Below, in pieces: positions 1 to 64,000 of a stretch of DNA of 64,000 nt (positions are counted from its first letter, which is position 1; the number at the start of each line of letters is the position of its first letter). Origin of the DNA: Pseudoalteromonas piscicida (GTDB lineage: Bacteria > Pseudomonadota > Gammaproteobacteria > Enterobacterales > Alteromonadaceae). The position numbers and the translations under genes were made by a program. The notes under the pieces were generated by a model that was not told where the DNA came from, ran no database searches, and worked only from the letters and a program-made list of their open reading frames with translations. Location: positions 186,001 through 250,000 of the forward strand of contig NZ_CP011925.1 of the NCBI RefSeq assembly GCF_000238315.3, read 5' to 3'.

Positions 1-505
1 GCCAGTTTTTGTATTGCCAAGGTTTAGAGATCCATAATGAAGCGTATCTACCATCTGAATAATCTGAGTTAATCACTTTTGGTGCAACAATAGTTCTAAT
101 TTGTAAGCCAAATACATTCCCTGTAGCTCTTACCCCAAGATAAGACGAAGTGTTTAGCTCATAGCGAGTCCCGCCAAAACGGTAATTTATTCGCCCATGA
201 GCGGTTGAGAGTAGGGCATCAAATTCCCAATTTTCTGTTTTATAAAACTGATAACCGAGTGCAAGTGCTGGGTCAAACTTCTCAGCGCGGCCTGGAAACT
301 CGATAAATAGACCGTTACTAAAATAGTACGCACCATGTACAGTGGGCGAAAGCGAGGTCTCGGCATTATTGTAAATATCGCTGTTGTAATTTATCCCGTA
401 ACCAATTGCCAAATAGCCGTGACCTTCTTTTTTTGCGTCAGTGCTTTTGGCCTGCGCTGCACTTGCGGCCATAAGCACGGCTGCAATCAATAAATGTGTT
501 TTCAT
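1..505 (-). CDS. MipA/OmpV-family outer membrane protein, 3' end outside window
   Basis: The reading frame is open from the ATG at 505 to the left edge, so the C-terminus is missing. The protein starts with a clear signal peptide (MKTHLLIAAVLMAASAAQA), followed by GHGYLAIGYGINYNSD and alternating short hydrophobic strands ending in aromatic residues, as in a small beta-barrel. The order of an early short strand, an acidic/Asn loop, then LSPTVHGAYYF and LFIEFPG resembles the MipA/OmpV family (outer-membrane proteins, some of which scaffold murein enzymes). Family assignment is by pattern only; another small porin-like barrel is possible. Three phased TGTATC repeats lie 60-97 bases upstream of the start. 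Confidence 0.6.
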   Translation of the reverse strand, partial: MKTHLLIAAVLMAASAAQAKSTDAKKEGHGYLAIGYGINYNSDIYNNAETSLSPTVHGAYYFSNGLFIEFPGRAEKFDPALALGYQFYKTENWEFDALLSTAHGRINYRFGGTRYELNTSSYLGVRATGNVFGLQIRTIVAPKVINSDYSDGRYASLWISKPWQYKNW

Positions 506-564
506 AGCAATTTCTATTAGTTATTAATTTGCTAGTTACTGTAGTGAGTGTAAGCGAGTATAGC

Positions 565-602
565 TGTATCGACTTTCTGCAAGTTGTATCGAATTGTATC
601 CA
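565..602. promoter_or_regulatory. Three helically phased TGTATC direct repeats
   Basis: TGTATCGA occurs at 565-572 and 585-592 and TGTATCCA at 595-602. The repeat starts are spaced 20 and 10 bases, so all three lie on the same DNA face. They sit between the divergent outer-membrane gene (start 505) and the serine hydrolase gene (start 752), closer to the former. The arrangement resembles an operator for a direct-repeat-binding regulator such as an OmpR/PhoB-type response regulator; the protein is unknown. Confidence 0.35.
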
Positions 603-751
603 GCTTGTTCTGGCTTTCCATAATGGTCTGACATTATGCATGAAAATAAAGGAAGTCGTTACTGTTTGATACATTTTGAAAAAGTCAGAGACAGCATGGC
701 ATGCATACCTTAGTTATTGTTTTATCACTTAAACTAAACGAGGTATTTCTC

Positions 752-1909
752 ATGAGAACACTAAAACTGGTCACATTATTGTGTGGTGGACTGTCGTTAT
801 TTGGCTGTAATGATAGTCAGCCGACGTCGAATGATAACCCGAACCCTGTCTCTCCTTCTGTTGCGGTAGTTGATTTTCAAGGAATGCTTGAACAAAGTGT
901 TGAAGCGGGTATTCCTGGTATTGTGCTTTATATCGATTCACCTTCAATTCAATTTCAAGGTGCTGCAGGGTTAGCAGATAAAGAAAATACGATACCCATG
1001 ACCACGGACGCTAGGATCCCAAATGGCAGTGCGGGGAAAAAAGTAACAGCGCTCTTAATGGCGATGTTGCATGAACAACAGTTATTAGATCTAGATGCAC
1101 CGATAAGTGATTATTTGTCTGACGAACTTTTACAACAGATAGAAAACGGTGACGAAATGTATGTTCGGCAGTTACTCAATCATACGGCTGGATTATATGA
1201 TTATCTCAATGATGCTAACGGTGAATTTTTTGCTGCAGTATTACAACAGCCAGACTTAATAAAAACGGACAGCTTTGCACTGCAGTTTGCCCTCAATCAA
1301 GACGCCAATTTCAAACCCGGAGCTGCGTGGAAATATTCTAATACCGGGTATTTATTGGCGGGCCTAATTATGGATAAAGTTTTGGGGGAGCATCACTCAA
1401 AGGCGATGCGTGAGTATATCTTTGAACCATTTGGCTTAAGTAGTATGAGTTATGGAGGAATCGAAAAGGCGTTTGGTGAAATTGCATCAGGGTACTTTGT
1501 TGATGATGAGGGCAATGAAATTAATACGCAGCCTTACTATGCCAATATTGGTGTGGCTGATGCACCGATTGTATCGACGGCTAAGGACCTTGGTGACTTA
1601 TTTAAAATCATAATAACGAGCCCAGATATTCCCGCTAAGGTGCGTGAGCAATTGCTGGGCGAATCTGTATGGGTGGATACTGATGTCATCGGACAGCAAT
1701 ACAGCATGGGTATCTTTAGCGAGCACGTCGGAAATAAACCGGTTTATCATCATAACGGTGCTGAGATTGGGTACGCGACGTTAAATTGGTATCTGCCGTC
1801 AGAAAACATGGTTATGAGCGCAATTATTAATTGCCAAGGCTACAATCAATGCAATACAGAGATTGATAAAATCTCAGATAAGTTACGCGATACACTTTTT
1901 GGTTTGTAA
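752..1909 (+). CDS. Serine beta-lactamase-fold hydrolase (class C / beta-lactamase-related), lipoprotein
   Basis: A 385-residue protein of the serine beta-lactamase-like family (Pfam Beta-lactamase: esterases, D-aminopeptidases, class C enzymes). Catalytic motifs are visible in order: SAGK (S-x-x-K nucleophile and base), YSN in KYSNTGY, and HNG in YHHNGAEIGY, which replaces the KTG triad. The N-terminus has a lipoprotein signal ending in LSLFGC, so the enzyme is probably membrane-anchored in the periplasm. The ATG at 752 is preferred over the in-frame ATG at 701 because it puts the signal peptide at the N-terminus. A true antibiotic-resistance role is not supported; peptidase or esterase activity is likelier. 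Confidence 0.85.
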   Translation: MRTLKLVTLLCGGLSLFGCNDSQPTSNDNPNPVSPSVAVVDFQGMLEQSVEAGIPGIVLYIDSPSIQFQGAAGLADKENTIPMTTDARIPNGSAGKKVTALLMAMLHEQQLLDLDAPISDYLSDELLQQIENGDEMYVRQLLNHTAGLYDYLNDANGEFFAAVLQQPDLIKTDSFALQFALNQDANFKPGAAWKYSNTGYLLAGLIMDKVLGEHHSKAMREYIFEPFGLSSMSYGGIEKAFGEIASGYFVDDEGNEINTQPYYANIGVADAPIVSTAKDLGDLFKIIITSPDIPAKVREQLLGESVWVDTDVIGQQYSMGIFSEHVGNKPVYHHNGAEIGYATLNWYLPSENMVMSAIINCQGYNQCNTEIDKISDKLRDTLFGL

Positions 1910-1915
1910 AGATAA

Positions 1916-1937
1916 GGGGCTACTCAGTGGTAGCCCC
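1916..1937. terminator. Hairpin between convergent genes
   Basis: GGGGCTAC (1916-1923) and GTAGCCCC (1930-1937) form a perfect 8-bp stem with a 6-base loop between the convergent serine hydrolase and TonB receptor genes. Read on the minus strand it is followed by a T-rich stretch, so it probably terminates the receptor transcript and may act in both directions. Confidence 0.6.
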
Positions 1938-1955
1938 TCAAGTCAATGCAGAAGT

Positions 1956-4900
1956 CTAAAACTGGTATTTTGCTCCAATAAACGCAAAACGTCCTACACC
2001 TGAGCCATAGGCACTATCAAAGTTACCTGAGCCGCCGACGATAAACGGACCTTTTTCATCAAATAGGTTATTCACACCACCATAAACAGAGAGAGTGCGG
2101 TTATCGCCTAGCTCCATGCTGTAGTTTACCGTTAAACTATGAGTTGTAACTGATGGCAGCGCACCTTGCCAGAGCGGCTCTGGATCTGCGATACAGCTTG
2201 TCTCACCAGCTGTACAGCGTTCGTTATTTTTGGCGATTGCAGCTTGCCAGTCTTCATATCTCGAACGGCTGGCTTCCACTGCGCCTTTATATTTTGTGCT
2301 CCAGCGTACACGCCAATCATTCTTATACCAAGTCAGTGAAATAGCGCCTTTGTCTTCAAAGATATCGGTGTTGAGGTAGCCTTCATAAAGGTCTTCGTAT
2401 TGCCCGTCAGGCCCCGTACTGGTAATTGAATATTCAATTACGTGCGTCCAATCGGCTTTTACCTTAAAACTACCGTAATCGCTAGCGTCAAACACGTACT
2501 CTAGTGCGATATCGTAACCTTTAGTGCGGATCTCATCCGTGTTGATGACTCGTTGATTGACTTCATAAATCTGCCCTTCTTCATCGCGTTTAATATCACG
2601 ACAAAACTCGTTATTGTCACCGAATTCCATAGACGAAGCGTAACAGAACTTAATGATGTCTTCGTTAGCAAGTGAGCTTACCGCATCATCAATTTGAATA
2701 TCGTAGTAATCTAGCGCAATTCTAAAATCCGGTGCAAAGGAAGGCGCTAAAGATAAACCAAAGGTGATGGTATCTGCGGTTTCCTCAAACAGCTCGCTAT
2801 TTCCTGAGTTGGGTGAGTAGCCGTTATTTTCGTCTTTAAAAGTACCTTCAGTGGCAATAGCGGCTTGTATTCCCGCATCTTTACGGCAATTATCGTGGCC
2901 TGCACCTGTTGACGTTGCAGTAACACTATCACAGATATCATCAAAGCTATTATAGTCGCCACGAGGTGGTGACATAAGTTCGGTGATTGTCGGTGCTCTC
3001 ATGGCTCGAGCCCAGTTTGCACGAATGGAATAACCTTCGATTGGCTCATAAATAAAGCCAGCCTTGTAACTTTGGATTAGTCCCGTATTTGCCCAGCTGT
3101 AATCTGCGATACGAGCAGAGACCTCGGCGCTAAGCGATTTTGCCATTGGTGCGTCTTTTAATAGCGGTAATGATAATTCACCGAAGATTTCACGAACACT
3201 TACATCGCCTTCAAATGTGGGCACATAGTTAAACGTTACGCCACCATTTGGCACGTTGGTCGATACGCTCTGTGTATCTTTTCTGTATTCAAAACCAAAA
3301 GCTGAAGCAACGGCGCCTGCTGGGAGTTCAAATAAATCACCAGTAACAAATCCAGATACCGTTACCTGATCAATATCCGTTGTAATGGAAGGATTGGCGC
3401 GAATATAGTCTGCCGCCTCAGGTGTGATTGAGCCTTCACCGAATAAATTAATTGGTACACAGCCTTGGCTACGTGCTTGCTCATCTTTACACTGAATCGT
3501 ACCATCAGCAAGGCGCTCAGCATTTAGCGCCTGTTTAACTCGCGCAACGTAGATTTCGTTACTGCGGGTTTGTTCTTGCTTAAATTTGCCGTAGCCAACA
3601 GAAACATCCCACTCCCAGTCATCCCAAATATAACCGCGTAGACCACCCCATGTTCTGATTGTTGTTCTTTCATTGCTGTTGACGATATTACCAACTTCAG
3701 AAAACAGCCTATCCCATTTTACGCCTTTTGAGCTTGCCTCAGCTCGAATTGCTTCTGGCATATATGGATTATCATAAGGGATACGGCCCATGCAGTCGGA
3801 GCCAAATTGATTGCTGTTTGGGTCATAGGTCACAATCGCATCGCACTCATCTTCGCTTTCTGGCGATTTAACATTGCGAGAGGTATTACGGCTATATTGC
3901 AGTTGGAAGTATGCTTCTGTACCTGAGTCAAACTCGTACTCTGTTTTAACTGCCGCTGAGAGATCTTTGTCAGGCACCTTTAACATTGTAAATTGGTTGA
4001 AATCGATACCGTGAAGTTCTTCTTGCCAATCGTCACGTAAGGTGGTGCCGTCGTACCAAAAGCCGGAGTTAGGTTTGGCACTGCTTGATTCATCAAATAC
4101 ACCACCGGGAATTGAGTCGCTTAAACTTGTCCACTGTGATTTATCAATATCTCTCATGCAGTGATAGGCACTTTTTGTATCAGGGTCGTAGTTGGCAGTG
4201 AGCATCACGTTGCACATACGGTCGGTATCGTAGTCCCAGCTATCTTGCTGCTGAGCACGCTTTCTATCCCAGTAGCTTAGTCCCTTTTCTTCGTCGTAAG
4301 TAGCACTGACAAATAAGTAGCCTTTACCATTATCGTAAGTCGTACCGTAATCAGCATTTACCGTATATTCACGAGCGCCGCCTTCGGTACTTTCACCACC
4401 ACGAGCACTAAATGTAGCCCCTTCTTGATCTTGCTGAGTTATGATGTTCACAACACCTGCAACTGCATCGGAGCCATAAGCCGCTGACGCACCACCGGTA
4501 ATGATTTCAACTCGCTCAACCATACCTTTAGGGATGGTTGATAGGCTCACATAGTTGCCTGAATAGCTGTTTGATACCACTCTTCGGCCATCAATTAACG
4601 TTAATGTCCGACTAACTCCTAGCTCACGTAAGTCGATAGTTGAAAGCCCAGTATTTTGCACGCTGCTTTGTGAGTTACCATTCCCTGTACCCTCACTGAC
4701 CTGAGGCATTTCTTCAAAAAGAATATCTGAAAGCGAACCGAAGCCTGCATCATTGAGAGACTCAGCCCCCATAGTGGCGATAGGAGTAGGTACCGAAAAG
4801 CTATCACGCTTGATGCGAGAACCGGTGATGACGATTTTTTCTAGTGCTTTATCTTCACCTTGCGTTTTAACTACCGAACTACTTTGTTCAACCTGTTGAC

Positions 4901-4991
4901 GGTCGATTTGTTGCTCTTCTGCAGTTGCTGTATTGCTACATGCGAGCGCAATAGACAGGGCGAGTAATTTAATATTATTGTTAGGTGACAC
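1956..4991 (-). CDS. TonB-dependent receptor
   Basis: A 1011-residue outer-membrane active-transport barrel. The plug follows a TonB box-like stretch (EKIVITGSRIKRD) and includes ELGVSRTLTLIDGRRVV and GGASAAYGSDAVAGVVNIIT; the C-terminus ends in an aromatic beta-signal (FIGAKYQF). Start: the GTG at 4991 is chosen because AGAGGGA lies about 7 bases upstream and the protein then begins with a short signal peptide (VSPNNNIKLLALSIALACSNTATA). An ATG at 5093 would give a 34-residue leader unlike an export signal. The ligand is unknown; this plug subtype is common among carbohydrate or peptide receptors of marine Alteromonadales. It is divergent from a broken winged-helix regulator gene that may have controlled it. 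Confidence 0.9.
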   Translation of the reverse strand: MSPNNNIKLLALSIALACSNTATAEEQQIDRQQVEQSSSVVKTQGEDKALEKIVITGSRIKRDSFSVPTPIATMGAESLNDAGFGSLSDILFEEMPQVSEGTGNGNSQSSVQNTGLSTIDLRELGVSRTLTLIDGRRVVSNSYSGNYVSLSTIPKGMVERVEIITGGASAAYGSDAVAGVVNIITQQDQEGATFSARGGESTEGGAREYTVNADYGTTYDNGKGYLFVSATYDEEKGLSYWDRKRAQQQDSWDYDTDRMCNVMLTANYDPDTKSAYHCMRDIDKSQWTSLSDSIPGGVFDESSSAKPNSGFWYDGTTLRDDWQEELHGIDFNQFTMLKVPDKDLSAAVKTEYEFDSGTEAYFQLQYSRNTSRNVKSPESEDECDAIVTYDPNSNQFGSDCMGRIPYDNPYMPEAIRAEASSKGVKWDRLFSEVGNIVNSNERTTIRTWGGLRGYIWDDWEWDVSVGYGKFKQEQTRSNEIYVARVKQALNAERLADGTIQCKDEQARSQGCVPINLFGEGSITPEAADYIRANPSITTDIDQVTVSGFVTGDLFELPAGAVASAFGFEYRKDTQSVSTNVPNGGVTFNYVPTFEGDVSVREIFGELSLPLLKDAPMAKSLSAEVSARIADYSWANTGLIQSYKAGFIYEPIEGYSIRANWARAMRAPTITELMSPPRGDYNSFDDICDSVTATSTGAGHDNCRKDAGIQAAIATEGTFKDENNGYSPNSGNSELFEETADTITFGLSLAPSFAPDFRIALDYYDIQIDDAVSSLANEDIIKFCYASSMEFGDNNEFCRDIKRDEEGQIYEVNQRVINTDEIRTKGYDIALEYVFDASDYGSFKVKADWTHVIEYSITSTGPDGQYEDLYEGYLNTDIFEDKGAISLTWYKNDWRVRWSTKYKGAVEASRSRYEDWQAAIAKNNERCTAGETSCIADPEPLWQGALPSVTTHSLTVNYSMELGDNRTLSVYGGVNNLFDEKGPFIVGGSGNFDSAYGSGVGRFAFIGAKYQF

Positions 4992-5317
4992 GGGAGTCCC
5001 TCTTTTAATTTCTGATTGTTGTTTATTTATTAGATAGTTAGGGCTTGTTGAAAGAAGTACATACCTCATTGTTTTGACTAAGCAAAAAAGCACTGCACCT
5101 CATTTTAGCCATTGTGACCGTCACTATGATTCATGCAACGAATTGGACATCTATTCTTTGACGTTTTTAACTCTATTTAATATCTATTCTAAAATAAGTA
5201 TATAATTCAATTTGTTAAATCTTATTTCTTGAGGTGTTGCATTGTTGCCATGATGTTTGTCGCGTTACTTTTGTCTTTTGGTCGCTAATTTAGGTATGAT
5301 TTACAACGTATTTACTC

Positions 5318-7398
5318 ATGGTTATAAAAATGCAGCACAGTGCGACTTATCAGTTATTAGATGTCAATATTGATCCGGTTGGGCATATTTTGTCCAGTGC
5401 CGGGCAGGAGTGTTGTGTCCAACCTAAATTTATCGAAGTGTTGACAGTATTGGCGCTTGCTTACCCAAGCGTGGTTACTCGAGAAGAAATCATTGAGCAG
5501 GTTTGGGGGGGAACTTATTTGTTGGAGAGAAAGCGCTAACTAATGCAATTTGGCATCTTCGCAAAACTTTTAAAACCCTACTTGCAAGTAACGAGGAAGA
5601 AAGCAGCACCGCTGATTTTGAGGTGATCGAAACCATAAGAAAGTCTGGATATAGACTAAAAGCTCAGCCAACCTTCATCGATATCCAGGCTACTCCCAGT
5701 AAGCCTGACGAGCAGAATTTACCTTTCAAGCTCAAAGTGGCAGGGGTAGTAGCTACATTATTCATTCTACTGAGTGTTTTTATATACTTCTTAGTTGAAC
5801 AGTCAAGCCATCAACTCGAAAGTGTGACGGATTACCCAGGACGTGAGCTTTTTCCTAGTGTTTCCCCGAATGAGCAATACCTAGCGTTTGCTTGGCGAAA
5901 ATTTGGCAGTCATGCAGGACTATATTTAAAAAATCTAAAACGTCCAGATGAACCTCTTGAAGTATTAGTCGATGGTCCTGGAAATGTCTCGGTATCAGTG
6001 TGGGGGCGAGACAATCGTACGCTCTTTTATATAGAAAAGCGCTCAGAAGTATGTACGATTAAGTCACTGGATATAGTGACCAAAACACAATCAGATATAG
6101 CTAGCTGTATTTCAGATACGACCACTACCTTAAGCTATTCAGCTGAAAAAAACCTCCTTGGGTTTATCGCAAAGCAAGGCCCTACGGATCCTCCAAAAGT
6201 AACCTTGCTAAATTTAAACGATAAAACAGCGGCAGAGTTAGGCTGTGAGCTAGATTGTGACGGGAGTGGGCTTGAAAGTATTGCGCTTTCTCCCGATGCC
6301 AAGCAAATCGCGATTAGTCGCAACTTGCCGAACGGACTTGAAAATCTCTATTTGAAAAATCTGGATACCGGGAAGGAAGTTAAAATATTAAGTGGACATG
6401 ATGACCTGCGAGGCGTGAGTTGGCATCCCAATGATGATTATTTGGTTGTGTCAATGATTGAACATGGCGCACGTCGCGCGTATAAACTTTCACTTGAAGG
6501 TAAAGTATTGGGGACATTGCTGTTTGACGGGTTAAGTTATCCAAGCTTTAGTCAATCAGGGCGTTTATATTTTCATGACTGGAACATTAATACTTCTATT
6601 ATGAAACTTGACCTAAACGCGCAGGTCACCAGTTCACCCTTTCCATTACTACAATCACAAACTAGCTTCCGTTATCCCAGTTATTCACCTGTTTCGGAGC
6701 GTTTACTCTTTGTGTCTAACCAATCAGGGTTTGATGAAGTTTGGGTGTCTAATTTGGAAGGTGATCAGCGAATACAACTGACAGAGCTTGGGTTACAAGC
6801 AATGCACCCTGCATGGTCACCTGATGGCACTAAAGTGATTTTTACCACAAAGTCACATCAAGGAAGCCAACTTCAACTTTTGGATATGGCCACTAAACAA
6901 GTAACGCAACTAAAAACTGGGCTAAAGTATCACGGTAAACCCAGTTGGTCTCAAGACGGTAGCTCAATTTATATTTCTGATGACAATAATGTATTTCGCA
7001 TTTTTCTTGATTCAAAAACCGCTCCAGTGAAGTTAACTACTGGCACCACCGCACTTGAACATGAAGGGATGTTGTACGTATATAAAAGCGAGACACAAGA
7101 AATGTGGCGTATCGATTTGGCAACTGGGGTCGATACGCTGTTATTTGAAAATGCACACTTGGCTTCGAGCGCAAGCTGGTCAGTGTCCGATGCGGGACTT
7201 TACTATTTGTATGTTCGTCATGGAGACTTCCGCATTAGTTATTTTGACTTTGCCAGTAAAGCGCATAAAGATATTATCCGAGTTCCAGAACGTAGCTTTA
7301 GCCGAAGTCGCGGGCTTGTATATATAGCAGAAAAACAATGGCTGCTATTTACCGGTTACGAAATCCCACAAGTAGATATAAAACGAATCGAAATGTAG
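5318..7398 (+). pseudogene. CadC-like winged-helix / PD40 membrane regulator, frameshifted at a G7 tract
   Basis: Two overlapping frames together encode one ToxR/CadC-type regulator. Frame 1 (5318-5539) carries the first part of a Trans_reg_C winged helix, ending in VVTREEIIEQVWGG. Frame 2 (open from about 5503 to 7398) continues it with NLFVGEKALTNAIWHLRKTF and IRKSGYRL. A transmembrane helix follows (LKVAGVVATLFILLSVFIYFLV), then a periplasmic TolB/PD40 beta-propeller with repeats such as HPAWSPDGTKVIF. The frames join at GGGGGGG (5505-5511): one extra G, or a -1 slip at G-GGG-GGA, restores the fold. It is divergent from the TonB receptor and could be its regulator. It may be a true pseudogene, a phase-variable or slippage-decoded gene, or a sequencing error. 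Confidence 0.8.
5505..5511 (+). repeat. G7 homopolymer / -1 slippery heptamer at the regulator frameshift
   Basis: The seven Gs lie in the phase TGG GGG GGA, which fits the X-XXY-YYZ pattern of -1 ribosomal slippage (G-GGG-GGA). Eight Gs would fuse the two halves of the winged-helix domain with no other change. Confidence 0.6.
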
Positions 7399-7517
7399 TC
7401 ATGAGTCACAATTTCTCGACTATCATAACCACAGGTTTGGATAAGAAATTAGCTATCCCAAGCTCAGGTTATATAACAAACTCAAGGCAATTAGCCCTTA
7501 GATGAAGGATTTAAACA

Positions 7518-7991
7518 ATGATTGAAGTTGGACAAAAATTACCACAAGCCGAATTGAGCGAACTTACCGCTGACGGCATGGTTAATCACGAAGTAACAGC
7601 GTTGTTCGCTGGCAAGAAGGTAGTGCTTTTTGCGGTTCCCGGTGCCTTCACGCCAACTTGCTCTGCATCTCATTTACCCGGTTTTGTCGTGAATGCAGAT
7701 AAACTTGCTCAAAAAGGTGTTGATATCATCGCATGTGTATCGGTAAACGATGCTTTTGTAATGAAAGCTTGGGGTGATGCACAAAACGCAGAAACAATTA
7801 TGATGCTTGGAGACGGTGATGCGAGCTTTACCAAAGCGCTAGGACTTGAAATGGATACCGGTTCATTTGGCGGTGTACGTTCGCAGCGTTACGCTATGAT
7901 TATTGAAGATGGCATCGTGACAACACTCAATGTGGAACAACCTAAGCAATTTGAAGTTAGTAAAGCAGAAGCTATTTTAGGTGCTCTATGA
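7518..7991 (+). CDS. Peroxiredoxin, Prx5 (type II) family
   Basis: A 157-residue cytosolic thiol peroxidase of the Prx5/redoxin group, reducing H2O2 and organic or lipid hydroperoxides with glutathione, glutaredoxin or thioredoxin as donor. The active-site motif PGAFTPTCSASHLPGF holds the peroxidatic cysteine near residue 48, and the family signatures DIIACVSVNDAFVMKAWG and GGVRSQRYAMI are present. Length matches stand-alone members without a glutaredoxin domain. AAGGA lies upstream of the ATG at 7518. It appears monocistronic and is followed by an inverted-repeat element. Confidence 0.93.
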   Translation: MIEVGQKLPQAELSELTADGMVNHEVTALFAGKKVVLFAVPGAFTPTCSASHLPGFVVNADKLAQKGVDIIACVSVNDAFVMKAWGDAQNAETIMMLGDGDASFTKALGLEMDTGSFGGVRSQRYAMIIEDGIVTTLNVEQPKQFEVSKAEAILGAL

Positions 7992-8026
7992 CTGTAAAAT
8001 TCAATGACCTGAAGTTCAGGTAAATA

Positions 8027-8080
8027 ATACCAGTTCGCTTTGAATGGCCTAAAGGTGCGCTTGTCTGAGCGAATTGGTAT
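8027..8080. repeat. 54-bp imperfect palindromic intergenic element
   Basis: ATACCAGTTCGCT (8027-8039) is mirrored by AGCGAATTGGTAT (8068-8080) with one mismatch, enclosing 28 bases. It is a stem-loop-forming intergenic palindrome between the peroxiredoxin and dioxygenase genes. A preceding small palindrome (ACCTGA/TCAGGT at 8008-8022) could add a termination function. No other copy was recognised in this window. Confidence 0.5.
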
Positions 8081-8226
8081 GAAAAAGAACGACTATTTTT
8101 AAGCCACTGATAAGAGGTGATAAATATGCACTCTGATTGGGCTAAATGCCTCTTAGCTTTTATAAAGCCGCATGGGGGTTAATTTATTTACTGGAATTTT
8201 CCGACAATGTCAGAGGTCAATATGTG

Positions 8227-8976
8227 ATGGTAAAATCAGCCCATGAATTTGACGAGTGTGGCTACGTTATAAAACACAATTTTATACCGTCCGGCGAACT
8301 TAACAAAATAAAGCAAGTCGTTTTAGCGTTTCATCATGCGTGGCGGGCTGACAATAATGACTTTTATCAAAACAGAGCAGTAAATTCTGCCTACCTTACT
8401 GCACCAAAGTACCTAGGCGAACAGCAACGGCTTGTCCTTTTTCAATTCATTGCCTCTACTCCTCTGGTGTCTCTAGCCACATCCATATTTTCGGGTGAGT
8501 TTAGGTTTATGAATACTCAGCTATTTTTTAACCCAGTGAACATCACTCAACTCAATTATTGGCACCGAGATCCGCAATACCATTTAACCATCGAAGAGCA
8601 AAAACAAGCGTTGTTGTCGGGGCCCGAAGTGGTTCATTTTCGGTTAGCACTGGAAGATGAGCCCGGAATAGAATTGATCCCAGGTACTCACACGCGTTGG
8701 GACACAGTGCAAGAGTTAAACGTGAGGTTAGAGCAGGCAGGGCATCATAATCATGAAAGTCTGTCAGAAGGTAAAACTATTCCACTGAAAGCGGGTGATC
8801 TTCTCGCTTTCTCAGCCAATATGATACATCGCGGTATTTATGGCAAAAATAGGTTGGCACTTGATATATTATTTTGTGAGAGTGACCCCAAACTCACTCA
8901 GTATATTAATCAAGAGTGTTTACCTGAGAGAGAAATGCTGACGTTACTTGACGCAACACATGTTTTTCACCATTAA
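8227..8976 (+). CDS. Phytanoyl-CoA dioxygenase (PhyH)-family Fe(II)/2-oxoglutarate oxygenase
   Basis: About 249 residues of the PhyH double-stranded beta-helix family, which hydroxylates small molecules using Fe(II) and 2-oxoglutarate. The metal facial triad is visible: His and Asp in YWHRDPQ, and the distal His in MIHRGIY, followed by the 2-oxoglutarate-binding Arg in KNRLALD. GIELIPGTHTRW is the usual mid-domain motif. The start is uncertain: the ATG at 8227 or GTG at 8224 follow AGAGG, whereas the ATG at 8146 adds 27 residues outside the domain. Substrate unknown. No partner gene is adjacent and in the same direction. Confidence 0.8.
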   Translation: MVKSAHEFDECGYVIKHNFIPSGELNKIKQVVLAFHHAWRADNNDFYQNRAVNSAYLTAPKYLGEQQRLVLFQFIASTPLVSLATSIFSGEFRFMNTQLFFNPVNITQLNYWHRDPQYHLTIEEQKQALLSGPEVVHFRLALEDEPGIELIPGTHTRWDTVQELNVRLEQAGHHNHESLSEGKTIPLKAGDLLAFSANMIHRGIYGKNRLALDILFCESDPKLTQYINQECLPEREMLTLLDATHVFHH

Positions 8977-8998
8977 GTAGTTTATTTCGAGGTAAGTA

Positions 8999-9029
8999 AA
9001 GCTCAACACGATTAGCTCCTGTTGAGCTT
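8999..9029. terminator. Bidirectional hairpin between convergent genes
   Basis: AAGCTCAAC (8999-9007) and GTTGAGCTT (9021-9029) form a perfect 9-bp stem between the convergent dioxygenase and acetyltransferase genes. Flanking A/T runs are short, so terminator strength is uncertain. Confidence 0.55.
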
Positions 9030-9039
9030 AAAATATGAA

Positions 9040-9483
9040 TTAATTAGATTCTATAAGTCGCATTCGCAGGATTGGAAAAGGCTTTCCCATATCGTCAGTT
9101 GGTGAGCGTTCATATACCTTAAAACCTTTTGCTTCATAAAAGCCGATGGCTTCTGGGTTTTGCTCATTGACATCAACAAACTGCACATTTTGTGTTTCAA
9201 GTGCAAAGTGAAGCAGCTCAGTTCCGACACCTTGTCCTCTGCTTTTCGCGAGTACAAACAACATTTCGATCTTTCGGTCATGTACACCAATAAAACCGAC
9301 AATATCCGCGTCGCTATTTTTTACACAGTGCAGCGTAACGTTTGGAAACGCCTGTTCAATAATAATAGGTTTAAAATAAGCGATATCCGCCTCAGTGATA
9401 AAATCATGAGTGGCTCGCACAGAGTCTTCCCAAACAGCCAGTAGTTCCTGGTAATCGCTTGGTGTAACTGGACTTATCATCAT
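9040..9483 (-). CDS. GNAT-family N-acetyltransferase (YjaB-like)
   Basis: A 147-residue GNAT enzyme transferring an acetyl group from acetyl-CoA to an unknown amine. The acetyl-CoA pyrophosphate loop is seen in LAKSRGQGVGTELLHFA (R/Q-x-x-G-x-G/A), and the C-terminal VNEQNPEAIGFYEAKGFKVYERSP is the usual strand-helix block. The pattern FVLAKSRGQGVG with DDMGKPFPILRMRL resembles the YjaB subgroup. A GGAAAA sequence precedes the start at 9483. It is one of five GNAT genes in the window. Confidence 0.87.
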   Translation of the reverse strand: MMISPVTPSDYQELLAVWEDSVRATHDFITEADIAYFKPIIIEQAFPNVTLHCVKNSDADIVGFIGVHDRKIEMLFVLAKSRGQGVGTELLHFALETQNVQFVDVNEQNPEAIGFYEAKGFKVYERSPTDDMGKPFPILRMRLIESN

Positions 9484-9641
9484 TTTTCCTTTTGCCTAAT
9501 AAAACAGTCCAAATGGGGTAAAACGATAAACAAAAGGAAGATTAGCCAGCCGGACGAGCATAACATACCCGATGCATTAAAGGTACAACGGGTATTGCGG
9601 TAAATTACTTGTATGTGGTTGTATAGATTGTGCGTCCTTAA

Positions 9642-12386
9642 CTATTCATCTAGTTGAAAAAATGCAACTTGATCGGTAAGTAGTTTGGCTTGATTTTCCA
9701 TATTTCTACCTGAACGAGATGTTGTTTCAACCAGAGTAACGTTCTGCTGAGTAATATTATCCATTTGCGCGATGGTGGTGGAAACCGCAGCTATCCCTTC
9801 AGCTTGCTCTTTCCCAGCGTTATCTATGTCAGCCACCATTTTGCTCACCTCGGCAATTGATTGCATTAGCTCATCGAAAGTAGTGCCAGACTCGTATACA
9901 AGTTTGCTGCCTTGCGCCACAGCATCAACGCTATTTTTGATCAATGCTTTGATTTCACGAGCCGCTGATGCGCTACGTTGAGCAAGGTTTCTCACCTCTC
10001 CGGCAACCACGGCAAATCCGCGTCCAGCCTCACCAGCCCGCGCTGCTTCAACGGAAGCATTGAGGGCTAAGAGGTTGGTTTGGAAAGCGATTTCGTCAAT
10101 GACGCTGATAATGTCAGAGATTTTCGTGCTGTAAGATTCGATTTTACCTACTGCGGTAATGGCATCATCAATCGATGCTTTACCCGAGTGTGCTTTTTCT
10201 CTAACAATAGTCGCTTTCTCTGCGGCATTGCTCGCGCTACTCGCATTCTTTTTAACCGTAGCGGTAAGCTCTTCCATAGTGGCGGCGGTTTCTTCCAAGC
10301 TCGCCGCTTGATTTTCAATGCGGCTATTGAGTTCTTCGTTGTTATTCGCGATTTGTTTAGCCACATCAAACACTTGCTCTGCACCGCTGTTTATGGTGTT
10401 AACTAAGTCGCTTAATTTATCGAATAAGCCGTTCATTACTTGTTGCAGCACCGAGAACTCGCCACCTATGTGGTGGGTGATCCTATGTCTTAAATCACCT
10501 TGTTCCATTGCCAAGATTGCATCTTTAATATGTTCAACCGCTTGTTTTTGTTCTGTGATATCCGTTGCATATTTAACGACTTTAAAGGGACGGCCTTGTT
10601 GATCGAGGATAGGGTTATAAGACGCCTGGATCCATACCTCTCGACCTTGTTTTGCCAATCTTAAGTATTGCCCTGAGTCGAACTCACCTCGATTGAGCTT
10701 TTGCCAAAATTGCTGGTATTCAGAACTAGTGGCTTGTTCGTGTGTAGCAAAAATACGGTAATGTTTACCTTTGATTTCGTCAAGTGAGTACCCCATCGTA
10801 TCTAGGAATGACTCGTTGGCCCATAAAATAGTACCATCCATTGCAAACTCAATGACGGCTTGTGATTTACGAATGGCTTGAAGCTGACCATCAAAATCAG
10901 CAGCAATGGCTTTTTGTTCGGTAATATCTGTCGCAAATTTCACGACTTTTAGCGGTTTCCCTTGCTCATCTAAAATTGGGTTGTAGGTGGCATGAATCCA
11001 AATTTCTTTGTCACCTTTCCCTCTGCGTTGAAACTCGCCTGTTTCAAATTGGCCTTGTTTTAAACGCTGCCAGAATGTTTTGTATTCACTGCTTTGCGCG
11101 TAAAAGCTGTCGACGAACATGCTGTGATGCTTGCCAATGATTTCTTCTTTCTTGTAGCCCATGACAGACAGGAAGTTTTCATTTGCTTTTAAAATATTAC
11201 CTTGCAAATCAAACTCGATAACGGCTTGCGAGCGGTTGATGGCTTTGAGTTGTCCGGCAAAGTCGAAAGACGCCAGTTTTGCTTGAGTAATATCCGAGGC
11301 ATATTTGACGATTTTGCCTAACTGGCCATTTTCGTCATAGATGGGAGTATAGGTTGCTTGGATCCACAGAGTGTTTCCTGATTTGGTTAGGCGTTTAAAC
11401 TCACCTGATTGATGCTTACCTTGTCGTAAAGCATGCCAAAAGTCTTGATATTCGCTGCTCTCAGCGTCTTCTTGTGCCACAAATAGTCGATGGTGTTGGC
11501 CTTGTATTTCACTTAATGTGTAACCAACCGCATTTAAAAATAGCGTGTTTGCAGTCTTTATGTTGCCGTAAGGGTCAAACTCAATAACGGCTTGAGTTTG
11601 TTTGATGGCATCAACTTGCCCTTGAAAATCAGCAGCTTTTGATTTTTGTGCGGTGATATCTGAGGCATATTTTACGACTTTAATGGGCCTATTCTGTTCG
11701 TCAAAAATAGGATTGTAAGTGGCTTGGATCCATATCGTTTTGCCTGATTTTGTTTGCCTTGCGAATTCACCTTCAAAAAATTCGCCATTGTTTAGGCGTT
11801 GCCAAAATGCTTGATACTCCTCACTGGCTGCGTAGTCATCCTTAACAAACAGACTGTGATGCTTGCCTTGTATTTCCTCTAGGCTGTAACCCATGACAGA
11901 CAAAAAGTTGTCATTCGCGCTCAGTACTTTACCGTGCATGTCGAATTCGATAATCGCAAAGGACGCTGATAAAGCTTGTAAATTTGCACTCATGTTGGCA
12001 ATGGTTGTGAGGTAATCACTGATGTCAGTCGCAATAACTAAAATTCTGCCTTCTTGAGCACGTGATAGCTCCAGTAACAACTTCTTCGGTTTGTGGTCAT
12101 TCGCAGTATTGAGAGAGAGCGCTATCTTTACATGTGCTTGGTGCTCAAGTTGAGCGAGCCCACGCTTAAGTGCGGCGGCATCGGTTGAGGTGTGACATAT
12201 AAAAGCGAGAGATTTCAGCTCGTGGGTAACTGGGTATCCGAGTAAGCGGGTAAAGGCTTGACTAACCTGAAAAATATCTGTTTGATAATCTACTTCTAAG
12301 TAAGGGGTGTTTGCCTTAAAGTGTTGAAATAGCGCTGTATCTTGTCCATCTTGCTTCTTTGCTTTTCCCAAACCAAACGTGATCAT
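9642..12386 (-). CDS. Cytoplasmic methyl-accepting chemotaxis protein with four tandem PAS-PAC units
   Basis: A 914-residue chemoreceptor without membrane helices. After a short divergent PAS-like segment come four tandem PAS-PAC units of about 122 residues (roughly 150-630), each with an IEFD core, ANxxFL, the GKHH motif, WIxATYNPI and [15 protein letters not shown]-like stretch ([10 protein letters not shown]) and the signalling hairpin follow, with the conserved tip [19 protein letters not shown]. It is probably a soluble Aer-like sensor of redox or an intracellular ligand, coupling to CheA/CheW. The ATG at 12386 (GGGTGG 8 bases upstream) is preferred over a TTG at 12419. The strong similarity of the four units points to internal duplication. 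No other chemotaxis genes are nearby. Confidence 0.9.
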
Positions 12387-12583
12387 ATATAAGCCACCCG
12401 TAGCGTTAAATTTTAACAATATTAACTATAGTAAAGTTGCTTAGGTCCGCCACAAAATAGCCGCAAAACAAACATATAATTGTGTGACTTAAAGCAAATT
12501 ACCATCACGGATAATAAGGGTATAGCCGTAACTCAAATGTCTTGGTAAAATCTTCGCCAATTTTTATAAAAACGAGCATTAAG

Positions 12584-13309
12584 ATGGGCAGAGCATTTGA
12601 AGTCCGCAAAAACGCCATGGCAAAAACGGCGGCGGCAAAAACAAAAGTAAACTCAAAATACGGAAAAGAGATTTACGTTGTTGCTAAAAATGGCGGCGCA
12701 GATCCTGAAACGAACTTGTCACTACGTCGATTAATCGACAAGGCAAAGAAAGATCAAGTTCCTGCACACGTTATTGATAAAGCAATCGAAAAAGCGGCAG
12801 GCGGTGCAGGTGAAGATTACACGCCTGCGCGTTACGAGGGTTACGGTCCAGGCAACAGCATGATCATCGTTGACTGTTTAACAGACAACATGAACCGTAC
12901 TATCAAAGATGTTCGCTTACCGTTTACCAAAACTGGTTCAAACTTAGGTAACCCAGGTTGTGTGGCGCATATGTTTGACCACTTTGCAATCTTAGGATTT
13001 GCAGGTGATGACGACGAGTCAGTTTTGGAAGCGCTAATGATGGCTGATGTTGATGTTACTGACGTAGAAGTTGAAGACGGCCAAGTTTCTGTTTTCGCAC
13101 CTCACACTGAATACTTCAAGGCGAAAACTGCACTGACAGAAGCGTTTGAGGGGATCACGTTTGAGGTAGACGAAATCACTTGGGTGCCGCAAACTCACGT
13201 AGAAATCGAAGATCCAGAAGCAATCGAGACATTCGAAAAGCTAATCAACATGCTTGAAGATGTGGATGACGTACAAAACGTTTACCACAATGCGATTGTC
13301 AAAAGATAA
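12584..13309 (+). CDS. YebC/PmpR-family (UPF0082, YeeN-like) translation or transcription factor
   Basis: A 241-residue YebC/TACO1-family protein. Members bind nucleic acid, and some act at ribosomes to relieve stalling at proline-rich stretches; others are reported as transcriptional regulators. Signatures include [48 protein letters not shown] and the acidic C-terminal domain ([19 protein letters not shown]). Residues [25 protein letters not shown] resemble the YeeN-type N-terminus, supporting the ATG at 12584 over the upstream in-frame codon at 12542. It is followed by a strong terminator, so it is probably monocistronic. Confidence 0.92.
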
Positions 13310-13339
13310 GTTGCTTATCGATATAGCGCACAAATAGTT

Positions 13340-13365
13340 AAGGCCGACATCGTTCGGCCTTTTTA
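13340..13365 (+). terminator. Rho-independent terminator of the yebC-like gene
   Basis: AAGGCCGA (13340-13347) and TCGGCCTT (13354-13361) form an 8-bp stem followed by a T run (TTTTTA), 30 bases after the stop codon. Confidence 0.9.
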
Positions 13366-13369
13366 TTGT

Positions 13370-14188
13370 CTATGCCTTGGGTGTAGCAACATTAGTTTTT
13401 ATCATGGCAATAGGAAACAATAATAGTAGCGTTTGCGAGCCAATATAGATGACCCAATTAACGTGCCTTGCAATAGGAAAGTAGCCATCCCCTTGGTTTG
13501 CGAACAGCCAAAATTGACCGATAATAGCATCCGCTAGCATTGCTAGAATAAAGCCGCTGGCAACTGCGTAGTTGGTTTTTTCGTTGAGTTTAAGGTTTTG
13601 AATCATAAGCCAAAAACCAAAAACACCGAGCAAGGTCACTAATAAGCTATAACTTGCGCTCAACAGCAGGGAGTATTGGCTTATCGTTGGTAGGTACATC
13701 ATTTTATAGCTAAGCGACGATAACGCAATAGACACCACAACCAATACGGTCGCGGTTGCTAATGTTAATGCAAATTCTCGCCTTAAAAACCGAATAAGCA
13801 GTCCGAGTAAAAGCCCATAACCAAAGGCAAAAAACCAAATAGAGTCGATCAAGTAGTCATGCTTTATGGTTTGATCTTGACGATGATAAAGCTCAAAGAG
13901 ATTGAAGTTGACGATATCTCCGCCAGTACATAAGAGCAGGGCTATCCAACAGAGTTTTATGTCTTTGTGTAAAGTACTGGGACTAGTAGCCAAGCTGGTT
14001 TTACGAACATGCCACCCTAATCGCAACACAAGAAGTAGTGAGACTGATGGTAAAACCCATTGAAATAAGGCTTGGTGACTTTGCCAAAGTAGGCTGCTGC
14101 CAAGCAAAGACGTCACGGTCGCAATGCCAAGCAAAAGCAATGTGATAGGTTTATAGTGGACGGTTTGCAGTATATTATTCACAGTCAT
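13370..14188 (-). CDS. Polytopic inner membrane protein, possibly YhhN/lysoplasmalogenase-like
   Basis: A 272-residue protein with about eight predicted membrane helices, for example PITLLLLGIATVTSLLGSSLL and WIALLLCTGGDIVNFNLF. The arrangement of conserved acidic residues at helix ends (GGDIVNFNLF, HDYLIDSIWFFAFGYG, AMLADAIIG) and the late HVNWVIYIGSQTLLLL helix recall the YhhN/TMEM86 lysoplasmalogenase fold, but similarity is weak and the function is not established. The ATG at 14188 is the only good start, with no strong ribosome site. It converges on the yebC-like gene across the terminator and is divergent from the next gene. Confidence 0.5.
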   Translation of the reverse strand: MTVNNILQTVHYKPITLLLLGIATVTSLLGSSLLWQSHQALFQWVLPSVSLLLVLRLGWHVRKTSLATSPSTLHKDIKLCWIALLLCTGGDIVNFNLFELYHRQDQTIKHDYLIDSIWFFAFGYGLLLGLLIRFLRREFALTLATATVLVVVSIALSSLSYKMMYLPTISQYSLLLSASYSLLVTLLGVFGFWLMIQNLKLNEKTNYAVASGFILAMLADAIIGQFWLFANQGDGYFPIARHVNWVIYIGSQTLLLLFPIAMIKTNVATPKA

Positions 14189-14360
14189 TCCTTGTTGGCA
14201 ATTATGGCAAGCTGTTTAGAGGCTCGTTTTTTCACCTTATGCAAAGTGTAATAATTATCTGCGTAATTGCCTCTTGCTGTATCAATTTACAGTACAATCA
14301 TTTACAGTATTTGTCTTGCAGATCTATTACATTGCTACTTTTTATAAGGGTAACTCGTTC

Positions 14361-15287
14361 ATGTCTAATCTTAAACTCAATATAGCGCTTTCATGCTCAG
14401 TTCTTGCATTGGCTTTTTCTGGGTTTAATGTCATTCAAACCAAATTAGCAACCTCTCCTGTGGCAACGCACGTATATCAGAGCTCAGCTCAACAGCCTCA
14501 CTATAATGCAACTCAGTATACGCAGAGCACTCAGATTTCAACTGATGAGTCTGAACAAGTTACTAAGTTAATGGCTCGGATCAATAAACTTGAAACGAGG
14601 TTACAGGCATTGTCGATGGAAAAGTCTGATTTACTTTCTGAGCAAGCGCCGGATGAGTTTGAGTCTTTAATCTTCTCCTTGATAGAAAAGCGTGAGCAGC
14701 AGAAAATTGACGAGATGAAAGCAGAAAACCCCATTTATGGCTTTTATGAAGACTTACCCGAAGACTACGAAATGCGGATCAAAACTGATCCTGAGTACGC
14801 AAGTCAAATCAGCAACGACTTAAAACAGAAAATTCTAAATAACAGTTTGCCGGCGGCAGAACGTTTAGCTGCAATGAGTCAGCTGCAAATGAACATGTTT
14901 ATGCTAAATCGCAATGAATTAGAGCAATATGATTATCAAGCTGTAGAATCTATCCTCAATATGACGCATAACATGAGTGATGAAAAGTTGAGGCTACAGG
15001 CGCTTGAGCTTGTGTCGCGTACACCTATCGTTGATGAGCGTTTGTCACAGTCGTTTGTGAAAATGTTAGAGCAAGAGCCTAATGATTACGTGAAAAGTCT
15101 CGCAGCAGAAGGATTGATGTCACAGTACTTCCAGTCAGGCGCTGATCCAAAGCAGCAACAAAGGATCGCACAAGATTTGCTGTCTCTCTACGAAAATGCA
15201 TCGGACCCTAAGGTTAAAGCCATCCTCAAAAACTTGATGGGCGATGAGCGTATGCTAGAAGAGTTAAAACGCCAGTCTAATGGTTGA
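14361..15287 (+). CDS. Membrane-anchored coiled-coil protein with C-terminal alpha-solenoid, unknown function
   Basis: 308 residues if started at the ATG at 14361, which has AAGGG upstream and puts a hydrophobic signal/anchor first (LNIALSCSVLALAFSGFNVI). A Gln/Thr/Ser-rich linker, a short coiled coil (VTKLMARINKLETRLQALS) and an all-helical C-terminal half follow. The latter contains repeated HEAT-like helices (LPAAERLAAMSQLQ, EKLRLQALELVSR, VKSLAAEGLMSQ, PKVKAILKNLMGDE). It is likely periplasmic and tethered to the inner membrane. I do not recognise the family; the HEAT-like repeats suggest a protein-binding scaffold. An ATG at 14274 would add 29 residues and is less likely. Confidence 0.6.
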   Translation: MSNLKLNIALSCSVLALAFSGFNVIQTKLATSPVATHVYQSSAQQPHYNATQYTQSTQISTDESEQVTKLMARINKLETRLQALSMEKSDLLSEQAPDEFESLIFSLIEKREQQKIDEMKAENPIYGFYEDLPEDYEMRIKTDPEYASQISNDLKQKILNNSLPAAERLAAMSQLQMNMFMLNRNELEQYDYQAVESILNMTHNMSDEKLRLQALELVSRTPIVDERLSQSFVKMLEQEPNDYVKSLAAEGLMSQYFQSGADPKQQQRIAQDLLSLYENASDPKVKAILKNLMGDERMLEELKRQSNG

Positions 15288-15408
15288 TGTACATTAAGGC
15301 TAACTGAGGGAGAAGCTGAGCTTTACCAAACTAGTAATAGTTGTACTTGAGTATTCAGCTTAATTATCGACTCTAGTTAATTAATACCGAAAATCAAGGA
15401 AATGATAA

Positions 15409-15870
15409 ATGCAAATCGTTGCACTTGATGCGAGTGTTCCATCGCTTGATACATTAATAGTAGAAATTGATGCGCTGATGAACTCGCTATACCCCGCTGA
15501 AAGCAACCAGCTATCGGCATTGCAAGAGTTATGTTCACCTACTGCGCATTTTATTGGCATTATCCAGCATGGCGAGATCATTGCTTGCGGCGCAATCGTC
15601 GAAAAGCATCATGATTGTCTCTATGGTGAGTTGAAAAGACTTTATGTAAAGCCAAATCATCGCGGTCTTGGTTTATCAAAAGCAATCTTGTCCGAGTTAA
15701 TCGCTTTTGCAGATAATCGTCAATATCCACTGATACGGTTAGAAACCGGAGTTAAGCAACCAGAAGCCCTCCGGTTATATGCGCAGTTTGGTTTTATCGA
15801 AAGAAAAGAATTTGGTGATTACAAATCGGATCCGCTGTCTGTCTACATGGAATTAAAACTTGGAAAATAA
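15409..15870 (+). CDS. GNAT-family N-acetyltransferase
   Basis: A 153-residue GNAT enzyme. The motif-A segment GELKRLYVKPNHRGLGLSKAIL holds the R-G-x-G-x-S acetyl-CoA loop, followed by LIRLETGVKQPEALRLYAQFGF, the typical motif B. AAGGAAATGATAA precedes the ATG at 15409. The stop overlaps the start of the downstream SH3 gene by 11 bases, so the two are translationally coupled. Substrate unknown; amino-acid or peptide amines are typical for this subgroup. Confidence 0.87.
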   Translation: MQIVALDASVPSLDTLIVEIDALMNSLYPAESNQLSALQELCSPTAHFIGIIQHGEIIACGAIVEKHHDCLYGELKRLYVKPNHRGLGLSKAILSELIAFADNRQYPLIRLETGVKQPEALRLYAQFGFIERKEFGDYKSDPLSVYMELKLGK

Positions 15871-16231
15871 GCAGTTAGATATCGAATATCGAGTAATCAA
15901 GGAACATATCAATGAGTTTCCGACCCCCATCACGTTTAAACAAGGCGCCAGATTGAACGTTGGTGAAGAATATGAAGGCGAAGAGGGGTGGGACAATTGG
16001 TTTTTCTGTGAAACTGAGGGGCAAGTGTCTGGTTGGGTACCTGCTCAAGTATTTCGCTTAGTCAATCCCAAACAAGGTGTTGCATTAATGGACTATACCG
16101 CTCAGGAACTATCGGTAGTTCAAGATGAACACCTGTTGGGGCATAACCAACTCAATGGTTGGGTGTGGTGTTCAAGTAAAAAGTCTGAGCTGCAAGGTTG
16201 GGTACCGCTTCGTAATCTAACACAAATTTAG
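15860..16231 (+). CDS. Tandem SH3-domain protein
   Basis: A 123-residue protein starting with TTG at 15860 inside the end of the acetyltransferase gene. It contains two SH3-like units: one with LNVGEEYEGEEGWDNWFFCETEGQVSGWVPAQVF, the second with ALMDYTAQELSVVQDEHL and WVWCSSKKSELQGWVPLRNL. The GWVP signature occurs at the end of each. There is no signal peptide, so it is probably cytoplasmic and may bind its coupled acetyltransferase or a peptide. Its stop codon TAG (16229-16231) is formed by the first bases of the adjacent repeat element (TAGGGCC). Confidence 0.7.
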   Translation: MENKQLDIEYRVIKEHINEFPTPITFKQGARLNVGEEYEGEEGWDNWFFCETEGQVSGWVPAQVFRLVNPKQGVALMDYTAQELSVVQDEHLLGHNQLNGWVWCSSKKSELQGWVPLRNLTQI

Positions 16232-16544
16232 GGCCTGTTTATCTTTCAAGTTTGTTTTTGCAGCAGTTTGATTGGTATTTATACAAAGCAGAGTCTGCGT
16301 AGCATAGTTACTCTATGTGAGTCAGGCGATAAAGACTTTGTGCTTCTGCAAAGTCACCTTACCCCACATCCTTGTGGGGTAACACAGAAGAAATGCTAAT
16401 CAAGCGCTGCCCTTTGGGTTCACCTGAGTGCGCTTTGTTCATTGTTGCTCAACTTTTGCCTAGATTACTAGGCGACAAGTCGAGCGTCACGACCAAAACA
16501 CACTCAGGAGAACAAAAGTCAAACAGCAAAGCTCAACAGGCCCT
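16230..16544. repeat. Non-coding dispersed element with terminal inverted repeats, copy 1
   Basis: Ends AGGGCCTG...CAGGCCCT are inverted; the interior includes the nested inverted pair GTTCACCTGAGTG/CACTCAGGAGAAC. It is colinear with copy 2 (19051-19315) at about 90% identity by eye, but carries an extra 50-base block (about 16332-16381) made of two small hairpins (GACTTTG/CAAAGTC and TACCCCACA/TGTGGGGTA). No credible coding frame exists. It is MITE-like in form, with no transposase nearby. Confidence 0.8.
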
Positions 16545-17117
16545 CGTGTGTTGCTTTTTAGCAACATCTCTCTTTTTTCTCTGCTACTTTTTTAAAATAC
16601 TTCTGTTTTTCGTCAGTTTCCTGCTCACTCCGTCACTTTTATAGCAATTGCTTTGGGATGAAAACCTATTTTAATGTGTTGATTTTTAATTCTTTTTATT
16701 TGTTTTCTGATTTTTTAGGAAAGATAAGGAAAAATTTTCGATATTTTTATAAAAATTTTTTCTGGCGGTTCTGCTCAATACCGAATGTGAATGATTGTCG
16801 CATGAAACTTAACCGCTTTGGGCTGCACTTACATCCTAATTTTTTAAGGTGTTGCTTTTATGCGACAGTTTAACTTATTGAAAATAAATAAGTTTTAATT
16901 TTATCTCGACATCTCCTGTTGCTAAATGGCAACAATCTCACTGAATCCATCCTTAATGAAAATTCATCTTTGTTTTTAACTTGTTGATTTTTATATTCTT
17001 TTAAACTTTGGCATCAAAGTTGGAATAGTTATCTCGAAAGCAAAAAACATTCGCTTCAACACAAACCAACGTAGAGAAGCAGAAACGACAAGTTTAGAAA
17101 TATGAGAGGAACTGATT
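16545..17117. other. AT-rich non-coding region upstream of the EF-hand genes
   Basis: 573 bases with no convincing gene. It contains a hairpin TGTTGCT-TTTT-AGCAACA (16549-16566), followed by CTCTCTTTTTT, a possible terminator for the SH3 gene and repeat; an inverted pair TGTCGCAT/ATGCGACA (about 16796-16866); a small hairpin GTTGC...GCAAC near 16917-16932; and the palindrome AACTTTG-GCAT-CAAAGTT at 17004-17021. The region from about 17000 to 17117 presumably holds the promoter and leader of the EF-hand array. Confidence 0.5.
17004..17024 (+). promoter_or_regulatory. Palindrome / possible promoter element of the EF-hand array
   Basis: AACTTTGGCATCAAAGTT is a 7-bp inverted repeat about 95 bases before the first EF-hand gene. 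The same bases contain TGGCA-N6-TTGGA, near the sigma-54 -24/-12 pattern (GG-N10-GC) but with G in place of the -12 C. An operator palindrome is the simpler reading. Confidence 0.3.
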
Positions 17118-17339
17118 ATGAAAACTTTAGCAATCGCACTATCAGCAGCTGTACTTTCTTTCGCATCAGTAGGTGCTCACGCAAACTCTGAGTTTGATAA
17201 ATACGATGTTGATGGAGATGGTTACATCTCACTAGGCGAATCAAAAGCAAATCCAAATTTGATGGCGCAGTTTAAAGATCTTGACGCCGACCAAGACGGC
17301 CAATTAAGCCAGTCTGAGTTTGATAACTTTGAAGGCTAA
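17118..17339 (+). CDS. Exported two-EF-hand protein 1
   Basis: 73 residues: a signal peptide ending in VGAHA, then two canonical 12-residue calcium loops, DVDGDGYISLGE and DADQDGQLSQSE, separated by a short helix linker, ending in DNFEG. It should bind Ca2+ in the periplasm or outside the cell. GAGGAAC lies upstream of the ATG. It is the most divergent of the first three members of a seven-gene tandem family. No enzymatic domain is present; a Ca2+ buffer or Ca2+-dependent binding role is inference. Confidence 0.88.
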   Translation: MKTLAIALSAAVLSFASVGAHANSEFDKYDVDGDGYISLGESKANPNLMAQFKDLDADQDGQLSQSEFDNFEG

Positions 17340-17397
17340 TCACAAGCCGACGACATAATAGCAAAATTTAAAAATACCCCAATTTAAGGAAAAGATT

Positions 17398-17619
17398 ATG
17401 AAAAACGTATTAGCAGCACTATCAATCGCAGGTTTATCAATGGTTTCAGCGTCAGCACTCGCTGGTGATGACTTCGCAAAATTGGATACTGATGGCAATG
17501 GTTCAATCAGTGTAACTGAAGCGAGCGTAAGCGCGTCATTGAGCGAGCAGTTCGCGGATTTAGACGCTAATGCCGATGGCGAACTAAGCAAGTCTGAATA
17601 CGCAAATTACGAAGGCTAA
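17398..17619 (+). CDS. Exported two-EF-hand protein 2
   Basis: 73 residues, with signal peptide MKNVLAALSIAGLSMVSASALA and the calcium loops DTDGNGSISVTE and DANADGELSKSE. It differs from the next gene at only about eight residues, indicating a recent duplication. AAGGAAAAG precedes the ATG. A strong hairpin (17649-17671) separates it from gene 3. Confidence 0.88.
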   Translation: MKNVLAALSIAGLSMVSASALAGDDFAKLDTDGNGSISVTEASVSASLSEQFADLDANADGELSKSEYANYEG

Positions 17620-17648
17620 TTTGGCACTGGATTTAATAATGAGTTAAA

Positions 17649-17671
17649 GAGCTGGGCCGCATGCCTAGCTC
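17649..17671 (+). terminator. Intercistronic hairpin between EF-hand genes 2 and 3
   Basis: GAGCTGGGC (17649-17657) pairs with GCCTAGCTC (17663-17671) across a 5-base loop. No T run follows, so it is more likely an mRNA-stability or processing hairpin than a full terminator. Confidence 0.5.
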
Positions 17672-17706
17672 ATCAGAACAAAATGACACAATTGAAGGAT
17701 TAGATT

Positions 17707-17928
17707 ATGAAAAACGTACTAGCAGCACTATCTATCGCAGGTTTATCAATGGTTTCAGCATCAGCATTTGCTGGTGGCGATTTCGAAAAACTAGATACTG
17801 ATGGCAACGGTTCAATCAGCGTTACTGAAGCAAGCGTAAGCACTTCGTTAACTGAACAGTTTGCAGACTTAGACACGAACGCCGATGGCGAGCTAAGCAA
17901 ATCTGAGTACGCGAACTACGAAGGTTAA
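17707..17928 (+). CDS. Exported two-EF-hand protein 3
   Basis: 73 residues and the near-twin of gene 2. Signal peptide ends in SASAFA; loops are DTDGNGSISVTE and DTNADGELSKSE; the tail is SEYANYEG. GAAGGATTAGATT precedes the ATG. All Ca2+-coordinating positions (1, 3, 5, 12) are acidic or Asn as required. Confidence 0.88.
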   Translation: MKNVLAALSIAGLSMVSASAFAGGDFEKLDTDGNGSISVTEASVSTSLTEQFADLDTNADGELSKSEYANYEG

Positions 17929-17935
17929 TTGCTAG

Positions 17936-17952
17936 GTGGGCTTAGCGCCCAC
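17936..17952 (+). terminator. Intercistronic hairpin between EF-hand genes 3 and 4
   Basis: GTGGGC (17936-17941) pairs with GCCCAC (17947-17952) across a 5-base loop. No T run follows; probably a processing or attenuation element. Confidence 0.45.
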
Positions 17953-17996
17953 TGCCTTTAACACCATTACGAAAACGACAGAAGGATTGGACTATC

Positions 17997-18218
17997 ATGA
18001 AAAACGTATTAGCAGCACTTTCAATTGCAGGTTTAACATTCGCTTCAGCTTCTGCATTAGCTGGTGAAGATTTCACTAAATATGATACTGACGGTAACGG
18101 CACCATCAGCATGACTGAGGCAAAAGTAAATCAGTCGCTTGCAGAGCAATTTACGCAACTAGACAGCAATGCCGACGGTGAGTTAAGCGAGTCTGAATTC
18201 GCAAACTTCCAGGGCTAG
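17997..18218 (+). CDS. Exported two-EF-hand protein 4
   Basis: 73 residues. Signal peptide MKNVLAALSIAGLTFASASALA is shared with genes 2 and 3; loops are DTDGNGTISMTE and DSNADGELSESE; the tail is FANFQG. AGAAGGATTGG lies upstream with a slightly long spacing. It is intermediate between the gene 2/3 pair and gene 5. Confidence 0.88.
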   Translation: MKNVLAALSIAGLTFASASALAGEDFTKYDTDGNGTISMTEAKVNQSLAEQFTQLDSNADGELSESEFANFQG

Positions 18219-18268
18219 TCAAGCCGTCCAGAAGCAAATCATATTTAGGAAATTTTAGGAGCAAAATG

Positions 18269-18490
18269 ATGAAAAATGTACTTATCGCACTATCAATCAC
18301 GGGTTTAACATTAGCTTCAGCAAATACTATCGCTGGTGAAGATTTCGCAAGCTATGACACAGATGGCAACGGTGCTATTAGCATGAGCGAAGCAAAAGTA
18401 AATACAGCGCTTATTGAGCAGTTTAAAGACCTAGATGTAAACGCTGACGGAGAACTAAACGAAACTGAGTTCTCTAACTTTAAAGGTTAA
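18269..18490 (+). CDS. Exported two-EF-hand protein 5
   Basis: 73 residues from the second of two adjacent ATGs (18266 and 18269). The second matches the MKNVL start of its paralogues and sits 7 bases from TAGGAG. Loops are DTDGNGAISMSE and DVNADGELNETE; the tail is FSNFKG. The region after the stop holds a small hairpin, TTGCG...CGCAA (about 18491-18508). Confidence 0.86.
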   Translation: MKNVLIALSITGLTLASANTIAGEDFASYDTDGNGAISMSEAKVNTALIEQFKDLDVNADGELNETEFSNFKG

Positions 18491-18539
18491 TTTGCGACTA
18501 GAGCCGCAATGAGAGACGGGCATAGTGAGGAGAATGGCT

Positions 18540-18761
18540 ATGAAACTTAGAACGGTATGTGCAACGACCATAGGTGTATTGGTGAGTACGATGGCACTGG
18601 CAGCAACCTTATCATTTCAAGATGTAGACAAGGATAAAGACGGGCAGATCAGCCAGCAAGAAGCATCAGTATCATCAACATTACTTGGTCAGTTCGAGAA
18701 GCTAGATGCAGACAAAAATGGTCAGCTAAGCGCTTCTGAATTCTCTAACTTTAAAGGCTAG
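18540..18761 (+). CDS. Exported two-EF-hand protein 6
   Basis: 73 residues from the ATG at 18540, which has GAGGAG upstream and gives the same length as its paralogues (in-frame GTG 18525 and ATG 18534 are less likely). The signal peptide (MKLRTVCATTIGVLVSTMALA) is unlike that of genes 2-5. Loops are DVDKDKDGQISQQE-type and DADKNGQLSASE; the tail FSNFKG equals that of gene 5. The stop TAG forms part of the ribosome site (TAGGAGG) of gene 7, only 9 bases away, so the two are coupled. Confidence 0.83.
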   Translation: MKLRTVCATTIGVLVSTMALAATLSFQDVDKDKDGQISQQEASVSSTLLGQFEKLDADKNGQLSASEFSNFKG

Positions 18762-18770
18762 GAGGTCACA

Positions 18771-18977
18771 ATGAAAAAGTTAGCAACAGCAATTACAGCC
18801 GCCACAGTACTTTTTGCCGGCTCAGCAATGGCAGCAGAATTTAACGATTTTGATTTAGACAAAGATGGTTTTATCTCTAAAAGCGAAGCGTCACTGTCAG
18901 AATCTCTTGCTTCAATCTTTGATAAGCTAGACAGCGACGGAGATGGCAAACTGTCTGAGAAAGAATTTAATCAGTAA
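18771..18977 (+). CDS. Exported two-EF-hand protein 7
   Basis: 68 residues, shorter because it lacks the C-terminal N(F/Y)xG tail. Signal peptide ends in GSAMAA; loops are DLDKDGFISKSE and DSDGDGKLSEKE. The perfect AGGAGG upstream overlaps the stop of gene 6. It is last in the array and is followed by a strong terminator, consistent with an operon-like unit. Confidence 0.86.
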   Translation: MKKLATAITAATVLFAGSAMAAEFNDFDLDKDGFISKSEASLSESLASIFDKLDSDGDGKLSEKEFNQ

Positions 18978-19010
18978 GCAAGTGGCAATCCAAAGCGCCA
19001 CGCCTCCCCA

Positions 19011-19037
19011 AGCTCGACTTTGTAGTCGGGCTTTTTT
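19011..19037 (+). terminator. Rho-independent terminator of the EF-hand array
   Basis: AGCTCGACT (19011-19019) pairs with AGTCGGGCT (19024-19032) and is followed by TTTTTTATT, 34 bases after the last EF-hand stop codon. Confidence 0.9.
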
Positions 19038-19050
19038 ATTTCGAGCTGCT

Positions 19051-19315
19051 AGGGCCTGCTGACCTTTCAAGTTTGTTTTTGCAGCAGTTTGATTGGTATT
19101 TATACAAGGCAGAGCCTGCGTAGCATAGTTATTCTATGTAAGTTAGGCGATAACACAGTAGAAATGCCAATCAAGCGCTGCCCTTTGGGTTCCCCTGAGT
19201 GCGCTTTGTTCATTGTTGCTCAACTTTTGCCTAGATTACTAGGCGACAAGTCGAGCGTCGCGATCAAAACACACTCAGGAGAACAAAAATCAAACAGAAA
19301 AGGTCAGCAGGCCCT
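19051..19315. repeat. Non-coding dispersed element with terminal inverted repeats, copy 2
   Basis: 265 bases with perfect 17-base inverted ends (AGGGCCTGCTGACCTTT/AAAGGTCAGCAGGCCCT, allowing one shift), flanked on both sides by CT/AG to give CTAG-type borders. It is the most complete copy and lacks the 50-base block of copy 1. It lies directly after the EF-hand terminator, so copies 1 and 2 bracket the EF-hand array. The interior includes the nested inverted repeat CCTGAGTG/CACTCAGG and the hairpin TGCCTAG/CTAGGCG. Confidence 0.85.
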
Positions 19316-19345
19316 AGATAACTTAAGGTTTGGATAGGGAAGGGA

Positions 19346-19861
19346 TTAACTTAATTCATTAATCCAGCGATGATCCCTGATCCATTTCTGCATTTTAGGA
19401 AAGCCTTGTTCTGGGCAAGTCATATCCCATGCACTGAGTAATGGGTAGCCGAATCCGTTTCCTTCCTTAAAAGCAATTACGAAGCTAGCGCTAGCGCCTT
19501 TATAGCCATCCTTATGTAATACGACCTCTAAAGGCAAACCAATATATTGGATGGCAGCAACCGACCAAGCAATGGCGGCCATTTCTTCCCCTTGCATGGC
19601 TTGTTTTTCTCGGCCATTTTTGAGACCATTTTTATACACGTCTTCATGGAGTTGGTCGCGGAATATCGGCTCACATACGGCGATATGGCCGGCTTCGTGC
19701 AATATATCACCGGGGTATAGCAATTTCTCGTTATCGATATAAAGTGTACCTTTTACCGTTTTTAGACCAGGTAAAAATGTATTTTCCTCGACTTCATGAA
19801 ATCGAAAAGGTAGCTGAATTTCGGTGAGAAAATCACAAATGCGTTTTGTATGCTCGTGCAT
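19346..19861 (-). CDS. Small HExxH putative metal-dependent protein, unknown function
   Basis: 171 residues if started at the ATG at 19861 (GGGAAG upstream; an ATG at 19885 adds eight residues). It contains ILHEAGHIAV, an HExxH zinc-binding signature, followed about 40 residues later by GEEMAAIAWS, a possible third ligand. The pattern of a helix with HEAGH near a short N-terminal sheet suggests a gluzincin-like minimal peptidase fold or a structural relative; no signal peptide is present. I do not recognise a named family. It stands alone next to repeat copy 2. Confidence 0.6.
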   Translation of the reverse strand: MHEHTKRICDFLTEIQLPFRFHEVEENTFLPGLKTVKGTLYIDNEKLLYPGDILHEAGHIAVCEPIFRDQLHEDVYKNGLKNGREKQAMQGEEMAAIAWSVAAIQYIGLPLEVVLHKDGYKGASASFVIAFKEGNGFGYPLLSAWDMTCPEQGFPKMQKWIRDHRWINELS

Positions 19862-19953
19862 GTTAACTCTACTTCCCTTGAACAACCGTACTTCATTCTT
19901 AGTGAGTTTAACCTACGCTTCCAATTGCGCAAATTACTGGAGATTACAACTTG

Positions 19954-20397
19954 TTAGAGAGGCAGTTTGATCACAGCAAGCATTTCACCATCATCTTCAT
20001 TGATTCTAATTTCTTCAAAGCCAAAGCTCGCGTAAAACGATTTTGCAACGGGGTTGCTCGGTACATAACAGATTTCTATGGTGGTAAGGTTTGGTGTCAG
20101 CTTGATTTCTTTGAGTGCGAGGGTGAGCGCTTTACGCCCAATCCCTTGTTGCTGACATTGCTGATCAACCATAAAGCGCCAAATGGAGATGCGCTCTATA
20201 CTCTCTTGTACCCACATTAGCATCCCAACAGCTTCATCATCGTGATAAATTGCGCGCGTGGTATAGCCATCATTAAATTTTGATTCCACGATGGAAAACA
20301 TGTTGCAGGCTACCAAATCTTGCTGCTCAGGGCTGACATCTAAATCGCAAATGGCTTCGTAGTTGTGTTTATCAATGGCTCTTAGAGAGATATTCAT
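19954..20397 (-). CDS. GNAT-family N-acetyltransferase (SpeG/BltD-like)
   Basis: 147 residues from the ATG at 20397 with AAGGA 7 bases upstream (GTG at 20400 is possible). Motif A is FMVDQQCQQQGIGRKALTLAL (Q-x-x-G-x-G) and motif B is SNPVAKSFYASFGFEEI. The early DVSPEQQDLVACN segment and ISIWRFMVD resemble spermidine/diamine acetyltransferases of the BltD/PaiA type; substrate is not proven. Confidence 0.82.
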   Translation of the reverse strand: MNISLRAIDKHNYEAICDLDVSPEQQDLVACNMFSIVESKFNDGYTTRAIYHDDEAVGMLMWVQESIERISIWRFMVDQQCQQQGIGRKALTLALKEIKLTPNLTTIEICYVPSNPVAKSFYASFGFEEIRINEDDGEMLAVIKLPL

Positions 20398-20564
20398 CAC
20401 GGCGTCCTTGTATTGTTATAGAAACACTATTTCAAACATGGTTGTTTTGGCAAGAGAAAGTTTGCTTTATTAGCCGCACAATCATTGACCGTTAAGCGCT
20501 TCTTCCTCACACTGGAAAGCACTTTCGGCTTTATGTCGTTTTGCCCAAAAACAAGGACCTTGTG

Positions 20565-21596
20565 ATGCAGTTTACCACATTACTTAATATCTCTATTCCT
20601 ATGATCCAAGCGCCAATGGCGGGTGTGCAAAATTGGCGCTTAGCGGCTGCAGCAACAAATGCCGGAATACTCGGTTCAATTCCTTGTGGGATGCTGAGTA
20701 AAGAGCAGGTCGTTGCTGAAATTGAGCATTTTAAAGCATATGCTTCAGGCCCATATAATCTTAACTTTTTTTGCCATGAAATGCCGGAACTTGACCCTTA
20801 TCAACAAGACAAGTGGAAGAAAAAGCTGGCTTCATATTACGATGAGCTGGAGTTAACACCTAGCGATGACATGGGGATCTTAAGACGCCCATTTGATAGG
20901 GAAATGGCTGAGGCCATCGCGCCTTATAAACCTCCCGTGATCAGTTTTCATTTTGGGCTTCCTGATACTGAATTGGTCGAGTTCGTAAAATCGTGGGGGA
21001 CGACTATTTTATCTTCCGCAACGACCTTAGAAGAGGGGATATGGTTAGCTGAAAATGGTGCAGACATCGTAATAGCACAAGGGATTGAAGCGGGTGGGCA
21101 TAGGGCAACCTTCACAGAGACAAAGCTTGAGTCTCAACTACATACTCGTCAATTGGTAACTATCCTCGCTGATGCGCTATCGGTTCCTGTAGTGGCTGCC
21201 GGGGGGATTGCTTCTCATCATGATGTTACTATGATGCATGAACTGGGTGCATGTGGAACACAAATAGGCACTTGCTTCTTACTATGTGATGAAGCTAGCA
21301 CCTCTTTGGTACATCGTGATGCACTTAAATCACTGGCTGAGCCGTCTGCCGTGACCAATGTGTTTTCTGGTCGCCCTGCCCGTGGGATTGAAAATCGGCT
21401 AATGATAGATCTTAACTTCATTAACGAAGACGTACCGACTTTTCCATATGCATCAGCTGCTTTGACGCCATTGCGCGCTGCTGCTGAAAAGCAAGGATGC
21501 GGCGATTTTAGCCCCCTTTGGGCAGGCGTTAACCGCCAAGGTTGCATGGAAGTCAGTACACAAGAGATGGTAGAACATCTATGGAATGTTAAATAA
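20565..21596 (+). CDS. Nitronate monooxygenase (NPD/2-nitropropane dioxygenase family)
   Basis: A 343-residue FMN-dependent TIM-barrel enzyme oxidising nitronates such as propionate 3-nitronate. Signatures are PMIQAPMAGVQNWRLAAAATNAG at the N-terminus, the GIEAGGH segment (the active-site His region of NMOs), VVAAGGIASHHDV and the phosphate-binding GACGTQIGTCFLL. Start: the ATG at 20565 has AAGGA upstream; an ATG at 20541 adds eight residues. Likely cytoplasmic detoxification of nitro-toxins. Apparently monocistronic. Confidence 0.9.
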   Translation: MQFTTLLNISIPMIQAPMAGVQNWRLAAAATNAGILGSIPCGMLSKEQVVAEIEHFKAYASGPYNLNFFCHEMPELDPYQQDKWKKKLASYYDELELTPSDDMGILRRPFDREMAEAIAPYKPPVISFHFGLPDTELVEFVKSWGTTILSSATTLEEGIWLAENGADIVIAQGIEAGGHRATFTETKLESQLHTRQLVTILADALSVPVVAAGGIASHHDVTMMHELGACGTQIGTCFLLCDEASTSLVHRDALKSLAEPSAVTNVFSGRPARGIENRLMIDLNFINEDVPTFPYASAALTPLRAAAEKQGCGDFSPLWAGVNRQGCMEVSTQEMVEHLWNVK

Positions 21597-21753
21597 AATA
21601 TTTAGGTTAACAAATTTGACACATTTCGAGTTTATGCTCTAGCGTTTTATGACAAGGCCAACTCTGTTGTGCCTTGCTCTTTGTTACCTACGTAAGTCGA
21701 TTATTTGCTTGGGTGACATATTCGTTATGACAATAATAAACACGGAGTCGTGC

Positions 21754-22716
21754 ATGAGACATTCTATTTTAACCGCAGCGTTATTTGCCTCTTTTTCATC
21801 ACTGGCAACCCATACTTGCCCAAGTATTACCGCATTAGAAACCCATTATGCTGCACCTAATATGGTCAAGCGTAGCTTTTCTAGCTCGTTTAACAAATAC
21901 TTATCTTGGTTGCCGAGTTACCATATGGTGCACGATCAAGTAACCGCTGCCGGTGCTTCAACTCAGATCACTGCTAAATTTGACTACGGTAGCATCACTC
22001 ATAAAGACTTGGAGTTCGAGTCGGTGGAGTTTTACTACCGTGCTGAGTCGGACACAAATTGGCAATATCTTGGTGAGCAAACCACCAATGGCGATGGCAA
22101 GGCGTTTATCACCTTGCCTGAGTTATCGGCGGGTCAGTATCGTATATACGCAGGCGTACCAGCTGATGGCACTGGTGCACAAGGTTATGTCACGGTTGTT
22201 GAGCCAGGCACTCAAGCGGTCCTGTTTGACATCGATGGCACATTGACCGAATCCGATGCCGAGCAAATTGGCGACTATACCGGAATAGATCATGCCGACC
22301 CCAAAGATGGCGCTTATGATTTAGTTCGCCACTATCTTGATTTGGGCTATCAACCCGTATTTTTGACAGCCAGAGTGTATTGGTATGCTAAAGGGACACG
22401 CGGTTGGTTAAATTGGATGGGCTTACCGCAAGGCTTTCTACGCACATCACTTAGCAATGAAACCAGCCTGTTTAAAACAGCAGAATATAAAACTGCGGAA
22501 ATTAATCGCTTAAAAGCGCAGGGTATTGATGTCGTTCGTGCTTATGGTAATGCGAAAACAGATGCTGAAGCCTTTATCAAAGCGGGGATCCCAGCTTCAG
22601 AGGCGTTTACTATTGGTTCTGATGCCGGGCATTACGGTACCACAGCTATTACCGGCAATAGTTACCAAGTGCATTTAGGTGAGCTCACAACTTATCCTCA
22701 CGCTGATTGCTTGTAG
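21754..22716 (+). CDS. Exported LNS2 (lipin/Ned1/Smp2)-like HAD-superfamily protein
   Basis: 320 residues with a signal peptide (MRHSILTAALFASFSSLATHTCPS) from the ATG at 21754 (GGAG upstream). The central region (about 80-170) is a beta-sandwich-like stretch, followed by a HAD phosphatase domain: VLFDIDGTLTESD (motif I, DxDGT as in lipin phosphatidate phosphatases), VFLTARVYWYAKGTRGWL (motif II Thr) and AIGSDAGHYG-like TIGSDAGHYGT (motif IV). This matches the LNS2 architecture, eukaryotic members of which dephosphorylate phosphatidate. An exported bacterial version could act on lipid or sugar phosphates in the periplasm. Upstream in-frame ATGs at 21649 and 21727 do not give a better signal. 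Confidence 0.75.
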   Translation: MRHSILTAALFASFSSLATHTCPSITALETHYAAPNMVKRSFSSSFNKYLSWLPSYHMVHDQVTAAGASTQITAKFDYGSITHKDLEFESVEFYYRAESDTNWQYLGEQTTNGDGKAFITLPELSAGQYRIYAGVPADGTGAQGYVTVVEPGTQAVLFDIDGTLTESDAEQIGDYTGIDHADPKDGAYDLVRHYLDLGYQPVFLTARVYWYAKGTRGWLNWMGLPQGFLRTSLSNETSLFKTAEYKTAEINRLKAQGIDVVRAYGNAKTDAEAFIKAGIPASEAFTIGSDAGHYGTTAITGNSYQVHLGELTTYPHADCL

Positions 22717-22754
22717 ACCTTCCCCTCGATTGATCCAAATTTTTAGAAATTCGC

Positions 22755-22781
22755 AAAAGGAGCCGTATTTTGGCTTCTTTT
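22755..22781 (+). terminator. Rho-independent terminator after the LNS2 gene
   Basis: AAAGGAGCC pairs with GGCTTCTTT (one G-T pair) across a GTATTTT loop, starting about 40 bases after the stop codon. Confidence 0.75.
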
Positions 22782-22935
22782 GGGGAATCCTAGGTACTAA
22801 CTTACACCCCCATTATTTACTTTTGTTTATGTAATATTCATCAAAATTTCATTTTTTACACTATTCTGGCTTGACCTCTGACCATTGTAATCTAAAGTTT
22901 ATTTGTTACTAAATTGTAATAATTGGAGCAAGTAC

Positions 22936-23853
22936 ATGAAAAGGTTAATTCTCAGCGCCCTGCTTGGGTTGCTATCGGTCGTTACCTCTCCCGCCCACAG
23001 CGGTGAGGAATTAGAGTATCCCGTGGTATTAGTTCACGGTCTGTTTGGCTTTGATAATCTGCTCGGAGTAGATTATTTTTATCGCGTACCACAAGTGATC
23101 CATGAGGAAGGTGGGCAGGTTTATGTTGCAGAAGTATCATCAGCCCATAATTCAGAATTGCGTGGTGAGCAACTACTAGAGCAAGTTGCGTTGGTTCGAG
23201 CATTAACGGGGAAAGACAAAGTTAATTTAATTGGTCACAGCCAAGGCGCGCAAACTATTCGCTACGTTGCTTCAGTTAAACCTGAGTGGGTGGCCTCAGC
23301 GACTAGTATTGGTGGCGTAAACTGGGGTAGCCGTTTTGCTGATGTTGTTCGCGGTGGAGTAGACAGTGGTTCATTTTCGGAGCAGTTTTTAGCGTCGCTT
23401 GCTAACGGCCTTGCGGGGTTGATTGATTTGTTATCTGGTAAAGCAACCGCACCAAAAGACGCACTCGAAGCGCTAGGCGCTTTGACCACGGCTGGCACAT
23501 TAGCATTTAACCAAAAATACCCTGAGGGTGTGCCAAGCCATTATTGTGGCGAAACGCAAAGTCTAGCGAGCAATGGCGTGCATTATTTTTCATGGAGTGG
23601 CAGCAAAGCGTGGACCAACGTATTTGACCCTGCTGACAACGCACTTGCACTGTTCTCTCAAGTTTTTGATGAGGCCAACGACGGCCTAGTATCAGCTTGT
23701 TCTAGTAATTTAGGTCAGGTGATCAATAACCAATTCAAAATGAACCATTTAGATCAGGTAAACCACACCATTGGTATTCATCACTTGTTCGAAACAGACC
23801 CATTAACCGTTTATCGCCAGCATATTCGCCGCTTAAAAGGTCTGGCGCTATGA
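22936..23853 (+). CDS. Secreted triacylglycerol lipase, family I (foldase-dependent type)
   Basis: 305 residues with a signal peptide (MKRLILSALLGLLSVVTSPAHS) after GGAG. It matches Pseudomonas/Burkholderia-type family I lipases: oxyanion hole VLVHGLFGF, nucleophile elbow GHSQGA, the catalytic Asp likely in EANDGLVS, the catalytic His in NHLDQVNHT, and the conserved disulfide cysteines (HYCGE and SACSS). Members hydrolyse long-chain triglycerides after type II secretion and need a dedicated periplasmic foldase, encoded by the next gene with a 4-base ATGA overlap. The start at 22936 is preferred to 22903. Confidence 0.93.
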   Translation: MKRLILSALLGLLSVVTSPAHSGEELEYPVVLVHGLFGFDNLLGVDYFYRVPQVIHEEGGQVYVAEVSSAHNSELRGEQLLEQVALVRALTGKDKVNLIGHSQGAQTIRYVASVKPEWVASATSIGGVNWGSRFADVVRGGVDSGSFSEQFLASLANGLAGLIDLLSGKATAPKDALEALGALTTAGTLAFNQKYPEGVPSHYCGETQSLASNGVHYFSWSGSKAWTNVFDPADNALALFSQVFDEANDGLVSACSSNLGQVINNQFKMNHLDQVNHTIGIHHLFETDPLTVYRQHIRRLKGLAL

Positions 23854-24698
23854 AAAAGTGGGGCCTTTTGCTAATCATTTTGACTATGCTGTCGCTGGTT
23901 TATATCGAGAGTGAACAGCAAGAGACGCCGCGTCATGTTCCCCGGTTCGCGGAGTTATCGGAGCTGAAAAATGATGCGCATAAGGTCCCACAACCCAAAA
24001 AGAGTGCACCTGCAAGCTTACATTGTGAGATCATTAATAAACAGCATAAGCACCAAATAGACGATTGGCTTTTTGAGCTACAAAACCATAACCAAGCCGA
24101 TCAGTGGCAAGCTTATCTGGAATTATTACCACAATGCCTTCACGAAGTTGCAGGTCTCTACGTGCAATTTAAGCAGGCCTTAATTGATGTGGACACACAT
24201 CTTAATCTACAAGAACGTGTTGAACTGCTACACGCACTGCAGCGGCAATTTTTTACGGATGAAGTGATTGCAGTTTGGTTTGAAGATGATAATGCGTGGG
24301 ATACGCAAGCTTTGAGTCGCTGGCAAATTTTGTCAGACGCATCTATATCTGAGTCGCAAAAACAGCAATTAATTGAAACGCATATCAGTGGGCTTCCAAA
24401 GCGCGAACAAGTGTTATTTCAAACCTCAGCCCAGTTACACACCCTAAACGCAAACTGGCAGCAAAAACACTATAATGAACTAAGTGCTGACTACGGCGAT
24501 AAAGCCGCAACGCGTATACTTGAAGTCCAGAAGCAACAAAAGCATTGGCAGCAAAAACTACAAAGCTTTATGCTGCAAAAGCAAAATATTTTAGCCGAGC
24601 TTGGTGATAGCCAAATCGCAAAAGAAAAAGTCGAATCACTACTCAAACAAACCTTCACGGAGAACGAGCAAAAGCGAGTTGCTGTATTGGTTAAGTGA
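23850..24698 (+). CDS. Lipase-specific foldase (lipase chaperone, Lif/LifO-like)
   Basis: 282 residues: an N-terminal membrane anchor (WGLLLIILTMLSLVYI), a Pro/Lys-rich linker, then an all-helical domain embracing the lipase. Family-like segments are EVIAVWFEDDNAWDTQALSRWQIL, GLPKREQ and YGDKAATRILEVQKQQKHWQQKL. It overlaps the lipase gene by 4 bases and so is translationally coupled, as is normal for these pairs. It is shorter than typical foldases (about 340), and the hallmark RxxFDYxLSA motif of mini-domain 1 is not seen; the corresponding region reads DDWLFELQNH. Identification relies on both context and the C-terminal half. Confidence 0.85.
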   Translation: MKKWGLLLIILTMLSLVYIESEQQETPRHVPRFAELSELKNDAHKVPQPKKSAPASLHCEIINKQHKHQIDDWLFELQNHNQADQWQAYLELLPQCLHEVAGLYVQFKQALIDVDTHLNLQERVELLHALQRQFFTDEVIAVWFEDDNAWDTQALSRWQILSDASISESQKQQLIETHISGLPKREQVLFQTSAQLHTLNANWQQKHYNELSADYGDKAATRILEVQKQQKHWQQKLQSFMLQKQNILAELGDSQIAKEKVESLLKQTFTENEQKRVAVLVK

Positions 24699-24809
24699 TA
24701 ATTTTTTAGTTATTGATAAGATGTATAAGCCGGTTACGTGGAGCAGCCAAACCTGCAGCCATGAGCCTATCTTGGTAACTGGTCAATACAATCAAACAAG
24801 CAGTAAAAC

Positions 24810-25268
24810 ATGAAAATTGAACCAAACCTGTGGCAGCTTTATTTACAAGTATATTTTCAACCATTACAGCCAATCCGCTTTGATACACGGGGCGCTATCT
24901 TAAGTCTGTGGAATCCACATGGAAAGGTACTTTGTAAAGATAAAAATCAGCGCTTATCACGATTTTGGCAAGGGGCTTTACAGCGTGCAAATGTGCCTTA
25001 TCAGTTGCTGTGGGGCGGTGATCCGCAAATGCAATATCGAGAGTTAAGTGTTTATATAAAGTGTGATTTAGCATCGGGATACCGATGGGCGGCACGATTA
25101 AAGCAATTGGGGTTTTACTTCGTCGAAAATAATCAATTGCAACTCTATAACAGTAGCGATAAAGCGCAAAGCGATGTGGTGACGGATAAGTTCGTATCTC
25201 GGATTATCTTTGCTGCACTGCCTAAAAAGAACTCTGGGTGTCTAACTGTGCGAAGCGCTGTGCAATAA
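24810..25268 (+). CDS. DUF3293-like protein
   Basis: A 152-residue protein of unknown function. The layout LYLQVYFQPLQPIRFDTRGAILSLWNPHGKVL, then RLSRFWQGALQRANV, resembles DUF3293 proteins, which carry an early NP-x-G motif and a central helix followed by a short C-terminal sheet. There is no signal peptide. It follows the lipase pair by 111 bases in the same direction; a functional link is not implied. Confidence 0.55.
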   Translation: MKIEPNLWQLYLQVYFQPLQPIRFDTRGAILSLWNPHGKVLCKDKNQRLSRFWQGALQRANVPYQLLWGGDPQMQYRELSVYIKCDLASGYRWAARLKQLGFYFVENNQLQLYNSSDKAQSDVVTDKFVSRIIFAALPKKNSGCLTVRSAVQ

Positions 25269-25335
25269 CAGAACTGTCGAAAGAGCTAATGCTCAGTTAG
25301 GAGACCGAGTGAAAAGGCGATTCAATTGAGTGGAC

Positions 25336-26268
25336 TTACACCGCTTCACCGATTTCTTCATCCACCAAGCTTTTTATTTCCTGCCTCACCCACTGGTGGA
25401 TTGGACTATTGTGATGAATGAGATGCCAAAATTGTTCAACTTGAAAATCGGCAGTGTGAAACGGTAAATCGGCCACCGTGATGTCATAACGTCTACTTAA
25501 ATGAGTGACCAGACGTTTTGGTAATGTGGCAATCAGATCCGTGTTAATCAATAACTCCGGCACCATCGAAAAATGTGGTAAAGATGCCACTACTTCCCGC
25601 TGAGCATCCAACCTTTTCAGCTCATGATCCATATCCGTTTTGCACAAGCCATTACCAGAAATGATGAGATGTCGGCTCTGGCAATAACAGGTTAACGTCA
25701 TAGGCTGATGAGCCCATTTATGCTGACAACACATTACTATGGCATAATTATCATTAAATAAGCGCTGTTTAAATACGTTGGTGGGTGTCTCATCCGTGGA
25801 GTACAGTAGTAAATCCGCCACCTTTTCCAAGTAGTCATGAAGCGGTATAAACGAGTTGTAAGACACAATTTGTAATTTCAAATTTGGAGCACGCTGTTGA
25901 AAACGCGCTAACAATTTCGGCACTATCATCATCATTTCGAAATCCAGCGCCCCTATAGTGAATACGCCTGAGTATTGCAGGGGATCAAACTCGTCATCCA
26001 CCAACATATGACGAATAGTAGTAAGTGATAGCTCGAGTTCGCTACGAAGGCGCTCACCTTTTGCAGTTAAACGGTACTCATTTTTCACCTTTACCAATAA
26101 TGGATCAGCAAATTGCTTACGCAAGCGCATCAGGGCTCGGCTCACTGCTGGCTGGCTCATGTTTAATGCTTGAGCGGCTTGACTAATATGCTTGTGGATC
26201 AACACCTTCTCTAAGATCGTTAACAGATTTAAGTCAATACTACGTAGATTTAACTCAGGTACACCCAT
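25336..26268 (-). CDS. LysR-type transcriptional regulator
   Basis: 310 residues. The N-terminal winged helix is clear: DLNLLTILEKVLIHKHISQAAQALNMSQPAVSRALMRLRKQFADPLLVK. It is followed by a linker helix and a periplasmic-binding-protein-like effector domain (YSGVFTIGALDFEMMMIVPKLLARFQQRAPNLKL). It is divergent from the metallo-hydrolase gene at 26380, with about 110 bases between starts, the classic arrangement for a LysR protein controlling its neighbour. The effector is unknown. Confidence 0.92.
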   Translation of the reverse strand: MGVPELNLRSIDLNLLTILEKVLIHKHISQAAQALNMSQPAVSRALMRLRKQFADPLLVKVKNEYRLTAKGERLRSELELSLTTIRHMLVDDEFDPLQYSGVFTIGALDFEMMMIVPKLLARFQQRAPNLKLQIVSYNSFIPLHDYLEKVADLLLYSTDETPTNVFKQRLFNDNYAIVMCCQHKWAHQPMTLTCYCQSRHLIISGNGLCKTDMDHELKRLDAQREVVASLPHFSMVPELLINTDLIATLPKRLVTHLSRRYDITVADLPFHTADFQVEQFWHLIHHNSPIHQWVRQEIKSLVDEEIGEAV

Positions 26269-26379
26269 ACCATCACCGTATAAAATTATGCGTAAATGAT
26301 CTACATACTATAACAAACATGCATTTTTGATATGTTTGTTTTTGTTTTATCTTTTTTTCATCTTATTGAGGAGAGAAAA

Positions 26380-27492
26380 ATGAAACTATCCACCTTAGCT
26401 TTAACCCCTATTGCTGCTGCAGTGTTTGCTTTTAATGTCAGTGCGAAAGGCCATGACCATAATAACCAGCACGCGATTTTATTCCCTGGTGAAACGGTTC
26501 AAACCGAAGTCGAACCATCAACAAAGCACTCGCTGAAAATCGGCCAAAAAATCAATAACCTTTATGAACGCCAGTTTGATGACAGTAAATTCACGGTGCA
26601 AAAATTGGGTAAAAATACCTACTGGATCGGAGTAAATTACTACAATGCTACCGTTGTGGTGTCCAAAGACTCGGTGTTGCTGATTGACCCTCTTGGTGAT
26701 GGCCGTATTGATGCGCTTTTTCGAGGTATTCAATCCATCACCAATAAGCCGATCACTGCTATTATGTATTCTCATTATCACCTAGATCATGTCGGAGGAG
26801 GTAATCAACTAATTGACTTAATTAAGAAAAGTTATCCAAGGGTGGGGCATGTCCGTGTTATCGCTAGTCAAACCGTTGCTGACAAGATCAACCTCCACGC
26901 AGAATTGGACGAAAACGGTGTAAGAACCCCTAAAGTTCCAGCACCAAATGAAGTGTACGATTTGAAAAGAGCTAGAACGGTCAAATTTGGCTCAATAAGG
27001 CTGAAGATGATGGCACCAGAAGGTTCTGGTCATACACCGGATAACACGATGATTCTAGTTCCAAGCGATCGCGTGCTGCATTTCGCCGACATGATTAACC
27101 CTGATCAGCTGCCGTTTTACAATTTCGCGGGAGCGGGAGATTTCCATGGTTACGAAGTGGATCTACAAAATCTTCTGAGGAAACCCCTCAGTAAGCACTG
27201 GAACTTTATTAATGGAGGTCATGGCAATATAGGCTCAAAAAAGGACGTAAAAGATCTGCTGGAATACATTGTTGATGTTAGAACTGAAGTCGGTAAACAA
27301 TTAGAAGTTGCACCCTACACCCCAATTTTTAGTGACGGCAACCACTTCATTTGGTTCAAACGCTGGCAAGAAGAGATCGTCAACAATGTGCATTCCGAAC
27401 TAGCGAACAAATATGGGCATATGTATGGTTTCGATTCAGGTGTGGTGGAAACCCACGCAGCCATAATTTTAGCAGATATGATCGATCATTAA
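26380..27492 (+). CDS. Exported metallo-beta-lactamase-fold hydrolase
   Basis: 370 residues from the ATG at 26380 (GAGGAGAG upstream), starting with a signal peptide (STLALTPIAAAVFAFNVSA). The metal motif SHYHLDHVGG (HxHxDH) is intact; further candidate ligands are His in SGHTPDNT, Asp in FADMIN, and His in NGGHGNIG. The N-terminus of the mature protein is His-rich (GHDHNNQHA). Family members hydrolyse diverse esters, lactones, thioesters or beta-lactams; nothing here points specifically to carbapenemase activity. It is divergent from, and probably controlled by, the LysR gene, and ends at a strong terminator. Confidence 0.85.
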   Translation: MKLSTLALTPIAAAVFAFNVSAKGHDHNNQHAILFPGETVQTEVEPSTKHSLKIGQKINNLYERQFDDSKFTVQKLGKNTYWIGVNYYNATVVVSKDSVLLIDPLGDGRIDALFRGIQSITNKPITAIMYSHYHLDHVGGGNQLIDLIKKSYPRVGHVRVIASQTVADKINLHAELDENGVRTPKVPAPNEVYDLKRARTVKFGSIRLKMMAPEGSGHTPDNTMILVPSDRVLHFADMINPDQLPFYNFAGAGDFHGYEVDLQNLLRKPLSKHWNFINGGHGNIGSKKDVKDLLEYIVDVRTEVGKQLEVAPYTPIFSDGNHFIWFKRWQEEIVNNVHSELANKYGHMYGFDSGVVETHAAIILADMIDH

Positions 27493-27508
27493 GTTCACTC
27501 CGGTCACA

Positions 27509-27533
27509 CGGCGCGCTAAGCGCCGATTTTTTC
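27509..27533 (+). terminator. Rho-independent terminator of the metallo-hydrolase gene
   Basis: CGGCGC (27509-27514) pairs with GCGCCG (27520-27525), followed by ATTTTTTC. Confidence 0.88.
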
Positions 27534-27724
27534 TGCACCAACTAAATTGAAGAACCTAGCTGAATTGACATCCACGTTTGTAACAAACTAAAAACTGAAT
27601 AAAATAAGTGCATATAAAATCTATTTACCACCAGCCATTGGAGAATTGGCTCTTTAACTATTGTATAAAGCCAACTATTTCAAGGTCGGCCAGATAAACA
27701 ATCATCCATATTTGCTGTACCAGT

Positions 27725-28138
27725 TCAGATTAGCACTGACAGTAAAACTCCCGGGTCGCTGATATCAGCCTCTTTCATTGCTTCCCCGATCTCTTTACTT
27801 AGGGTCATCATTTGCATTTGTAACTGAGCTACCATTTGATGTTGCAATTCTATTTGTGCTTTGAGAGTTTCGTCATCTTGGTTTGTTTGAGCTTTTAACT
27901 TTTCAAGTTGCTTCTTTGCCTGTTCTAAAAGTTCTTTAAGCTTTTCTAACTGCTCAACCATTTTTTGAATATGACTTGGTAACTCACTTCTTTTATCTTG
28001 TTCAGCTTTTTCTGTTGCTTCACGGCCAGAAAGCCTATTTAGCTCAGTTGAAGTTAATTTGTATCCTACTTTATTTGCTTCAATTTTATATTCGCTGTTT
28101 TGCGTTGATAAAGTACTAACTTTAGGAGAGGTGTTCAT
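27725..28138 (-). CDS. Coiled-coil protein, unknown function
   Basis: 137 residues. The middle (about 55-115) is a continuous heptad-rich coiled coil (MVEQLEKLKELLEQAKKQLEKL); the N-terminus is Ser/Thr-rich and polar, and the C-terminus ends in ISDPGVLLSVLI. No signal peptide or membrane segment. It recalls FlxA-like small coiled-coil proteins, but that is a low-complexity resemblance. It stands alone between the metallo-hydrolase terminator and katG. Confidence 0.6.
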   Translation of the reverse strand: MNTSPKVSTLSTQNSEYKIEANKVGYKLTSTELNRLSGREATEKAEQDKRSELPSHIQKMVEQLEKLKELLEQAKKQLEKLKAQTNQDDETLKAQIELQHQMVAQLQMQMMTLSKEIGEAMKEADISDPGVLLSVLI

Positions 28139-28324
28139 ACAAAATTAATTGGTTTACTGCAGGTGAACTGTTATCGGCAGAGACCTTGAAAACTAGAGTT
28201 TGATAGAAGGAATTGTTTACTAACCACTTACTAACTTTGCCTAGCGCATAGCCGTGGCAGCAGTACAAATCAAACCTTTATAATCTGAGAGCTGACTTTG
28301 ACCTTGAAAGGTTTGCAGCACGAA

Positions 28325-28355
28325 TAAAAAACAGGGCCGAAATTAGGCCCTGTTT
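28325..28355 (-). terminator. Rho-independent terminator of katG
   Basis: On the minus strand AACAGGGCC-TAATTTC-GGCCCTGTT is followed by TTTTATT, directly downstream of katG. Confidence 0.9.
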
Positions 28356-28371
28356 GCTCTACTTAATTGGT

Positions 28372-30594
28372 TTATTTTAAGTCAAAGCGGTCTAGTTGCA
28401 TTACCTTCACCCAAGCGGCGATAAAATCGTCTACAAACTTCTGTTTGGCATCGTCCGATGCATAGACTTCGGTAATTGCGCGAAGCTCAGAGTTAGAACC
28501 AAAGATTAAATCAACTGGTGTTGCCGTCCATTTTATCTCTCCAGTTTTACGGTCACGGCCTTCGTATAGGCCTTCTTGACCTTCTACCTTTGACCATTTA
28601 GTCGACATATCTAGCAGGTTAACAAAGAAGTCGTTGCTCAACTGACCTGGTTTGTCAGTAAATACACCGTGCTCTGCACCTTTGTAGTTTGCGTCTAAGC
28701 TACGTAGGCCGCCTAATAGTACTGTCATCTCAGGTACAGATAGGTCCAGCATATTGGCTTTGTCTACTAACATTTCAGTTGGTGACATAAACGCCTCATC
28801 ACTGTAATAGTTACGGAACGCGTCTGCCTTTGGCTCAAGGTAGCTAAATGATAAGACGTCCGTTTGTGCTTGTGAGGCATCGGTACGGCCTTGTTTAAAC
28901 GCTACATTTACTTTGTAGCCTGCGTCGTTTGCAGCTTTTTCAACTGCTGCAGAACCACCTAACACAATCAAGTCGGCAATAGAGACTGCTTTTTTGCCAG
29001 CGCGCTTATTAAAGCGGGTTTGAATGTCCGTCAATGTAGCTAGCACTTTGTTTACCTCGTCAGGGTTGTTTATCTCCCAACTTATCTGAGGCTCAAGGCG
29101 TAAACGGCCACCGTTAGCACCACCACGCATATCAGTAACACGGTGGCTAGATGCTGCCGACCATGCTGTTCTGATCAGTTCTTGCTTTGTTAGACCTGAG
29201 TTCAAGATTGATTTTTTCAGGGCATTTATGTCCTTACTATCAATCATCTTATAGTCTGCTTTTGGAATTGGATCTTGCCAAGTAAGTACTTCGCTCGGTA
29301 CTTCCGAACCTACATAACGGGCTCTTGGGCCCATATCACGGTGAGTCAATTTGAACCAAGCTTTCGCGAACGCCAATTCATATTGCTTTGGATCTTTGCG
29401 GAAGCGTTCAATGACCTTGCGATATTCAGGGTCAAATTTTAATGCCAAATCTGTGGTGAACATTATCGGTGCATGGCGTTTACCTTCAATGTGGGCGTCT
29501 GGTACTAGGTTTGCCGCAGCTTTGTTATCTGGGATCCACTGGGTCGCACCAGCTGGGCTTTTTGTAATTACCCAATTGAAGTTCATTAGGTTGTCGAGAT
29601 AATTGGTTGACCACTGAGTTGGTGTGACCGTCCAAGCACCTTCTAAACCACTTGTCGTGGTGTCTGCACCTTTACCCGTGCCGCATTTATTTTTCCAGCC
29701 TAGGCCTTGTGCTTCAATCTCTGCAGCGGCTGGTTCTTTACCCACACAATCAGATGGCTTTTTCGCGCCATGTGCTTTACCAAAGGTGTGACCACCCGCG
29801 ATAAGAGCGACCACTTCTTCGTCGTTCATGGCCATGCGACCAAATGACATGCGAATGTCTTTCGCGGCAAGTAATGGATCTGGTTTACCGTGTGGGCCTT
29901 CAGGGTTGACATAAATAAGTCCCATTTCAACGGCTGCTAATGGGCCCTTTAGTTTGCCTTTCTTGTCACGACGCTCGTCTTTTAAGAAAGCATCTTCTGG
30001 ACCCCAATAAACTAAATCTGGCTCCCAATCGTCTTGACGGCCACCGGCGAAACCAAAGGTCTTAAAGCCCATTGACTCAAGCGCAACGTTGCCCGCTAAG
30101 ACCATTAGGTCTGCCCACGATAGGCTACGACCGTACTTTTGTTTAATCGGCCATAATAATCGTCTTGCTTTGTCTAAGTTTGCATTATCAGGCCAGCTGT
30201 TTAACGGATCGAAACGTTGTTGGCCACCTGCCGAGCCACCACGGCCATCGTGTACACGATAGACCCCAGCGCTATGCCATGCCATACGGATCATAAACGG
30301 ACCATAATGTCCCCAGTCGGCAGGCCACCAGTCTTGTGAATTGGTGAGTGTTTGCTCAATGTCTTTTTTGACTTGCTTAAGATCTAATTTATTGAATTCA
30401 GCTGCATAATCAAAGTTTGCGCCGTAAGGGTTGGATTCTGGGCTGTGTTGTCTTAATGGGCTTAGGTTTAGTTGTTCTGGCCACCAAAATTGGTTGGTTT
30501 TTGCTTCACTCATTGCAGCAAAGCTCGGGGCTGATAGCGTTGTTGTTACTGCGAGCGCTACGGCAGACAACATCGTTCTAGATTTTCTATTCAT
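28372..30594 (-). CDS. katG: Exported catalase-peroxidase KatG
   Basis: A 740-residue bifunctional haem enzyme decomposing H2O2 and oxidising peroxidase substrates. The distal site IRMAWHSAG (Arg, Trp, His), the Tyr of LIYVNPEGP and the Met of SFGRMAMND form the Trp-Tyr-Met adduct needed for catalase activity. The proximal His is in [10 protein letters not shown]. The duplicated C-terminal domain is complete. A signal peptide ([21 protein letters not shown]) precedes the mature start, so this is a periplasmic type like KatP rather than the usual cytosolic form. Start: the ATG at 30594 with AGGGAAAA upstream. It ends in a strong terminator. Confidence 0.95.
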
Positions 30595-30921
30595 GGGGTT
30601 TTCCCTCGTAATTAAAGTGTGTCTCAAACTGCGTGTTAAACTTTAGTTCACAAATTAAAAAGAGAAAATCCAGAAAAACAAATTGGTATGTTCGGAAAAA
30701 TAAATCGATAAAAAATGATATTTATCAAGATGTTATATTTTTCCTATAGCGGGAATATTTTTGAAGTAAAACTTTAATTTAGTATTTTGCAATAATTAGC
30801 TTAAAACAGAAAGCTTGTAAGATCATATTGAATTTTGGTAGCTAGCTAGGTGCGCAAAGATTGTGCAAAAAAGTCTCGTGATTGTATTGGATATAAAATA
30901 AAGATGTCGGAGTAGTGAGTT
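30595..30921. other. AT-rich intergenic region upstream of katG
   Basis: 327 bases, strongly AT-rich, between katG and a methyltransferase gene that runs in the same direction. It must contain the katG promoter, but I see no convincing OxyR-type or sigma-70 match by eye and no gene. Confidence 0.4.
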
Positions 30922-31695
30922 CTACTCCGCTTTATTCGCCAATATTGAAAATAGTAGTGGCACTTGATGCCCTTTGCTCAATAATTGAAAGCCGTGTCCA
31001 GACACCGCCTCTAAACCTTCAAAGCAGTTATATGGACTAAAAGGGTGCTCATCGAAGTGGGTAATTGTAAGACCTGCTTGCATTAAGGACTGCATCACTT
31101 CGGCGATTGAGTGTGGCCAAGTCGCAATGGTTTGTTCGCTATCTTGGTGGTTCTCAGTATAGGTTGATTCTTCGCTAATATCCGGCTGAGTTTGTGGGAA
31201 GTAAGGGTAACCTAAATGAAGGTCAATACTGGGGTGAAACTCCACGAGACAAAACTGACCGCCGGGCTTTAATGCACGGGCAATAGTGGCAGCCCATTGA
31301 GATAAATCTTGCAACCAGCAGATGGTGCCATAGGATGCAAAGACAATGTCGAATTGTGTGGTATTCTCAAGCCCAAATTGCGCGATATCCAGACAGATAA
31401 AACTGGCATTAAGCCGAGTTTGTTGAGCCAATGTATTTGCTCGGGTTATGGCTTCTGTCGAAAAGTCGACACCAGTTACCTTAGCCCCCAGCCTTGCGAA
31501 TGATAGGCTATCTAAGCCGAAGTGACATTGTAGGTGAAGCAGACTCTTGCCTGATACATCACCAAGTAGCTCACATTCAATGGGATTGAGCGAAGAGGTA
31601 CCTTGCAAAAAGCGATTGACGTCATAAAACTCAGAGTCAAAATGTGCCTTGGCTCGTTCTTCCCATGCCGCACGATTGAGAGAGACATAATCCAT
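30922..31695 (-). CDS. Class I SAM-dependent methyltransferase
   Basis: 257 residues from the ATG at 31695 with AGGGAATT upstream. The Rossmann core is clear: motif I LLHLQCHFGLDSLSFARLG (G-x-x-x-L variant), the acidic ribose-binding loop VTGVDFSTEAI, motif II QFDIVFASYGTICWL, and motif III LKPGGQFCLVEF. The substrate is unknown; this subgroup (small-molecule, ubiquinone-like fold) is broad. It stands alone. Confidence 0.88.
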   Translation of the reverse strand: MDYVSLNRAAWEERAKAHFDSEFYDVNRFLQGTSSLNPIECELLGDVSGKSLLHLQCHFGLDSLSFARLGAKVTGVDFSTEAITRANTLAQQTRLNASFICLDIAQFGLENTTQFDIVFASYGTICWLQDLSQWAATIARALKPGGQFCLVEFHPSIDLHLGYPYFPQTQPDISEESTYTENHQDSEQTIATWPHSIAEVMQSLMQAGLTITHFDEHPFSPYNCFEGLEAVSGHGFQLLSKGHQVPLLFSILANKAE

Positions 31696-31797
31696 ATTGA
31701 ATTCCCTATTTTTGTGAATTTTCTTTAACAATAAACAAGTTAGATAAATTAGTAAATAAACCGAGGCAAGACTGCCCCGGCTTGGTTGGGATCCCGT

Positions 31798-33816
31798 TTA
31801 TTTCTTCGGATCGTGTTTGTCGAACCACCACTGAATATAAGCCACTTTGTTTAGCAGGTTGGATGGCCTTTTGGTGATTCCGTGTGAGGCATCTGGGATT
31901 CTGACCATAGCTGTTTCTACACCTTGTAGCTTAAGCGCTTGATAATACTGCTCAGTTTCTGAGATTGGCGTACGATAATCCGCTTCACCTGTCAGTAGCA
32001 TAGTTGGGGTTTTTACATTACCCACATAGCTAATAGGCGAACGTTTCATATAATGTTCCATGTGCTCCCATGGTTTTCCTGGGAACCAGTAGTCCGCAAA
32101 AAATGGATAGAAATCTGCTGTTAATACAAAGCTATACCAGTTGATCACTGGCTTTGCTACGACTGCTGCTGCGAATCTATCCGTGTGACCGACCGTCCAC
32201 GCGGTGAGTACGCCACCACCTGAACCGCCCGTAACAAACAAGCGGTCTTTGTCTATATAGCCTTCGCCGATCAGATGATCCACACCTGTCATTAGGTCAT
32301 CAAAGTCATGACTTGGGTAGTTGTGGTGGATAGTTTGGGCAAACTCTTTGCCGTAGGAATCGCTGCCCCGTGGATTCATGTAAAGCACCACGCTGCCTTG
32401 GACGGCAAAAAGTTGTACTTCGGCGCTAAAATGTGGGCCGTAGTTTGCAACTGGGCCACCGTGGATCTCAAGTACGAGCGGATACTTTTTAGATTTATCG
32501 AACCCGGGAGGGTAGGCGACCCAAGCTTGAATTGGCAATTGATCATGTTTCGACTTTAGCCAAACTTCTTCAACTTTTGCCAGTGTTTTATCGCCAAGTG
32601 CATCTTCGTTAAGCTTTGTAATTGGTCTTGGCTCGCCGCGTTTTACGATTGCAACATCGGCAGGGCGCTGGGTATCTGCGAGTGTAAAAGCTACTAATCC
32701 ACGATCACTGATGGCATAGTCACCACCTGAATAGGGGCGACCAAAACTAACACTACCAATGGCATTCGTTATCAGCTCAAAACGCCCTTTTAACGGCTGA
32801 TAGCCAAGTGTGGTTTTCCCTTCACTGTCGTAACTTACATAGACGCCACGGCTGTTGGCGGCCCAAGTGATAGAGGCAAGGCTTCTATCTAAATCGGCTG
32901 CATAGGTTTTGGTTTCGCCTGATTTGAGATCTTTGACATAGAGTAGGCTATTCTCGTAATTGGTTTTTTTATCATCATAACCAAGGTAAGCCAGAAAGCG
33001 GCCATTAGGCGACACCTCAGGGTGATTATCTGGGCCAACTCGGTCAGTTACCGCTGTGATTTCAAGCGAATTTAGGTCTAGCTTATAGACTTCGCTGTTG
33101 GTTGGGTTTAACTGGTTATCCTTGTGGCGATTAGCCGAAAAATACAGTGTCTTTGCGTCATCAGCAAAACTCAGTTCGCCGCCATGATCAAAGTTGCCTG
33201 AGGTTAACTGTTTTGCATTGCCACCGTTGGCGTCAATTTTGAAAATATGATTAAAGCCAGGTTCGGTATAACCAGCACCGTCGGCGCGATAATATACCTC
33301 ATCGATAAATACGGGTGGCTTTGCCCATTCTGCCCCTTTGGGTTTCCCTGCAACAGATACCGGTGGTGCCTTTTGGCTGGGAACAAACTGGCTAAAGTAT
33401 AAGCTTTTACCATCTGGTGACCAATGTAGTCCCGATGGTCCATGGGCTAAATTGCTGATCTTGGCAATGGCACCGGTTGCTAACCATTTCACATAAATTT
33501 GGCTGCTACCGTCGCGAGTAGAAACAAAAGCGATGCGATCATTACTAGGCGACAGCACAGGAGAATAATCCATGTGCAATCCAGAGGTAACGGGCTGCAT
33601 TGCATTGGTAGCAAGGTCTACAGACCAGATATTACCGACTTTTCTATCACTTTTGATATCCATGCGGTTGCGCACGAAGAAGACTTTGTCACCGTCATTG
33701 GTGATGTCAATTTGATTAGCATATTCAAGATTAAATATATCGGTTGGCTCAAGCGATGCGGCTTGCACAGCGCAAGCTGAGCTTGCAATAGCGACACCTG
33801 CTAGAAAGTATTTCAT
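31798..33816 (-). CDS. S9-family serine peptidase (acylaminoacyl/prolyl-oligopeptidase type), exported
   Basis: 672 residues: signal peptide (MKYFLAGVAIASSACAVQA), a PD40/TolB-like beta-propeller (about 30-400, with blades such as GLHWSPDGKSLYFSQ), and a C-terminal alpha/beta-hydrolase domain with VLEIHGGPVANYG (oxyanion), the nucleophile GGSGGGVLTAW, the Asp in LTGEADYRTP and the His in PDASHGI. It cleaves short peptides, often from the N-terminus, in the periplasm. Length and domain order match the family. No neighbours are in an evident operon. Confidence 0.92.
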   Translation of the reverse strand: MKYFLAGVAIASSACAVQAASLEPTDIFNLEYANQIDITNDGDKVFFVRNRMDIKSDRKVGNIWSVDLATNAMQPVTSGLHMDYSPVLSPSNDRIAFVSTRDGSSQIYVKWLATGAIAKISNLAHGPSGLHWSPDGKSLYFSQFVPSQKAPPVSVAGKPKGAEWAKPPVFIDEVYYRADGAGYTEPGFNHIFKIDANGGNAKQLTSGNFDHGGELSFADDAKTLYFSANRHKDNQLNPTNSEVYKLDLNSLEITAVTDRVGPDNHPEVSPNGRFLAYLGYDDKKTNYENSLLYVKDLKSGETKTYAADLDRSLASITWAANSRGVYVSYDSEGKTTLGYQPLKGRFELITNAIGSVSFGRPYSGGDYAISDRGLVAFTLADTQRPADVAIVKRGEPRPITKLNEDALGDKTLAKVEEVWLKSKHDQLPIQAWVAYPPGFDKSKKYPLVLEIHGGPVANYGPHFSAEVQLFAVQGSVVLYMNPRGSDSYGKEFAQTIHHNYPSHDFDDLMTGVDHLIGEGYIDKDRLFVTGGSGGGVLTAWTVGHTDRFAAAVVAKPVINWYSFVLTADFYPFFADYWFPGKPWEHMEHYMKRSPISYVGNVKTPTMLLTGEADYRTPISETEQYYQALKLQGVETAMVRIPDASHGITKRPSNLLNKVAYIQWWFDKHDPKK

Positions 33817-33982
33817 GACTCATCCTGTTTCTAATTATCATTTCCACTATGCGCCATATTGCAGCTTAATCAACTCTTTGCGGTGAACAAATTAAAAATC
33901 TATAAAAAAGTGCTTTACCTCAACTTATCTTGCGGTTTTATCGTTGCCAGCAGTTATCGAAATTTATAATGAATAGGATGAT

Positions 33983-34396
33983 ATGTACTTAGAACACGTA
34001 AATTTGGTAGTTAGCGACCTAGAAGAAGTACTTCACTTTTATCGCGCCGCATTTCCTCACTGGAAAGTTAGAAGCAAAGGGCACGGCAAGTGGTATGGCA
34101 AAGCACGAACCTGGCTGCATTTTGGTGATGACTATCATTATATAGCGTTTAGCGATCACGGTGAGGGTCAAAACAGAGCACTCGAAGGTCACCAAGTCGG
34201 CTTGGCACATTTTGCCTATGTGGTTCAAAGTGTCGAGCGTGTCGTCAATAGGTTAACCGAAGCAGGTTATGTAGTCGATAAAGTCGGAGCGCAGCATCCA
34301 CACCGAAAAAACGTTTACTTTATTGATCCAGCCGGATACGAAATTGAGTTTGTGGAATATATGAGTGATCTGCCTTCTGAGCGTAATAGTGGTTAA
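33983..34396 (+). CDS. VOC-superfamily (glyoxalase/bleomycin-resistance fold) protein
   Basis: 137 residues with two beta-alpha-beta-beta-beta halves: MYLEHVNLVVSDLEEVLHFYRAAF and LAHFAYVVQSVERVVNRLTEAGY. Candidate metal ligands are His5, Glu in DPAGYEIEFVEY and His in GLAHFAYV. AGGATG lies upstream of the ATG. The enzyme class (lyase, isomerase, dioxygenase or ligand binding) cannot be decided from sequence. Confidence 0.85.
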   Translation: MYLEHVNLVVSDLEEVLHFYRAAFPHWKVRSKGHGKWYGKARTWLHFGDDYHYIAFSDHGEGQNRALEGHQVGLAHFAYVVQSVERVVNRLTEAGYVVDKVGAQHPHRKNVYFIDPAGYEIEFVEYMSDLPSERNSG

Positions 34397-34403
34397 CGTT
34401 AAT

Positions 34404-34433
34404 GTAAAAAATAGGCCCAAACTAGGGCCTATT
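34404..34433 (-). terminator. Rho-independent terminator of the metalloprotease locus
   Basis: On the minus strand AATAGGCCC-TAGTTT-GGGCCTATT is followed by TTTTACATT. It lies between the convergent VOC and metalloprotease genes and may serve both. Confidence 0.8.
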
Positions 34434-34445
34434 CGTGCGTTATAT

Positions 34446-37165
34446 CTATTGTTGATAGCTTGACCAACGTTTAATTTGTTCAAATACCGCTTTCGGTGGT
34501 GCCGTTTCCTCATGTACTAATTGAATGTCGGAATGCATGATGGACTGTTTAGGACGTATTTCAGTAGTTTGATGCGAATGACCGCTATTCGCACCACTCC
34601 AAAAGCGTGTAAAATTCAGTATTAAACTTGACCACTCATCGTAGTCAGTCAAAATGGATGCGTTTTCGCTGTCATCATTGAGGTTAAAGTCCACTAAAAC
34701 ATCAGAAGTGCTGCCATTACAGTTGAAATCAATGGCTTCTGAGTTGGGATTATTAAGGCCTTTTGATTCGTCCAATTTGGCTTCGTCTAATGGCAGGTTT
34801 TTACCATGAGAGTAGTCAATAACAAAGTTCGTAATATCATCTGTCGGGCCGTTTAAAATTGCAGAGCCTTCCGGAAAGCAGTTTTCGTTTTTACGGAACC
34901 AGCGACGTAAGTATCGATCGCCTTCGTTATTGCCAATGGTTGATAAGCCACTGAGTTGATATAAATAATTCATCACGCTAAAGTGATTTGGCTTAAAGTT
35001 AGTATTTTCATTGCCGCCGTGATACAAACCGAGATTATGCCCCAATTCGTGCATAATTGTTCCTGCTTGGTAGTTGTAGGTCACATTGGTCATAAGTTCT
35101 GATTCTAAGTTCAGTCCCCAATTCCCCAGCGAGATAATAAGGTCGTTGCCAAATAATTCAGCTAAGCCAGAAGATCCGCCACTGCCGTCTGCTTCTTGGC
35201 TGTTGGCCATCAGCATATAATGAAAAATCGGTCGGCGTTTAAGATCAAAATGCTTGGCTTTGTGATCAAGAATACTCGGCGCTTGCTCTGAACTTGCAAA
35301 GGTTGTAGTTTGTACAAAGGGGATCTGCTCTCCGCCTCCTAAATCATGTTGTTCAGGTGATAAGCCTTCTGCTTGGTGATACAAATTACCCACGTCAAAA
35401 TGCACTGCGATATCTTGAGCTGCAAACGCCGCTTTTACTTTGTCGAGTGCGGGTTTGTGAGGCGTAATACCTGCATCATTACTTTCCATATAGTCAACTT
35501 CTATGAAAATATCTCTGACGCCAGCTCTTGCACCCCATTCGTATAAAGGTAGACCTGCGAATGTGCCACCAGGTTGCTCTGAACAATCAGGGATTCCATC
35601 TAAGTCCTCATCTTTATCACAGAGCACATCATTATTGCCGCCAGGTGTAAAAAAGGCGGCAGATTGCCAATCGCTAATCGAATTGGTATCTGTTAATAGG
35701 CTTGTTCTAACAAGGCTTTGACCTAGTTGATTTGAAACTGGTAATAACTCGGCACTTTCTTGCCATTCTGAAGGCGTTGCTGGTGCTTTATCACTTTCGC
35801 CAAAACGGACAAAATCAACCGTTTCACCTTGCTTGTTTTGTAATTCGACATACCCAGATATATACCATGCTGGCGCAAACTGTCCATCGCCGACTAGCAT
35901 CAACTGATTAGAGCTTGTCACGCTGCGCTGCCATGTTTGAGGTCCATGTTCATTTTGCACTACGATATATTCGCCCGGTTCAAGTAGCTGTGACTTCAAC
36001 GGAAAGACTTTAGTGCCGCCATCATTGTAGTTTTCCAACTCGATGCTTTCGGCAACGAGTTGATAATTACTCAAATCGATAGTTTCGTCTGTACCGTTGT
36101 AGATTTCTACCCAGCGGTTATCATCGATATACCTAGACGATGAAATCTCGGTGATAAGTAAATCTTTCTGTCCAGTAACAAAAGTAAGCTTTTCAGCTTG
36201 GGCGATGGCAGTCCCATAAAAGTTGGTCACCGTTTCTGAGATGGTTAATTCATATTCAGTGCCTGCTTTAAGGGGCTCCATTGGTGTTAAAGAAAAAGCG
36301 TATCCATCTTCTTGCTGTGTTTGTCCTACTGAAAATTCTACGCAAGTTTGATTACCAGATTCTCTTATATGAATTGCGCCATTACACTCTGAAGTACCAA
36401 TTTCACTTGACCAAGACGCGGACATATTGTCGTCAAAGTGCAGCTGGATCTCACCTGTTAAGCTAACCCGAGTCGCTGAGGACTCTGGCAAACTTGTCAT
36501 TAGTCGTGGTGCTGTTGTATCGATAATTTCTATCTGAACTTCTGCAGAGTTTGTGAGGTCGCCATCGCTCACGCCGAAGTGCAAAATCTCTTTAGTTATG
36601 TTGTTATGAGTTGGGGTATAGCTGTATGTCTGCGTTGTTGCATTAATTAATTCAACAACACCCGAAAGTGCCGGCTCGAAAGTGACCTCCAGTGCATCGC
36701 CATCTTCATCTTTTACATCCAGAGTAAATTCTAAGGTGTTGTTATATTCAAGGCTGTGTTCTGACCCTGTAATTAGAGGGGCTCTATTTATTTATTTATT
36801 TGTTTGATGGTGACAGAAACTTCTTTTTCTGCCTTATCACCGTCATCATCTGTAGCAGTTATCAAGAAGGCTACTTTGGTATCTTCAGTGACTTCTGGTG
36901 CAGTAAAAGAAAGACTAGAATCGCCCAAGGTAAGATCGATGACGTCTGGCCCTGAAGTTTGTTTTATAGTGCGAGACGAAATTGATCCATCACTGTCTGA
37001 AATTGTCACCCCACCACTTAGGAAGCTCCGCTCCCCAATACTTGCTTCGATTGCGGTTACGATTTCTGGTGGAGTATTCTTATCATCACCGCCAAAAAGG
37101 TCACAAGCACTCAGATGTACTAACCCTAAGCTGATTAAAGAGAGTTGAAATATTTTTTTATTCAT
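34446..37165 (-). pseudogene. Large lipoprotein: Ig/cadherin-like, lamin-tail and metzincin domains, frameshifted at an ATTT tract
   Basis: The 5' part (37165-36788) encodes a lipoprotein signal (LGLVHLSAC) and an Ig-like repeat ending in VTIKQINK, then a stop. After 36788 a different frame continues without interruption: APLITGSEHSLEYN, a second cadherin-like repeat, an SbsA-like Ig segment, a lamin-tail domain (LLITEISSSRYIDDNRWVEIYN), and a zinc peptidase domain with HELGHNLGLYHGG (HExxHxxGxxH) and the Met-turn SVMNYLY. Both parts are joined at four AAAT units (minus strand); two units instead of four would restore one protein of about 903 residues. It may be a pseudogene, a phase-variable surface protease, or a sequencing slip. 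Its own terminator is intact. Confidence 0.8.
36786..36801. repeat. (ATTT)4 tetranucleotide repeat inside the metalloprotease gene
   Basis: Four perfect ATTT units (AAAT on the coding strand) sit exactly at the break between the two reading frames. With four units the frame reads ATA AAT AAA TAA (stop); with two it reads ATA AAT AGA GCC and runs into the downstream domain frame. Confidence 0.85.
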
Positions 37166-37273
37166 TATTATTTTCTCTGATTGTTACAATATACTTACTA
37201 AAAATTTACCCTTTTTAGGGTCTTTAAGTACAGAGGTTGGTGTTAATGAATGTAAAAATAGTCAACGCGGGGT

Positions 37274-37810
37274 TTATTCTGCTCTTAGCTTGGCTGTTAA
37301 AACATGATCTTCCCATTTTCCAGCAATGCGCAGATATTGCTTAGCATAGCCTTCTTGTTCAAAGCCTAGTTTTTGCAACACTCTCGCGCTTGCCACGTTG
37401 CTAGGCATATAATTTGCCATGATCCTATGCATGTTTCGCTGATCGAACATATGTGAGATTGCAGCTTCTAAGATCTCGGTCATATAGCCTTGACCCGCAA
37501 ATTGTGATGCTATGGAATAGCCTAAATAACAAGCTTGAAACGGACCTCGTGCAACTTGGGTGAAGCTGCATAGCCCAGCTATCTGAGGCCGTTCTGGCAA
37601 TAACGCAATAAAGTGATAAGCGGTATCGGATCGTGCGGCATGTTCGGCTTGCTCTGCATGACCCAACCAATAGTCCATTGAGTAGTAGCTTTCTGGTCGA
37701 GACGGCTCCCACGGTGCAAAGTAATCGCGATTCTCTAAGTGATAAGTAACAAGCTTCTCAGCATACTCTGAAGTGAGTGCAACAAGTTTTGTTCTTGCTG
37801 TACGGATCAT
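37274..37810 (-). CDS. RimJ/RimL-type N-acetyltransferase
   Basis: A 178-residue GNAT protein of the RimJ/RimL branch, which acetylates protein N-termini, antibiotics or polyamines. Signatures are YLGYSIASQFAGQGYMTEILEAAISHMF (Q/A-G-x-G loop) and HRIMANYMPSNVASARVLQKLGFEQEGYAKQYLRIAGKWEDHV. Its ATG overlaps the stop of the upstream paralogue by 4 bases, indicating a two-gene operon with coupled translation. Confidence 0.9.
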   Translation of the reverse strand: MIRTARTKLVALTSEYAEKLVTYHLENRDYFAPWEPSRPESYYSMDYWLGHAEQAEHAARSDTAYHFIALLPERPQIAGLCSFTQVARGPFQACYLGYSIASQFAGQGYMTEILEAAISHMFDQRNMHRIMANYMPSNVASARVLQKLGFEQEGYAKQYLRIAGKWEDHVLTAKLRAE

Positions 37811-38340
37811 ATCCTCAATAATCCAAACTTCTCGTCATCTACCCACTCGCCGTTAATTTGGAAGTTATGTTTTAGCGTGCCTTCAAGCTCAAATCCTAGT
37901 TTTTTGAGTAGATGGTGAGAGGCATGATTTCCTTGGGTAACGGTGGCGATGAGCTTGTGGTAATTACATTCGTGCAAGGCAAAATCAATGACTGCTCTAG
38001 ACGCTTCAAAGGCGTAACCCTTTCCTTGAAATTCGGGAGAGAGCATAAAACCTAACTCGGCCTGTTGAAACGGTGTCCACATACTTAAAAATCCGTGTAG
38101 CCCGATTGGGGTCGCTGTGGCCGTTTCTTCAATCACTAAGGTGAGCCAAGTGTTATCTTCTTTGTTCCACTGCCCAAGTCCGGCGCTTAAACCATGGTTA
38201 AATTTATCACGCAGCGTAGCTTCATCGGTAATTTCACCGACGAAACGCATGACATCTGGTTGTTGATGAAGTTCTAACCAAAGCGGCCAATCTGTATTAA
38301 GTATGGGTCTTAAGGTAAGTCTTTCTGTTGTGAGCTGCAT
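37807..38340 (-). CDS. RimJ/RimL-type N-acetyltransferase, first gene of a pair
   Basis: 177 residues from the ATG at 38340 (AAAGGAC upstream). It has the family opening TERLTLRPIL, motif A LGFMLSPEFQGKGYAFEASRAVI, and motif B HKLIATVTQGNHASHHLLKKLGFELEGTLKHNFQINGEWVDD. It is paralogous to, and overlaps, the downstream gene at 37274-37810. The two together may act as a heterodimer, but this is inference. Confidence 0.9.
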   Translation of the reverse strand: MQLTTERLTLRPILNTDWPLWLELHQQPDVMRFVGEITDEATLRDKFNHGLSAGLGQWNKEDNTWLTLVIEETATATPIGLHGFLSMWTPFQQAELGFMLSPEFQGKGYAFEASRAVIDFALHECNYHKLIATVTQGNHASHHLLKKLGFELEGTLKHNFQINGEWVDDEKFGLLRI

Positions 38341-38402
38341 GTAAAGTCCTTTCGCTTTGTTAACTTTCACTTATTAAACATGTACGGCCAGACTATCACA
38401 AA

Positions 38403-39131
38403 TTATTGATTTATCACGTTTCTTATTTCTTCAATTAAGGCAATGCTCGCCTCATTGTCACCGTGAACACATAAGGTATCGGCGCGCAAGGAAAGTGACT
38501 TCCCACTTGCAGTCGTGACACTGCCTTGCTGGTGTAATTGCTTAACTTGCGCAAGTAGCGCTGATTTGTCATGCACTGCGCCCGCTTCAGAACGGGGAGT
38601 AAGTAAGCCTTCATCAGTGTACAGCCTATCGGCAAAGGCCTCAAAAATCAGTGATACTTTATAGTCGTCGGCGAGTTGTTGGTGGTTTGCTTGTTGCGCA
38701 GTGGCTAGCACCATCAGCTTAAGCTCACTTGGGTAGTGTGAAATGGCCTTGATAACACAGCTTAATAACCTTTGTGACTTCATCATATCGTTATAAAGCG
38801 CACCGTGTGGTTTTACATAACTTAGCGTCAAGCCTTGCACCTTTGCCATCCCTTCAATTGCGGCAATTTGGTAATGTAAGGCGTTGGTGATCTCTTGCTC
38901 AGAGAGTTGCATTGAGCGGCGGCCAAACCCTTGGCGGTCTGGATAGCTTGGATGTGCGCCAAGCGTCACTTGATGCGTGTTGACCAGCTTGAGTGTTTGC
39001 GCGAGTACATCAGGATCTCCTGCGTGAAAGCCGCAAGCGACATTGGCCATGTCGATATGTGGCATTACGTGTTCGTCTAACCCCATTTTCCAAGCGCCAA
39101 AGCTTTCACCCAAGTCGCAATTTAATAACAT
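38403..39131 (-). CDS. pxpA: 5-oxoprolinase subunit A (LamB/YcsF family)
   Basis: 242 residues matching PxpA, a subunit of the prokaryotic ATP-dependent 5-oxoprolinase that opens 5-oxo-L-proline to glutamate together with PxpB and PxpC. Signatures are LLNCDLGESFGAWKMG, HIDMANVACGFHAGDP, LGAHPSYPDRQGFGRR, VKPHGALYNDM and the C-terminal LCVHGDNE. AGGAAAT precedes the ATG. It is the third gene of a compact operon after the GH3 and DUF1445 genes. PxpB and PxpC are not in this window. Confidence 0.93.
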   Translation of the reverse strand: MLLNCDLGESFGAWKMGLDEHVMPHIDMANVACGFHAGDPDVLAQTLKLVNTHQVTLGAHPSYPDRQGFGRRSMQLSEQEITNALHYQIAAIEGMAKVQGLTLSYVKPHGALYNDMMKSQRLLSCVIKAISHYPSELKLMVLATAQQANHQQLADDYKVSLIFEAFADRLYTDEGLLTPRSEAGAVHDKSALLAQVKQLHQQGSVTTASGKSLSLRADTLCVHGDNEASIALIEEIRNVINQ

Positions 39132-39140
39132 GCTTATTTC

Positions 39141-39941
39141 CTACTTCGTTACTGCAAGTTCTAAATCTTGTCTATCTGTCACCAATAAATGGTGTGGACT
39201 ATTCATAATACAAAACTCAGGTGCCGCTTTTGCTATGGCTAACTGAGCTGTCAGGCTGGAACCCCAAAAAACCGGAAGCTGCCCCTCTTTACAAGTCAAT
39301 GGCTCGCCAAAGTTAGGCTTGCTAAGATCTTTGATCCCAACCTCATTTGGCTCACCAAAATGAAGTGGCAACGCATAGGGAAGTCGGCTCAGTGTTGCCG
39401 CTTGAATGGCACTAATAAGATTTAGCTTGGTTAATGGGCGCATCGCCAATATTTGATTCGCCTCGTACTTATCTACTGAGTTGCAAGATAAATTACTGAT
39501 GTAGAGTGGTAAAGGCGTGGTTGGATTCGCCGATGGCGGGTTGATTCCATACTGCGCGAGTAAGTTGTCAAATGAAAGATAACTGGCAAAAGCAAAGGTA
39601 ACTAAGTCGTCGCGCCAGTGCTCTTCTATATTATGGCATTCTTGAACGAGCTGGCCATGTTTTAAAATCTGATACTTGGGGAGGTGGTAGCGAATGTCTA
39701 TATCTTTCCCTAAAGTGTCAAAGTTGAAATTGCCCGGCTCGCTGGGCGGAATAATCAGCTTGCAAACAGATTGATTACTCTCACAAAAGCGAAAGAATGA
39801 ATATGCTTCGCTATGTGGCAAAATAATCACATTACATTGTGTGAACCCAGGCACGAACCCTTTAGTAGGACCCGTATAATCACCATCCTTGATCATTTTT
39901 CTTATTGCATGAGGTGCACTTAAAGAAGCACTGGGATCCAT
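39141..39941 (-). CDS. DUF1445 / YcsI-family protein (D-glutamate cyclase or hydro-lyase-like)
   Basis: 266 residues from the ATG at 39941 with GGAGG 5 bases upstream. The opening HAIRKMIKDGDYTGPTKGFVPGFTQCNVIILP is typical of the DUF1445 family. Members are homologous to the N-terminal part of vertebrate D-glutamate cyclase, which converts D-glutamate to 5-oxo-D-proline, and are often encoded beside 5-oxoprolinase genes, as in Bacillus ycsI. Here it lies 12 bases after the GH3 gene and 9 before pxpA. Catalytic activity of this protein is inferred. Confidence 0.85.
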   Translation of the reverse strand: MDPSASLSAPHAIRKMIKDGDYTGPTKGFVPGFTQCNVIILPHSEAYSFFRFCESNQSVCKLIIPPSEPGNFNFDTLGKDIDIRYHLPKYQILKHGQLVQECHNIEEHWRDDLVTFAFASYLSFDNLLAQYGINPPSANPTTPLPLYISNLSCNSVDKYEANQILAMRPLTKLNLISAIQAATLSRLPYALPLHFGEPNEVGIKDLSKPNFGEPLTCKEGQLPVFWGSSLTAQLAIAKAAPEFCIMNSPHHLLVTDRQDLELAVTK

Positions 39942-39953
39942 AGATTCCTCCAA

Positions 39954-41801
39954 TTAGTGGTTTACTGTAACAGGCAGTGAACCTTCCGCTTTCGCTATTC
40001 CCAAAATCACTTTGGCCAGCGCCGTGTAGGCAGGCCCAGCTACTTTTTTATCATGATTTACGTCTACATTATAAGCATAACTTGCTAATACTGCGTTACT
40101 AAGAGGACCAAAGGTACTAATTTCGTATGGTGCTCTTAGGCTGATAAATAGCTGCTTTTTACCCTGTTGCTGACCGTATTGCAGTAATGCTTTCAGCGCT
40201 TCGGGTTGTACATTACGCGCCACCCCATGCTCTCGTAACTTTTTCACATCGTCCATGCCGCCAATTTCTACTGCACTTTGTGGTGGTGATGCATGTGCGG
40301 CGATTATCACGTCGGCCTGTTTAATTGCATCATGTGCAATGTCCGGGTCGTAGGCTTGTAGGCTTGTACAAGAAAGTGTCAGCGAGTTTTTGCTGTATGT
40401 TTGTAATGCTTGCTCCAGTGCAAAACATTTTTGTCTGTCAGGCATGATAAGCTGAACAACTTGTGCGTTATCTCTGAGCGGTAATACCCCATCGTTTTTT
40501 ACTTCGGTGATAGCCGCTAGTGCAAGCTCTGCTTCTAAACGACGATGGCTTGGATTGCCCAGCGTTGAATTAGCAATGGCCAAAGAAGCGCTTGATTGTG
40601 GCAGCTTTGACTTGATCTTAGCGATACGCGCCATAGAACTGCTAAGTTGTTCTTGGTTTAGTTTATTGGTCTCAAGCGCGTCAGCTAGCTGAGCCATATA
40701 TTGCTCAAAGCGTTTGATGTCTGCACGATTGCGAATAGCAATAGGCATTAGCGCGATATCCACGCCAGCATTAAACGTTTCAATTGTCGCATCGACTGGA
40801 TTAAAAAAGTCGCTGATCCCAGCCATATCTAGCGCATCGGTGACGGTCACGCCTTGGTATCCCAGCTCGTGTCTTAGTAGTTGTGTCATGATCTGAGAAG
40901 ACATAGTCGCAGGCCTTATCATGCTCTCACCTTGAGAGTTAACGACTCTACTGTTGTCGAGCGCCGGATATTGAATATGGGCAGTCATTATCATGCCGGG
41001 AGGCGATGCTTTGATTATCTCGGCAAAGGGCAATAAATCTTGCTGGTTTATTTTGTCGCGGTCGTGATCAACACGAGGTAGTCCCGTGTGGCTATCAACA
41101 TGTGTATCACCGTGGCCAGGAAAATGCTTTAGCGCAGAGAGAACACCTGCGGCCTCAAATGCTTTTACCTGAGCAAGACCTAATTTGGCGACCACTTCCG
41201 GATTTTCCGAGAATGAGCGCACATTGATCACCGGATTGTTCGGGTTGCTGTTCACATCCACCGTTGGGGCGAAGTTTACGTTGATCCCTAAGATATTTAG
41301 CTCCTTTCCAATTGCGCTTGCCACTTTGGTTGCGTAAATATCGCCCTGTTTTGGATAGGTTGCCCCTATAATCATATTGCCGGTAAACGACGTTGCTTGT
41401 TCACGGTTTATTCGCGCAACACGACCACCTTCTTGATCGATGGCAATAAATAAAGGAAGTTGACTTTTACTTTGTTGTGCCGCACTTTGCAAAGCATTGG
41501 TTAGACTGACGATTTGCGCGGTGTTTTGCACATTTTCGGCAAACAAAATAGCGCCGCCGATGTCGTATTTACTAATTAATTCGGACAGCTCAGGCGGTAA
41601 AGTTGTCATCGCTGCTCTACAATCTCCACTAGGCTTTTTGCTTTCACCGCAGTAATAGCGGAAATCGAGCATAAGCTTTTGTCCAAGCATTTGCGAAGTG
41701 GTCAGTGGCACTTGTGCTGCTGTTGCGTGAGCTGAAGTGATGAAACTCATGAATGTGATAGTTCCTAAAGTAGTGAGCAAAGATAATAATCGCACAATCA
41801 A
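39954..41801 (-). CDS. Exported GH3 beta-N-acetylhexosaminidase (NagZ/YbbD-like)
   Basis: About 615 residues. The GH3 catalytic domain has FIAIDQEGGRVARI, the His-Asp dyad loop KHFPGHGDTHVDSHTGLP characteristic of NagZ-type enzymes, and the nucleophile Asp in VTVTDALDMAGI. An additional C-terminal alpha/beta domain makes it the two-domain form found in exported Bacillus NagZ, not the 340-residue cytosolic form. The signal peptide (LLSLLTTLGTITFMSFITSAHA) requires the TTG at 41801 or GTG at 41795; the internal ATG at 41750 would destroy it. It likely removes GlcNAc from muropeptides or chitooligosaccharides in the periplasm. First gene of the GH3-DUF1445-pxpA operon. Confidence 0.88.
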   Translation of the reverse strand: MIVRLLSLLTTLGTITFMSFITSAHATAAQVPLTTSQMLGQKLMLDFRYYCGESKKPSGDCRAAMTTLPPELSELISKYDIGGAILFAENVQNTAQIVSLTNALQSAAQQSKSQLPLFIAIDQEGGRVARINREQATSFTGNMIIGATYPKQGDIYATKVASAIGKELNILGINVNFAPTVDVNSNPNNPVINVRSFSENPEVVAKLGLAQVKAFEAAGVLSALKHFPGHGDTHVDSHTGLPRVDHDRDKINQQDLLPFAEIIKASPPGMIMTAHIQYPALDNSRVVNSQGESMIRPATMSSQIMTQLLRHELGYQGVTVTDALDMAGISDFFNPVDATIETFNAGVDIALMPIAIRNRADIKRFEQYMAQLADALETNKLNQEQLSSSMARIAKIKSKLPQSSASLAIANSTLGNPSHRRLEAELALAAITEVKNDGVLPLRDNAQVVQLIMPDRQKCFALEQALQTYSKNSLTLSCTSLQAYDPDIAHDAIKQADVIIAAHASPPQSAVEIGGMDDVKKLREHGVARNVQPEALKALLQYGQQQGKKQLFISLRAPYEISTFGPLSNAVLASYAYNVDVNHDKKVAGPAYTALAKVILGIAKAEGSLPVTVNH

Positions 41802-41918
41802 TAATAAACGCTGAATAAAATTGCCTACACTTTAACACTGATTTAGAAGCGACTACAAAATGCTTTCTATTAGGCGATAACAGCATAAATGAAGCACAGA
41901 TTTTAAAAGGAATAAAAA

Positions 41919-42263
41919 ATGAACAACCATATAAACTATGTAGAATTAGCAGCAAAAGACTTAATAGCAACACAAGCTTTCTTCGAGCAGGTGTTTGATT
42001 GGCAATTTGAATCTTACGGGCCAGATTATATTGCGTTTGCAAACTCAGGCCTTGACGGCGGCTTTTTCCGAGCCGATGTGTCTTCTAAACAAGCGCAAGG
42101 TGGAGCGCTCGTAGTGTTGTACAGCGATGAATTGGAAGCGGTGCAAAGCAAAGTAGAGCAAGCAGGCGGAGAGATAAGCAAGGCTATATTTGAATTTCCT
42201 GGCGGTCGTCGCTTTCACTTTATTGAGCCGAGCGGCAATGAATTTGCGGTGTGGTCTAAATAA
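41919..42263 (+). CDS. VOC-superfamily protein
   Basis: A 114-residue single-domain glyoxalase-fold protein: NYVELAAKDLIATQAFFEQVFDWQFESYGPDYIAF and GGRRFHFIEPSGNEFAVWSK. It has the short lineage pattern of proteins annotated as glyoxalase/bleomycin resistance-like, acting on an unknown small molecule. AAAAGGAATAAAAA precedes the ATG. It is divergent from the GH3 operon with a shared 117-base promoter region. Confidence 0.85.
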   Translation: MNNHINYVELAAKDLIATQAFFEQVFDWQFESYGPDYIAFANSGLDGGFFRADVSSKQAQGGALVVLYSDELEAVQSKVEQAGGEISKAIFEFPGGRRFHFIEPSGNEFAVWSK

Positions 42264-42610
42264 CCTGAGCTTAAAAATAATTAGTTAACACATCCCTTAT
42301 TCAAACCTCAGCTTAAATAACCAAACGGTGTGCTGTAAAGCCCCTTTACAGCACACGTAATACAGAGGTTTTGCTGCAATAATCTTTCGTTTTCAGATCA
42401 GATAAAAACTTGAATTCGTTGCTATTGTGAACAATAGTTATTAAACACTGATGCAAACATCTCTTTGTGTTTGATACCTACTTATTGCGTAATCAGCCAA
42501 TAGACTTATCTAATGGGTTTAGGTTTAGCGTAGAAGTGCAGGTGGCAAGGGCAATCATTGTACAAAACACCGCTAAATGCATCATCACCATACTTAGGTT
42601 TGATTAGGCA
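42264..42610. other. Intergenic region between VOC and GGDEF genes
   Basis: 347 bases without a gene. The main structure is the strong hairpin at 42328-42356; the remainder is AT-rich, and the promoter of the GGDEF-EAL gene presumably lies between 42400 and 42600. I see no regulatory motif I can name. Confidence 0.4.
42328..42356 (+). terminator. Strong hairpin after the VOC gene
   Basis: GTGTGCTGTAAA (42328-42339) and TTTACAGCACAC (42345-42356) make a perfect 12-bp stem with a 5-base loop. There is no clean T run, so it may be a processing or stability hairpin. Confidence 0.6.
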
Positions 42611-44836
42611 ATGAGACGGATATTCTTAGTTGTTGGTATTTTACTCTCCTTAACCATGCTTATGGCCGATAAATTGGGCCTATACTTACTGTCACCTGTT
42701 ACTTATATCATCATCAGCGCTTTAGTTTTTTTGTTTGTCGCGCTGCTTTGGTGGCAAGCACAAGATACTAATAAAATTATGGTTGATGATGGCTCTACCG
42801 TGCCACAAATGGTATTAGACAGCGACGGCGTTATCCTACAAGCCAATGACCAAATGCAATCCATACTGGGTGTTGGCAGCTCAGTAATAGGGTTAAAACT
42901 TGAAAATTTAATCGCGGTGAGCGGTAACATCCATAGCGAGGGCAAGAGTGGTGCAACAAGCATGTTCGAAGCGCTCGTAACGCAAAGTTATGGTAATTGC
43001 ACGACCAAACACAGTGGCAAAGTTATTAGTCCTGTTGCTTTACCAATTAAAGTCGCGGGTACCGTTACAGGATATCTCTGTTATTTTAATACTAGCAACA
43101 GAGAAAATCGCCTCGCTCAGGCACTAGAAGAAGAAAAAGAATTGCTCGAAGTGACGCTGAGCTCTATTGGTGATGGCGTGATCTGTACAGACGTAAATGG
43201 CGTGATCACTTATATTAATCCAGTCACAGAAGCCATTCTCGCGATGTTAAATGAAGAAGTGGTCGGGCGGCGATTTGATGATGTTATGTCTATGTATCAC
43301 GAAGAAACCAAAGCTTCGGTGAATAAATTTCCTGAACTTTGTCTAAAGCAAGGCCATACCATTTGTTTACCTGAACTCACTTCCATTACCAATCATCTTG
43401 GCCTTACCTTTGCTATCCAAGATTCCTTCTCACCTATTATAGCTAAAGATGGCAGCTACCTAGGCACTGTAATGGTCTTTCAAGATGTGACAGAGTCGAG
43501 ATTAATGGCGAAAAAAATGAATCACCTTGCCCATCACGATGCATTAACTGGGTTACCCAATCGCTTATTGCTGCATGACCGTTTAGTGCAGGCATGTAAA
43601 CGAGCTAAGCGCATGAGTCACCAGTTTGCTTTGGTATTTATTGACGTCAACAAATTCAAAAAAATTAACGACTCACTGGGACACGATTATGGCGACTTAT
43701 TACTTAAAGAAATTGCGAGTCGATTAACTCAGCAAATTCGAGGATGCGACACCGTTGCCAGAATGGGAGGCGATGAATTTGTGTTACTCATTGACGGGAT
43801 CCAAGATAAAAAATATGTACGTAAGGTGGTGAGTAAAGTATTGAGTAGCGTTAATGGACAATATTGTTTGCGCCAAGTGAGTCTAAAAGCCACGGTGAGT
43901 GCTGGCGTTGCAATTTACCCTGATGATGGTGACAACACGGAAGCTTTGCTAAAGCATGCTGATACCGCAATGTATCGAGCTAAAAAAGCCACACAAACGG
44001 AGTTTCAATTTTATAACGCACGCCTAGATCACGAGTCGGAGCAGCGTTTAGTGCAAGAAAGTCGGATCATTCAGGGGTTAGATAATCGAGAGTTTATTCC
44101 TTATTATCAGCCTATTGTCGATGCGCATACCCGCAAGATTAAAAAACTTGAAGTGCTCGCAAGGTGGCAGCAAGATGAACAATTGTTGGTACCTGAAGAC
44201 TTTTTTGAAGCGGCATGTGATGGCGATCTGATGGTAGAAATTGGGCAACAGCTCAGAGCACTGGCCTTTCAGGCGATGAAAACATGGTTTTACGAGTACG
44301 ATAATCTTGTGGTTAGCTTTAATTTTTCGCTTGCTGAACTCACCAATAAAACAGTAATAAAAAACTTTATGGAGCAGGCTGCGCAACATCAGTTGCCATC
44401 TCGGCAAATTGAAATAGAAATCAAAGAAGTTGACCTGATAGAACTACTTGATAAAGCACCGGAAGTGATGGCGGAATTAGAGCAAACCGGCATGCGGATC
44501 TCAATTGATCATTTTGGTGTTGGGCATACCAGCATGCTGTACTTGCAAAAGCTCACGTTTGAAACCATTAAAATTCCACCAGCTTTCCTTGCGACCCCTC
44601 AGTCTGTTGCCTCACAAAATGATATTGCAAAATTGATTGTACAGATGGCAAAGAGCTTGGATGTAGAATGTGTAGCGGTAGGTGTTGAGACCGCGTTGCA
44701 AGCTAAGTCTCTTAATCTCAATGGCTGTCACCTTATCCAAGGCAACCACCTTTTTGCTCCCGCTCCAGAGTCCGAGATCACCCCTATTCTCATTACCCAC
44801 ATGAGCGTAGAGCGGCGCAGATTAGGTCAAAATTAG
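42611..44836 (+). CDS. PAS-GGDEF-EAL protein with intact cyclase and degenerate EAL domain
   Basis: 741 residues: two N-terminal membrane helices, a divergent PAS (about 65-160), a second PAS (about 180-295), GGDEF (about 300-465) and EAL (about 480-735). The cyclase site MGGDEFVLL is complete and the inhibitory site RGCD lies exactly five residues before it, so it should make c-di-GMP under product inhibition. The EAL domain is degraded: EVL for EAL, DHFGVG for DDFGTG, and the KxD motif reads KIPPAFL; phosphodiesterase activity is unlikely and it may bind ligand or partner. Length and order match the family. Confidence 0.92.
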   Translation: MRRIFLVVGILLSLTMLMADKLGLYLLSPVTYIIISALVFLFVALLWWQAQDTNKIMVDDGSTVPQMVLDSDGVILQANDQMQSILGVGSSVIGLKLENLIAVSGNIHSEGKSGATSMFEALVTQSYGNCTTKHSGKVISPVALPIKVAGTVTGYLCYFNTSNRENRLAQALEEEKELLEVTLSSIGDGVICTDVNGVITYINPVTEAILAMLNEEVVGRRFDDVMSMYHEETKASVNKFPELCLKQGHTICLPELTSITNHLGLTFAIQDSFSPIIAKDGSYLGTVMVFQDVTESRLMAKKMNHLAHHDALTGLPNRLLLHDRLVQACKRAKRMSHQFALVFIDVNKFKKINDSLGHDYGDLLLKEIASRLTQQIRGCDTVARMGGDEFVLLIDGIQDKKYVRKVVSKVLSSVNGQYCLRQVSLKATVSAGVAIYPDDGDNTEALLKHADTAMYRAKKATQTEFQFYNARLDHESEQRLVQESRIIQGLDNREFIPYYQPIVDAHTRKIKKLEVLARWQQDEQLLVPEDFFEAACDGDLMVEIGQQLRALAFQAMKTWFYEYDNLVVSFNFSLAELTNKTVIKNFMEQAAQHQLPSRQIEIEIKEVDLIELLDKAPEVMAELEQTGMRISIDHFGVGHTSMLYLQKLTFETIKIPPAFLATPQSVASQNDIAKLIVQMAKSLDVECVAVGVETALQAKSLNLNGCHLIQGNHLFAPAPESEITPILITHMSVERRRLGQN

Positions 44837-44949
44837 TTTTGAAGGTTCTTGTTGGTGCATAAATCCAAGTGCACCACCTGCTATCTGCCTAACACTTCGT
44901 TAATTTCTGGATGAGAAATTATTAATTCTGAAAGCTAAGCTCAGAGCGA

Positions 44950-45531
44950 TTAATTGTCTTTCTCACTAGCAGGGCCTCTTGCTGCGGCTTTTTTCGGTGT
45001 TGTTAAATTATCCGGAAGCATGGTGTGAAATGGATTTGATTGGTTATATATAGCGGTATTTTCAAGTGAATAACAGTCATTTCGACTTTCTTGTTCTTGA
45101 GCAATGACTTTTTCCAGTCTTACTTTTTCAATTAGCCTAATGTCATACAATTCTGATATTTGATTCGTGCTATATCCAAGCGCCGAGAGTTTCTTAGCGG
45201 TTATTATCCAGTCGAGCGCTTCATACGTATTAGAAGGTGCTTGCTTTCCTTCCCACGGAACTATTTTTTGCTTTAGTGGTATTTCATAGTTTCGATATTT
45301 TTCCCCAATGATTGCGCCAATGAGTAATGATACTGAAAATATTGCAATTAATGCACCGAGTAAGTTAAGTTTCTGCTTAGTCGGTGAATTAACCTCAATC
45401 TTAATAACGCCAAAAATAGTACCTAATAAAGCAGCGACAACCGCAAAAAAAGAAGCAACGACTGGGGTATTTGACGCGCCAATAAAGCACCCCAGTACTA
45501 AGGCAAATATACTATATCCTATATATATCAC
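44950..45531 (-). CDS. Membrane protein of unknown function, second gene of an orphan pair
   Basis: 193 residues starting with GTG at 45531, with three predicted membrane helices in the first 80 residues (YSIFALVLGCFIGASNT, VASFFAVVAALLGTIFGVI, LLGALIAIFSVSLLIGAII) and a soluble C-terminal half with conserved-looking ALDWIITAKKLSALGYSTNQI. It follows a small Cys-rich exported protein gene by 16 bases, probably as an operon. I do not recognise a family. Confidence 0.6.
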   Translation of the reverse strand: MIYIGYSIFALVLGCFIGASNTPVVASFFAVVAALLGTIFGVIKIEVNSPTKQKLNLLGALIAIFSVSLLIGAIIGEKYRNYEIPLKQKIVPWEGKQAPSNTYEALDWIITAKKLSALGYSTNQISELYDIRLIEKVRLEKVIAQEQESRNDCYSLENTAIYNQSNPFHTMLPDNLTTPKKAAARGPASEKDN

Positions 45532-45547
45532 TTTCTAATGCCTGCTT

Positions 45548-45850
45548 CTATTTACAGCGCTTGTTACAGCGTTCTTTACAACGCTCGTAAATAGGGCCGC
45601 ACTTAGAAGAGTTGCTACCTTTGAGGCAATCTTTTCGAGATTCATCACAATTGTCAACACACTCACTCCAGTCACACGAAGGAGGAGTTCTACTTGTTGA
45701 CGACACCAAGTTTAAATGAATTGGTTGCTGATTGTTGATAAGTAAATTATCTAGTTCAACTTGAGTTTGAATGGAAGGCTCATTTGTAGTTTGAGTTGCC
45801 AATGCACAAGCACTGAATACTAGTATAATTAAAGTGGATAATACTTTCAT
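45548..45850 (-). CDS. Small exported cysteine-rich protein
   Basis: 100 residues with a signal peptide (MKVLSTLIILVFSACALA, possibly a lipobox FSAC) and a C-terminal 42-residue module holding eight cysteines spaced in pairs (C-x4-C-x3-C-x6-C-x8-C-x6-C-x3-C-x3-C) ending in CKERCNKRCK. It is likely disulfide-bonded and periplasmic or secreted; the strongly basic tail is notable. TAAGGAATT precedes the ATG. It is co-directional with, and 16 bases upstream of, the membrane protein gene. Function unknown. Confidence 0.65.
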   Translation of the reverse strand: MKVLSTLIILVFSACALATQTTNEPSIQTQVELDNLLINNQQPIHLNLVSSTSRTPPSCDWSECVDNCDESRKDCLKGSNSSKCGPIYERCKERCNKRCK

Positions 45851-46216
45851 AACAGAATTCCTTATCGTTAATTGTACAAAAATTCAGGTTAAATACCCAC
45901 TGCAACCCGCAAGCTAACGAAGCTTTCACCTTGTTTATATGCGCAAGTGGGGCGGCTCATGAAGGCGTTTTTTATTTCCTTATGAGTCTATGGTATGTAG
46001 TTCTAAAAATTGCAATTGTCAAGTAACAGAATACAGCAATTTACTACATTGAAATTATAACCTTTGGCGATATTATCTTTTGCCTCTTAGTATCAAAAAG
46101 TTACTTCTCTTTGTTTATTTGCTTAAAAATATTCCTAAAACTTTCCCTTCGTTCGTTTATAGATTTACAGAGCTTCACTCACTTGCTCTGCCAACAACAA
46201 GAATGAAGGGAATACC
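45851..46216. other. Intergenic region upstream of the chitin-locus TonB receptor
   Basis: 366 bases without a gene. CGTTTATAGAT at 46154-46164 resembles CGTTTACATAGAT at 51326-51338 upstream of the second GH20 gene and might be a shared promoter part; otherwise only AT-rich sequence is seen. Confidence 0.4.
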
Positions 46217-48739
46217 ATGAGCAATAATACATCTCGTTATAACAAACACCTTATTGCGCTTGCTATCAGTGGCGCGTTATTGGGTTCGCACACTGCGGTT
46301 GCACAAGCGAAAGAGACGCAAGAAACTACAGAAAAAAAGAAACTACTCGACCTTGAGCGAATTGTCGTGACTGGCAGCGGTGGGCGCGGCCAGACTAAAT
46401 TGGAATCATCGGTCTCAATTACCACCTTAAATGCCGAACAGTTAGCGCGAGAAGCACCTCTAGGTACGGCGGATCTGCTGGAAAGCGTGCCAGGCTTTTG
46501 GGTTGAAGATTCAGGTGGTGAAACCAACAATAATGTAGCACCTAGAGGACTACGTGGCGGTGAAGGCTTCCGTTATATCGGCGTTGAAGAAGATGGGCTA
46601 CCTGTGGTATACGACGGCGTTTGGGTTGATTTTTATCAGCGTCAAGATATCACGATTGAACATATGGAAGCGGTTCGTGGGGGCACCTCAGGCCTACTAA
46701 CCACCAACGGCCCCGCGGCATTAGTAAACTTTATTACCCGTAAACCAGATGACATTGAAGAAGCGACGATCCGCCTAACTGCTGCCGATTACGGCATGTA
46801 TCGCGGCGAGTTCTTTTATGGCACACCCATTAGTGACAACTGGAAAATGTCGATAGGTGGCTCATATCGTCGTTCTGATGGCGTGAGGGACACAGAGTTT
46901 ACCGCAGATCACGGCGGCCAACTTCGACTCAATTTAGTGCGTGAGTTTGATAAAGGCCAACTCACGCTGTCTGCCAAACACCTCAATGACCATACCACTT
47001 TCTTTGTGCCTATTCCGCTTAGAGATCAAAGTGACCCTAAAGGCATTGCTGGTGTCGACCCACAACATGGCACCTTAATTGGTAATGGTCAGCGCTTTTT
47101 ACACTATTTACAGCCTGATGGCAGCTATAAAACACGAGACCTTAAAGATGGGCAGCATACCAAGTTTAGTACGCTAGGCTATCACTTAGACTGGGAGTTA
47201 AGCGACCGTTGGCTGCTAAATACAGCTGGCCGTTACTCACAGTTTGAAAACGACATGTATATTTTGCTTAACTTCGATAACTCGACGCTCGTCAATGCCA
47301 ATACCCGACTTGGGCAGCAAGATGTGCAAAATATGCTGGACCAGTTTGCCAGTGATGGCGCCGTTGCCGCACGGTATCGATACGTCGATAGTGGTGAAAT
47401 ACTGACAGATGTCAGCAATTTAAACGGAAACGGCTTAGTCACCACAAGCTACCCGCTTTATTCGCGCTATGATGCCGAGCAGTTTGTTAATAAGCTCAAT
47501 TTTACCTATGAAGGTGATCAGCATACGCTGACCATAGGGTGGTTATTTGCCTATGTAGATGCGGACTCCTTGCCAGTTGATAAATGGGAGTCGCAGTTTT
47601 TAACGGAAGTAAAAGACAATGCTCGATTACTCGATATTGTTGCAGTTAACAGCAATCAGCAAGTGGTTGGTCAACTAACTGACCACGGCTCAACGGGTTA
47701 TGCTCCTGGTTGGGGTCAGGCAACCGCTTATGGTACCAGTACTTCCAACTCTTTATTTATCAATGAACAATATCAAGCAACCGATAACCTTCGTATTGAT
47801 GGCGGGGTTCGGATTGAGTGGTTGGAGCTAGATAGCACCGCCTCCGCAACCTCATTTGCACAGCCTGTTGCGGGCGCTTTTGACAGCGCTGGTAATGACA
47901 TAGATAACAATCTTGCCAACAATTACGTCGACATGCCGTCAAACAAATTCCTGTCAAAAACTCGTAGCGAAACCGAAACCGCATGGACGGTCGGATTCAA
48001 TTATACCTTCTCGGATGATGTGTCAGTATTTGGTCGTTATGCCGATGCATTTGAAATGCCAAGGTTAATGAGCTTTGGTCAGAACATTCACTCAGGGGTT
48101 GATGCCGACTTTAATGACAGCGTTAATCTAACCTTTAGCGAATTGGGTACTCGCTATGCTGGCGATTCAATTGGTGCATCACTGACCTTGTTTAGAACTA
48201 AATTTAATGACTTAGTGGAGCGTAATTTTACCGGCAGCAATGGCGAGGTGGCGAATCAAACGATAGACACTGTCACCGATGGTCTTGAGTTTGAAACAGT
48301 GTGGCAGGCGCATGACAATTTACAGCTTGAGCTGACAGGCGTGTTACAAGACCCAAAAATGGAAGGATTTACCGGGGCATTTGCACATTGGGAAGGCAAG
48401 CAAGTGAAGCGCACACCTAAAGTGCAGCTTAGGTTAACGCCAACCTATTACTTTGACGATGGTGATATCTATTTAACCATTCACCACTTAGGAGAGCGTT
48501 ACTCAGACGGTGAGAATAAGTTTGAGCTTCCTGCCTACACCACAATCGACATGGGCGTGAATTATCGCTTTACCGACGCGGTTGCGCTGCATGTGAAAGC
48601 GACCAATATCAGTGATGAACTTGGGTTAACCGAAGGAAATCCGCGTGCCATCAACGATGTTCAAGCAGGATACGACTATTACTATGCTCGGCCGATCTTA
48701 GGACGCACCATCAGCGCATCGCTGACGCTGAATTTTTAG
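46217..48739 (+). CDS. TonB-dependent receptor, transport-only paralogue of the chitin/amino-sugar locus
   Basis: 840 residues: signal peptide (IALAISGALLGSHTAVA), a TonB box region LERIVVTG, plug with GFWVEDSGGETNNNVAPRG and VRGGTSGLLTTNGPAALVNFI, and a barrel ending in GRTISASLTLNF. The plug is nearly the same as in the receptor at 55943-58615, but there is no N-terminal signalling (STN) domain, so this copy should only transport. AAGGGAA precedes the ATG. Substrate is inferred as a chitin-derived or GlcNAc-containing oligosaccharide from the two GH20 genes that follow. The stop codon TAG is formed by the first bases of repeat copy 3. Confidence 0.9.
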   Translation: MSNNTSRYNKHLIALAISGALLGSHTAVAQAKETQETTEKKKLLDLERIVVTGSGGRGQTKLESSVSITTLNAEQLAREAPLGTADLLESVPGFWVEDSGGETNNNVAPRGLRGGEGFRYIGVEEDGLPVVYDGVWVDFYQRQDITIEHMEAVRGGTSGLLTTNGPAALVNFITRKPDDIEEATIRLTAADYGMYRGEFFYGTPISDNWKMSIGGSYRRSDGVRDTEFTADHGGQLRLNLVREFDKGQLTLSAKHLNDHTTFFVPIPLRDQSDPKGIAGVDPQHGTLIGNGQRFLHYLQPDGSYKTRDLKDGQHTKFSTLGYHLDWELSDRWLLNTAGRYSQFENDMYILLNFDNSTLVNANTRLGQQDVQNMLDQFASDGAVAARYRYVDSGEILTDVSNLNGNGLVTTSYPLYSRYDAEQFVNKLNFTYEGDQHTLTIGWLFAYVDADSLPVDKWESQFLTEVKDNARLLDIVAVNSNQQVVGQLTDHGSTGYAPGWGQATAYGTSTSNSLFINEQYQATDNLRIDGGVRIEWLELDSTASATSFAQPVAGAFDSAGNDIDNNLANNYVDMPSNKFLSKTRSETETAWTVGFNYTFSDDVSVFGRYADAFEMPRLMSFGQNIHSGVDADFNDSVNLTFSELGTRYAGDSIGASLTLFRTKFNDLVERNFTGSNGEVANQTIDTVTDGLEFETVWQAHDNLQLELTGVLQDPKMEGFTGAFAHWEGKQVKRTPKVQLRLTPTYYFDDGDIYLTIHHLGERYSDGENKFELPAYTTIDMGVNYRFTDAVALHVKATNISDELGLTEGNPRAINDVQAGYDYYYARPILGRTISASLTLNF

Positions 48740-48878
48740 GGCCTAATCGGGTTCACCTGAGTGCGCTTAGTTCATTGTTGCTTAACTTTTTGCTCAGCCC
48801 ACTATGTAGCAAGTCGAGCGTCGCGACCAAAACTCACTCAGGGGAACAAAAATTAAATAGCAAAGGTCATTAGGCCCT
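48738..48878. repeat. Non-coding dispersed element, internally shortened copy 3
   Basis: 141 bases. The ends AGGGCCTAAT/ATTAGGCCCT are inverted, and the interior keeps only the right-hand part of copies 1 and 2 (GTTCACCTGAGTG...CACTCAGGGGAAC, CAAGTCGAGCGTCGCGACC). The tip sequence differs from the other copies but changes on both arms together. It starts inside the stop codon of the TonB receptor gene. Confidence 0.8.
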
Positions 48879-48928
48879 GTATTTCCCTTGCTAATTTGCA
48901 CACTGCCCAGTGCTCATTAGTTCACTCA

Positions 48929-48951
48929 AGCCCGCTATAAGCGGGCTTTTC
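48929..48951 (+). terminator. Terminator/attenuator immediately before the first GH20 gene
   Basis: AGCCCGCT (48929-48936) pairs with AGCGGGCT (48940-48947), followed by TTTTC. Only about 15 bases remain before the GH20 start codon at 48966, including its ribosome site AGGAAG, so a promoter cannot fit after it; read-through or attenuation is implied. Confidence 0.8.
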
Positions 48952-48965
48952 TCAGGAAGTTATTT

Positions 48966-51251
48966 ATGAACCAGAGTGTCTTTTATACATTTTTGCAAAG
49001 CAGTTTATTGCTGTTTTCTTTGTTGCTCACACCACTTTGTGCAGCGCTACAGATCACCCCAAAACCACTGAGTGCTAGTTTTGGTAACGGTCACTTTAAC
49101 CTTACCCATGACAGTAAAATTACCTTTAACCAGCAGCAAGCTCAAAGCGTTGCGCAGCAATTAGCGACCTTTTTGCGCTCGCCGACGGGCTATCAGTTGC
49201 CAGTATCTCAAGCTGATAGCACAACTAAAAATAGTATTGCCTTTAAGATTGTCGATGCACCGCTATCTCAAGAGGGATATGCGCTGAGCGTGACACCTGA
49301 AGGGGTTGAAATACAAGCGAATACTGCGACCGGATTATTTTGGGGGATGCAGTCGCTGCGACAATTACTCCCTGCTGAGATAGAGTCGCGTATGCCCATC
49401 AATCAGGCGAGTTGGGCAATACCTGCGGTAGAAATAAAAGATCAGCCCAGATTCTCTTACCGTGGCATGCATTTAGATGTGAGTCGGCACTTTTTCGATG
49501 TGGCTTTTGTGAAGCGTTATATCGATTGGTTGGCGATGCATAAATTCAATGTCTTCCAGTGGCACCTAACCGATGATCAAGGCTGGCGAATTGCCATTGA
49601 TGCGTACCCTAAACTAACCGAAATTGGGGCAACGCGGCCTCATACCGTGGTTGGTCATACCTATGATTATCAACCATTGTTTGATAATAAAACGGTGTCG
49701 GGCTTTTATACCAAGGCGCAAATTAAGGAAGTGATTGAGTATGCGCAGGCGCGACATATTGAAGTGATCCCTGAAATCGATATTCCGGGGCATAGCAGTG
49801 CGATGCTTGCCGCATATCCCGAGTTATCTTGCCACCAGCGCGCGGTAAAGGTGCAGCCGCAGTTTGGGATTTTTGAAGATGTGCTATGTCCCCGTGAAGA
49901 CGTGTTTGCGTTTCTTGGTGTTGTATACAAAGAGGTTGCTGAGCTATTTCCGAGCCAATATATCCACATTGGCGGCGATGAGGTGATAAAAAAGCAGTGG
50001 CTAGAGAGTCCCGAGGTGAAAAAGTTGATGCAACAGCATCAGTTAACCACACCTGAGCAGGTGCAAAGCTATTTTATTAAACGGGTCGCCAAAATCGTCC
50101 AAAATCTTGGCAAAACGGTGATTGGTTGGGATGAAATATTAGAAGGAGGGGTAGCGGATGACGCCGTGATCATGTCTTGGCGGGGCACGGAAGGAGGCAT
50201 TCAAGCTGCAAAAATGGGTCATCAGGTGATCATGAGTCCTTATCAATATATTTATTTTGATGCCTATCAATCGCGCAATCTTGACGAGCCTAAAGCTATC
50301 CACGGGCTTTCAAGCCTAAAAAACGTTTATCAATATGAGCCGCAGCCCAGCCACTTAACCGCTGAGCAGCAAGCCTTTATTGTTGGTGCGCAAGGTGCAC
50401 TTTGGACTGAATATATAAAAACACCTCGTCATGCCGAGTATATGCTGTTTCCGCGCTTGAGTGCGTTGGCCGAAACATTGTGGTCGGATAAAACACAGAA
50501 GTCGTGGTCTGATTACAGCCAATATCGTTTACCCGCGCTTTTAAAACGCTACCAGCAGATGCACCTTAATACCGCTTATAGTAGCCATAAGCCTATCATT
50601 TCAAGTGAGATTAATGGACAGCAGCTCATCGCCACCATTACCTCTGAAATTGCCAACACGGCTATTTACTATACCTTAGACGGCAGCGAGCCAACGCTAC
50701 AATCACAGCAATATCAAAAGCCGCTAGTGATAACTGACGAAACGCAGCTTCGCGCCCGCAGTTATGTAAGCGATCTAGGGCAATTGGTAGGTGATGCGCG
50801 TTTAACGCTTTCGCCTCATTTAGCGCTTGGAAAAGAGATAACGCTTGGCTCGCTAGCTGCCGAAGGTTCTGCGACTAAGCTGCAGGATGGTCAATTTGCC
50901 TATGATCAATTTTACAGCGTTGATGATTATGCGATTTTTTACGATACCGATCTTGAGGCGGTTATTGACTTAGATGCGTCAACGCAAGTGCAGCAGGTTA
51001 AGCTGGGCTTTGACAGCGGGCGACATAGACAACTGCACCCGCCAACACATATTCAAGTGCTGGGTTCAAGTGATAAACAACAGTGGCAAACGTTAGCTGA
51101 GGTTAATAATCCGCGTGGGCCCATATCGGTGTTGTCGTTTGCTCCTGTAAGTGTGCGCTTTTTAAAGGTGGTGGCCATTAATAGTAAGCAATCTGACGAT
51201 ATCCAGATCCCCAAACTTCCCCTGTATATCGATGAAATAGCGGTATATTAA
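48966..51251 (+). CDS. GH20 beta-N-acetylhexosaminidase with C-terminal discoidin-like domain
   Basis: 761 residues: signal peptide (SLLLFSLLLTPLCAA), GH20 N-terminal alpha/beta domain (about 25-150), the catalytic TIM barrel (about 155-500) with GMHLDVSRHFF, WHLTDDQGWRI, PEIDIPGHSSA and the Asp-Glu pair in HIGGDEV (substrate-assisted catalysis). A chitobiase-like Ig module follows (AIYYTLDGSEPTLQSQ), then a discoidin-like domain (about 620-761). It releases GlcNAc/GalNAc from oligosaccharide non-reducing ends, in the periplasm or at the surface. AGGAAG lies upstream. Downstream of the transport TonB receptor and upstream of a second, distinct GH20. Confidence 0.93.
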   Translation: MNQSVFYTFLQSSLLLFSLLLTPLCAALQITPKPLSASFGNGHFNLTHDSKITFNQQQAQSVAQQLATFLRSPTGYQLPVSQADSTTKNSIAFKIVDAPLSQEGYALSVTPEGVEIQANTATGLFWGMQSLRQLLPAEIESRMPINQASWAIPAVEIKDQPRFSYRGMHLDVSRHFFDVAFVKRYIDWLAMHKFNVFQWHLTDDQGWRIAIDAYPKLTEIGATRPHTVVGHTYDYQPLFDNKTVSGFYTKAQIKEVIEYAQARHIEVIPEIDIPGHSSAMLAAYPELSCHQRAVKVQPQFGIFEDVLCPREDVFAFLGVVYKEVAELFPSQYIHIGGDEVIKKQWLESPEVKKLMQQHQLTTPEQVQSYFIKRVAKIVQNLGKTVIGWDEILEGGVADDAVIMSWRGTEGGIQAAKMGHQVIMSPYQYIYFDAYQSRNLDEPKAIHGLSSLKNVYQYEPQPSHLTAEQQAFIVGAQGALWTEYIKTPRHAEYMLFPRLSALAETLWSDKTQKSWSDYSQYRLPALLKRYQQMHLNTAYSSHKPIISSEINGQQLIATITSEIANTAIYYTLDGSEPTLQSQQYQKPLVITDETQLRARSYVSDLGQLVGDARLTLSPHLALGKEITLGSLAAEGSATKLQDGQFAYDQFYSVDDYAIFYDTDLEAVIDLDASTQVQQVKLGFDSGRHRQLHPPTHIQVLGSSDKQQWQTLAEVNNPRGPISVLSFAPVSVRFLKVVAINSKQSDDIQIPKLPLYIDEIAVY

Positions 51252-51259
51252 TCACACCA

Positions 51260-51292
51260 GCCCTAATGCTAAATTCGTAATTAGGGCATTAT
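51260..51292 (+). terminator. Terminator-like hairpin between the GH20 genes
   Basis: GCCCTAAT (51260-51267) pairs with ATTAGGGC (51280-51287), followed by ATTATTTAT. The downstream GH20 gene therefore probably has its own promoter in 51293-51393. Confidence 0.7.
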
Positions 51293-51393
51293 TTATGATT
51301 CCATTCCCAACTTCCTCGGCTCAAACGTTTACATAGATAGAGTGGCAGCAGTACGCGCTCTATCCGAACAATAACAATATTTTAGGAGCCAAC

Positions 51394-54138
51394 ATGTTTG
51401 CAAAAAAACAGATAATTACTGCCTCACTGTCAGGCTTAGCCTTGTTGACTGCGAGCTACTATAGCGTCGCACATCCTCACCCAGATAACTTAGCATTACG
51501 CTGGCAAGTCGTGGATCATGGCATTGGAGAGAATATCTTTCTTGGCAGTCTGACGATTACTAATAATGGTCTTGAGCCGTTGGGTGAGTCTGGCTGGGCG
51601 CTTTATTTTAGCTCGGTAAGGCCGCCTGCAAGCGTACTACCAGACTCAGATCCAAATGGTCAGTATGCGCGCCAGCATATTGCCGCGCAGAATCTAAGTT
51701 TAGAAAATGCCGATGACGCAAAAAGTGGTGATTACTTTGTACTTAAGCCCGTAGCGGGTTTTGCCCCCATTCAACCCGGTGAGTCTCGTACTATTGAAAT
51801 CGTTGCACAGTATTGGCAAATGCTGAAAAACGACTCACCATCGGGTTTTCACATTAGCTACAATAATCAAGCGCCTCAAGCTGTGCTGGTGGACGTGATG
51901 ATGGACCCAAGCGATCCAAAACAAACAAAGCAAGCGGTTAACGATAATATGCCGGTGCAAACGTCCGCCATCCGATTCGCAGAAAACAGCGCGATGCGCA
52001 TGGCATTGCCGCTGAAAAATCGCTTGGTTCCGCAGCCCCATTCAGTGGTAACACCAAATGATGAATTCTTAACTTTGATGAGCCAATTAACCAGTATTTC
52101 AGCGCCAGCTTCACTGGCTAAAGAAGCCACCTTCTTACAAACTGCACTGCGCGATATTCTGAGTGGCACATTTGCGATTAATAGCACTGTGCAAAATGGC
52201 CCGAACCTTATCAAGTTGCAGCTAGACCCAAATCTCGATACCAATCAAGACAATCAGCCGGACTCAAGTGGTTATAAGCTTGAAGTCGATGCATTCTCGG
52301 GGATCACCATTACCGGAAATGACGCCCAAGGGGTGTTTTATGGTATTCAAACACTTCGTCAAATGATCCCCACCACGGTGTATAAAACGGCTAAAAACTC
52401 AGCCACTTTGTCCGACAATGCCGTACTACCCGCTAGCACTATTTTGGATGCACCACGGTTTGAATATCGAGGCATGATGCTGGATGTGTCGCGTAATTTC
52501 CAAAGCAAAGAAACGGTATTTAAGTTGTTAGAATTAATGGCTTTTTACAAGTTAAACAAATTTGAAATTAACCTTGCCAACGATGAAGGTTGGCGACTAG
52601 AAATTCCCGGTATTCCTGAACTCACGGAGTTTGGAGCAAAGCGGGGATATGACCTGAGCGAAAGTACGATGCTGCATACGTTTATGGGAGCTGCCAATGG
52701 CTTTGCGCCAGGAGATGGGATTGAAAATAAACCCACGGATGAAACAGCTGCAAACTTAGGTACCGCGCCTAGTTATCAAGGCTTTGAAATTGCTCAGCAA
52801 AACTTTCTCGGTAAAGGCTGGGGCTACTACACGGTGAATGATTTTAAAGAAATTCTTCAGTATGCCGCTGACCGTCATATTGATGTGATCATCGAATATG
52901 ATTTTCCAGCCCATGCGCGCGCAGCAATCAAAGCGATGGAATATCGCTACAACAAATACAAAGATAGCGACCCAGTTGAAGCAAGTCGTTTTAGGTTGAT
53001 TGATCCGCTCGACCAGTCGCAGTATTACACCCCACAATTTTATACCGACAATTTTATTAACCCAGCGCTTGAGAGCACCTTTACTTTCCTCAACCATGTG
53101 GTGAAAGAAACACGCGCCATTTATGATGCCGTGCCCGATGCGACATTGACTCGGCTGCATGGCGGTGGTGACGAGCTGCCACATTTAGGTCCGAATGAAT
53201 GGTGGGCGCAATCTCCAGCGGTCGATCAAAACCCAGCTACAGCGGGCAAAACCGATGCAGAGCTGTTTGACTACTTCTTTTTACGCTGGAAGCAGATAGT
53301 CAATCAGCATGGTTTTGATATGGCAACTTGGGGCGATGTGTTATCGCACAATGGTACGGGTAATGTTAGTTACGGTGAGATATTCCCCGTGTTTTGGAAT
53401 AACGTGTGGGGTTGGGGCAATGAGCATCAGGCCTACAAGTTTGCTAACCAAGGTCACAAAGTCGTGCTGGCCCATGCGACAAACTTGTATCTTGACCTTG
53501 CGTATAACAAACATCCTGATGAAATAGGCTATCACTGGGCAGGTTACACAGATACCAAAAAGGCGTTTGAATATCGTCCGTTTAATATCTACGCTAACGC
53601 CGAGCATGACAAGCTGGGCAATCCAGTGCCGTGGGATCCGAAATGGGTGTTACTGAGCGAAGCGGGTAAACAAAATGTTCAAGGTATTCAGGCGCAACTT
53701 TTTGGCGAAAACCAAAAGTCACCAGAAATTCTTGATTATATGACTTTCCCGAAATTACTGGGGGCCGCTGAGCGTGCATGGGTGCAAGATATGCCAGCGC
53801 AAGGTGCAGCGACTACCGAGGCTTGGCACACCTTTACCAACACTTTAGGACAATACGCTCTACCACTATTGGACTATTACCAAGTGGTCGATATTAATGC
53901 TCAAATACCACAGCAGGTCGGGGTAAATTATCGTATTCCATTACCTGGAGGCGCGATTGAAGGTGGTAAGTTAATCGTCAATACCCGGTTTGTTGGCATG
54001 GCTACGGAGTATTCGATTGACCAAGGCGTAACATGGCAGCGCTATGAAGGGCCTGTGACATTGACCGCGTCATCTAAAGTACAACTCAGAACGGTGAGTG
54101 ATTCGGGCAAGGTAAGCCGAGTCGCAACGGTTAATTAA
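51394..54138 (+). CDS. GH20 chitobiase-type beta-N-acetylhexosaminidase
   Basis: 914 residues with four chitobiase domains: signal peptide ending in YSVAHP; N-terminal CHB_HEX carbohydrate-binding-like domain (LALRWQVVDHGIGENIFLG, SGWALYFSS); GH20b domain; catalytic barrel with GMMLDVSRNFQ, NLANDEGWRL, IIEYDFPAHARAAI and LHGGGDELPH (Asp-Glu pair); and a C-terminal Ig-like module (ATEYSIDQGVTWQRYEG). The architecture matches chitobiases splitting di-N-acetylchitobiose and short chitooligosaccharides. TAGGAG precedes the ATG. It complements the first GH20, which has a different domain set. Confidence 0.93.
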   Translation: MFAKKQIITASLSGLALLTASYYSVAHPHPDNLALRWQVVDHGIGENIFLGSLTITNNGLEPLGESGWALYFSSVRPPASVLPDSDPNGQYARQHIAAQNLSLENADDAKSGDYFVLKPVAGFAPIQPGESRTIEIVAQYWQMLKNDSPSGFHISYNNQAPQAVLVDVMMDPSDPKQTKQAVNDNMPVQTSAIRFAENSAMRMALPLKNRLVPQPHSVVTPNDEFLTLMSQLTSISAPASLAKEATFLQTALRDILSGTFAINSTVQNGPNLIKLQLDPNLDTNQDNQPDSSGYKLEVDAFSGITITGNDAQGVFYGIQTLRQMIPTTVYKTAKNSATLSDNAVLPASTILDAPRFEYRGMMLDVSRNFQSKETVFKLLELMAFYKLNKFEINLANDEGWRLEIPGIPELTEFGAKRGYDLSESTMLHTFMGAANGFAPGDGIENKPTDETAANLGTAPSYQGFEIAQQNFLGKGWGYYTVNDFKEILQYAADRHIDVIIEYDFPAHARAAIKAMEYRYNKYKDSDPVEASRFRLIDPLDQSQYYTPQFYTDNFINPALESTFTFLNHVVKETRAIYDAVPDATLTRLHGGGDELPHLGPNEWWAQSPAVDQNPATAGKTDAELFDYFFLRWKQIVNQHGFDMATWGDVLSHNGTGNVSYGEIFPVFWNNVWGWGNEHQAYKFANQGHKVVLAHATNLYLDLAYNKHPDEIGYHWAGYTDTKKAFEYRPFNIYANAEHDKLGNPVPWDPKWVLLSEAGKQNVQGIQAQLFGENQKSPEILDYMTFPKLLGAAERAWVQDMPAQGAATTEAWHTFTNTLGQYALPLLDYYQVVDINAQIPQQVGVNYRIPLPGGAIEGGKLIVNTRFVGMATEYSIDQGVTWQRYEGPVTLTASSKVQLRTVSDSGKVSRVATVN

Positions 54139-54159
54139 GCAAATTGGTTTAAGCAACGC

Positions 54160-54189
54160 CAGCGAACCTATTAATTTATGGGTTCGCTG
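54160..54189 (+). terminator. Hairpin between GH20 and sigma factor genes
   Basis: CAGCGAACC (54160-54168) pairs with GGTTCGCTG (54181-54189). No strong T run follows; it could be a weak terminator or attenuator before the sigma factor. Confidence 0.55.
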
Positions 54190-54225
54190 CACGCTAACAC
54201 AAATGGAAGACTAGGATGCGTATTC

Positions 54226-54801
54226 ATGCCACCGTTATTATCTTTTAAGCGTAAAGCAGTCGATACCACTACGGTAGCTGCAAACGACGACCTTGCACGT
54301 CGTCAACAGGTAGAGGAGTTGTTTTTAAAACAACAGCAAAAGCTGATCCGCCACATTATGGGCAAAGGGTTAGACAAACGTGAGGCGGAAGACGTTGCCC
54401 AAGAGGCGTTTGTGAAATTGCTTGGACTTGAGCAGGATAATGTCAGCAACTATATCGCCGCGTACTTGTATAAAATTGCAACCAATTTGGCCATTGATAA
54501 GCTGCGGCGTAAAGCGCGTAGCCCGTTTGATGACCGTGAGCACGATAGCGATCAAATGCCACAACCTTACGCAAGTGCTAACCCTGAACAAAACCACCAC
54601 AACCAAGAGCTACTTAAAGAAATGGAAAAGTCTCTCGCAAGCTTACCCGACAAATGTAGGCTGGCTTTTTTATTGTATAAAATACGTGGTCAAAGCTATG
54701 AGGAGATAGCTTTGACCTTACAGATATCCCCAAGTATGGTAAGAAAATATGTATTACGTGCAGTTCGTCATTGCTACCAGCAGTTACAGCATGAGCTTTG
54801 A
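54226..54801 (+). CDS. ECF sigma factor, FecI type
   Basis: 191 residues from the ATG at 54226 (AGGAT about 8 bases upstream; an ATG at 54178 adds 16 residues). Region 2 is GLDKREAEDVAQEAFVKLLGL...YLYKIATNLAIDKLRRK; region 4 is LPDKCRLAFLLYKIRGQSYEEIALTLQISPSMVRKYVLRAVRHC. It should direct RNA polymerase to a small set of promoters when released or activated by the FecR-type protein encoded next. Its position between the hexosaminidases and the STN-bearing receptor indicates control of this locus. Confidence 0.92.
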   Translation: MPPLLSFKRKAVDTTTVAANDDLARRQQVEELFLKQQQKLIRHIMGKGLDKREAEDVAQEAFVKLLGLEQDNVSNYIAAYLYKIATNLAIDKLRRKARSPFDDREHDSDQMPQPYASANPEQNHHNQELLKEMEKSLASLPDKCRLAFLLYKIRGQSYEEIALTLQISPSMVRKYVLRAVRHCYQQLQHEL

Positions 54802-54824
54802 TCATGAGTGTTAAGGATATAAAC

Positions 54825-55868
54825 ATGACTCCATTATCTGACGATTTAGCAATAATTGAAGAACAAGCCGCTGATTGGTTATTAGTCTTAGACGAGCAGC
54901 AGATCTCACCTCATGACAGCACTCACTATCCACAGCCGCTAAACGCTTGGCTAGCTGAAAATCCGCTACACAGTGATGTGTTCAACAACATGTTGGAGCT
55001 TTGGACGCTTTCAGCCCAACTTGACGATGACTATGTTACTCAGCAGCTTGCACAGCTGGATGCACAAAACACCACGGCTGTAACTGACATTAAGCCACCA
55101 TCCAAACGCCGTGCTCAGCCTTGGTATCTTGCGATTGCCGCGACTTTGCTGCTGGTTGGTTTGGTGACTTTTATGGCACCAGAGCAGCCACTACAGCAAG
55201 CACCTGTTGCCATTGCTAAGCCAGCCCCTGTCGATACAGTGTACAGCGAGTTCTTTCAAACCAAGGTCAATGAGCATCGCACCATTACGCTTGATGATAA
55301 TAGTCAGGTTAATTTAGGGGCCAATAGCCAATTGGCTGTTCGCTACAGCAACACTTCAAGAGAACTACTGTTGTACCAAGGTGAGGCGCTGTTTAGCGTG
55401 AGTAAAGACAAGCAGCGCCCGTTTATCGTGCGCTACCAAAACAGCCAAGTTGAGGCGCTAGGCACAGTATTTAATGTTCGCGCCAATCCGGCTTCAATTA
55501 GAGTCGATGTGCTTGAGGGCCGTGTGGCTGTGACTCAGCAACAAGCAATCAAATTGACCCAAGGGCAAGCGGTAGAAGTCACACAGCAAGGCGAAGTTAC
55601 CCGCAGTAAAGCCCAGGGGGAAGCGTTGACCATGGCGTGGCAAAAAGGCTACTTAGTGTATCAAAACGCAGAATTAGGCAATGTGCTTAATGATGTGTCG
55701 CGATATAGCGAAATCAAAGTGAAGTTAAGCGATCAACGCCTAGCAAAACTGACCTACAATGGCACCTTTTTAACCACTGAAATAGGTGATTGGCTCAATA
55801 GTTTAGAAAAGATTTATCCGATCACCGTGATGCAAAAAGGTGAGGAATACACCCTAATCGCAAATTAG
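54825..55868 (+). CDS. FecR-type anti-sigma/transmembrane signal transducer
   Basis: 347 residues from the ATG at 54825, with AAGGAT 8 bases upstream (ATG 54804 is also possible). The cytoplasmic N-terminal domain (EEQAADWLLVLDEQQISPHD...WLAENPLHSDVFNNMLELW) is typical of FecR. A single membrane helix follows (WYLAIAATLLLVGLVTFMA), then the periplasmic FecR domain (RTITLDDNSQVNLGANSQLAVRY, GEALFSV, RPFIVRY) and a C-terminal STN-like segment. It relays binding of the receptor signalling domain to the sigma factor. It lies directly after the sigma gene. Confidence 0.92.
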   Translation: MTPLSDDLAIIEEQAADWLLVLDEQQISPHDSTHYPQPLNAWLAENPLHSDVFNNMLELWTLSAQLDDDYVTQQLAQLDAQNTTAVTDIKPPSKRRAQPWYLAIAATLLLVGLVTFMAPEQPLQQAPVAIAKPAPVDTVYSEFFQTKVNEHRTITLDDNSQVNLGANSQLAVRYSNTSRELLLYQGEALFSVSKDKQRPFIVRYQNSQVEALGTVFNVRANPASIRVDVLEGRVAVTQQQAIKLTQGQAVEVTQQGEVTRSKAQGEALTMAWQKGYLVYQNAELGNVLNDVSRYSEIKVKLSDQRLAKLTYNGTFLTTEIGDWLNSLEKIYPITVMQKGEEYTLIAN

Positions 55869-55942
55869 CTAAAAGTGTCATAGCAAAGTCACAATATAAG
55901 TGGTACAAAGTTTATACAATAATAAAGACATTGATTTAAACT

Positions 55943-58615
55943 ATGTTATTCAAGCTATTAATCCCGCTGTTAGCGTGGTTAATATGGTTTGGTGGCGTTG
56001 CATTTGCTACCACGGATCATCAATTTAACTTGCCTAAAGCGACTTTGCAGCAGCGTTTACTCGATATTGCTGCGCAAAGTGGCTGGCAGTTAAGTGCAGC
56101 CGAAATCCAAGATGACATTAGCGTTGAGCAGATAACTGGCCGCTACACCCTCGAACAAGTCTTGCTCACCAGCTTTCATCAAGCTGACTACGACTTTTCC
56201 CTAGACCCAGAGCAGCAGCGTATTTTTGTGACTCCTAAAAAACTTGAGTCTGCACAACACTTTGAGCGCATTATCGTAACGGGTGTAAGCGGCAAAAACC
56301 GTAGCATTTTAAACTCGTCTATTTCAATCACTCAGCTTGCAAGCCTACAACTTGAAAAACAAACACCGTATTCCAGCGCAGAAGCGCTCAAAAATATCAC
56401 CGGCTTTTGGGTTGAAGACTCGGGTGGCGAAACTAACAATAATGTTGCGCCAAGGGGACTTAGAGGTGGCGAGGGGTTTAGATTTATCAGCCTCATGGAA
56501 GATGGTTTGCCCGTGACCTACGACGGTATTTGGGGGGACTTTTTTTTACGTCCAGACCTAACCCATCAAGCCATTGAAGCGGTGCGTGGCGGCAGTAGCG
56601 GTATTTTTACCGTGAACGGGCCTGCGGCAATGGTGAACTATATCGGCAGGCGAGGCTCAGAAAATCCTTTTAATTTAGTGAAAGTGAGTCAGGGGTTGAG
56701 CTATGACTACACTCGTTTTGATGGCGTGTTTAGCGGAGCGTTGAATGATGAATGGTTTTATACGGTAGGCGGGTTTTATCGTACTTCCGATGGTATTCGG
56801 GAGCCGGGCTATCAAAGTGACTTAGGCGGCCAAGTGAGTGCGCGCGTGAGCTGGTTAACCGACGCATTTGAGCTTGATTTTAGCTATAAACATTTAAACG
56901 ATAAAACCAGCTTTTACGCGCCCTTAGTGATGCAAAATAGCGGCGAAATTCGAGAGCTGGCGAGCCTGCCTTATGACGATGGAACACTACTGAGCGACGA
57001 CTTAAGATCGCTCACCTTCTTCACTCCAGAAGGACGCGTGCAGCGTGACTTAGAAGACGCCCAGCAAACACGCCTAAATAGCTACACTTTACTGTTTAAC
57101 ACGCCGCTTTTTGAACACGTTAACCTGAGCAATCGTGCGCGATTTTCAAGCCTAAACAATGACTTGTATACCTTAATGAATTTGGGTAACCAAACCATAG
57201 TCGACGCTACAAGCCGATTGCAACACGCTGATATCACAGAATTTAAACGCCATTTTGCAAATAGCGCATTGCGTCCTCGATACTTAAGGTATTCAGATAA
57301 CACCTTAGTTGCCAACCCCGCAACGCTTAGTGGTAATGGTCTTGTGACCGCTAGTTACCCTTTATATTCACGTTATAAGCAACAGCAGCTGGTAAATCAT
57401 TTTAGTGTGGATTATCTCCACGCGCAGTGGTCACTGACCCTCGGCCATATTTACGCACGAAGTGATTTCGATGAGTTACCACTAGATAAATGGCTTGGCG
57501 CGTTACTAACGGATGTAAAGCATCAACCAGAGCGACTGGACATCGTACTGGTTGATGGGCAAGAAAATGTGATTGCCAACTTTACCGAGCAAGGTTTTTT
57601 ATCTTACGCCGGTCCCGTTTATTTAAGCGGTAGCGGCTTGTCTCAATCACATTCGCTGTATGCCAATATAGACTGGCAGCTCACTGAAAACCTTAGGGTT
57701 GACTTGGCGCTGCGTAATGAACACCTTAATCTCACCAGCACGCTACTTGAAGGGGTAAAGTCGTACACCGATTCATCAAAAGCCGCTTATTCTCACTATC
57801 TCCCGGCTGCCACTTGGCGTGATTCCTTTACGCAAAATGCGCTCAGTATTGGCACAAATTACCAAATTGGCGACGCGATGGCGATATTTGCACGTTATTC
57901 CGACGCCTTTGAAATGCCACGGCTCATTAATTACGGCAATGGCCGCGGATGGGCTAAAAGTGAAAAAGAACGCGCACAACAAGACTTTGGTCAACCCATT
58001 CGTTTGGCGTTAGGTGAAGTTGGACTGCGTTATCAAACCGCTGATTGGCAGTTTAGTGGCGCGTTATTTGAAACCAAGTTTGATCCGCTCCCGCTTACGG
58101 TGTATCGCGGCGCGGCTACGACTCAACAAGCCGTTTCAATCAATACCCAAACACGAGGGCTGGAGTTCGAATTTGACTATCAATATAGTCCGGCTTTGCA
58201 ATTTAGAGCGATAGGTGTGTGGCAAGACGCTGGGTTTTACGGCATTCCTAAGCAATTGCCACAAAGCGAATTTAATGGCAATCAAATAACGCGAACGCCG
58301 GAGTTACAACTACGACTAACGCCGGAATACAAAGCAGGACCTATTACCGCGGCTATCACCTGGTCGTATGTTGGTAAACGCTATTCGGATATTGCCAATC
58401 GGTTTGCCTTACCAGCCTATCAAACATGGGATTTATTTACCGAGTTGGCAGTTAATGAACAGCTCAGCGCACAGCTTGAGGTTAAAAACCTCACCAATGC
58501 TATGGGGCTAACTGAGGGCAATCCTAGGGATGATTTAAGCCACCAAGAGGCTATCTTTTATGCTAGACCCATTTTTGGTCGCACCATCAAACTTTCGTTA
58601 AGTTATCAGTTTTAA
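55943..58615 (+). CDS. TonB-dependent transducer with STN domain (signalling receptor)
   Basis: 890 residues: signal peptide (LIPLLAWLIWFGGVAFA), an STN domain (about 25-95: FNLPKATLQQRLLDIAAQSGWQL...YTLEQVLLTSF), TonB box region FERIIVTG, plug with GFWVEDSGGETNNNVAPRG and VRGGSSGIFTVNGPAAMVNYI, and a barrel ending in GRTIKLSLSYQF. The STN domain contacts FecR in the periplasm, so ligand binding should switch on the sigma factor. It is a clear paralogue of the receptor at 46217-48739 with an added signalling domain. No strong ribosome site precedes the ATG, and no alternative start exists. Confidence 0.93.
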   Translation: MLFKLLIPLLAWLIWFGGVAFATTDHQFNLPKATLQQRLLDIAAQSGWQLSAAEIQDDISVEQITGRYTLEQVLLTSFHQADYDFSLDPEQQRIFVTPKKLESAQHFERIIVTGVSGKNRSILNSSISITQLASLQLEKQTPYSSAEALKNITGFWVEDSGGETNNNVAPRGLRGGEGFRFISLMEDGLPVTYDGIWGDFFLRPDLTHQAIEAVRGGSSGIFTVNGPAAMVNYIGRRGSENPFNLVKVSQGLSYDYTRFDGVFSGALNDEWFYTVGGFYRTSDGIREPGYQSDLGGQVSARVSWLTDAFELDFSYKHLNDKTSFYAPLVMQNSGEIRELASLPYDDGTLLSDDLRSLTFFTPEGRVQRDLEDAQQTRLNSYTLLFNTPLFEHVNLSNRARFSSLNNDLYTLMNLGNQTIVDATSRLQHADITEFKRHFANSALRPRYLRYSDNTLVANPATLSGNGLVTASYPLYSRYKQQQLVNHFSVDYLHAQWSLTLGHIYARSDFDELPLDKWLGALLTDVKHQPERLDIVLVDGQENVIANFTEQGFLSYAGPVYLSGSGLSQSHSLYANIDWQLTENLRVDLALRNEHLNLTSTLLEGVKSYTDSSKAAYSHYLPAATWRDSFTQNALSIGTNYQIGDAMAIFARYSDAFEMPRLINYGNGRGWAKSEKERAQQDFGQPIRLALGEVGLRYQTADWQFSGALFETKFDPLPLTVYRGAATTQQAVSINTQTRGLEFEFDYQYSPALQFRAIGVWQDAGFYGIPKQLPQSEFNGNQITRTPELQLRLTPEYKAGPITAAITWSYVGKRYSDIANRFALPAYQTWDLFTELAVNEQLSAQLEVKNLTNAMGLTEGNPRDDLSHQEAIFYARPIFGRTIKLSLSYQF

Positions 58616-58724
58616 GCGACACCGCTATTATTCGAGCAATTCTATTCCTTGACTTAAAGTGAACTTGAAGTTGTATGCTCCTCTTAACCGAATGACAGTG
58701 ACCAAACGATAAGAGGCAGAGGCA

Positions 58725-59240
58725 ATGCAAAATAGCTTAGATAAAATTGTCAATGACATAAAAGCCAACTGGAGCGCGCTAAATTCAAGCACCACAGTAA
58801 CAGTACGTGAATTGTTAAGCGAACTTACTCAGTCTCCACCGCACGAGCCTTGGCTTGCGAGCATTAAGCGTGAAAGACTAGCATCAAAAACACTCTACCA
58901 AGACCCTGACTATGGTTTTATGCTGCTAGTCCATGCCGAAGAAAAGGGCACGTACCGCCCGCCTCACGATCATGGCGCAGGTTGGGTATTTTATGCCGTG
59001 CAATCCGGCGAAATGGAAATGACAACTTACAAACCCATCACCACAGCAAGCGGCGAAACCCACCTTGTATCCCGAGGAACAGACACGCTCAAAGCCGGCG
59101 ATTGCCGAGTGTTTCTACCCGGCGATATCCACGACACCCGCTGCTTAACAGATAACTTCGTTCAATATCGTTTAACCAGTTGTGACTTCAAAGAAGAGAA
59201 ACGCTCAGGACGGATGATCCAGTATTTGAGTGAGGTGTAG
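58725..59240 (+). CDS. Cupin-fold protein, cysteine-dioxygenase-like
   Basis: 171 residues. The core GTYRPPHDHGAGWVFYAVQSGEMEMTTY contains the cupin motif 1 His-x-His and acidic residues; GDCRVFLPGDIHDTRC supplies the motif 2 His. The pattern matches small thiol-dioxygenase or CDO-like cupins, but substrate is not determined. AAGAGGCAGAGG lies upstream. Its last 77 bases are repeated at 62882-62958 with only synonymous changes, marking the edge of an inserted segment. Confidence 0.8.
   Translation: MQNSLDKIVNDIKANWSALNSSTTVTVRELLSELTQSPPHEPWLASIKRERLASKTLYQDPDYGFMLLVHAEEKGTYRPPHDHGAGWVFYAVQSGEMEMTTYKPITTASGETHLVSRGTDTLKAGDCRVFLPGDIHDTRCLTDNFVQYRLTSCDFKEEKRSGRMIQYLSEV
59164..59240 (+). repeat. 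Direct repeat, left copy (3' end of the cupin gene)
   Basis: 77 bases matching 62882-62958 with four internal differences plus the last base. The pair flanks a 3.64-kb segment carrying integron cassettes and structured repeats. Confidence 0.88.
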
Positions 59241-59338
59241 TGGTTTGCAAAACTCGAGGCGATAGTGGGTTTAAGTGTCTTCGCTGACATTTAATCATGC
59301 CGTTTTGAAGGGGGTTCTGTGCAAATCTCGGCGTTCAA

Positions 59339-59372
59339 CAGCTACCATGATAGTTTGCAGTCATGGTAGCTG
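59339..59372. other. Perfect 12-bp hairpin between cupin gene and cassette array
   Basis: CAGCTACCATGA (59339-59350) and TCATGGTAGCTG (59361-59372) flank a 10-base loop. It may terminate the cupin transcript, though no T run follows. The stretch 59241-59458 otherwise holds nothing I can identify. Confidence 0.55.
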
Positions 59373-59458
59373 ACGTTCAGATAGCTCGTTTTTTGGACAA
59401 AAACGTTTTAGGTCGTCGGCTGTATTAGACGAATTTCGCTTAAAAATTCCTATGGGCC

Positions 59459-59581
59459 AACGCCCGCTTAAGTGGTGAGCTACACCCCACAACACCCAAC
59501 CATTACACCGTAAACACTAAAGCCCGTTAAAACCAAAACCGCAGAGCGTTGCGAGTCCGTATTAAAGCGTATGTTATACCC
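59459..59581 (-). other. Integron attC site 2 (long, VCR-like) ending the HEPN cassette
   Basis: Read on the minus strand, GGGTATAAC at 59581-59573 is the first R box and GCG|TTGG near 59461 the crossover end. The outer arms are imperfect inverted repeats (AAC-ATA-CGCTTTAA versus AAC-GCC-CGCTTAAG) with the usual 3-base spacers. The length of about 123 bases and sequence style (GCGGGCGTTG end) resemble the Vibrio VCR class. The 9-base R box is the exact complement of the 5' border of the same cassette (GTTATACCC at 60519-60511). Confidence 0.78.
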
Positions 59582-60470
59582 AACTCAAATTATCAAGTTT
59601 TTTATTGTTCCCTAATAGTTTTTGAAGTCGACTATGTATTTTTTTATCTAACTCCAACCCGCGAGCATCAACTTGGTCTTTAAGGTAGTCTGCTGTTTTA
59701 TCTAATAACCATGATGTAAAGTCCTTAGACTCTTGCTCTAAAAGTCTCGTAATAGATAACCCTAATGTATCTTTACTCGGGTCAATTACCTCTTTCGTCG
59801 TTGCATCATAGCCCAAAATTTTTAATTTAGATTTATCACTTATAGTAATGACACCATGGTTATGAGAAAGAGTATGCCTAACCTGAAATATTGCCTGTAA
59901 AGCTAAGTTTAATTATCGAAGATTAGATTTTGGACTGTTCTTATTGTACCTTTTTGAGCCTATAAGTGCGAAGCAGGCCTTATCAACATTATCAAGGTCA
60001 TGATAAAGTTGATGTTCAAATACCAATTCGGGAACTGAAGCTTTGGTGATACCCCACAAGACTTTCACGTCTACCGCTCCACTGAGTTTTTCTGCAGGAA
60101 CATAATGCCTAATAATCTTTGCCAAATTGATAAGGCTGGTTTTATAAAATACCTCAAAGCCATTTATAGCTTCGAGTAAAGCATTGTGCTCGGCGTACCA
60201 CTTGTACTTTCTATATGTATCATCTTTTGGTCCGCGATAATTCAGTGATTTAAATTCAGCAAGTTCTTTTCTTGCTTCGTTGAGAGCCGTATGCCTACTT
60301 TCCAACCAATTTAGATAATTTTTCTGATGCTTTAGCAAAGCCTTAAACTGATCTAAAGCACTCGATTTACTAGATTGAGCTAAGTGCTTAATCTCCTTAC
60401 TACTTGTTGAACTAACCTCTGTTCTATCTTCAAATTTTTGTATGTTTTTTGCGCCTGACGTCCGAGCCAT
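59574..60470 (-). pseudogene. HEPN-like (Rx4H) protein in an integron cassette, interrupted by an in-frame stop
   Basis: A single frame runs from the ATG at 60470 to the stop at 59574 (298 codons) and is broken only by TAA at 59913-59915. Upstream of it lie 185 residues (MARTSGAKNIQKFED..., helical, with YKTSLINLAKIIRHYVP). Downstream, the frame continues LALQAIFQVRHTLSHNHGVI, where RHTLSH fits the Rx4-6H motif of HEPN ribonuclease or RNA-binding domains, then LGYDATTKEV and a helical tail. No start codon lies between the stop and the motif, so the C-terminal part cannot be made separately. HEPN proteins commonly serve as toxins or in phage defence. One base change would restore it. Confidence 0.7.
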
Positions 60471-60510
60471 TATTGTTTTCGCCTTAAGATTATTATGCTG
60501 AACTCAAATA

Positions 60511-60573
60511 GGGTATAACTCCTCAAGTACCGGTGCAGCTTGCTGCATTCGTGTTACTTGACTTGTTAGCTGC
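60511..60573 (-). other. Integron attC site 1 (short) ending the first cassette
   Basis: On the plus strand: GTATAAC-TCC-TCAAGTA-CCGG-TGCAGC-TT-GCTGCA-TTCGTG-TTACTTGA-CTT-GTTAGCTGC. This gives paired L boxes (TCAAGTA/TTACTTGA), an inner stem (TGCAGC/GCTGCA), 3-base spacers and AAC/GTT ends, all textbook attC features. The R box GCAGCTAAC (minus strand, 60573-60565) exactly matches the complement of the 5' border of its own cassette (GTTAGCTGC at 61189-61181). Confidence 0.82.
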
Positions 60574-61167
60574 GGTTTCAAAGTTTGCTAGACGATAGAA
60601 AAGTGCAACGTATAACAAACTTAATTCGCGTAGAGCTTTGTATATAGGCTCAACGTGTTCTTTACCTGAACAAGTACCAGAAGTGTCAACTAGTGCTAGT
60701 GCTTCTGTAATCTTGTTATCCAGTTTAACTGCAAGCTCGTAGCAGTTATGATCTTTTAAGGATTGACAAATCGCAATTGCCTCTGCCAAAACTACTTTTC
60801 TACTCTCAAATGTTAATGAGTTATAGTGATCCGCGAAGCATTTAGCCAAGTCAGCTTTAATTTCTTCACTTCTTTTTTTGCTAGAAACTATTCCACAATA
60901 AAAATTTAAGGTTGCTGTTACTTTTGCAAATAAGGGACTATAAATTTCCTGCAACTTTAATATTGCGGCACTCTTCGATTTTAAATTTTCCATCGAAATA
61001 ATAGATTGCTGTTGAAGTTTGGCAATTTCTAGATCTTTTTCTTTAGTAATCTCAGCGAGCCGCTTTGATTGAATAAAAGCAAATAACATGCCAGCCACTG
61101 AAACAAAATATGGACCAATAGCCTTTACTAGCTCGATAAGATTTATGGATTGCTCTGTATTAGACAT
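60523..61167 (-). CDS. Cassette-encoded membrane/coiled-coil protein, unknown function
   Basis: 214 residues from the ATG at 61167 (GGAG 6 bases upstream; ATG 61191 lies across the cassette border). One N-terminal membrane helix (LVKAIGPYFVSVAGMLFAFI), a coiled coil (LAEITKEKDLEIAKLQQQSI), then an all-helical domain. The stop codon lies within attC site 1, as is common for cassette genes. It is the first of two tandem integron cassettes (60519-61188). I do not recognise the family; a role as partner or membrane effector of the neighbouring HEPN protein is speculation. Confidence 0.75.
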   Translation of the reverse strand: MSNTEQSINLIELVKAIGPYFVSVAGMLFAFIQSKRLAEITKEKDLEIAKLQQQSIISMENLKSKSAAILKLQEIYSPLFAKVTATLNFYCGIVSSKKRSEEIKADLAKCFADHYNSLTFESRKVVLAEAIAICQSLKDHNCYELAVKLDNKITEALALVDTSGTCSGKEHVEPIYKALRELSLLYVALFYRLANFETAANKSSNTNAASCTGT

Positions 61168-61188
61168 GAAAACTCCATGAGCAGCTAA

Positions 61189-61522
61189 CATTTGAGTATT
61201 TATGCGACAGGCAGTTTGTGTTGCATAATCGCTTATTGGACTGAGCCGCTACCTGCTCGGTGTGACAGAGTTGGTGTTGTTTATGCTATGGCTTACTTAG
61301 AAAAAATAGGCTTTTTGGAGGCTCTCACTTTTCTAGCTAGTGTAATCAGTTTAGCTAGTGTTATGTAAGCTTGCCCTGCATTGCTCAGCGCTTATTATGT
61401 ATTCATTACACCTAAATTTGGCTTGATAAGCAATTATATTTTTTACACATACAGAGGCCGCTAGCCTGAGCAATTAAGCAGGTTAACTACTTGATTTTAA
61501 GAAGCAGCCCCTCCTTGGCTGA
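61189..61522. other. Non-coding stretch upstream of the cassettes
   Basis: 334 bases without a credible gene and without an integrase. A hairpin TTATGCGACA/TGTTGCATAA (61200-61209 and 61219-61228) lies 11 bases from the cassette border and could be the remnant of an attachment site; this is weak. Confidence 0.4.
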
Positions 61523-62074
61523 TATCAAAGCGCATCCATGCGCTCCTCGTTCATTCTTTTGAAACGACGCAAAAGAACGAACCAAGAAAACGTCGCCCCA
61601 GCATCACACTCAATCCTCAAACCCTAAGCCGATATAGTGCAACCGTCTTGTAAGGCACGTCCTTGTGCCTGACAAGACTTGGCCGACATCCTGTCGGCAC
61701 ATTGCATATCAGCTTATGCTTTTCGGGTGTGATAGAGGGGAAATCGCGCTGTCTGTTAGTTCTGGTTTTATCTCCTGAAGCAGCTAAGTCGCTTACAAGC
61801 ACCACAAGAATTTATCAGCGCCTTGTGTCTCCCTCATCACACCCGAAAGTAAAGTGCCAATGAGTCATTTCAACGCATGGATGCGTGAAAAGCGGTGACA
61901 GGGCCAAGGATGGCCCTTACACCGCGGTGACGTTCATATTGGCGATTTGCTTGAGGAGTCAGTGTGATGTCGGGAGTGCCCTTTCTTTTGCATACTTGTT
62001 CTTTGGGCATCAAAGAAAAGTATGTCGTAGCCCATGGATGGGCGTCGAAACCAGTCAGGAGGACGGGCTGACTT
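61523..62074. repeat. Hairpin-rich repeat unit 1
   Basis: 552 bases, homologous to 62121-62832 at both ends with a variable middle. It contains the hairpins GTTCATTCTTTT/AAAAGAACGAAC, GTCTTGTAAGGCAC/GTGCCTGACAAGAC and GCCGACA/TGTCGGC nested inside TAAGCCGATAT/ATATCAGCTTA, GCGGTG...CACCGC around GGGCC/GGCCC, and a CATACTT/AGTATG stem. TTTTCGGGTGTGAT and ATCACACCCGAAA bracket the variable part. No frame codes for a recognisable protein. Confidence 0.82.
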
Positions 62075-62120
62075 AACTCATCGTCTCGAGTCTTTTGGAA
62101 AAATCACCTTCCATGGTACG

Positions 62121-62832
62121 TATCAAAGCGCATCCATACGCTCCTCGTTCATTCTTTTTAAACGACGAAAAAGAACGAACCAAGAAAACGTCGCCCCAGC
62201 ATCACACTTAATCCTCAAATCCTAAGCCGATATAGTGCAACCGTCTTGTATGGCACGTCCATGATGCCAGGCAAGACTTGGCCGACATCCTGTCGGCACA
62301 TTGCATATCGGCTTATGCTTTTCGGGTGTGATGGAGGGGGGAATAAGTTGCTTGTGAGATTTTCTACGCTTTTTACGATGAAGCTGTTTGCAAAGGTTAC
62401 AAAAACTATCAGCGTAGCCTCCTAACTCACAGTCTAAATAGTTTTGTGGGAGACGGTTCACCCGCCGAGTAGTTATGTTTTTCGGGTGTGGTAAAGGGGA
62501 TTAGTATTGACTGCGAGTTCTAGTTTTTCTCTTAAAAGTAGCAAATTTGCCTGCAAGCACCAAACAAAACTATCAGCACCTTGTGTCTCCCTCATCACAC
62601 CCGAAAGTAAGTTGCCAATGAGTCATTTCAACGCATGGATGCGTGAAAAGCTGTGTAAGGGCCAAGGATGGCCCTTACACAGCGGTGACGTTCATATTGG
62701 CGATTTACTTGAGGAGTCAGCGTGATGCTGGGAGTGCCCTTTCTTTTGCTAACTTTTCTTTGGGGATCAAAGAAAAGTAAGTCGTAACCCATGGAGGGGC
62801 GTCGAAACCTGTCAGGAGGACGGACTGACTTT
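62121..62832. repeat. Hairpin-rich repeat unit 2
   Basis: 712 bases, a second copy of unit 1 with a longer middle (about 62338-62572). Several stems differ from unit 1 by paired changes, for example GCTGTG...CACAGC instead of GCGGTG...CACCGC. No coding frame is credible. Confidence 0.82.
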
Positions 62833-62881
62833 ACGATAAATTTCGAGCTATCAGCCGTTATCAAAATAAACCTCCGTGTTT

Positions 62882-62958
62882 AATATCGTCTAACCAGCTG
62901 TGACTTTAAAGAAGAGAAACGCTCAGGGCGGATGATCCAGTATTTGAGTGAGGTGTAA
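62882..62958 (+). repeat. Direct repeat, right copy (displaced 3' end of a cupin gene)
   Basis: 77 bases encoding the last 25 residues of the cupin protein and a stop (TAA instead of TAG). Homology to the left copy ends abruptly at 62882. All four internal differences are synonymous. Confidence 0.88.
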
Positions 62959-63057
62959 GCACCTATAGCCGAGGGTGTAATGCTAAAGGTTTTGCTGTTG
63001 ATTTTGTTGAATAAATAAAATAAAAAAGAAACTTATATCTATTAGTTATATTTCGTG

Positions 63058-63212
63058 TATAGTGGGCGACTCAATAAGTTACCTATTAATGTAACATTTA
63101 GTTCAAGTTCTTCTCAGTTTCCTTTCGAACCAGTTCGTCATATATGCTCTGCGATATCTTTTCCTTTATTACATACTTAGTAACTAATATTTTTTAATAT
63201 ATCGAGGTATAT
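63058..63212 (+). promoter_or_regulatory. Probable promoter and long leader of the cold-shock gene
   Basis: TGTATAGT (-10-like) at about 63056-63063 is followed by about 145 bases of AT-rich untranslated leader before the ATG. Long structured leaders that respond to temperature are typical of cspA-type genes. GAGGTATAT is the ribosome site. Confidence 0.4.
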
Positions 63213-63425
63213 ATGTCTAATAAGATTTTAGGTTCAGTAAAATGGTTTAATGAGTTAAAAGGTTTTGGCTTTATTACACCTGAAAATGGTAGTCCAGATG
63301 TTTTTGTTCACTTTAAATCAATTGTAAGCGAAGGCTTTAAGACACTGAATGAAGGTCAAAAAGTGGCTTTTGATGTTGAGCAAGGGGCTAAAGGTCCAAA
63401 TGCTGCTAACGTTACTTTGGTATAA
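63213..63425 (+). CDS. Cold-shock protein (CspA family)
   Basis: A 70-residue OB-fold RNA chaperone that melts RNA secondary structure in the cytoplasm. The RNP1 motif KGFGFI and RNP2 VFVHF are intact, in the usual frame [20 protein letters not shown]...DVFVHFKSI, with [18 protein letters not shown] at the end. GAGG lies upstream of the ATG. It has its own AT-rich leader, and hairpins (GACTGGA/TCCAGTC near 63437-63457 and the AAAACTCC/GGAGTTTT pair around 63511-63564) follow the stop. Confidence 0.94.
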
Positions 63426-63612
63426 GTAGCGAATAGACTGGAGAGGACTTCCAGTCAATATCCATCTCTCAAAGTAAAAGTCCATTTCAATATTAACACC
63501 ATAATTTCATAAAACTCCATTTAATTGATGTGCGTTTTTTTAACTCACATTGATAGGGAGTTTTATGCGTTTTTCGTTCATATTATTTTGTTTTGAGAGG
63601 TAGGATTTTAAA

Positions 63613-63750
63613 TTGAAAAAACAGTCGAAAAAAAAGAGTGGCGAAGATGCGGCTCTTGATAAAAGTAAGTCAAATAATATTCACGTTGTAAGAAGAAAAA
63701 TCGAAGATATTCTGTCTGAACGAGAGCGAAAGAAATTATTGGGACTTTGA
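63613..63750 (+). CDS. Small conserved protein, PA3496-like
   Basis: 45 residues starting with TTG at 63613 (AGGTAGGA upstream). The Lys/Ser-rich N-terminus precedes IHVVRRKIEDILSERERKKLLGL, which resembles the RRxIEDxLExRxL core of PA3496-type small proteins, reported as envelope-integrity related. No signal or membrane segment. It is followed after 18 bases by another small basic protein, probably in the same transcript. Confidence 0.6.
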   Translation: MKKQSKKKSGEDAALDKSKSNNIHVVRRKIEDILSERERKKLLGL

Positions 63751-63768
63751 TTTAAAGAGAAGTGAGTT

Positions 63769-63972
63769 ATGGCTAGACCAAGAAGACAAAGTAGTAAAAA
63801 AACACGGAAAGAGGATTTTGAAGGTAAACTTGAACAAGTGGTAGGTGAATATCGTCAAGCAAAAGAAGTGCTTGATGCTCTTACGGAAGATTCGGTCGAA
63901 TATAGCGAGCAAAAAGATAAGTGTGACAAGCTCTTTGCGCGTGCTGAACGTTTCATCAATAGACAGTCTTAA
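63769..63972 (+). CDS. Small basic/helical protein, unknown function
   Basis: 67 residues: a basic N-terminus (MARPRRQSSKKTRKEDFEG) and a helical remainder with coiled-coil character (EGKLEQVVGEYRQAKEVLDAL, YSEQKDKCDKLFARAERFI). GAAGTGAG precedes the ATG. It is likely cytosolic and might bind nucleic acid through the basic N-terminus. I do not recognise the family. Confidence 0.6.
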   Translation: MARPRRQSSKKTRKEDFEGKLEQVVGEYRQAKEVLDALTEDSVEYSEQKDKCDKLFARAERFINRQS

Positions 63973-64000
63973 GACTCATAAACTTCAACATTAAAGCAAA

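Follow-up and report, generated by a model that had tools for sequence, protein, structure and literature searches.

How cassettes leave integrons and come to lie scattered singly or in pairs is an open question. The locus described here, on the second chromosome of a Pseudoalteromonas, carries two cassettes arranged head to tail on its minus strand. The genome (G000) has two contigs, C1 of 4.25 Mb and C2 of 1.23 Mb, and the window, that is, the whole 64-kb stretch of DNA analysed, covers positions 186001–250000 of C2; positions given below without a contig are those of the window (Table 1). In a plasmid collection, the nearest named records at the locus were chromosome-sized; they came from Pseudoalteromonas sp. 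NC201 and from P. piscicida 2515, the latter matching at 93.7% across 54% of the query. A preliminary description of this DNA had placed two tandem integron cassettes, without an integrase, in an island flanked by gene ends. The island is real: the 3' end of a 171-aa gene is duplicated on its right side, so that the variable stretch is enclosed by gene ends, as described beforehand. The copied end measures 80 bases in the window versus about 200–230 in two other genomes, G028 and G048. Within the dispersed repeats next to the copy, three matches to TwoAYGGAY (RF01731) scored above the gathering score and one just below it (61639–62717); given this location, TwoAYGGAY may be the signature of a mobile repeat at this locus.

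Table 1. Features of the two-cassette array and its island, in window coordinates.
Feature	Position	Strand	Remarks
171-aa gene, left island edge	58725..59240	+	no Pfam match; "cupin" is a working label only
T, short dispersed repeat at distal array border	59390..59462	-	in 24/108 genomes of the genus
attC of cassette 2, VCR type	59454..59581	-	cmsearch with R2, 104.2 bits, E 8.4e-27
Cassette 2	59461..60518	-	59459-60502 recurs at 92% in G039, in other surroundings
Cassette 2 gene, 185-aa ORF, broken	59913..60470	-	84 relatives, mostly 289-322 aa
attC of cassette 1, short type	60511..60573	-	cmsearch with R1 60513-60573, 31.9 bits, E 1.6e-6
Cassette 1, GTT border to border inside own attC	60519..61188	-	9-base tags
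Cassette 1 gene, 214 aa	60523..61167	-	ATG behind GGAG-like site
F, array head, right end of IS91-family element	61186..61508	-	truncated; transposase absent here
Dispersed repeats with TwoAYGGAY (RF01731) matches	61509..62877	.	between F and gene-end copy
Partial copy of 3' end of 171-aa gene, right island edge	62878..62957	+	80 bases, 94% identity to 59160-59239

The 9-base border tags lie exactly where they had been placed, GTTAGCTGC at 61189–61181 pairing with GCAGCTAAC at 60573–60565 for cassette 1, and GTTATACCC at 60519–60511 with GGGTATAAC at 59581–59573 for cassette 2, all on the minus strand. Such an anatomy had been called diagnostic; the cassettes are confirmed, but the tags by themselves carry less weight than claimed: a 9-base partner with GTT behind it was found for 10 of the 1085 minus-strand GTT sites in the window, the two real ones included, and for 10 of the 1263 plus-strand sites, so that tag pairs alone, seen for roughly 1% of GTT sites whichever strand is read, are not diagnostic. 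The observation is nevertheless settled, because attC site structure as captured by covariance models, and not the tags, decides. An attC finder demanding paired R boxes missed the sites of the window, the R' box being part of the cassette that follows, and the tag test and models were used instead. Model R1 was built from 16 other attC sites of the genus that adjoin intI (15 pairs; covariation score 0.579 versus 0.118 in shuffles), and model R2 from nine VCR-type attC sites, with the window left out. The attC of cassette 1 was recovered by R1, which gave one other match in the window up to E 10 (11.4 bits) and no match at the attC of cassette 2; the latter was the sole match of R2 in the window. 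The covariance search that the preliminary description had named as the test of its claim thus matched both sites, and the two attC are indeed of different type. RNAalifold on nine VCR-type relatives paired the R and L boxes and left an unpaired bulge. The attC of cassette 2 matched 86 plasmid records; among the 20 listed, identity was 82–87% and most were from Vibrio, Shewanella and Pseudomonas, and these listed relatives include the attC of a fos cassette (array with sul1/qacEdelta1, Shewanella xiamenensis plasmid).

No intI gene was found in the 64-kb window. A search of the whole genome with NCBIfam TIGR02249 found two matches above the cut-off on C1 (462 and 394 bits versus 265) and a broken intI at 894819–895376 of C2, so that "integrase-less" holds for the window and not for the genome. 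An attC site lies at 896402–896469 of C2, about 1 kb from the broken gene. The search for further attC sites in the same genome, also proposed beforehand, yielded seven sites by R1 and six by R2 at E ≤0.001, with one site common to both and the two of the window among them. The array is accordingly a two-cassette CALIN (an attC cluster without an integrase), a known and ordinary kind of locus: at least two clustered attC sites were found by the covariance models, and no intI lies nearby, the broken copy being the sole match on C2, outside the window at 186001–250000. A complete integron has intI beside attI at the array head; here the head is the repeat F, and it is this head that is unusual and recurrent.

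The cassettes themselves gave few functional clues. The cassette 1 protein is predicted to form a long helix and a helical bundle (model mean pLDDT 77.6); none of its 18 relatives besides itself (151–233 aa) has a precomputed Pfam domain, and a 67% relative of the cassette lies between two attC sites in another genome (L052, G047). The cassette 2 gene is broken here, because its relatives are longer and the likeness runs on past the stop in the same frame (tblastn of P0020, 93% over 298 residues). Neither cassette protein matched a Pfam family above the cut-off or a convincing PADLOC family, and the cassette 2 family gave no match to a solved fold below E 0.001. A conserved RHTLSHN stretch, an RX4H motif of the kind known from HEPN proteins, was seen in this family; the ORF in the window ends before it. 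No F was found by the F-core search in G039, the genome that holds the close relative of cassette 2.

The preliminary description, correct on the cassettes, had missed the array head, an IS91-family right end that stands before cassettes throughout the genus. The cassette border at 61187 is the edge of F, whose terminus in the window reads as a hairpin, ATACTCAAAT, and then G followed by TTAGCTGC. The full-length element, 2.57 kb long, encodes a Y2 transposase of IS91 type together with a tyrosine recombinase, and F forms its last part. In relatives, the Y2 transposase and a zinc domain lie directly before F (L023, PF04986, E 7.7e-51; PF14319), and annotated records agree with the IS91 assignment, an "IS91 family transposase" being annotated beside F in a P. 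arctica record; these full-length relatives identify F as an IS91-family right end. In many copies, just the last 235–335 bases match the full element. The hairpin near the right end has 11 pairs in one copy (L128, z −3.0), and in the window copy it is no better than shuffled sequence (z −0.1). The F core was present in 32 of 60 genomes of the genus and in 12 plasmid-collection records, all Pseudoalteromonas, as well as in Colwellia and Cognaticolwellia; no match was found in a phage collection. A search of F for an outward promoter gave a single promoter-like match, on the opposite strand and at chance level. On a conjugative plasmid of P. agarivorans (NZ_CP033067, L196), F has small ORFs of the same strand on one side and, on the other, a recombinase with a mercury-resistance operon.

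To examine how regularly F precedes cassettes, we compared the window copy with 46 others, 40 chosen from the higher-scoring F-core rows and six from other loci; these copies are relatives and not independent samples. All 47 share the same AT-rich end and turn into new sequence from GTT (in a few ATT, GTA or a shifted form). An attC model match (E<0.01) lay on the cassette side and on the right strand in 22 of the 46 (window excluded), and on the element side in one (L137, two matches). For the 40, the search covered about 119 kb of element-side sequence, counting the element itself, and 122 kb of cassette-side sequence. At one long locus (L056), a 2.8-kb distance limit left out an attC 2.8 kb away on the element side, which belongs to the array of a neighbouring F. 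The 8-base border tag at F was matched by its own tag in 25/47 copies (window included) versus 116/2140 for foreign tags, and the 9-base tag in 19/47 versus 53/2154; with a chance rate of about 5%, one to three of the F tag matches may be spurious. Together, tag or attC model supported a cassette behind F in 33 of the 46 copies, with neither in the remaining 13 (L053, L133 and L134 among them). In 44/46 copies, an ORF of ≥60 aa on the same strand began no more than 120 bases from the GTT, versus 474/1160 GTT[AG] sites of the window. At 34 further F loci (27 named genome loci and seven from the plasmid collection, at least nine of them on contigs already used), attC matches were found in 14, in every case, going by the match tables, on the flank of F that faces the cassettes. 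A second subfamily of F, distinguished by its hairpin, had attC on the cassette side in all four stretches searched (L157–L160). These comparisons show that F precedes cassettes genus-wide and that the junction is precise, between the G and the TT.

The distal end of the array is bordered by a second repeat, T, at which an attC model match ended in 16 of 27 T loci searched. No empty F, free of cassettes, was found; a search of 108 genomes for F joined directly to T (up to 3 mismatches) returned three sites, none F-like by BLAST, two of which proved to be attC followed by T. In six genomes (L236, L237, L239, L240, L241 and L263), the 1.4 kb behind T is common and the sites before T differ, which marks another variable array site.

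At this locus, G000, G028 and G048 carry orthologous F with both flanks matching, and the cassettes differ; each of the three genomes shows cassette borders or attC. The cassette beside F in G048 recurs, at 94% identity, in G028, where it is the second cassette of a different F locus; the likeness begins in TTAGCTTT, includes the attC and ends at its border, and the shared cassette, whose 318-aa ORF was taken by eye as a glycerophosphodiester phosphodiesterase, lies directly at F in G048 and behind another cassette in G028. P. piscicida 2515 also has F at this locus with different neighbouring DNA, in which no attC was found by R1 and no tag partner, in a stretch that ends before the far flank; NC201 showed no F in the stretch examined. 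At a second orthologous F locus, L141 and L129 share neighbour DNA and L134 differs, and at a third, L053, L055 and L133 all differ beside F. Part of the differing DNA at these two loci is without attC support, because L053, L133 and L134 lack both tag and attC.

Over a span of eight bases, the F terminus is similar to an attI core. Its consensus, ACTAAAAT followed by GTT, is identical at 7 of 8 positions to the attI2 core, AATAAAAT followed by GTT, as given in the excerpts of PMC12901181, and a 7/8 match was found in 29/47 F copies versus 1/2347 GTT sites of the window, in a comparison made after the motif was seen; the F copy of the window matches at 6/8. The likeness to the attI sites of the genus itself is only moderate: among GTT[AG] sites ranked with a weight matrix from 18 attI rows, the F consensus lies in the top 1.1% and the window copy in the top 5.9%. 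General homology of F with the attI of the genus integrases was considered and rejected, as no F occurred beside intI at 31 loci, read out to 1.5 kb or to where the contig stopped. Outside these 31, F-type ends can stand in the place of attI, as seen at two loci, L157 (G058) and L268 (G035). In L268 (G035:C28:1-3000), a 54-base F-end palindrome at about 970–1025 lies between a gene start and a 5'-truncated intI; in L157 (G058:C1:3628000-3640000), a whole IS91-type element, with an F of the second subfamily, separates a broken intI from its cassettes.

The recurrence of one F-and-cassette arrangement throughout the genus, in which a given spot can hold different cassettes, suggests transposon ends as landing sites for mobile genes. 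We consider the chances about even that F ends are portable docks, similar in role to attI, for an integrase acting in trans, and we infer recombination at F. F would then stand in for attI; an integron integrase would insert circular cassettes at the GTT ending F and would excise them again; and this integrase would act in trans, its gene probably lying on the other contig or having been brought in from outside. An IS91-type element would have scattered F through the genome, thereby providing more landing sites. The cassettes would have come to F, and not F to the cassettes, because F is found at the head only, and inner borders would be equal targets. The presence of F showed no association with intI (26 of 47 genomes with intI versus 6 of 13 without one above the cut-off), and the integrase may therefore act from plasmids, be lost or be unneeded. 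Somewhat under even weight goes to a wider reading, namely that in Pseudoalteromonas the IS91-type right end may double as attI, each transposition planting a portable dock, and that one integrase in trans may load, exchange and move cassettes at many sites in genome and plasmids. The G035 case and the thinner support at both further orthologous loci pull in opposite directions and leave the odds for F as a dock unchanged.

The order of events could also be reversed, with the IS91-type element inserting at cassette borders (GTTRRRY), in the way that attC is targeted by certain introns and IS elements, and F preceding cassettes because the border is its target. The junction of the 47 copies compared falls at GTT or close variants of it, shifted in one (L149). 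IS91-family elements need a four-base target at their right end. Such insertion would work in genomes without intI, the element in L157 does sit between intI and cassettes, and an IS91-like element beside attC is described for Shewanella in the excerpts of PMC9229058. We nonetheless judge it unlikely: the inner borders offer the same target, yet attC was found on the element side of just one of 46 F copies, and different cassettes occupy orthologous F at this locus.

Still less probable, in our assessment, is that cassettes reached F once and were later swapped by homologous recombination between the dispersed repeats (F, TwoAYGGAY and T). The cassette shared by G048 and G028 speaks against it, being bounded by cassette borders and lying at F in one genome and behind an attC in the other, although F with its neighbours forms long and similar repeats, T repeats border the distal array ends, and no intI is needed. 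The array might finally be a remnant of a decayed chromosomal integron that came to lie by chance beside a truncated IS91 element, in keeping with the broken gene in cassette 2, the truncated F of the window with a hairpin no better than shuffled, and the broken intI on the same contig; we regard this as the least credible account, as the supported F-cassette junctions in 33 of the 46 other copies, and their recurrence across the genus, disfavour it. If F ends are docks, the scatter of cassettes would be non-random, a transposon family setting their landing places on chromosomes and plasmids, and the integron platform would be spread over the genome while the integrase stays elsewhere.

Several known systems share parts of this arrangement. 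The excerpts of PMC9229058, PMC9892861 and PMC12901181, which cover part of each paper and make any absence weak, hold no description of IS91 ends heading integrase-distant cassette arrays. CALIN and SALIN (attC clusters or single attC without an integrase), described there as common in Shewanella (PMC9229058), likewise have attC cassettes without a neighbouring intI; their head is an anonymous flank, whereas that of the window array is a defined, dispersed transposon end. Closest in its parts is ISShvi3, an IS91-like element that adjoins attC in a Shewanella integron and is said to yield a new cassette structure (PMC9229058, excerpts); compared by its description only, it is a single case inside an integron, in contrast to F, which heads a cassette in 33/46 copies. 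Group IIC-attC introns and IS1111-attC elements are also mobile elements tied to cassette sites (PMC9229058, excerpts), and they insert into attC, unlike F, which lies at the 5' head of arrays. As for the site itself, IntI1 uses attG and delta-attI sites (PMC12901181, excerpts), again an integrase acting on short GTT-containing sites other than a full attI; those are genomic sites or attI remnants, while F is the repeated end of a mobile element. Finally, a CALIN in a Shewanella prophage has its own attI (PMC9892861, excerpts), so that there, too, an attI-type sequence, ending in TAAAATGTT, heads an integrase-less array; in that case the head is a copied attI, and in the window it is an IS91-type end, alike only at the core.
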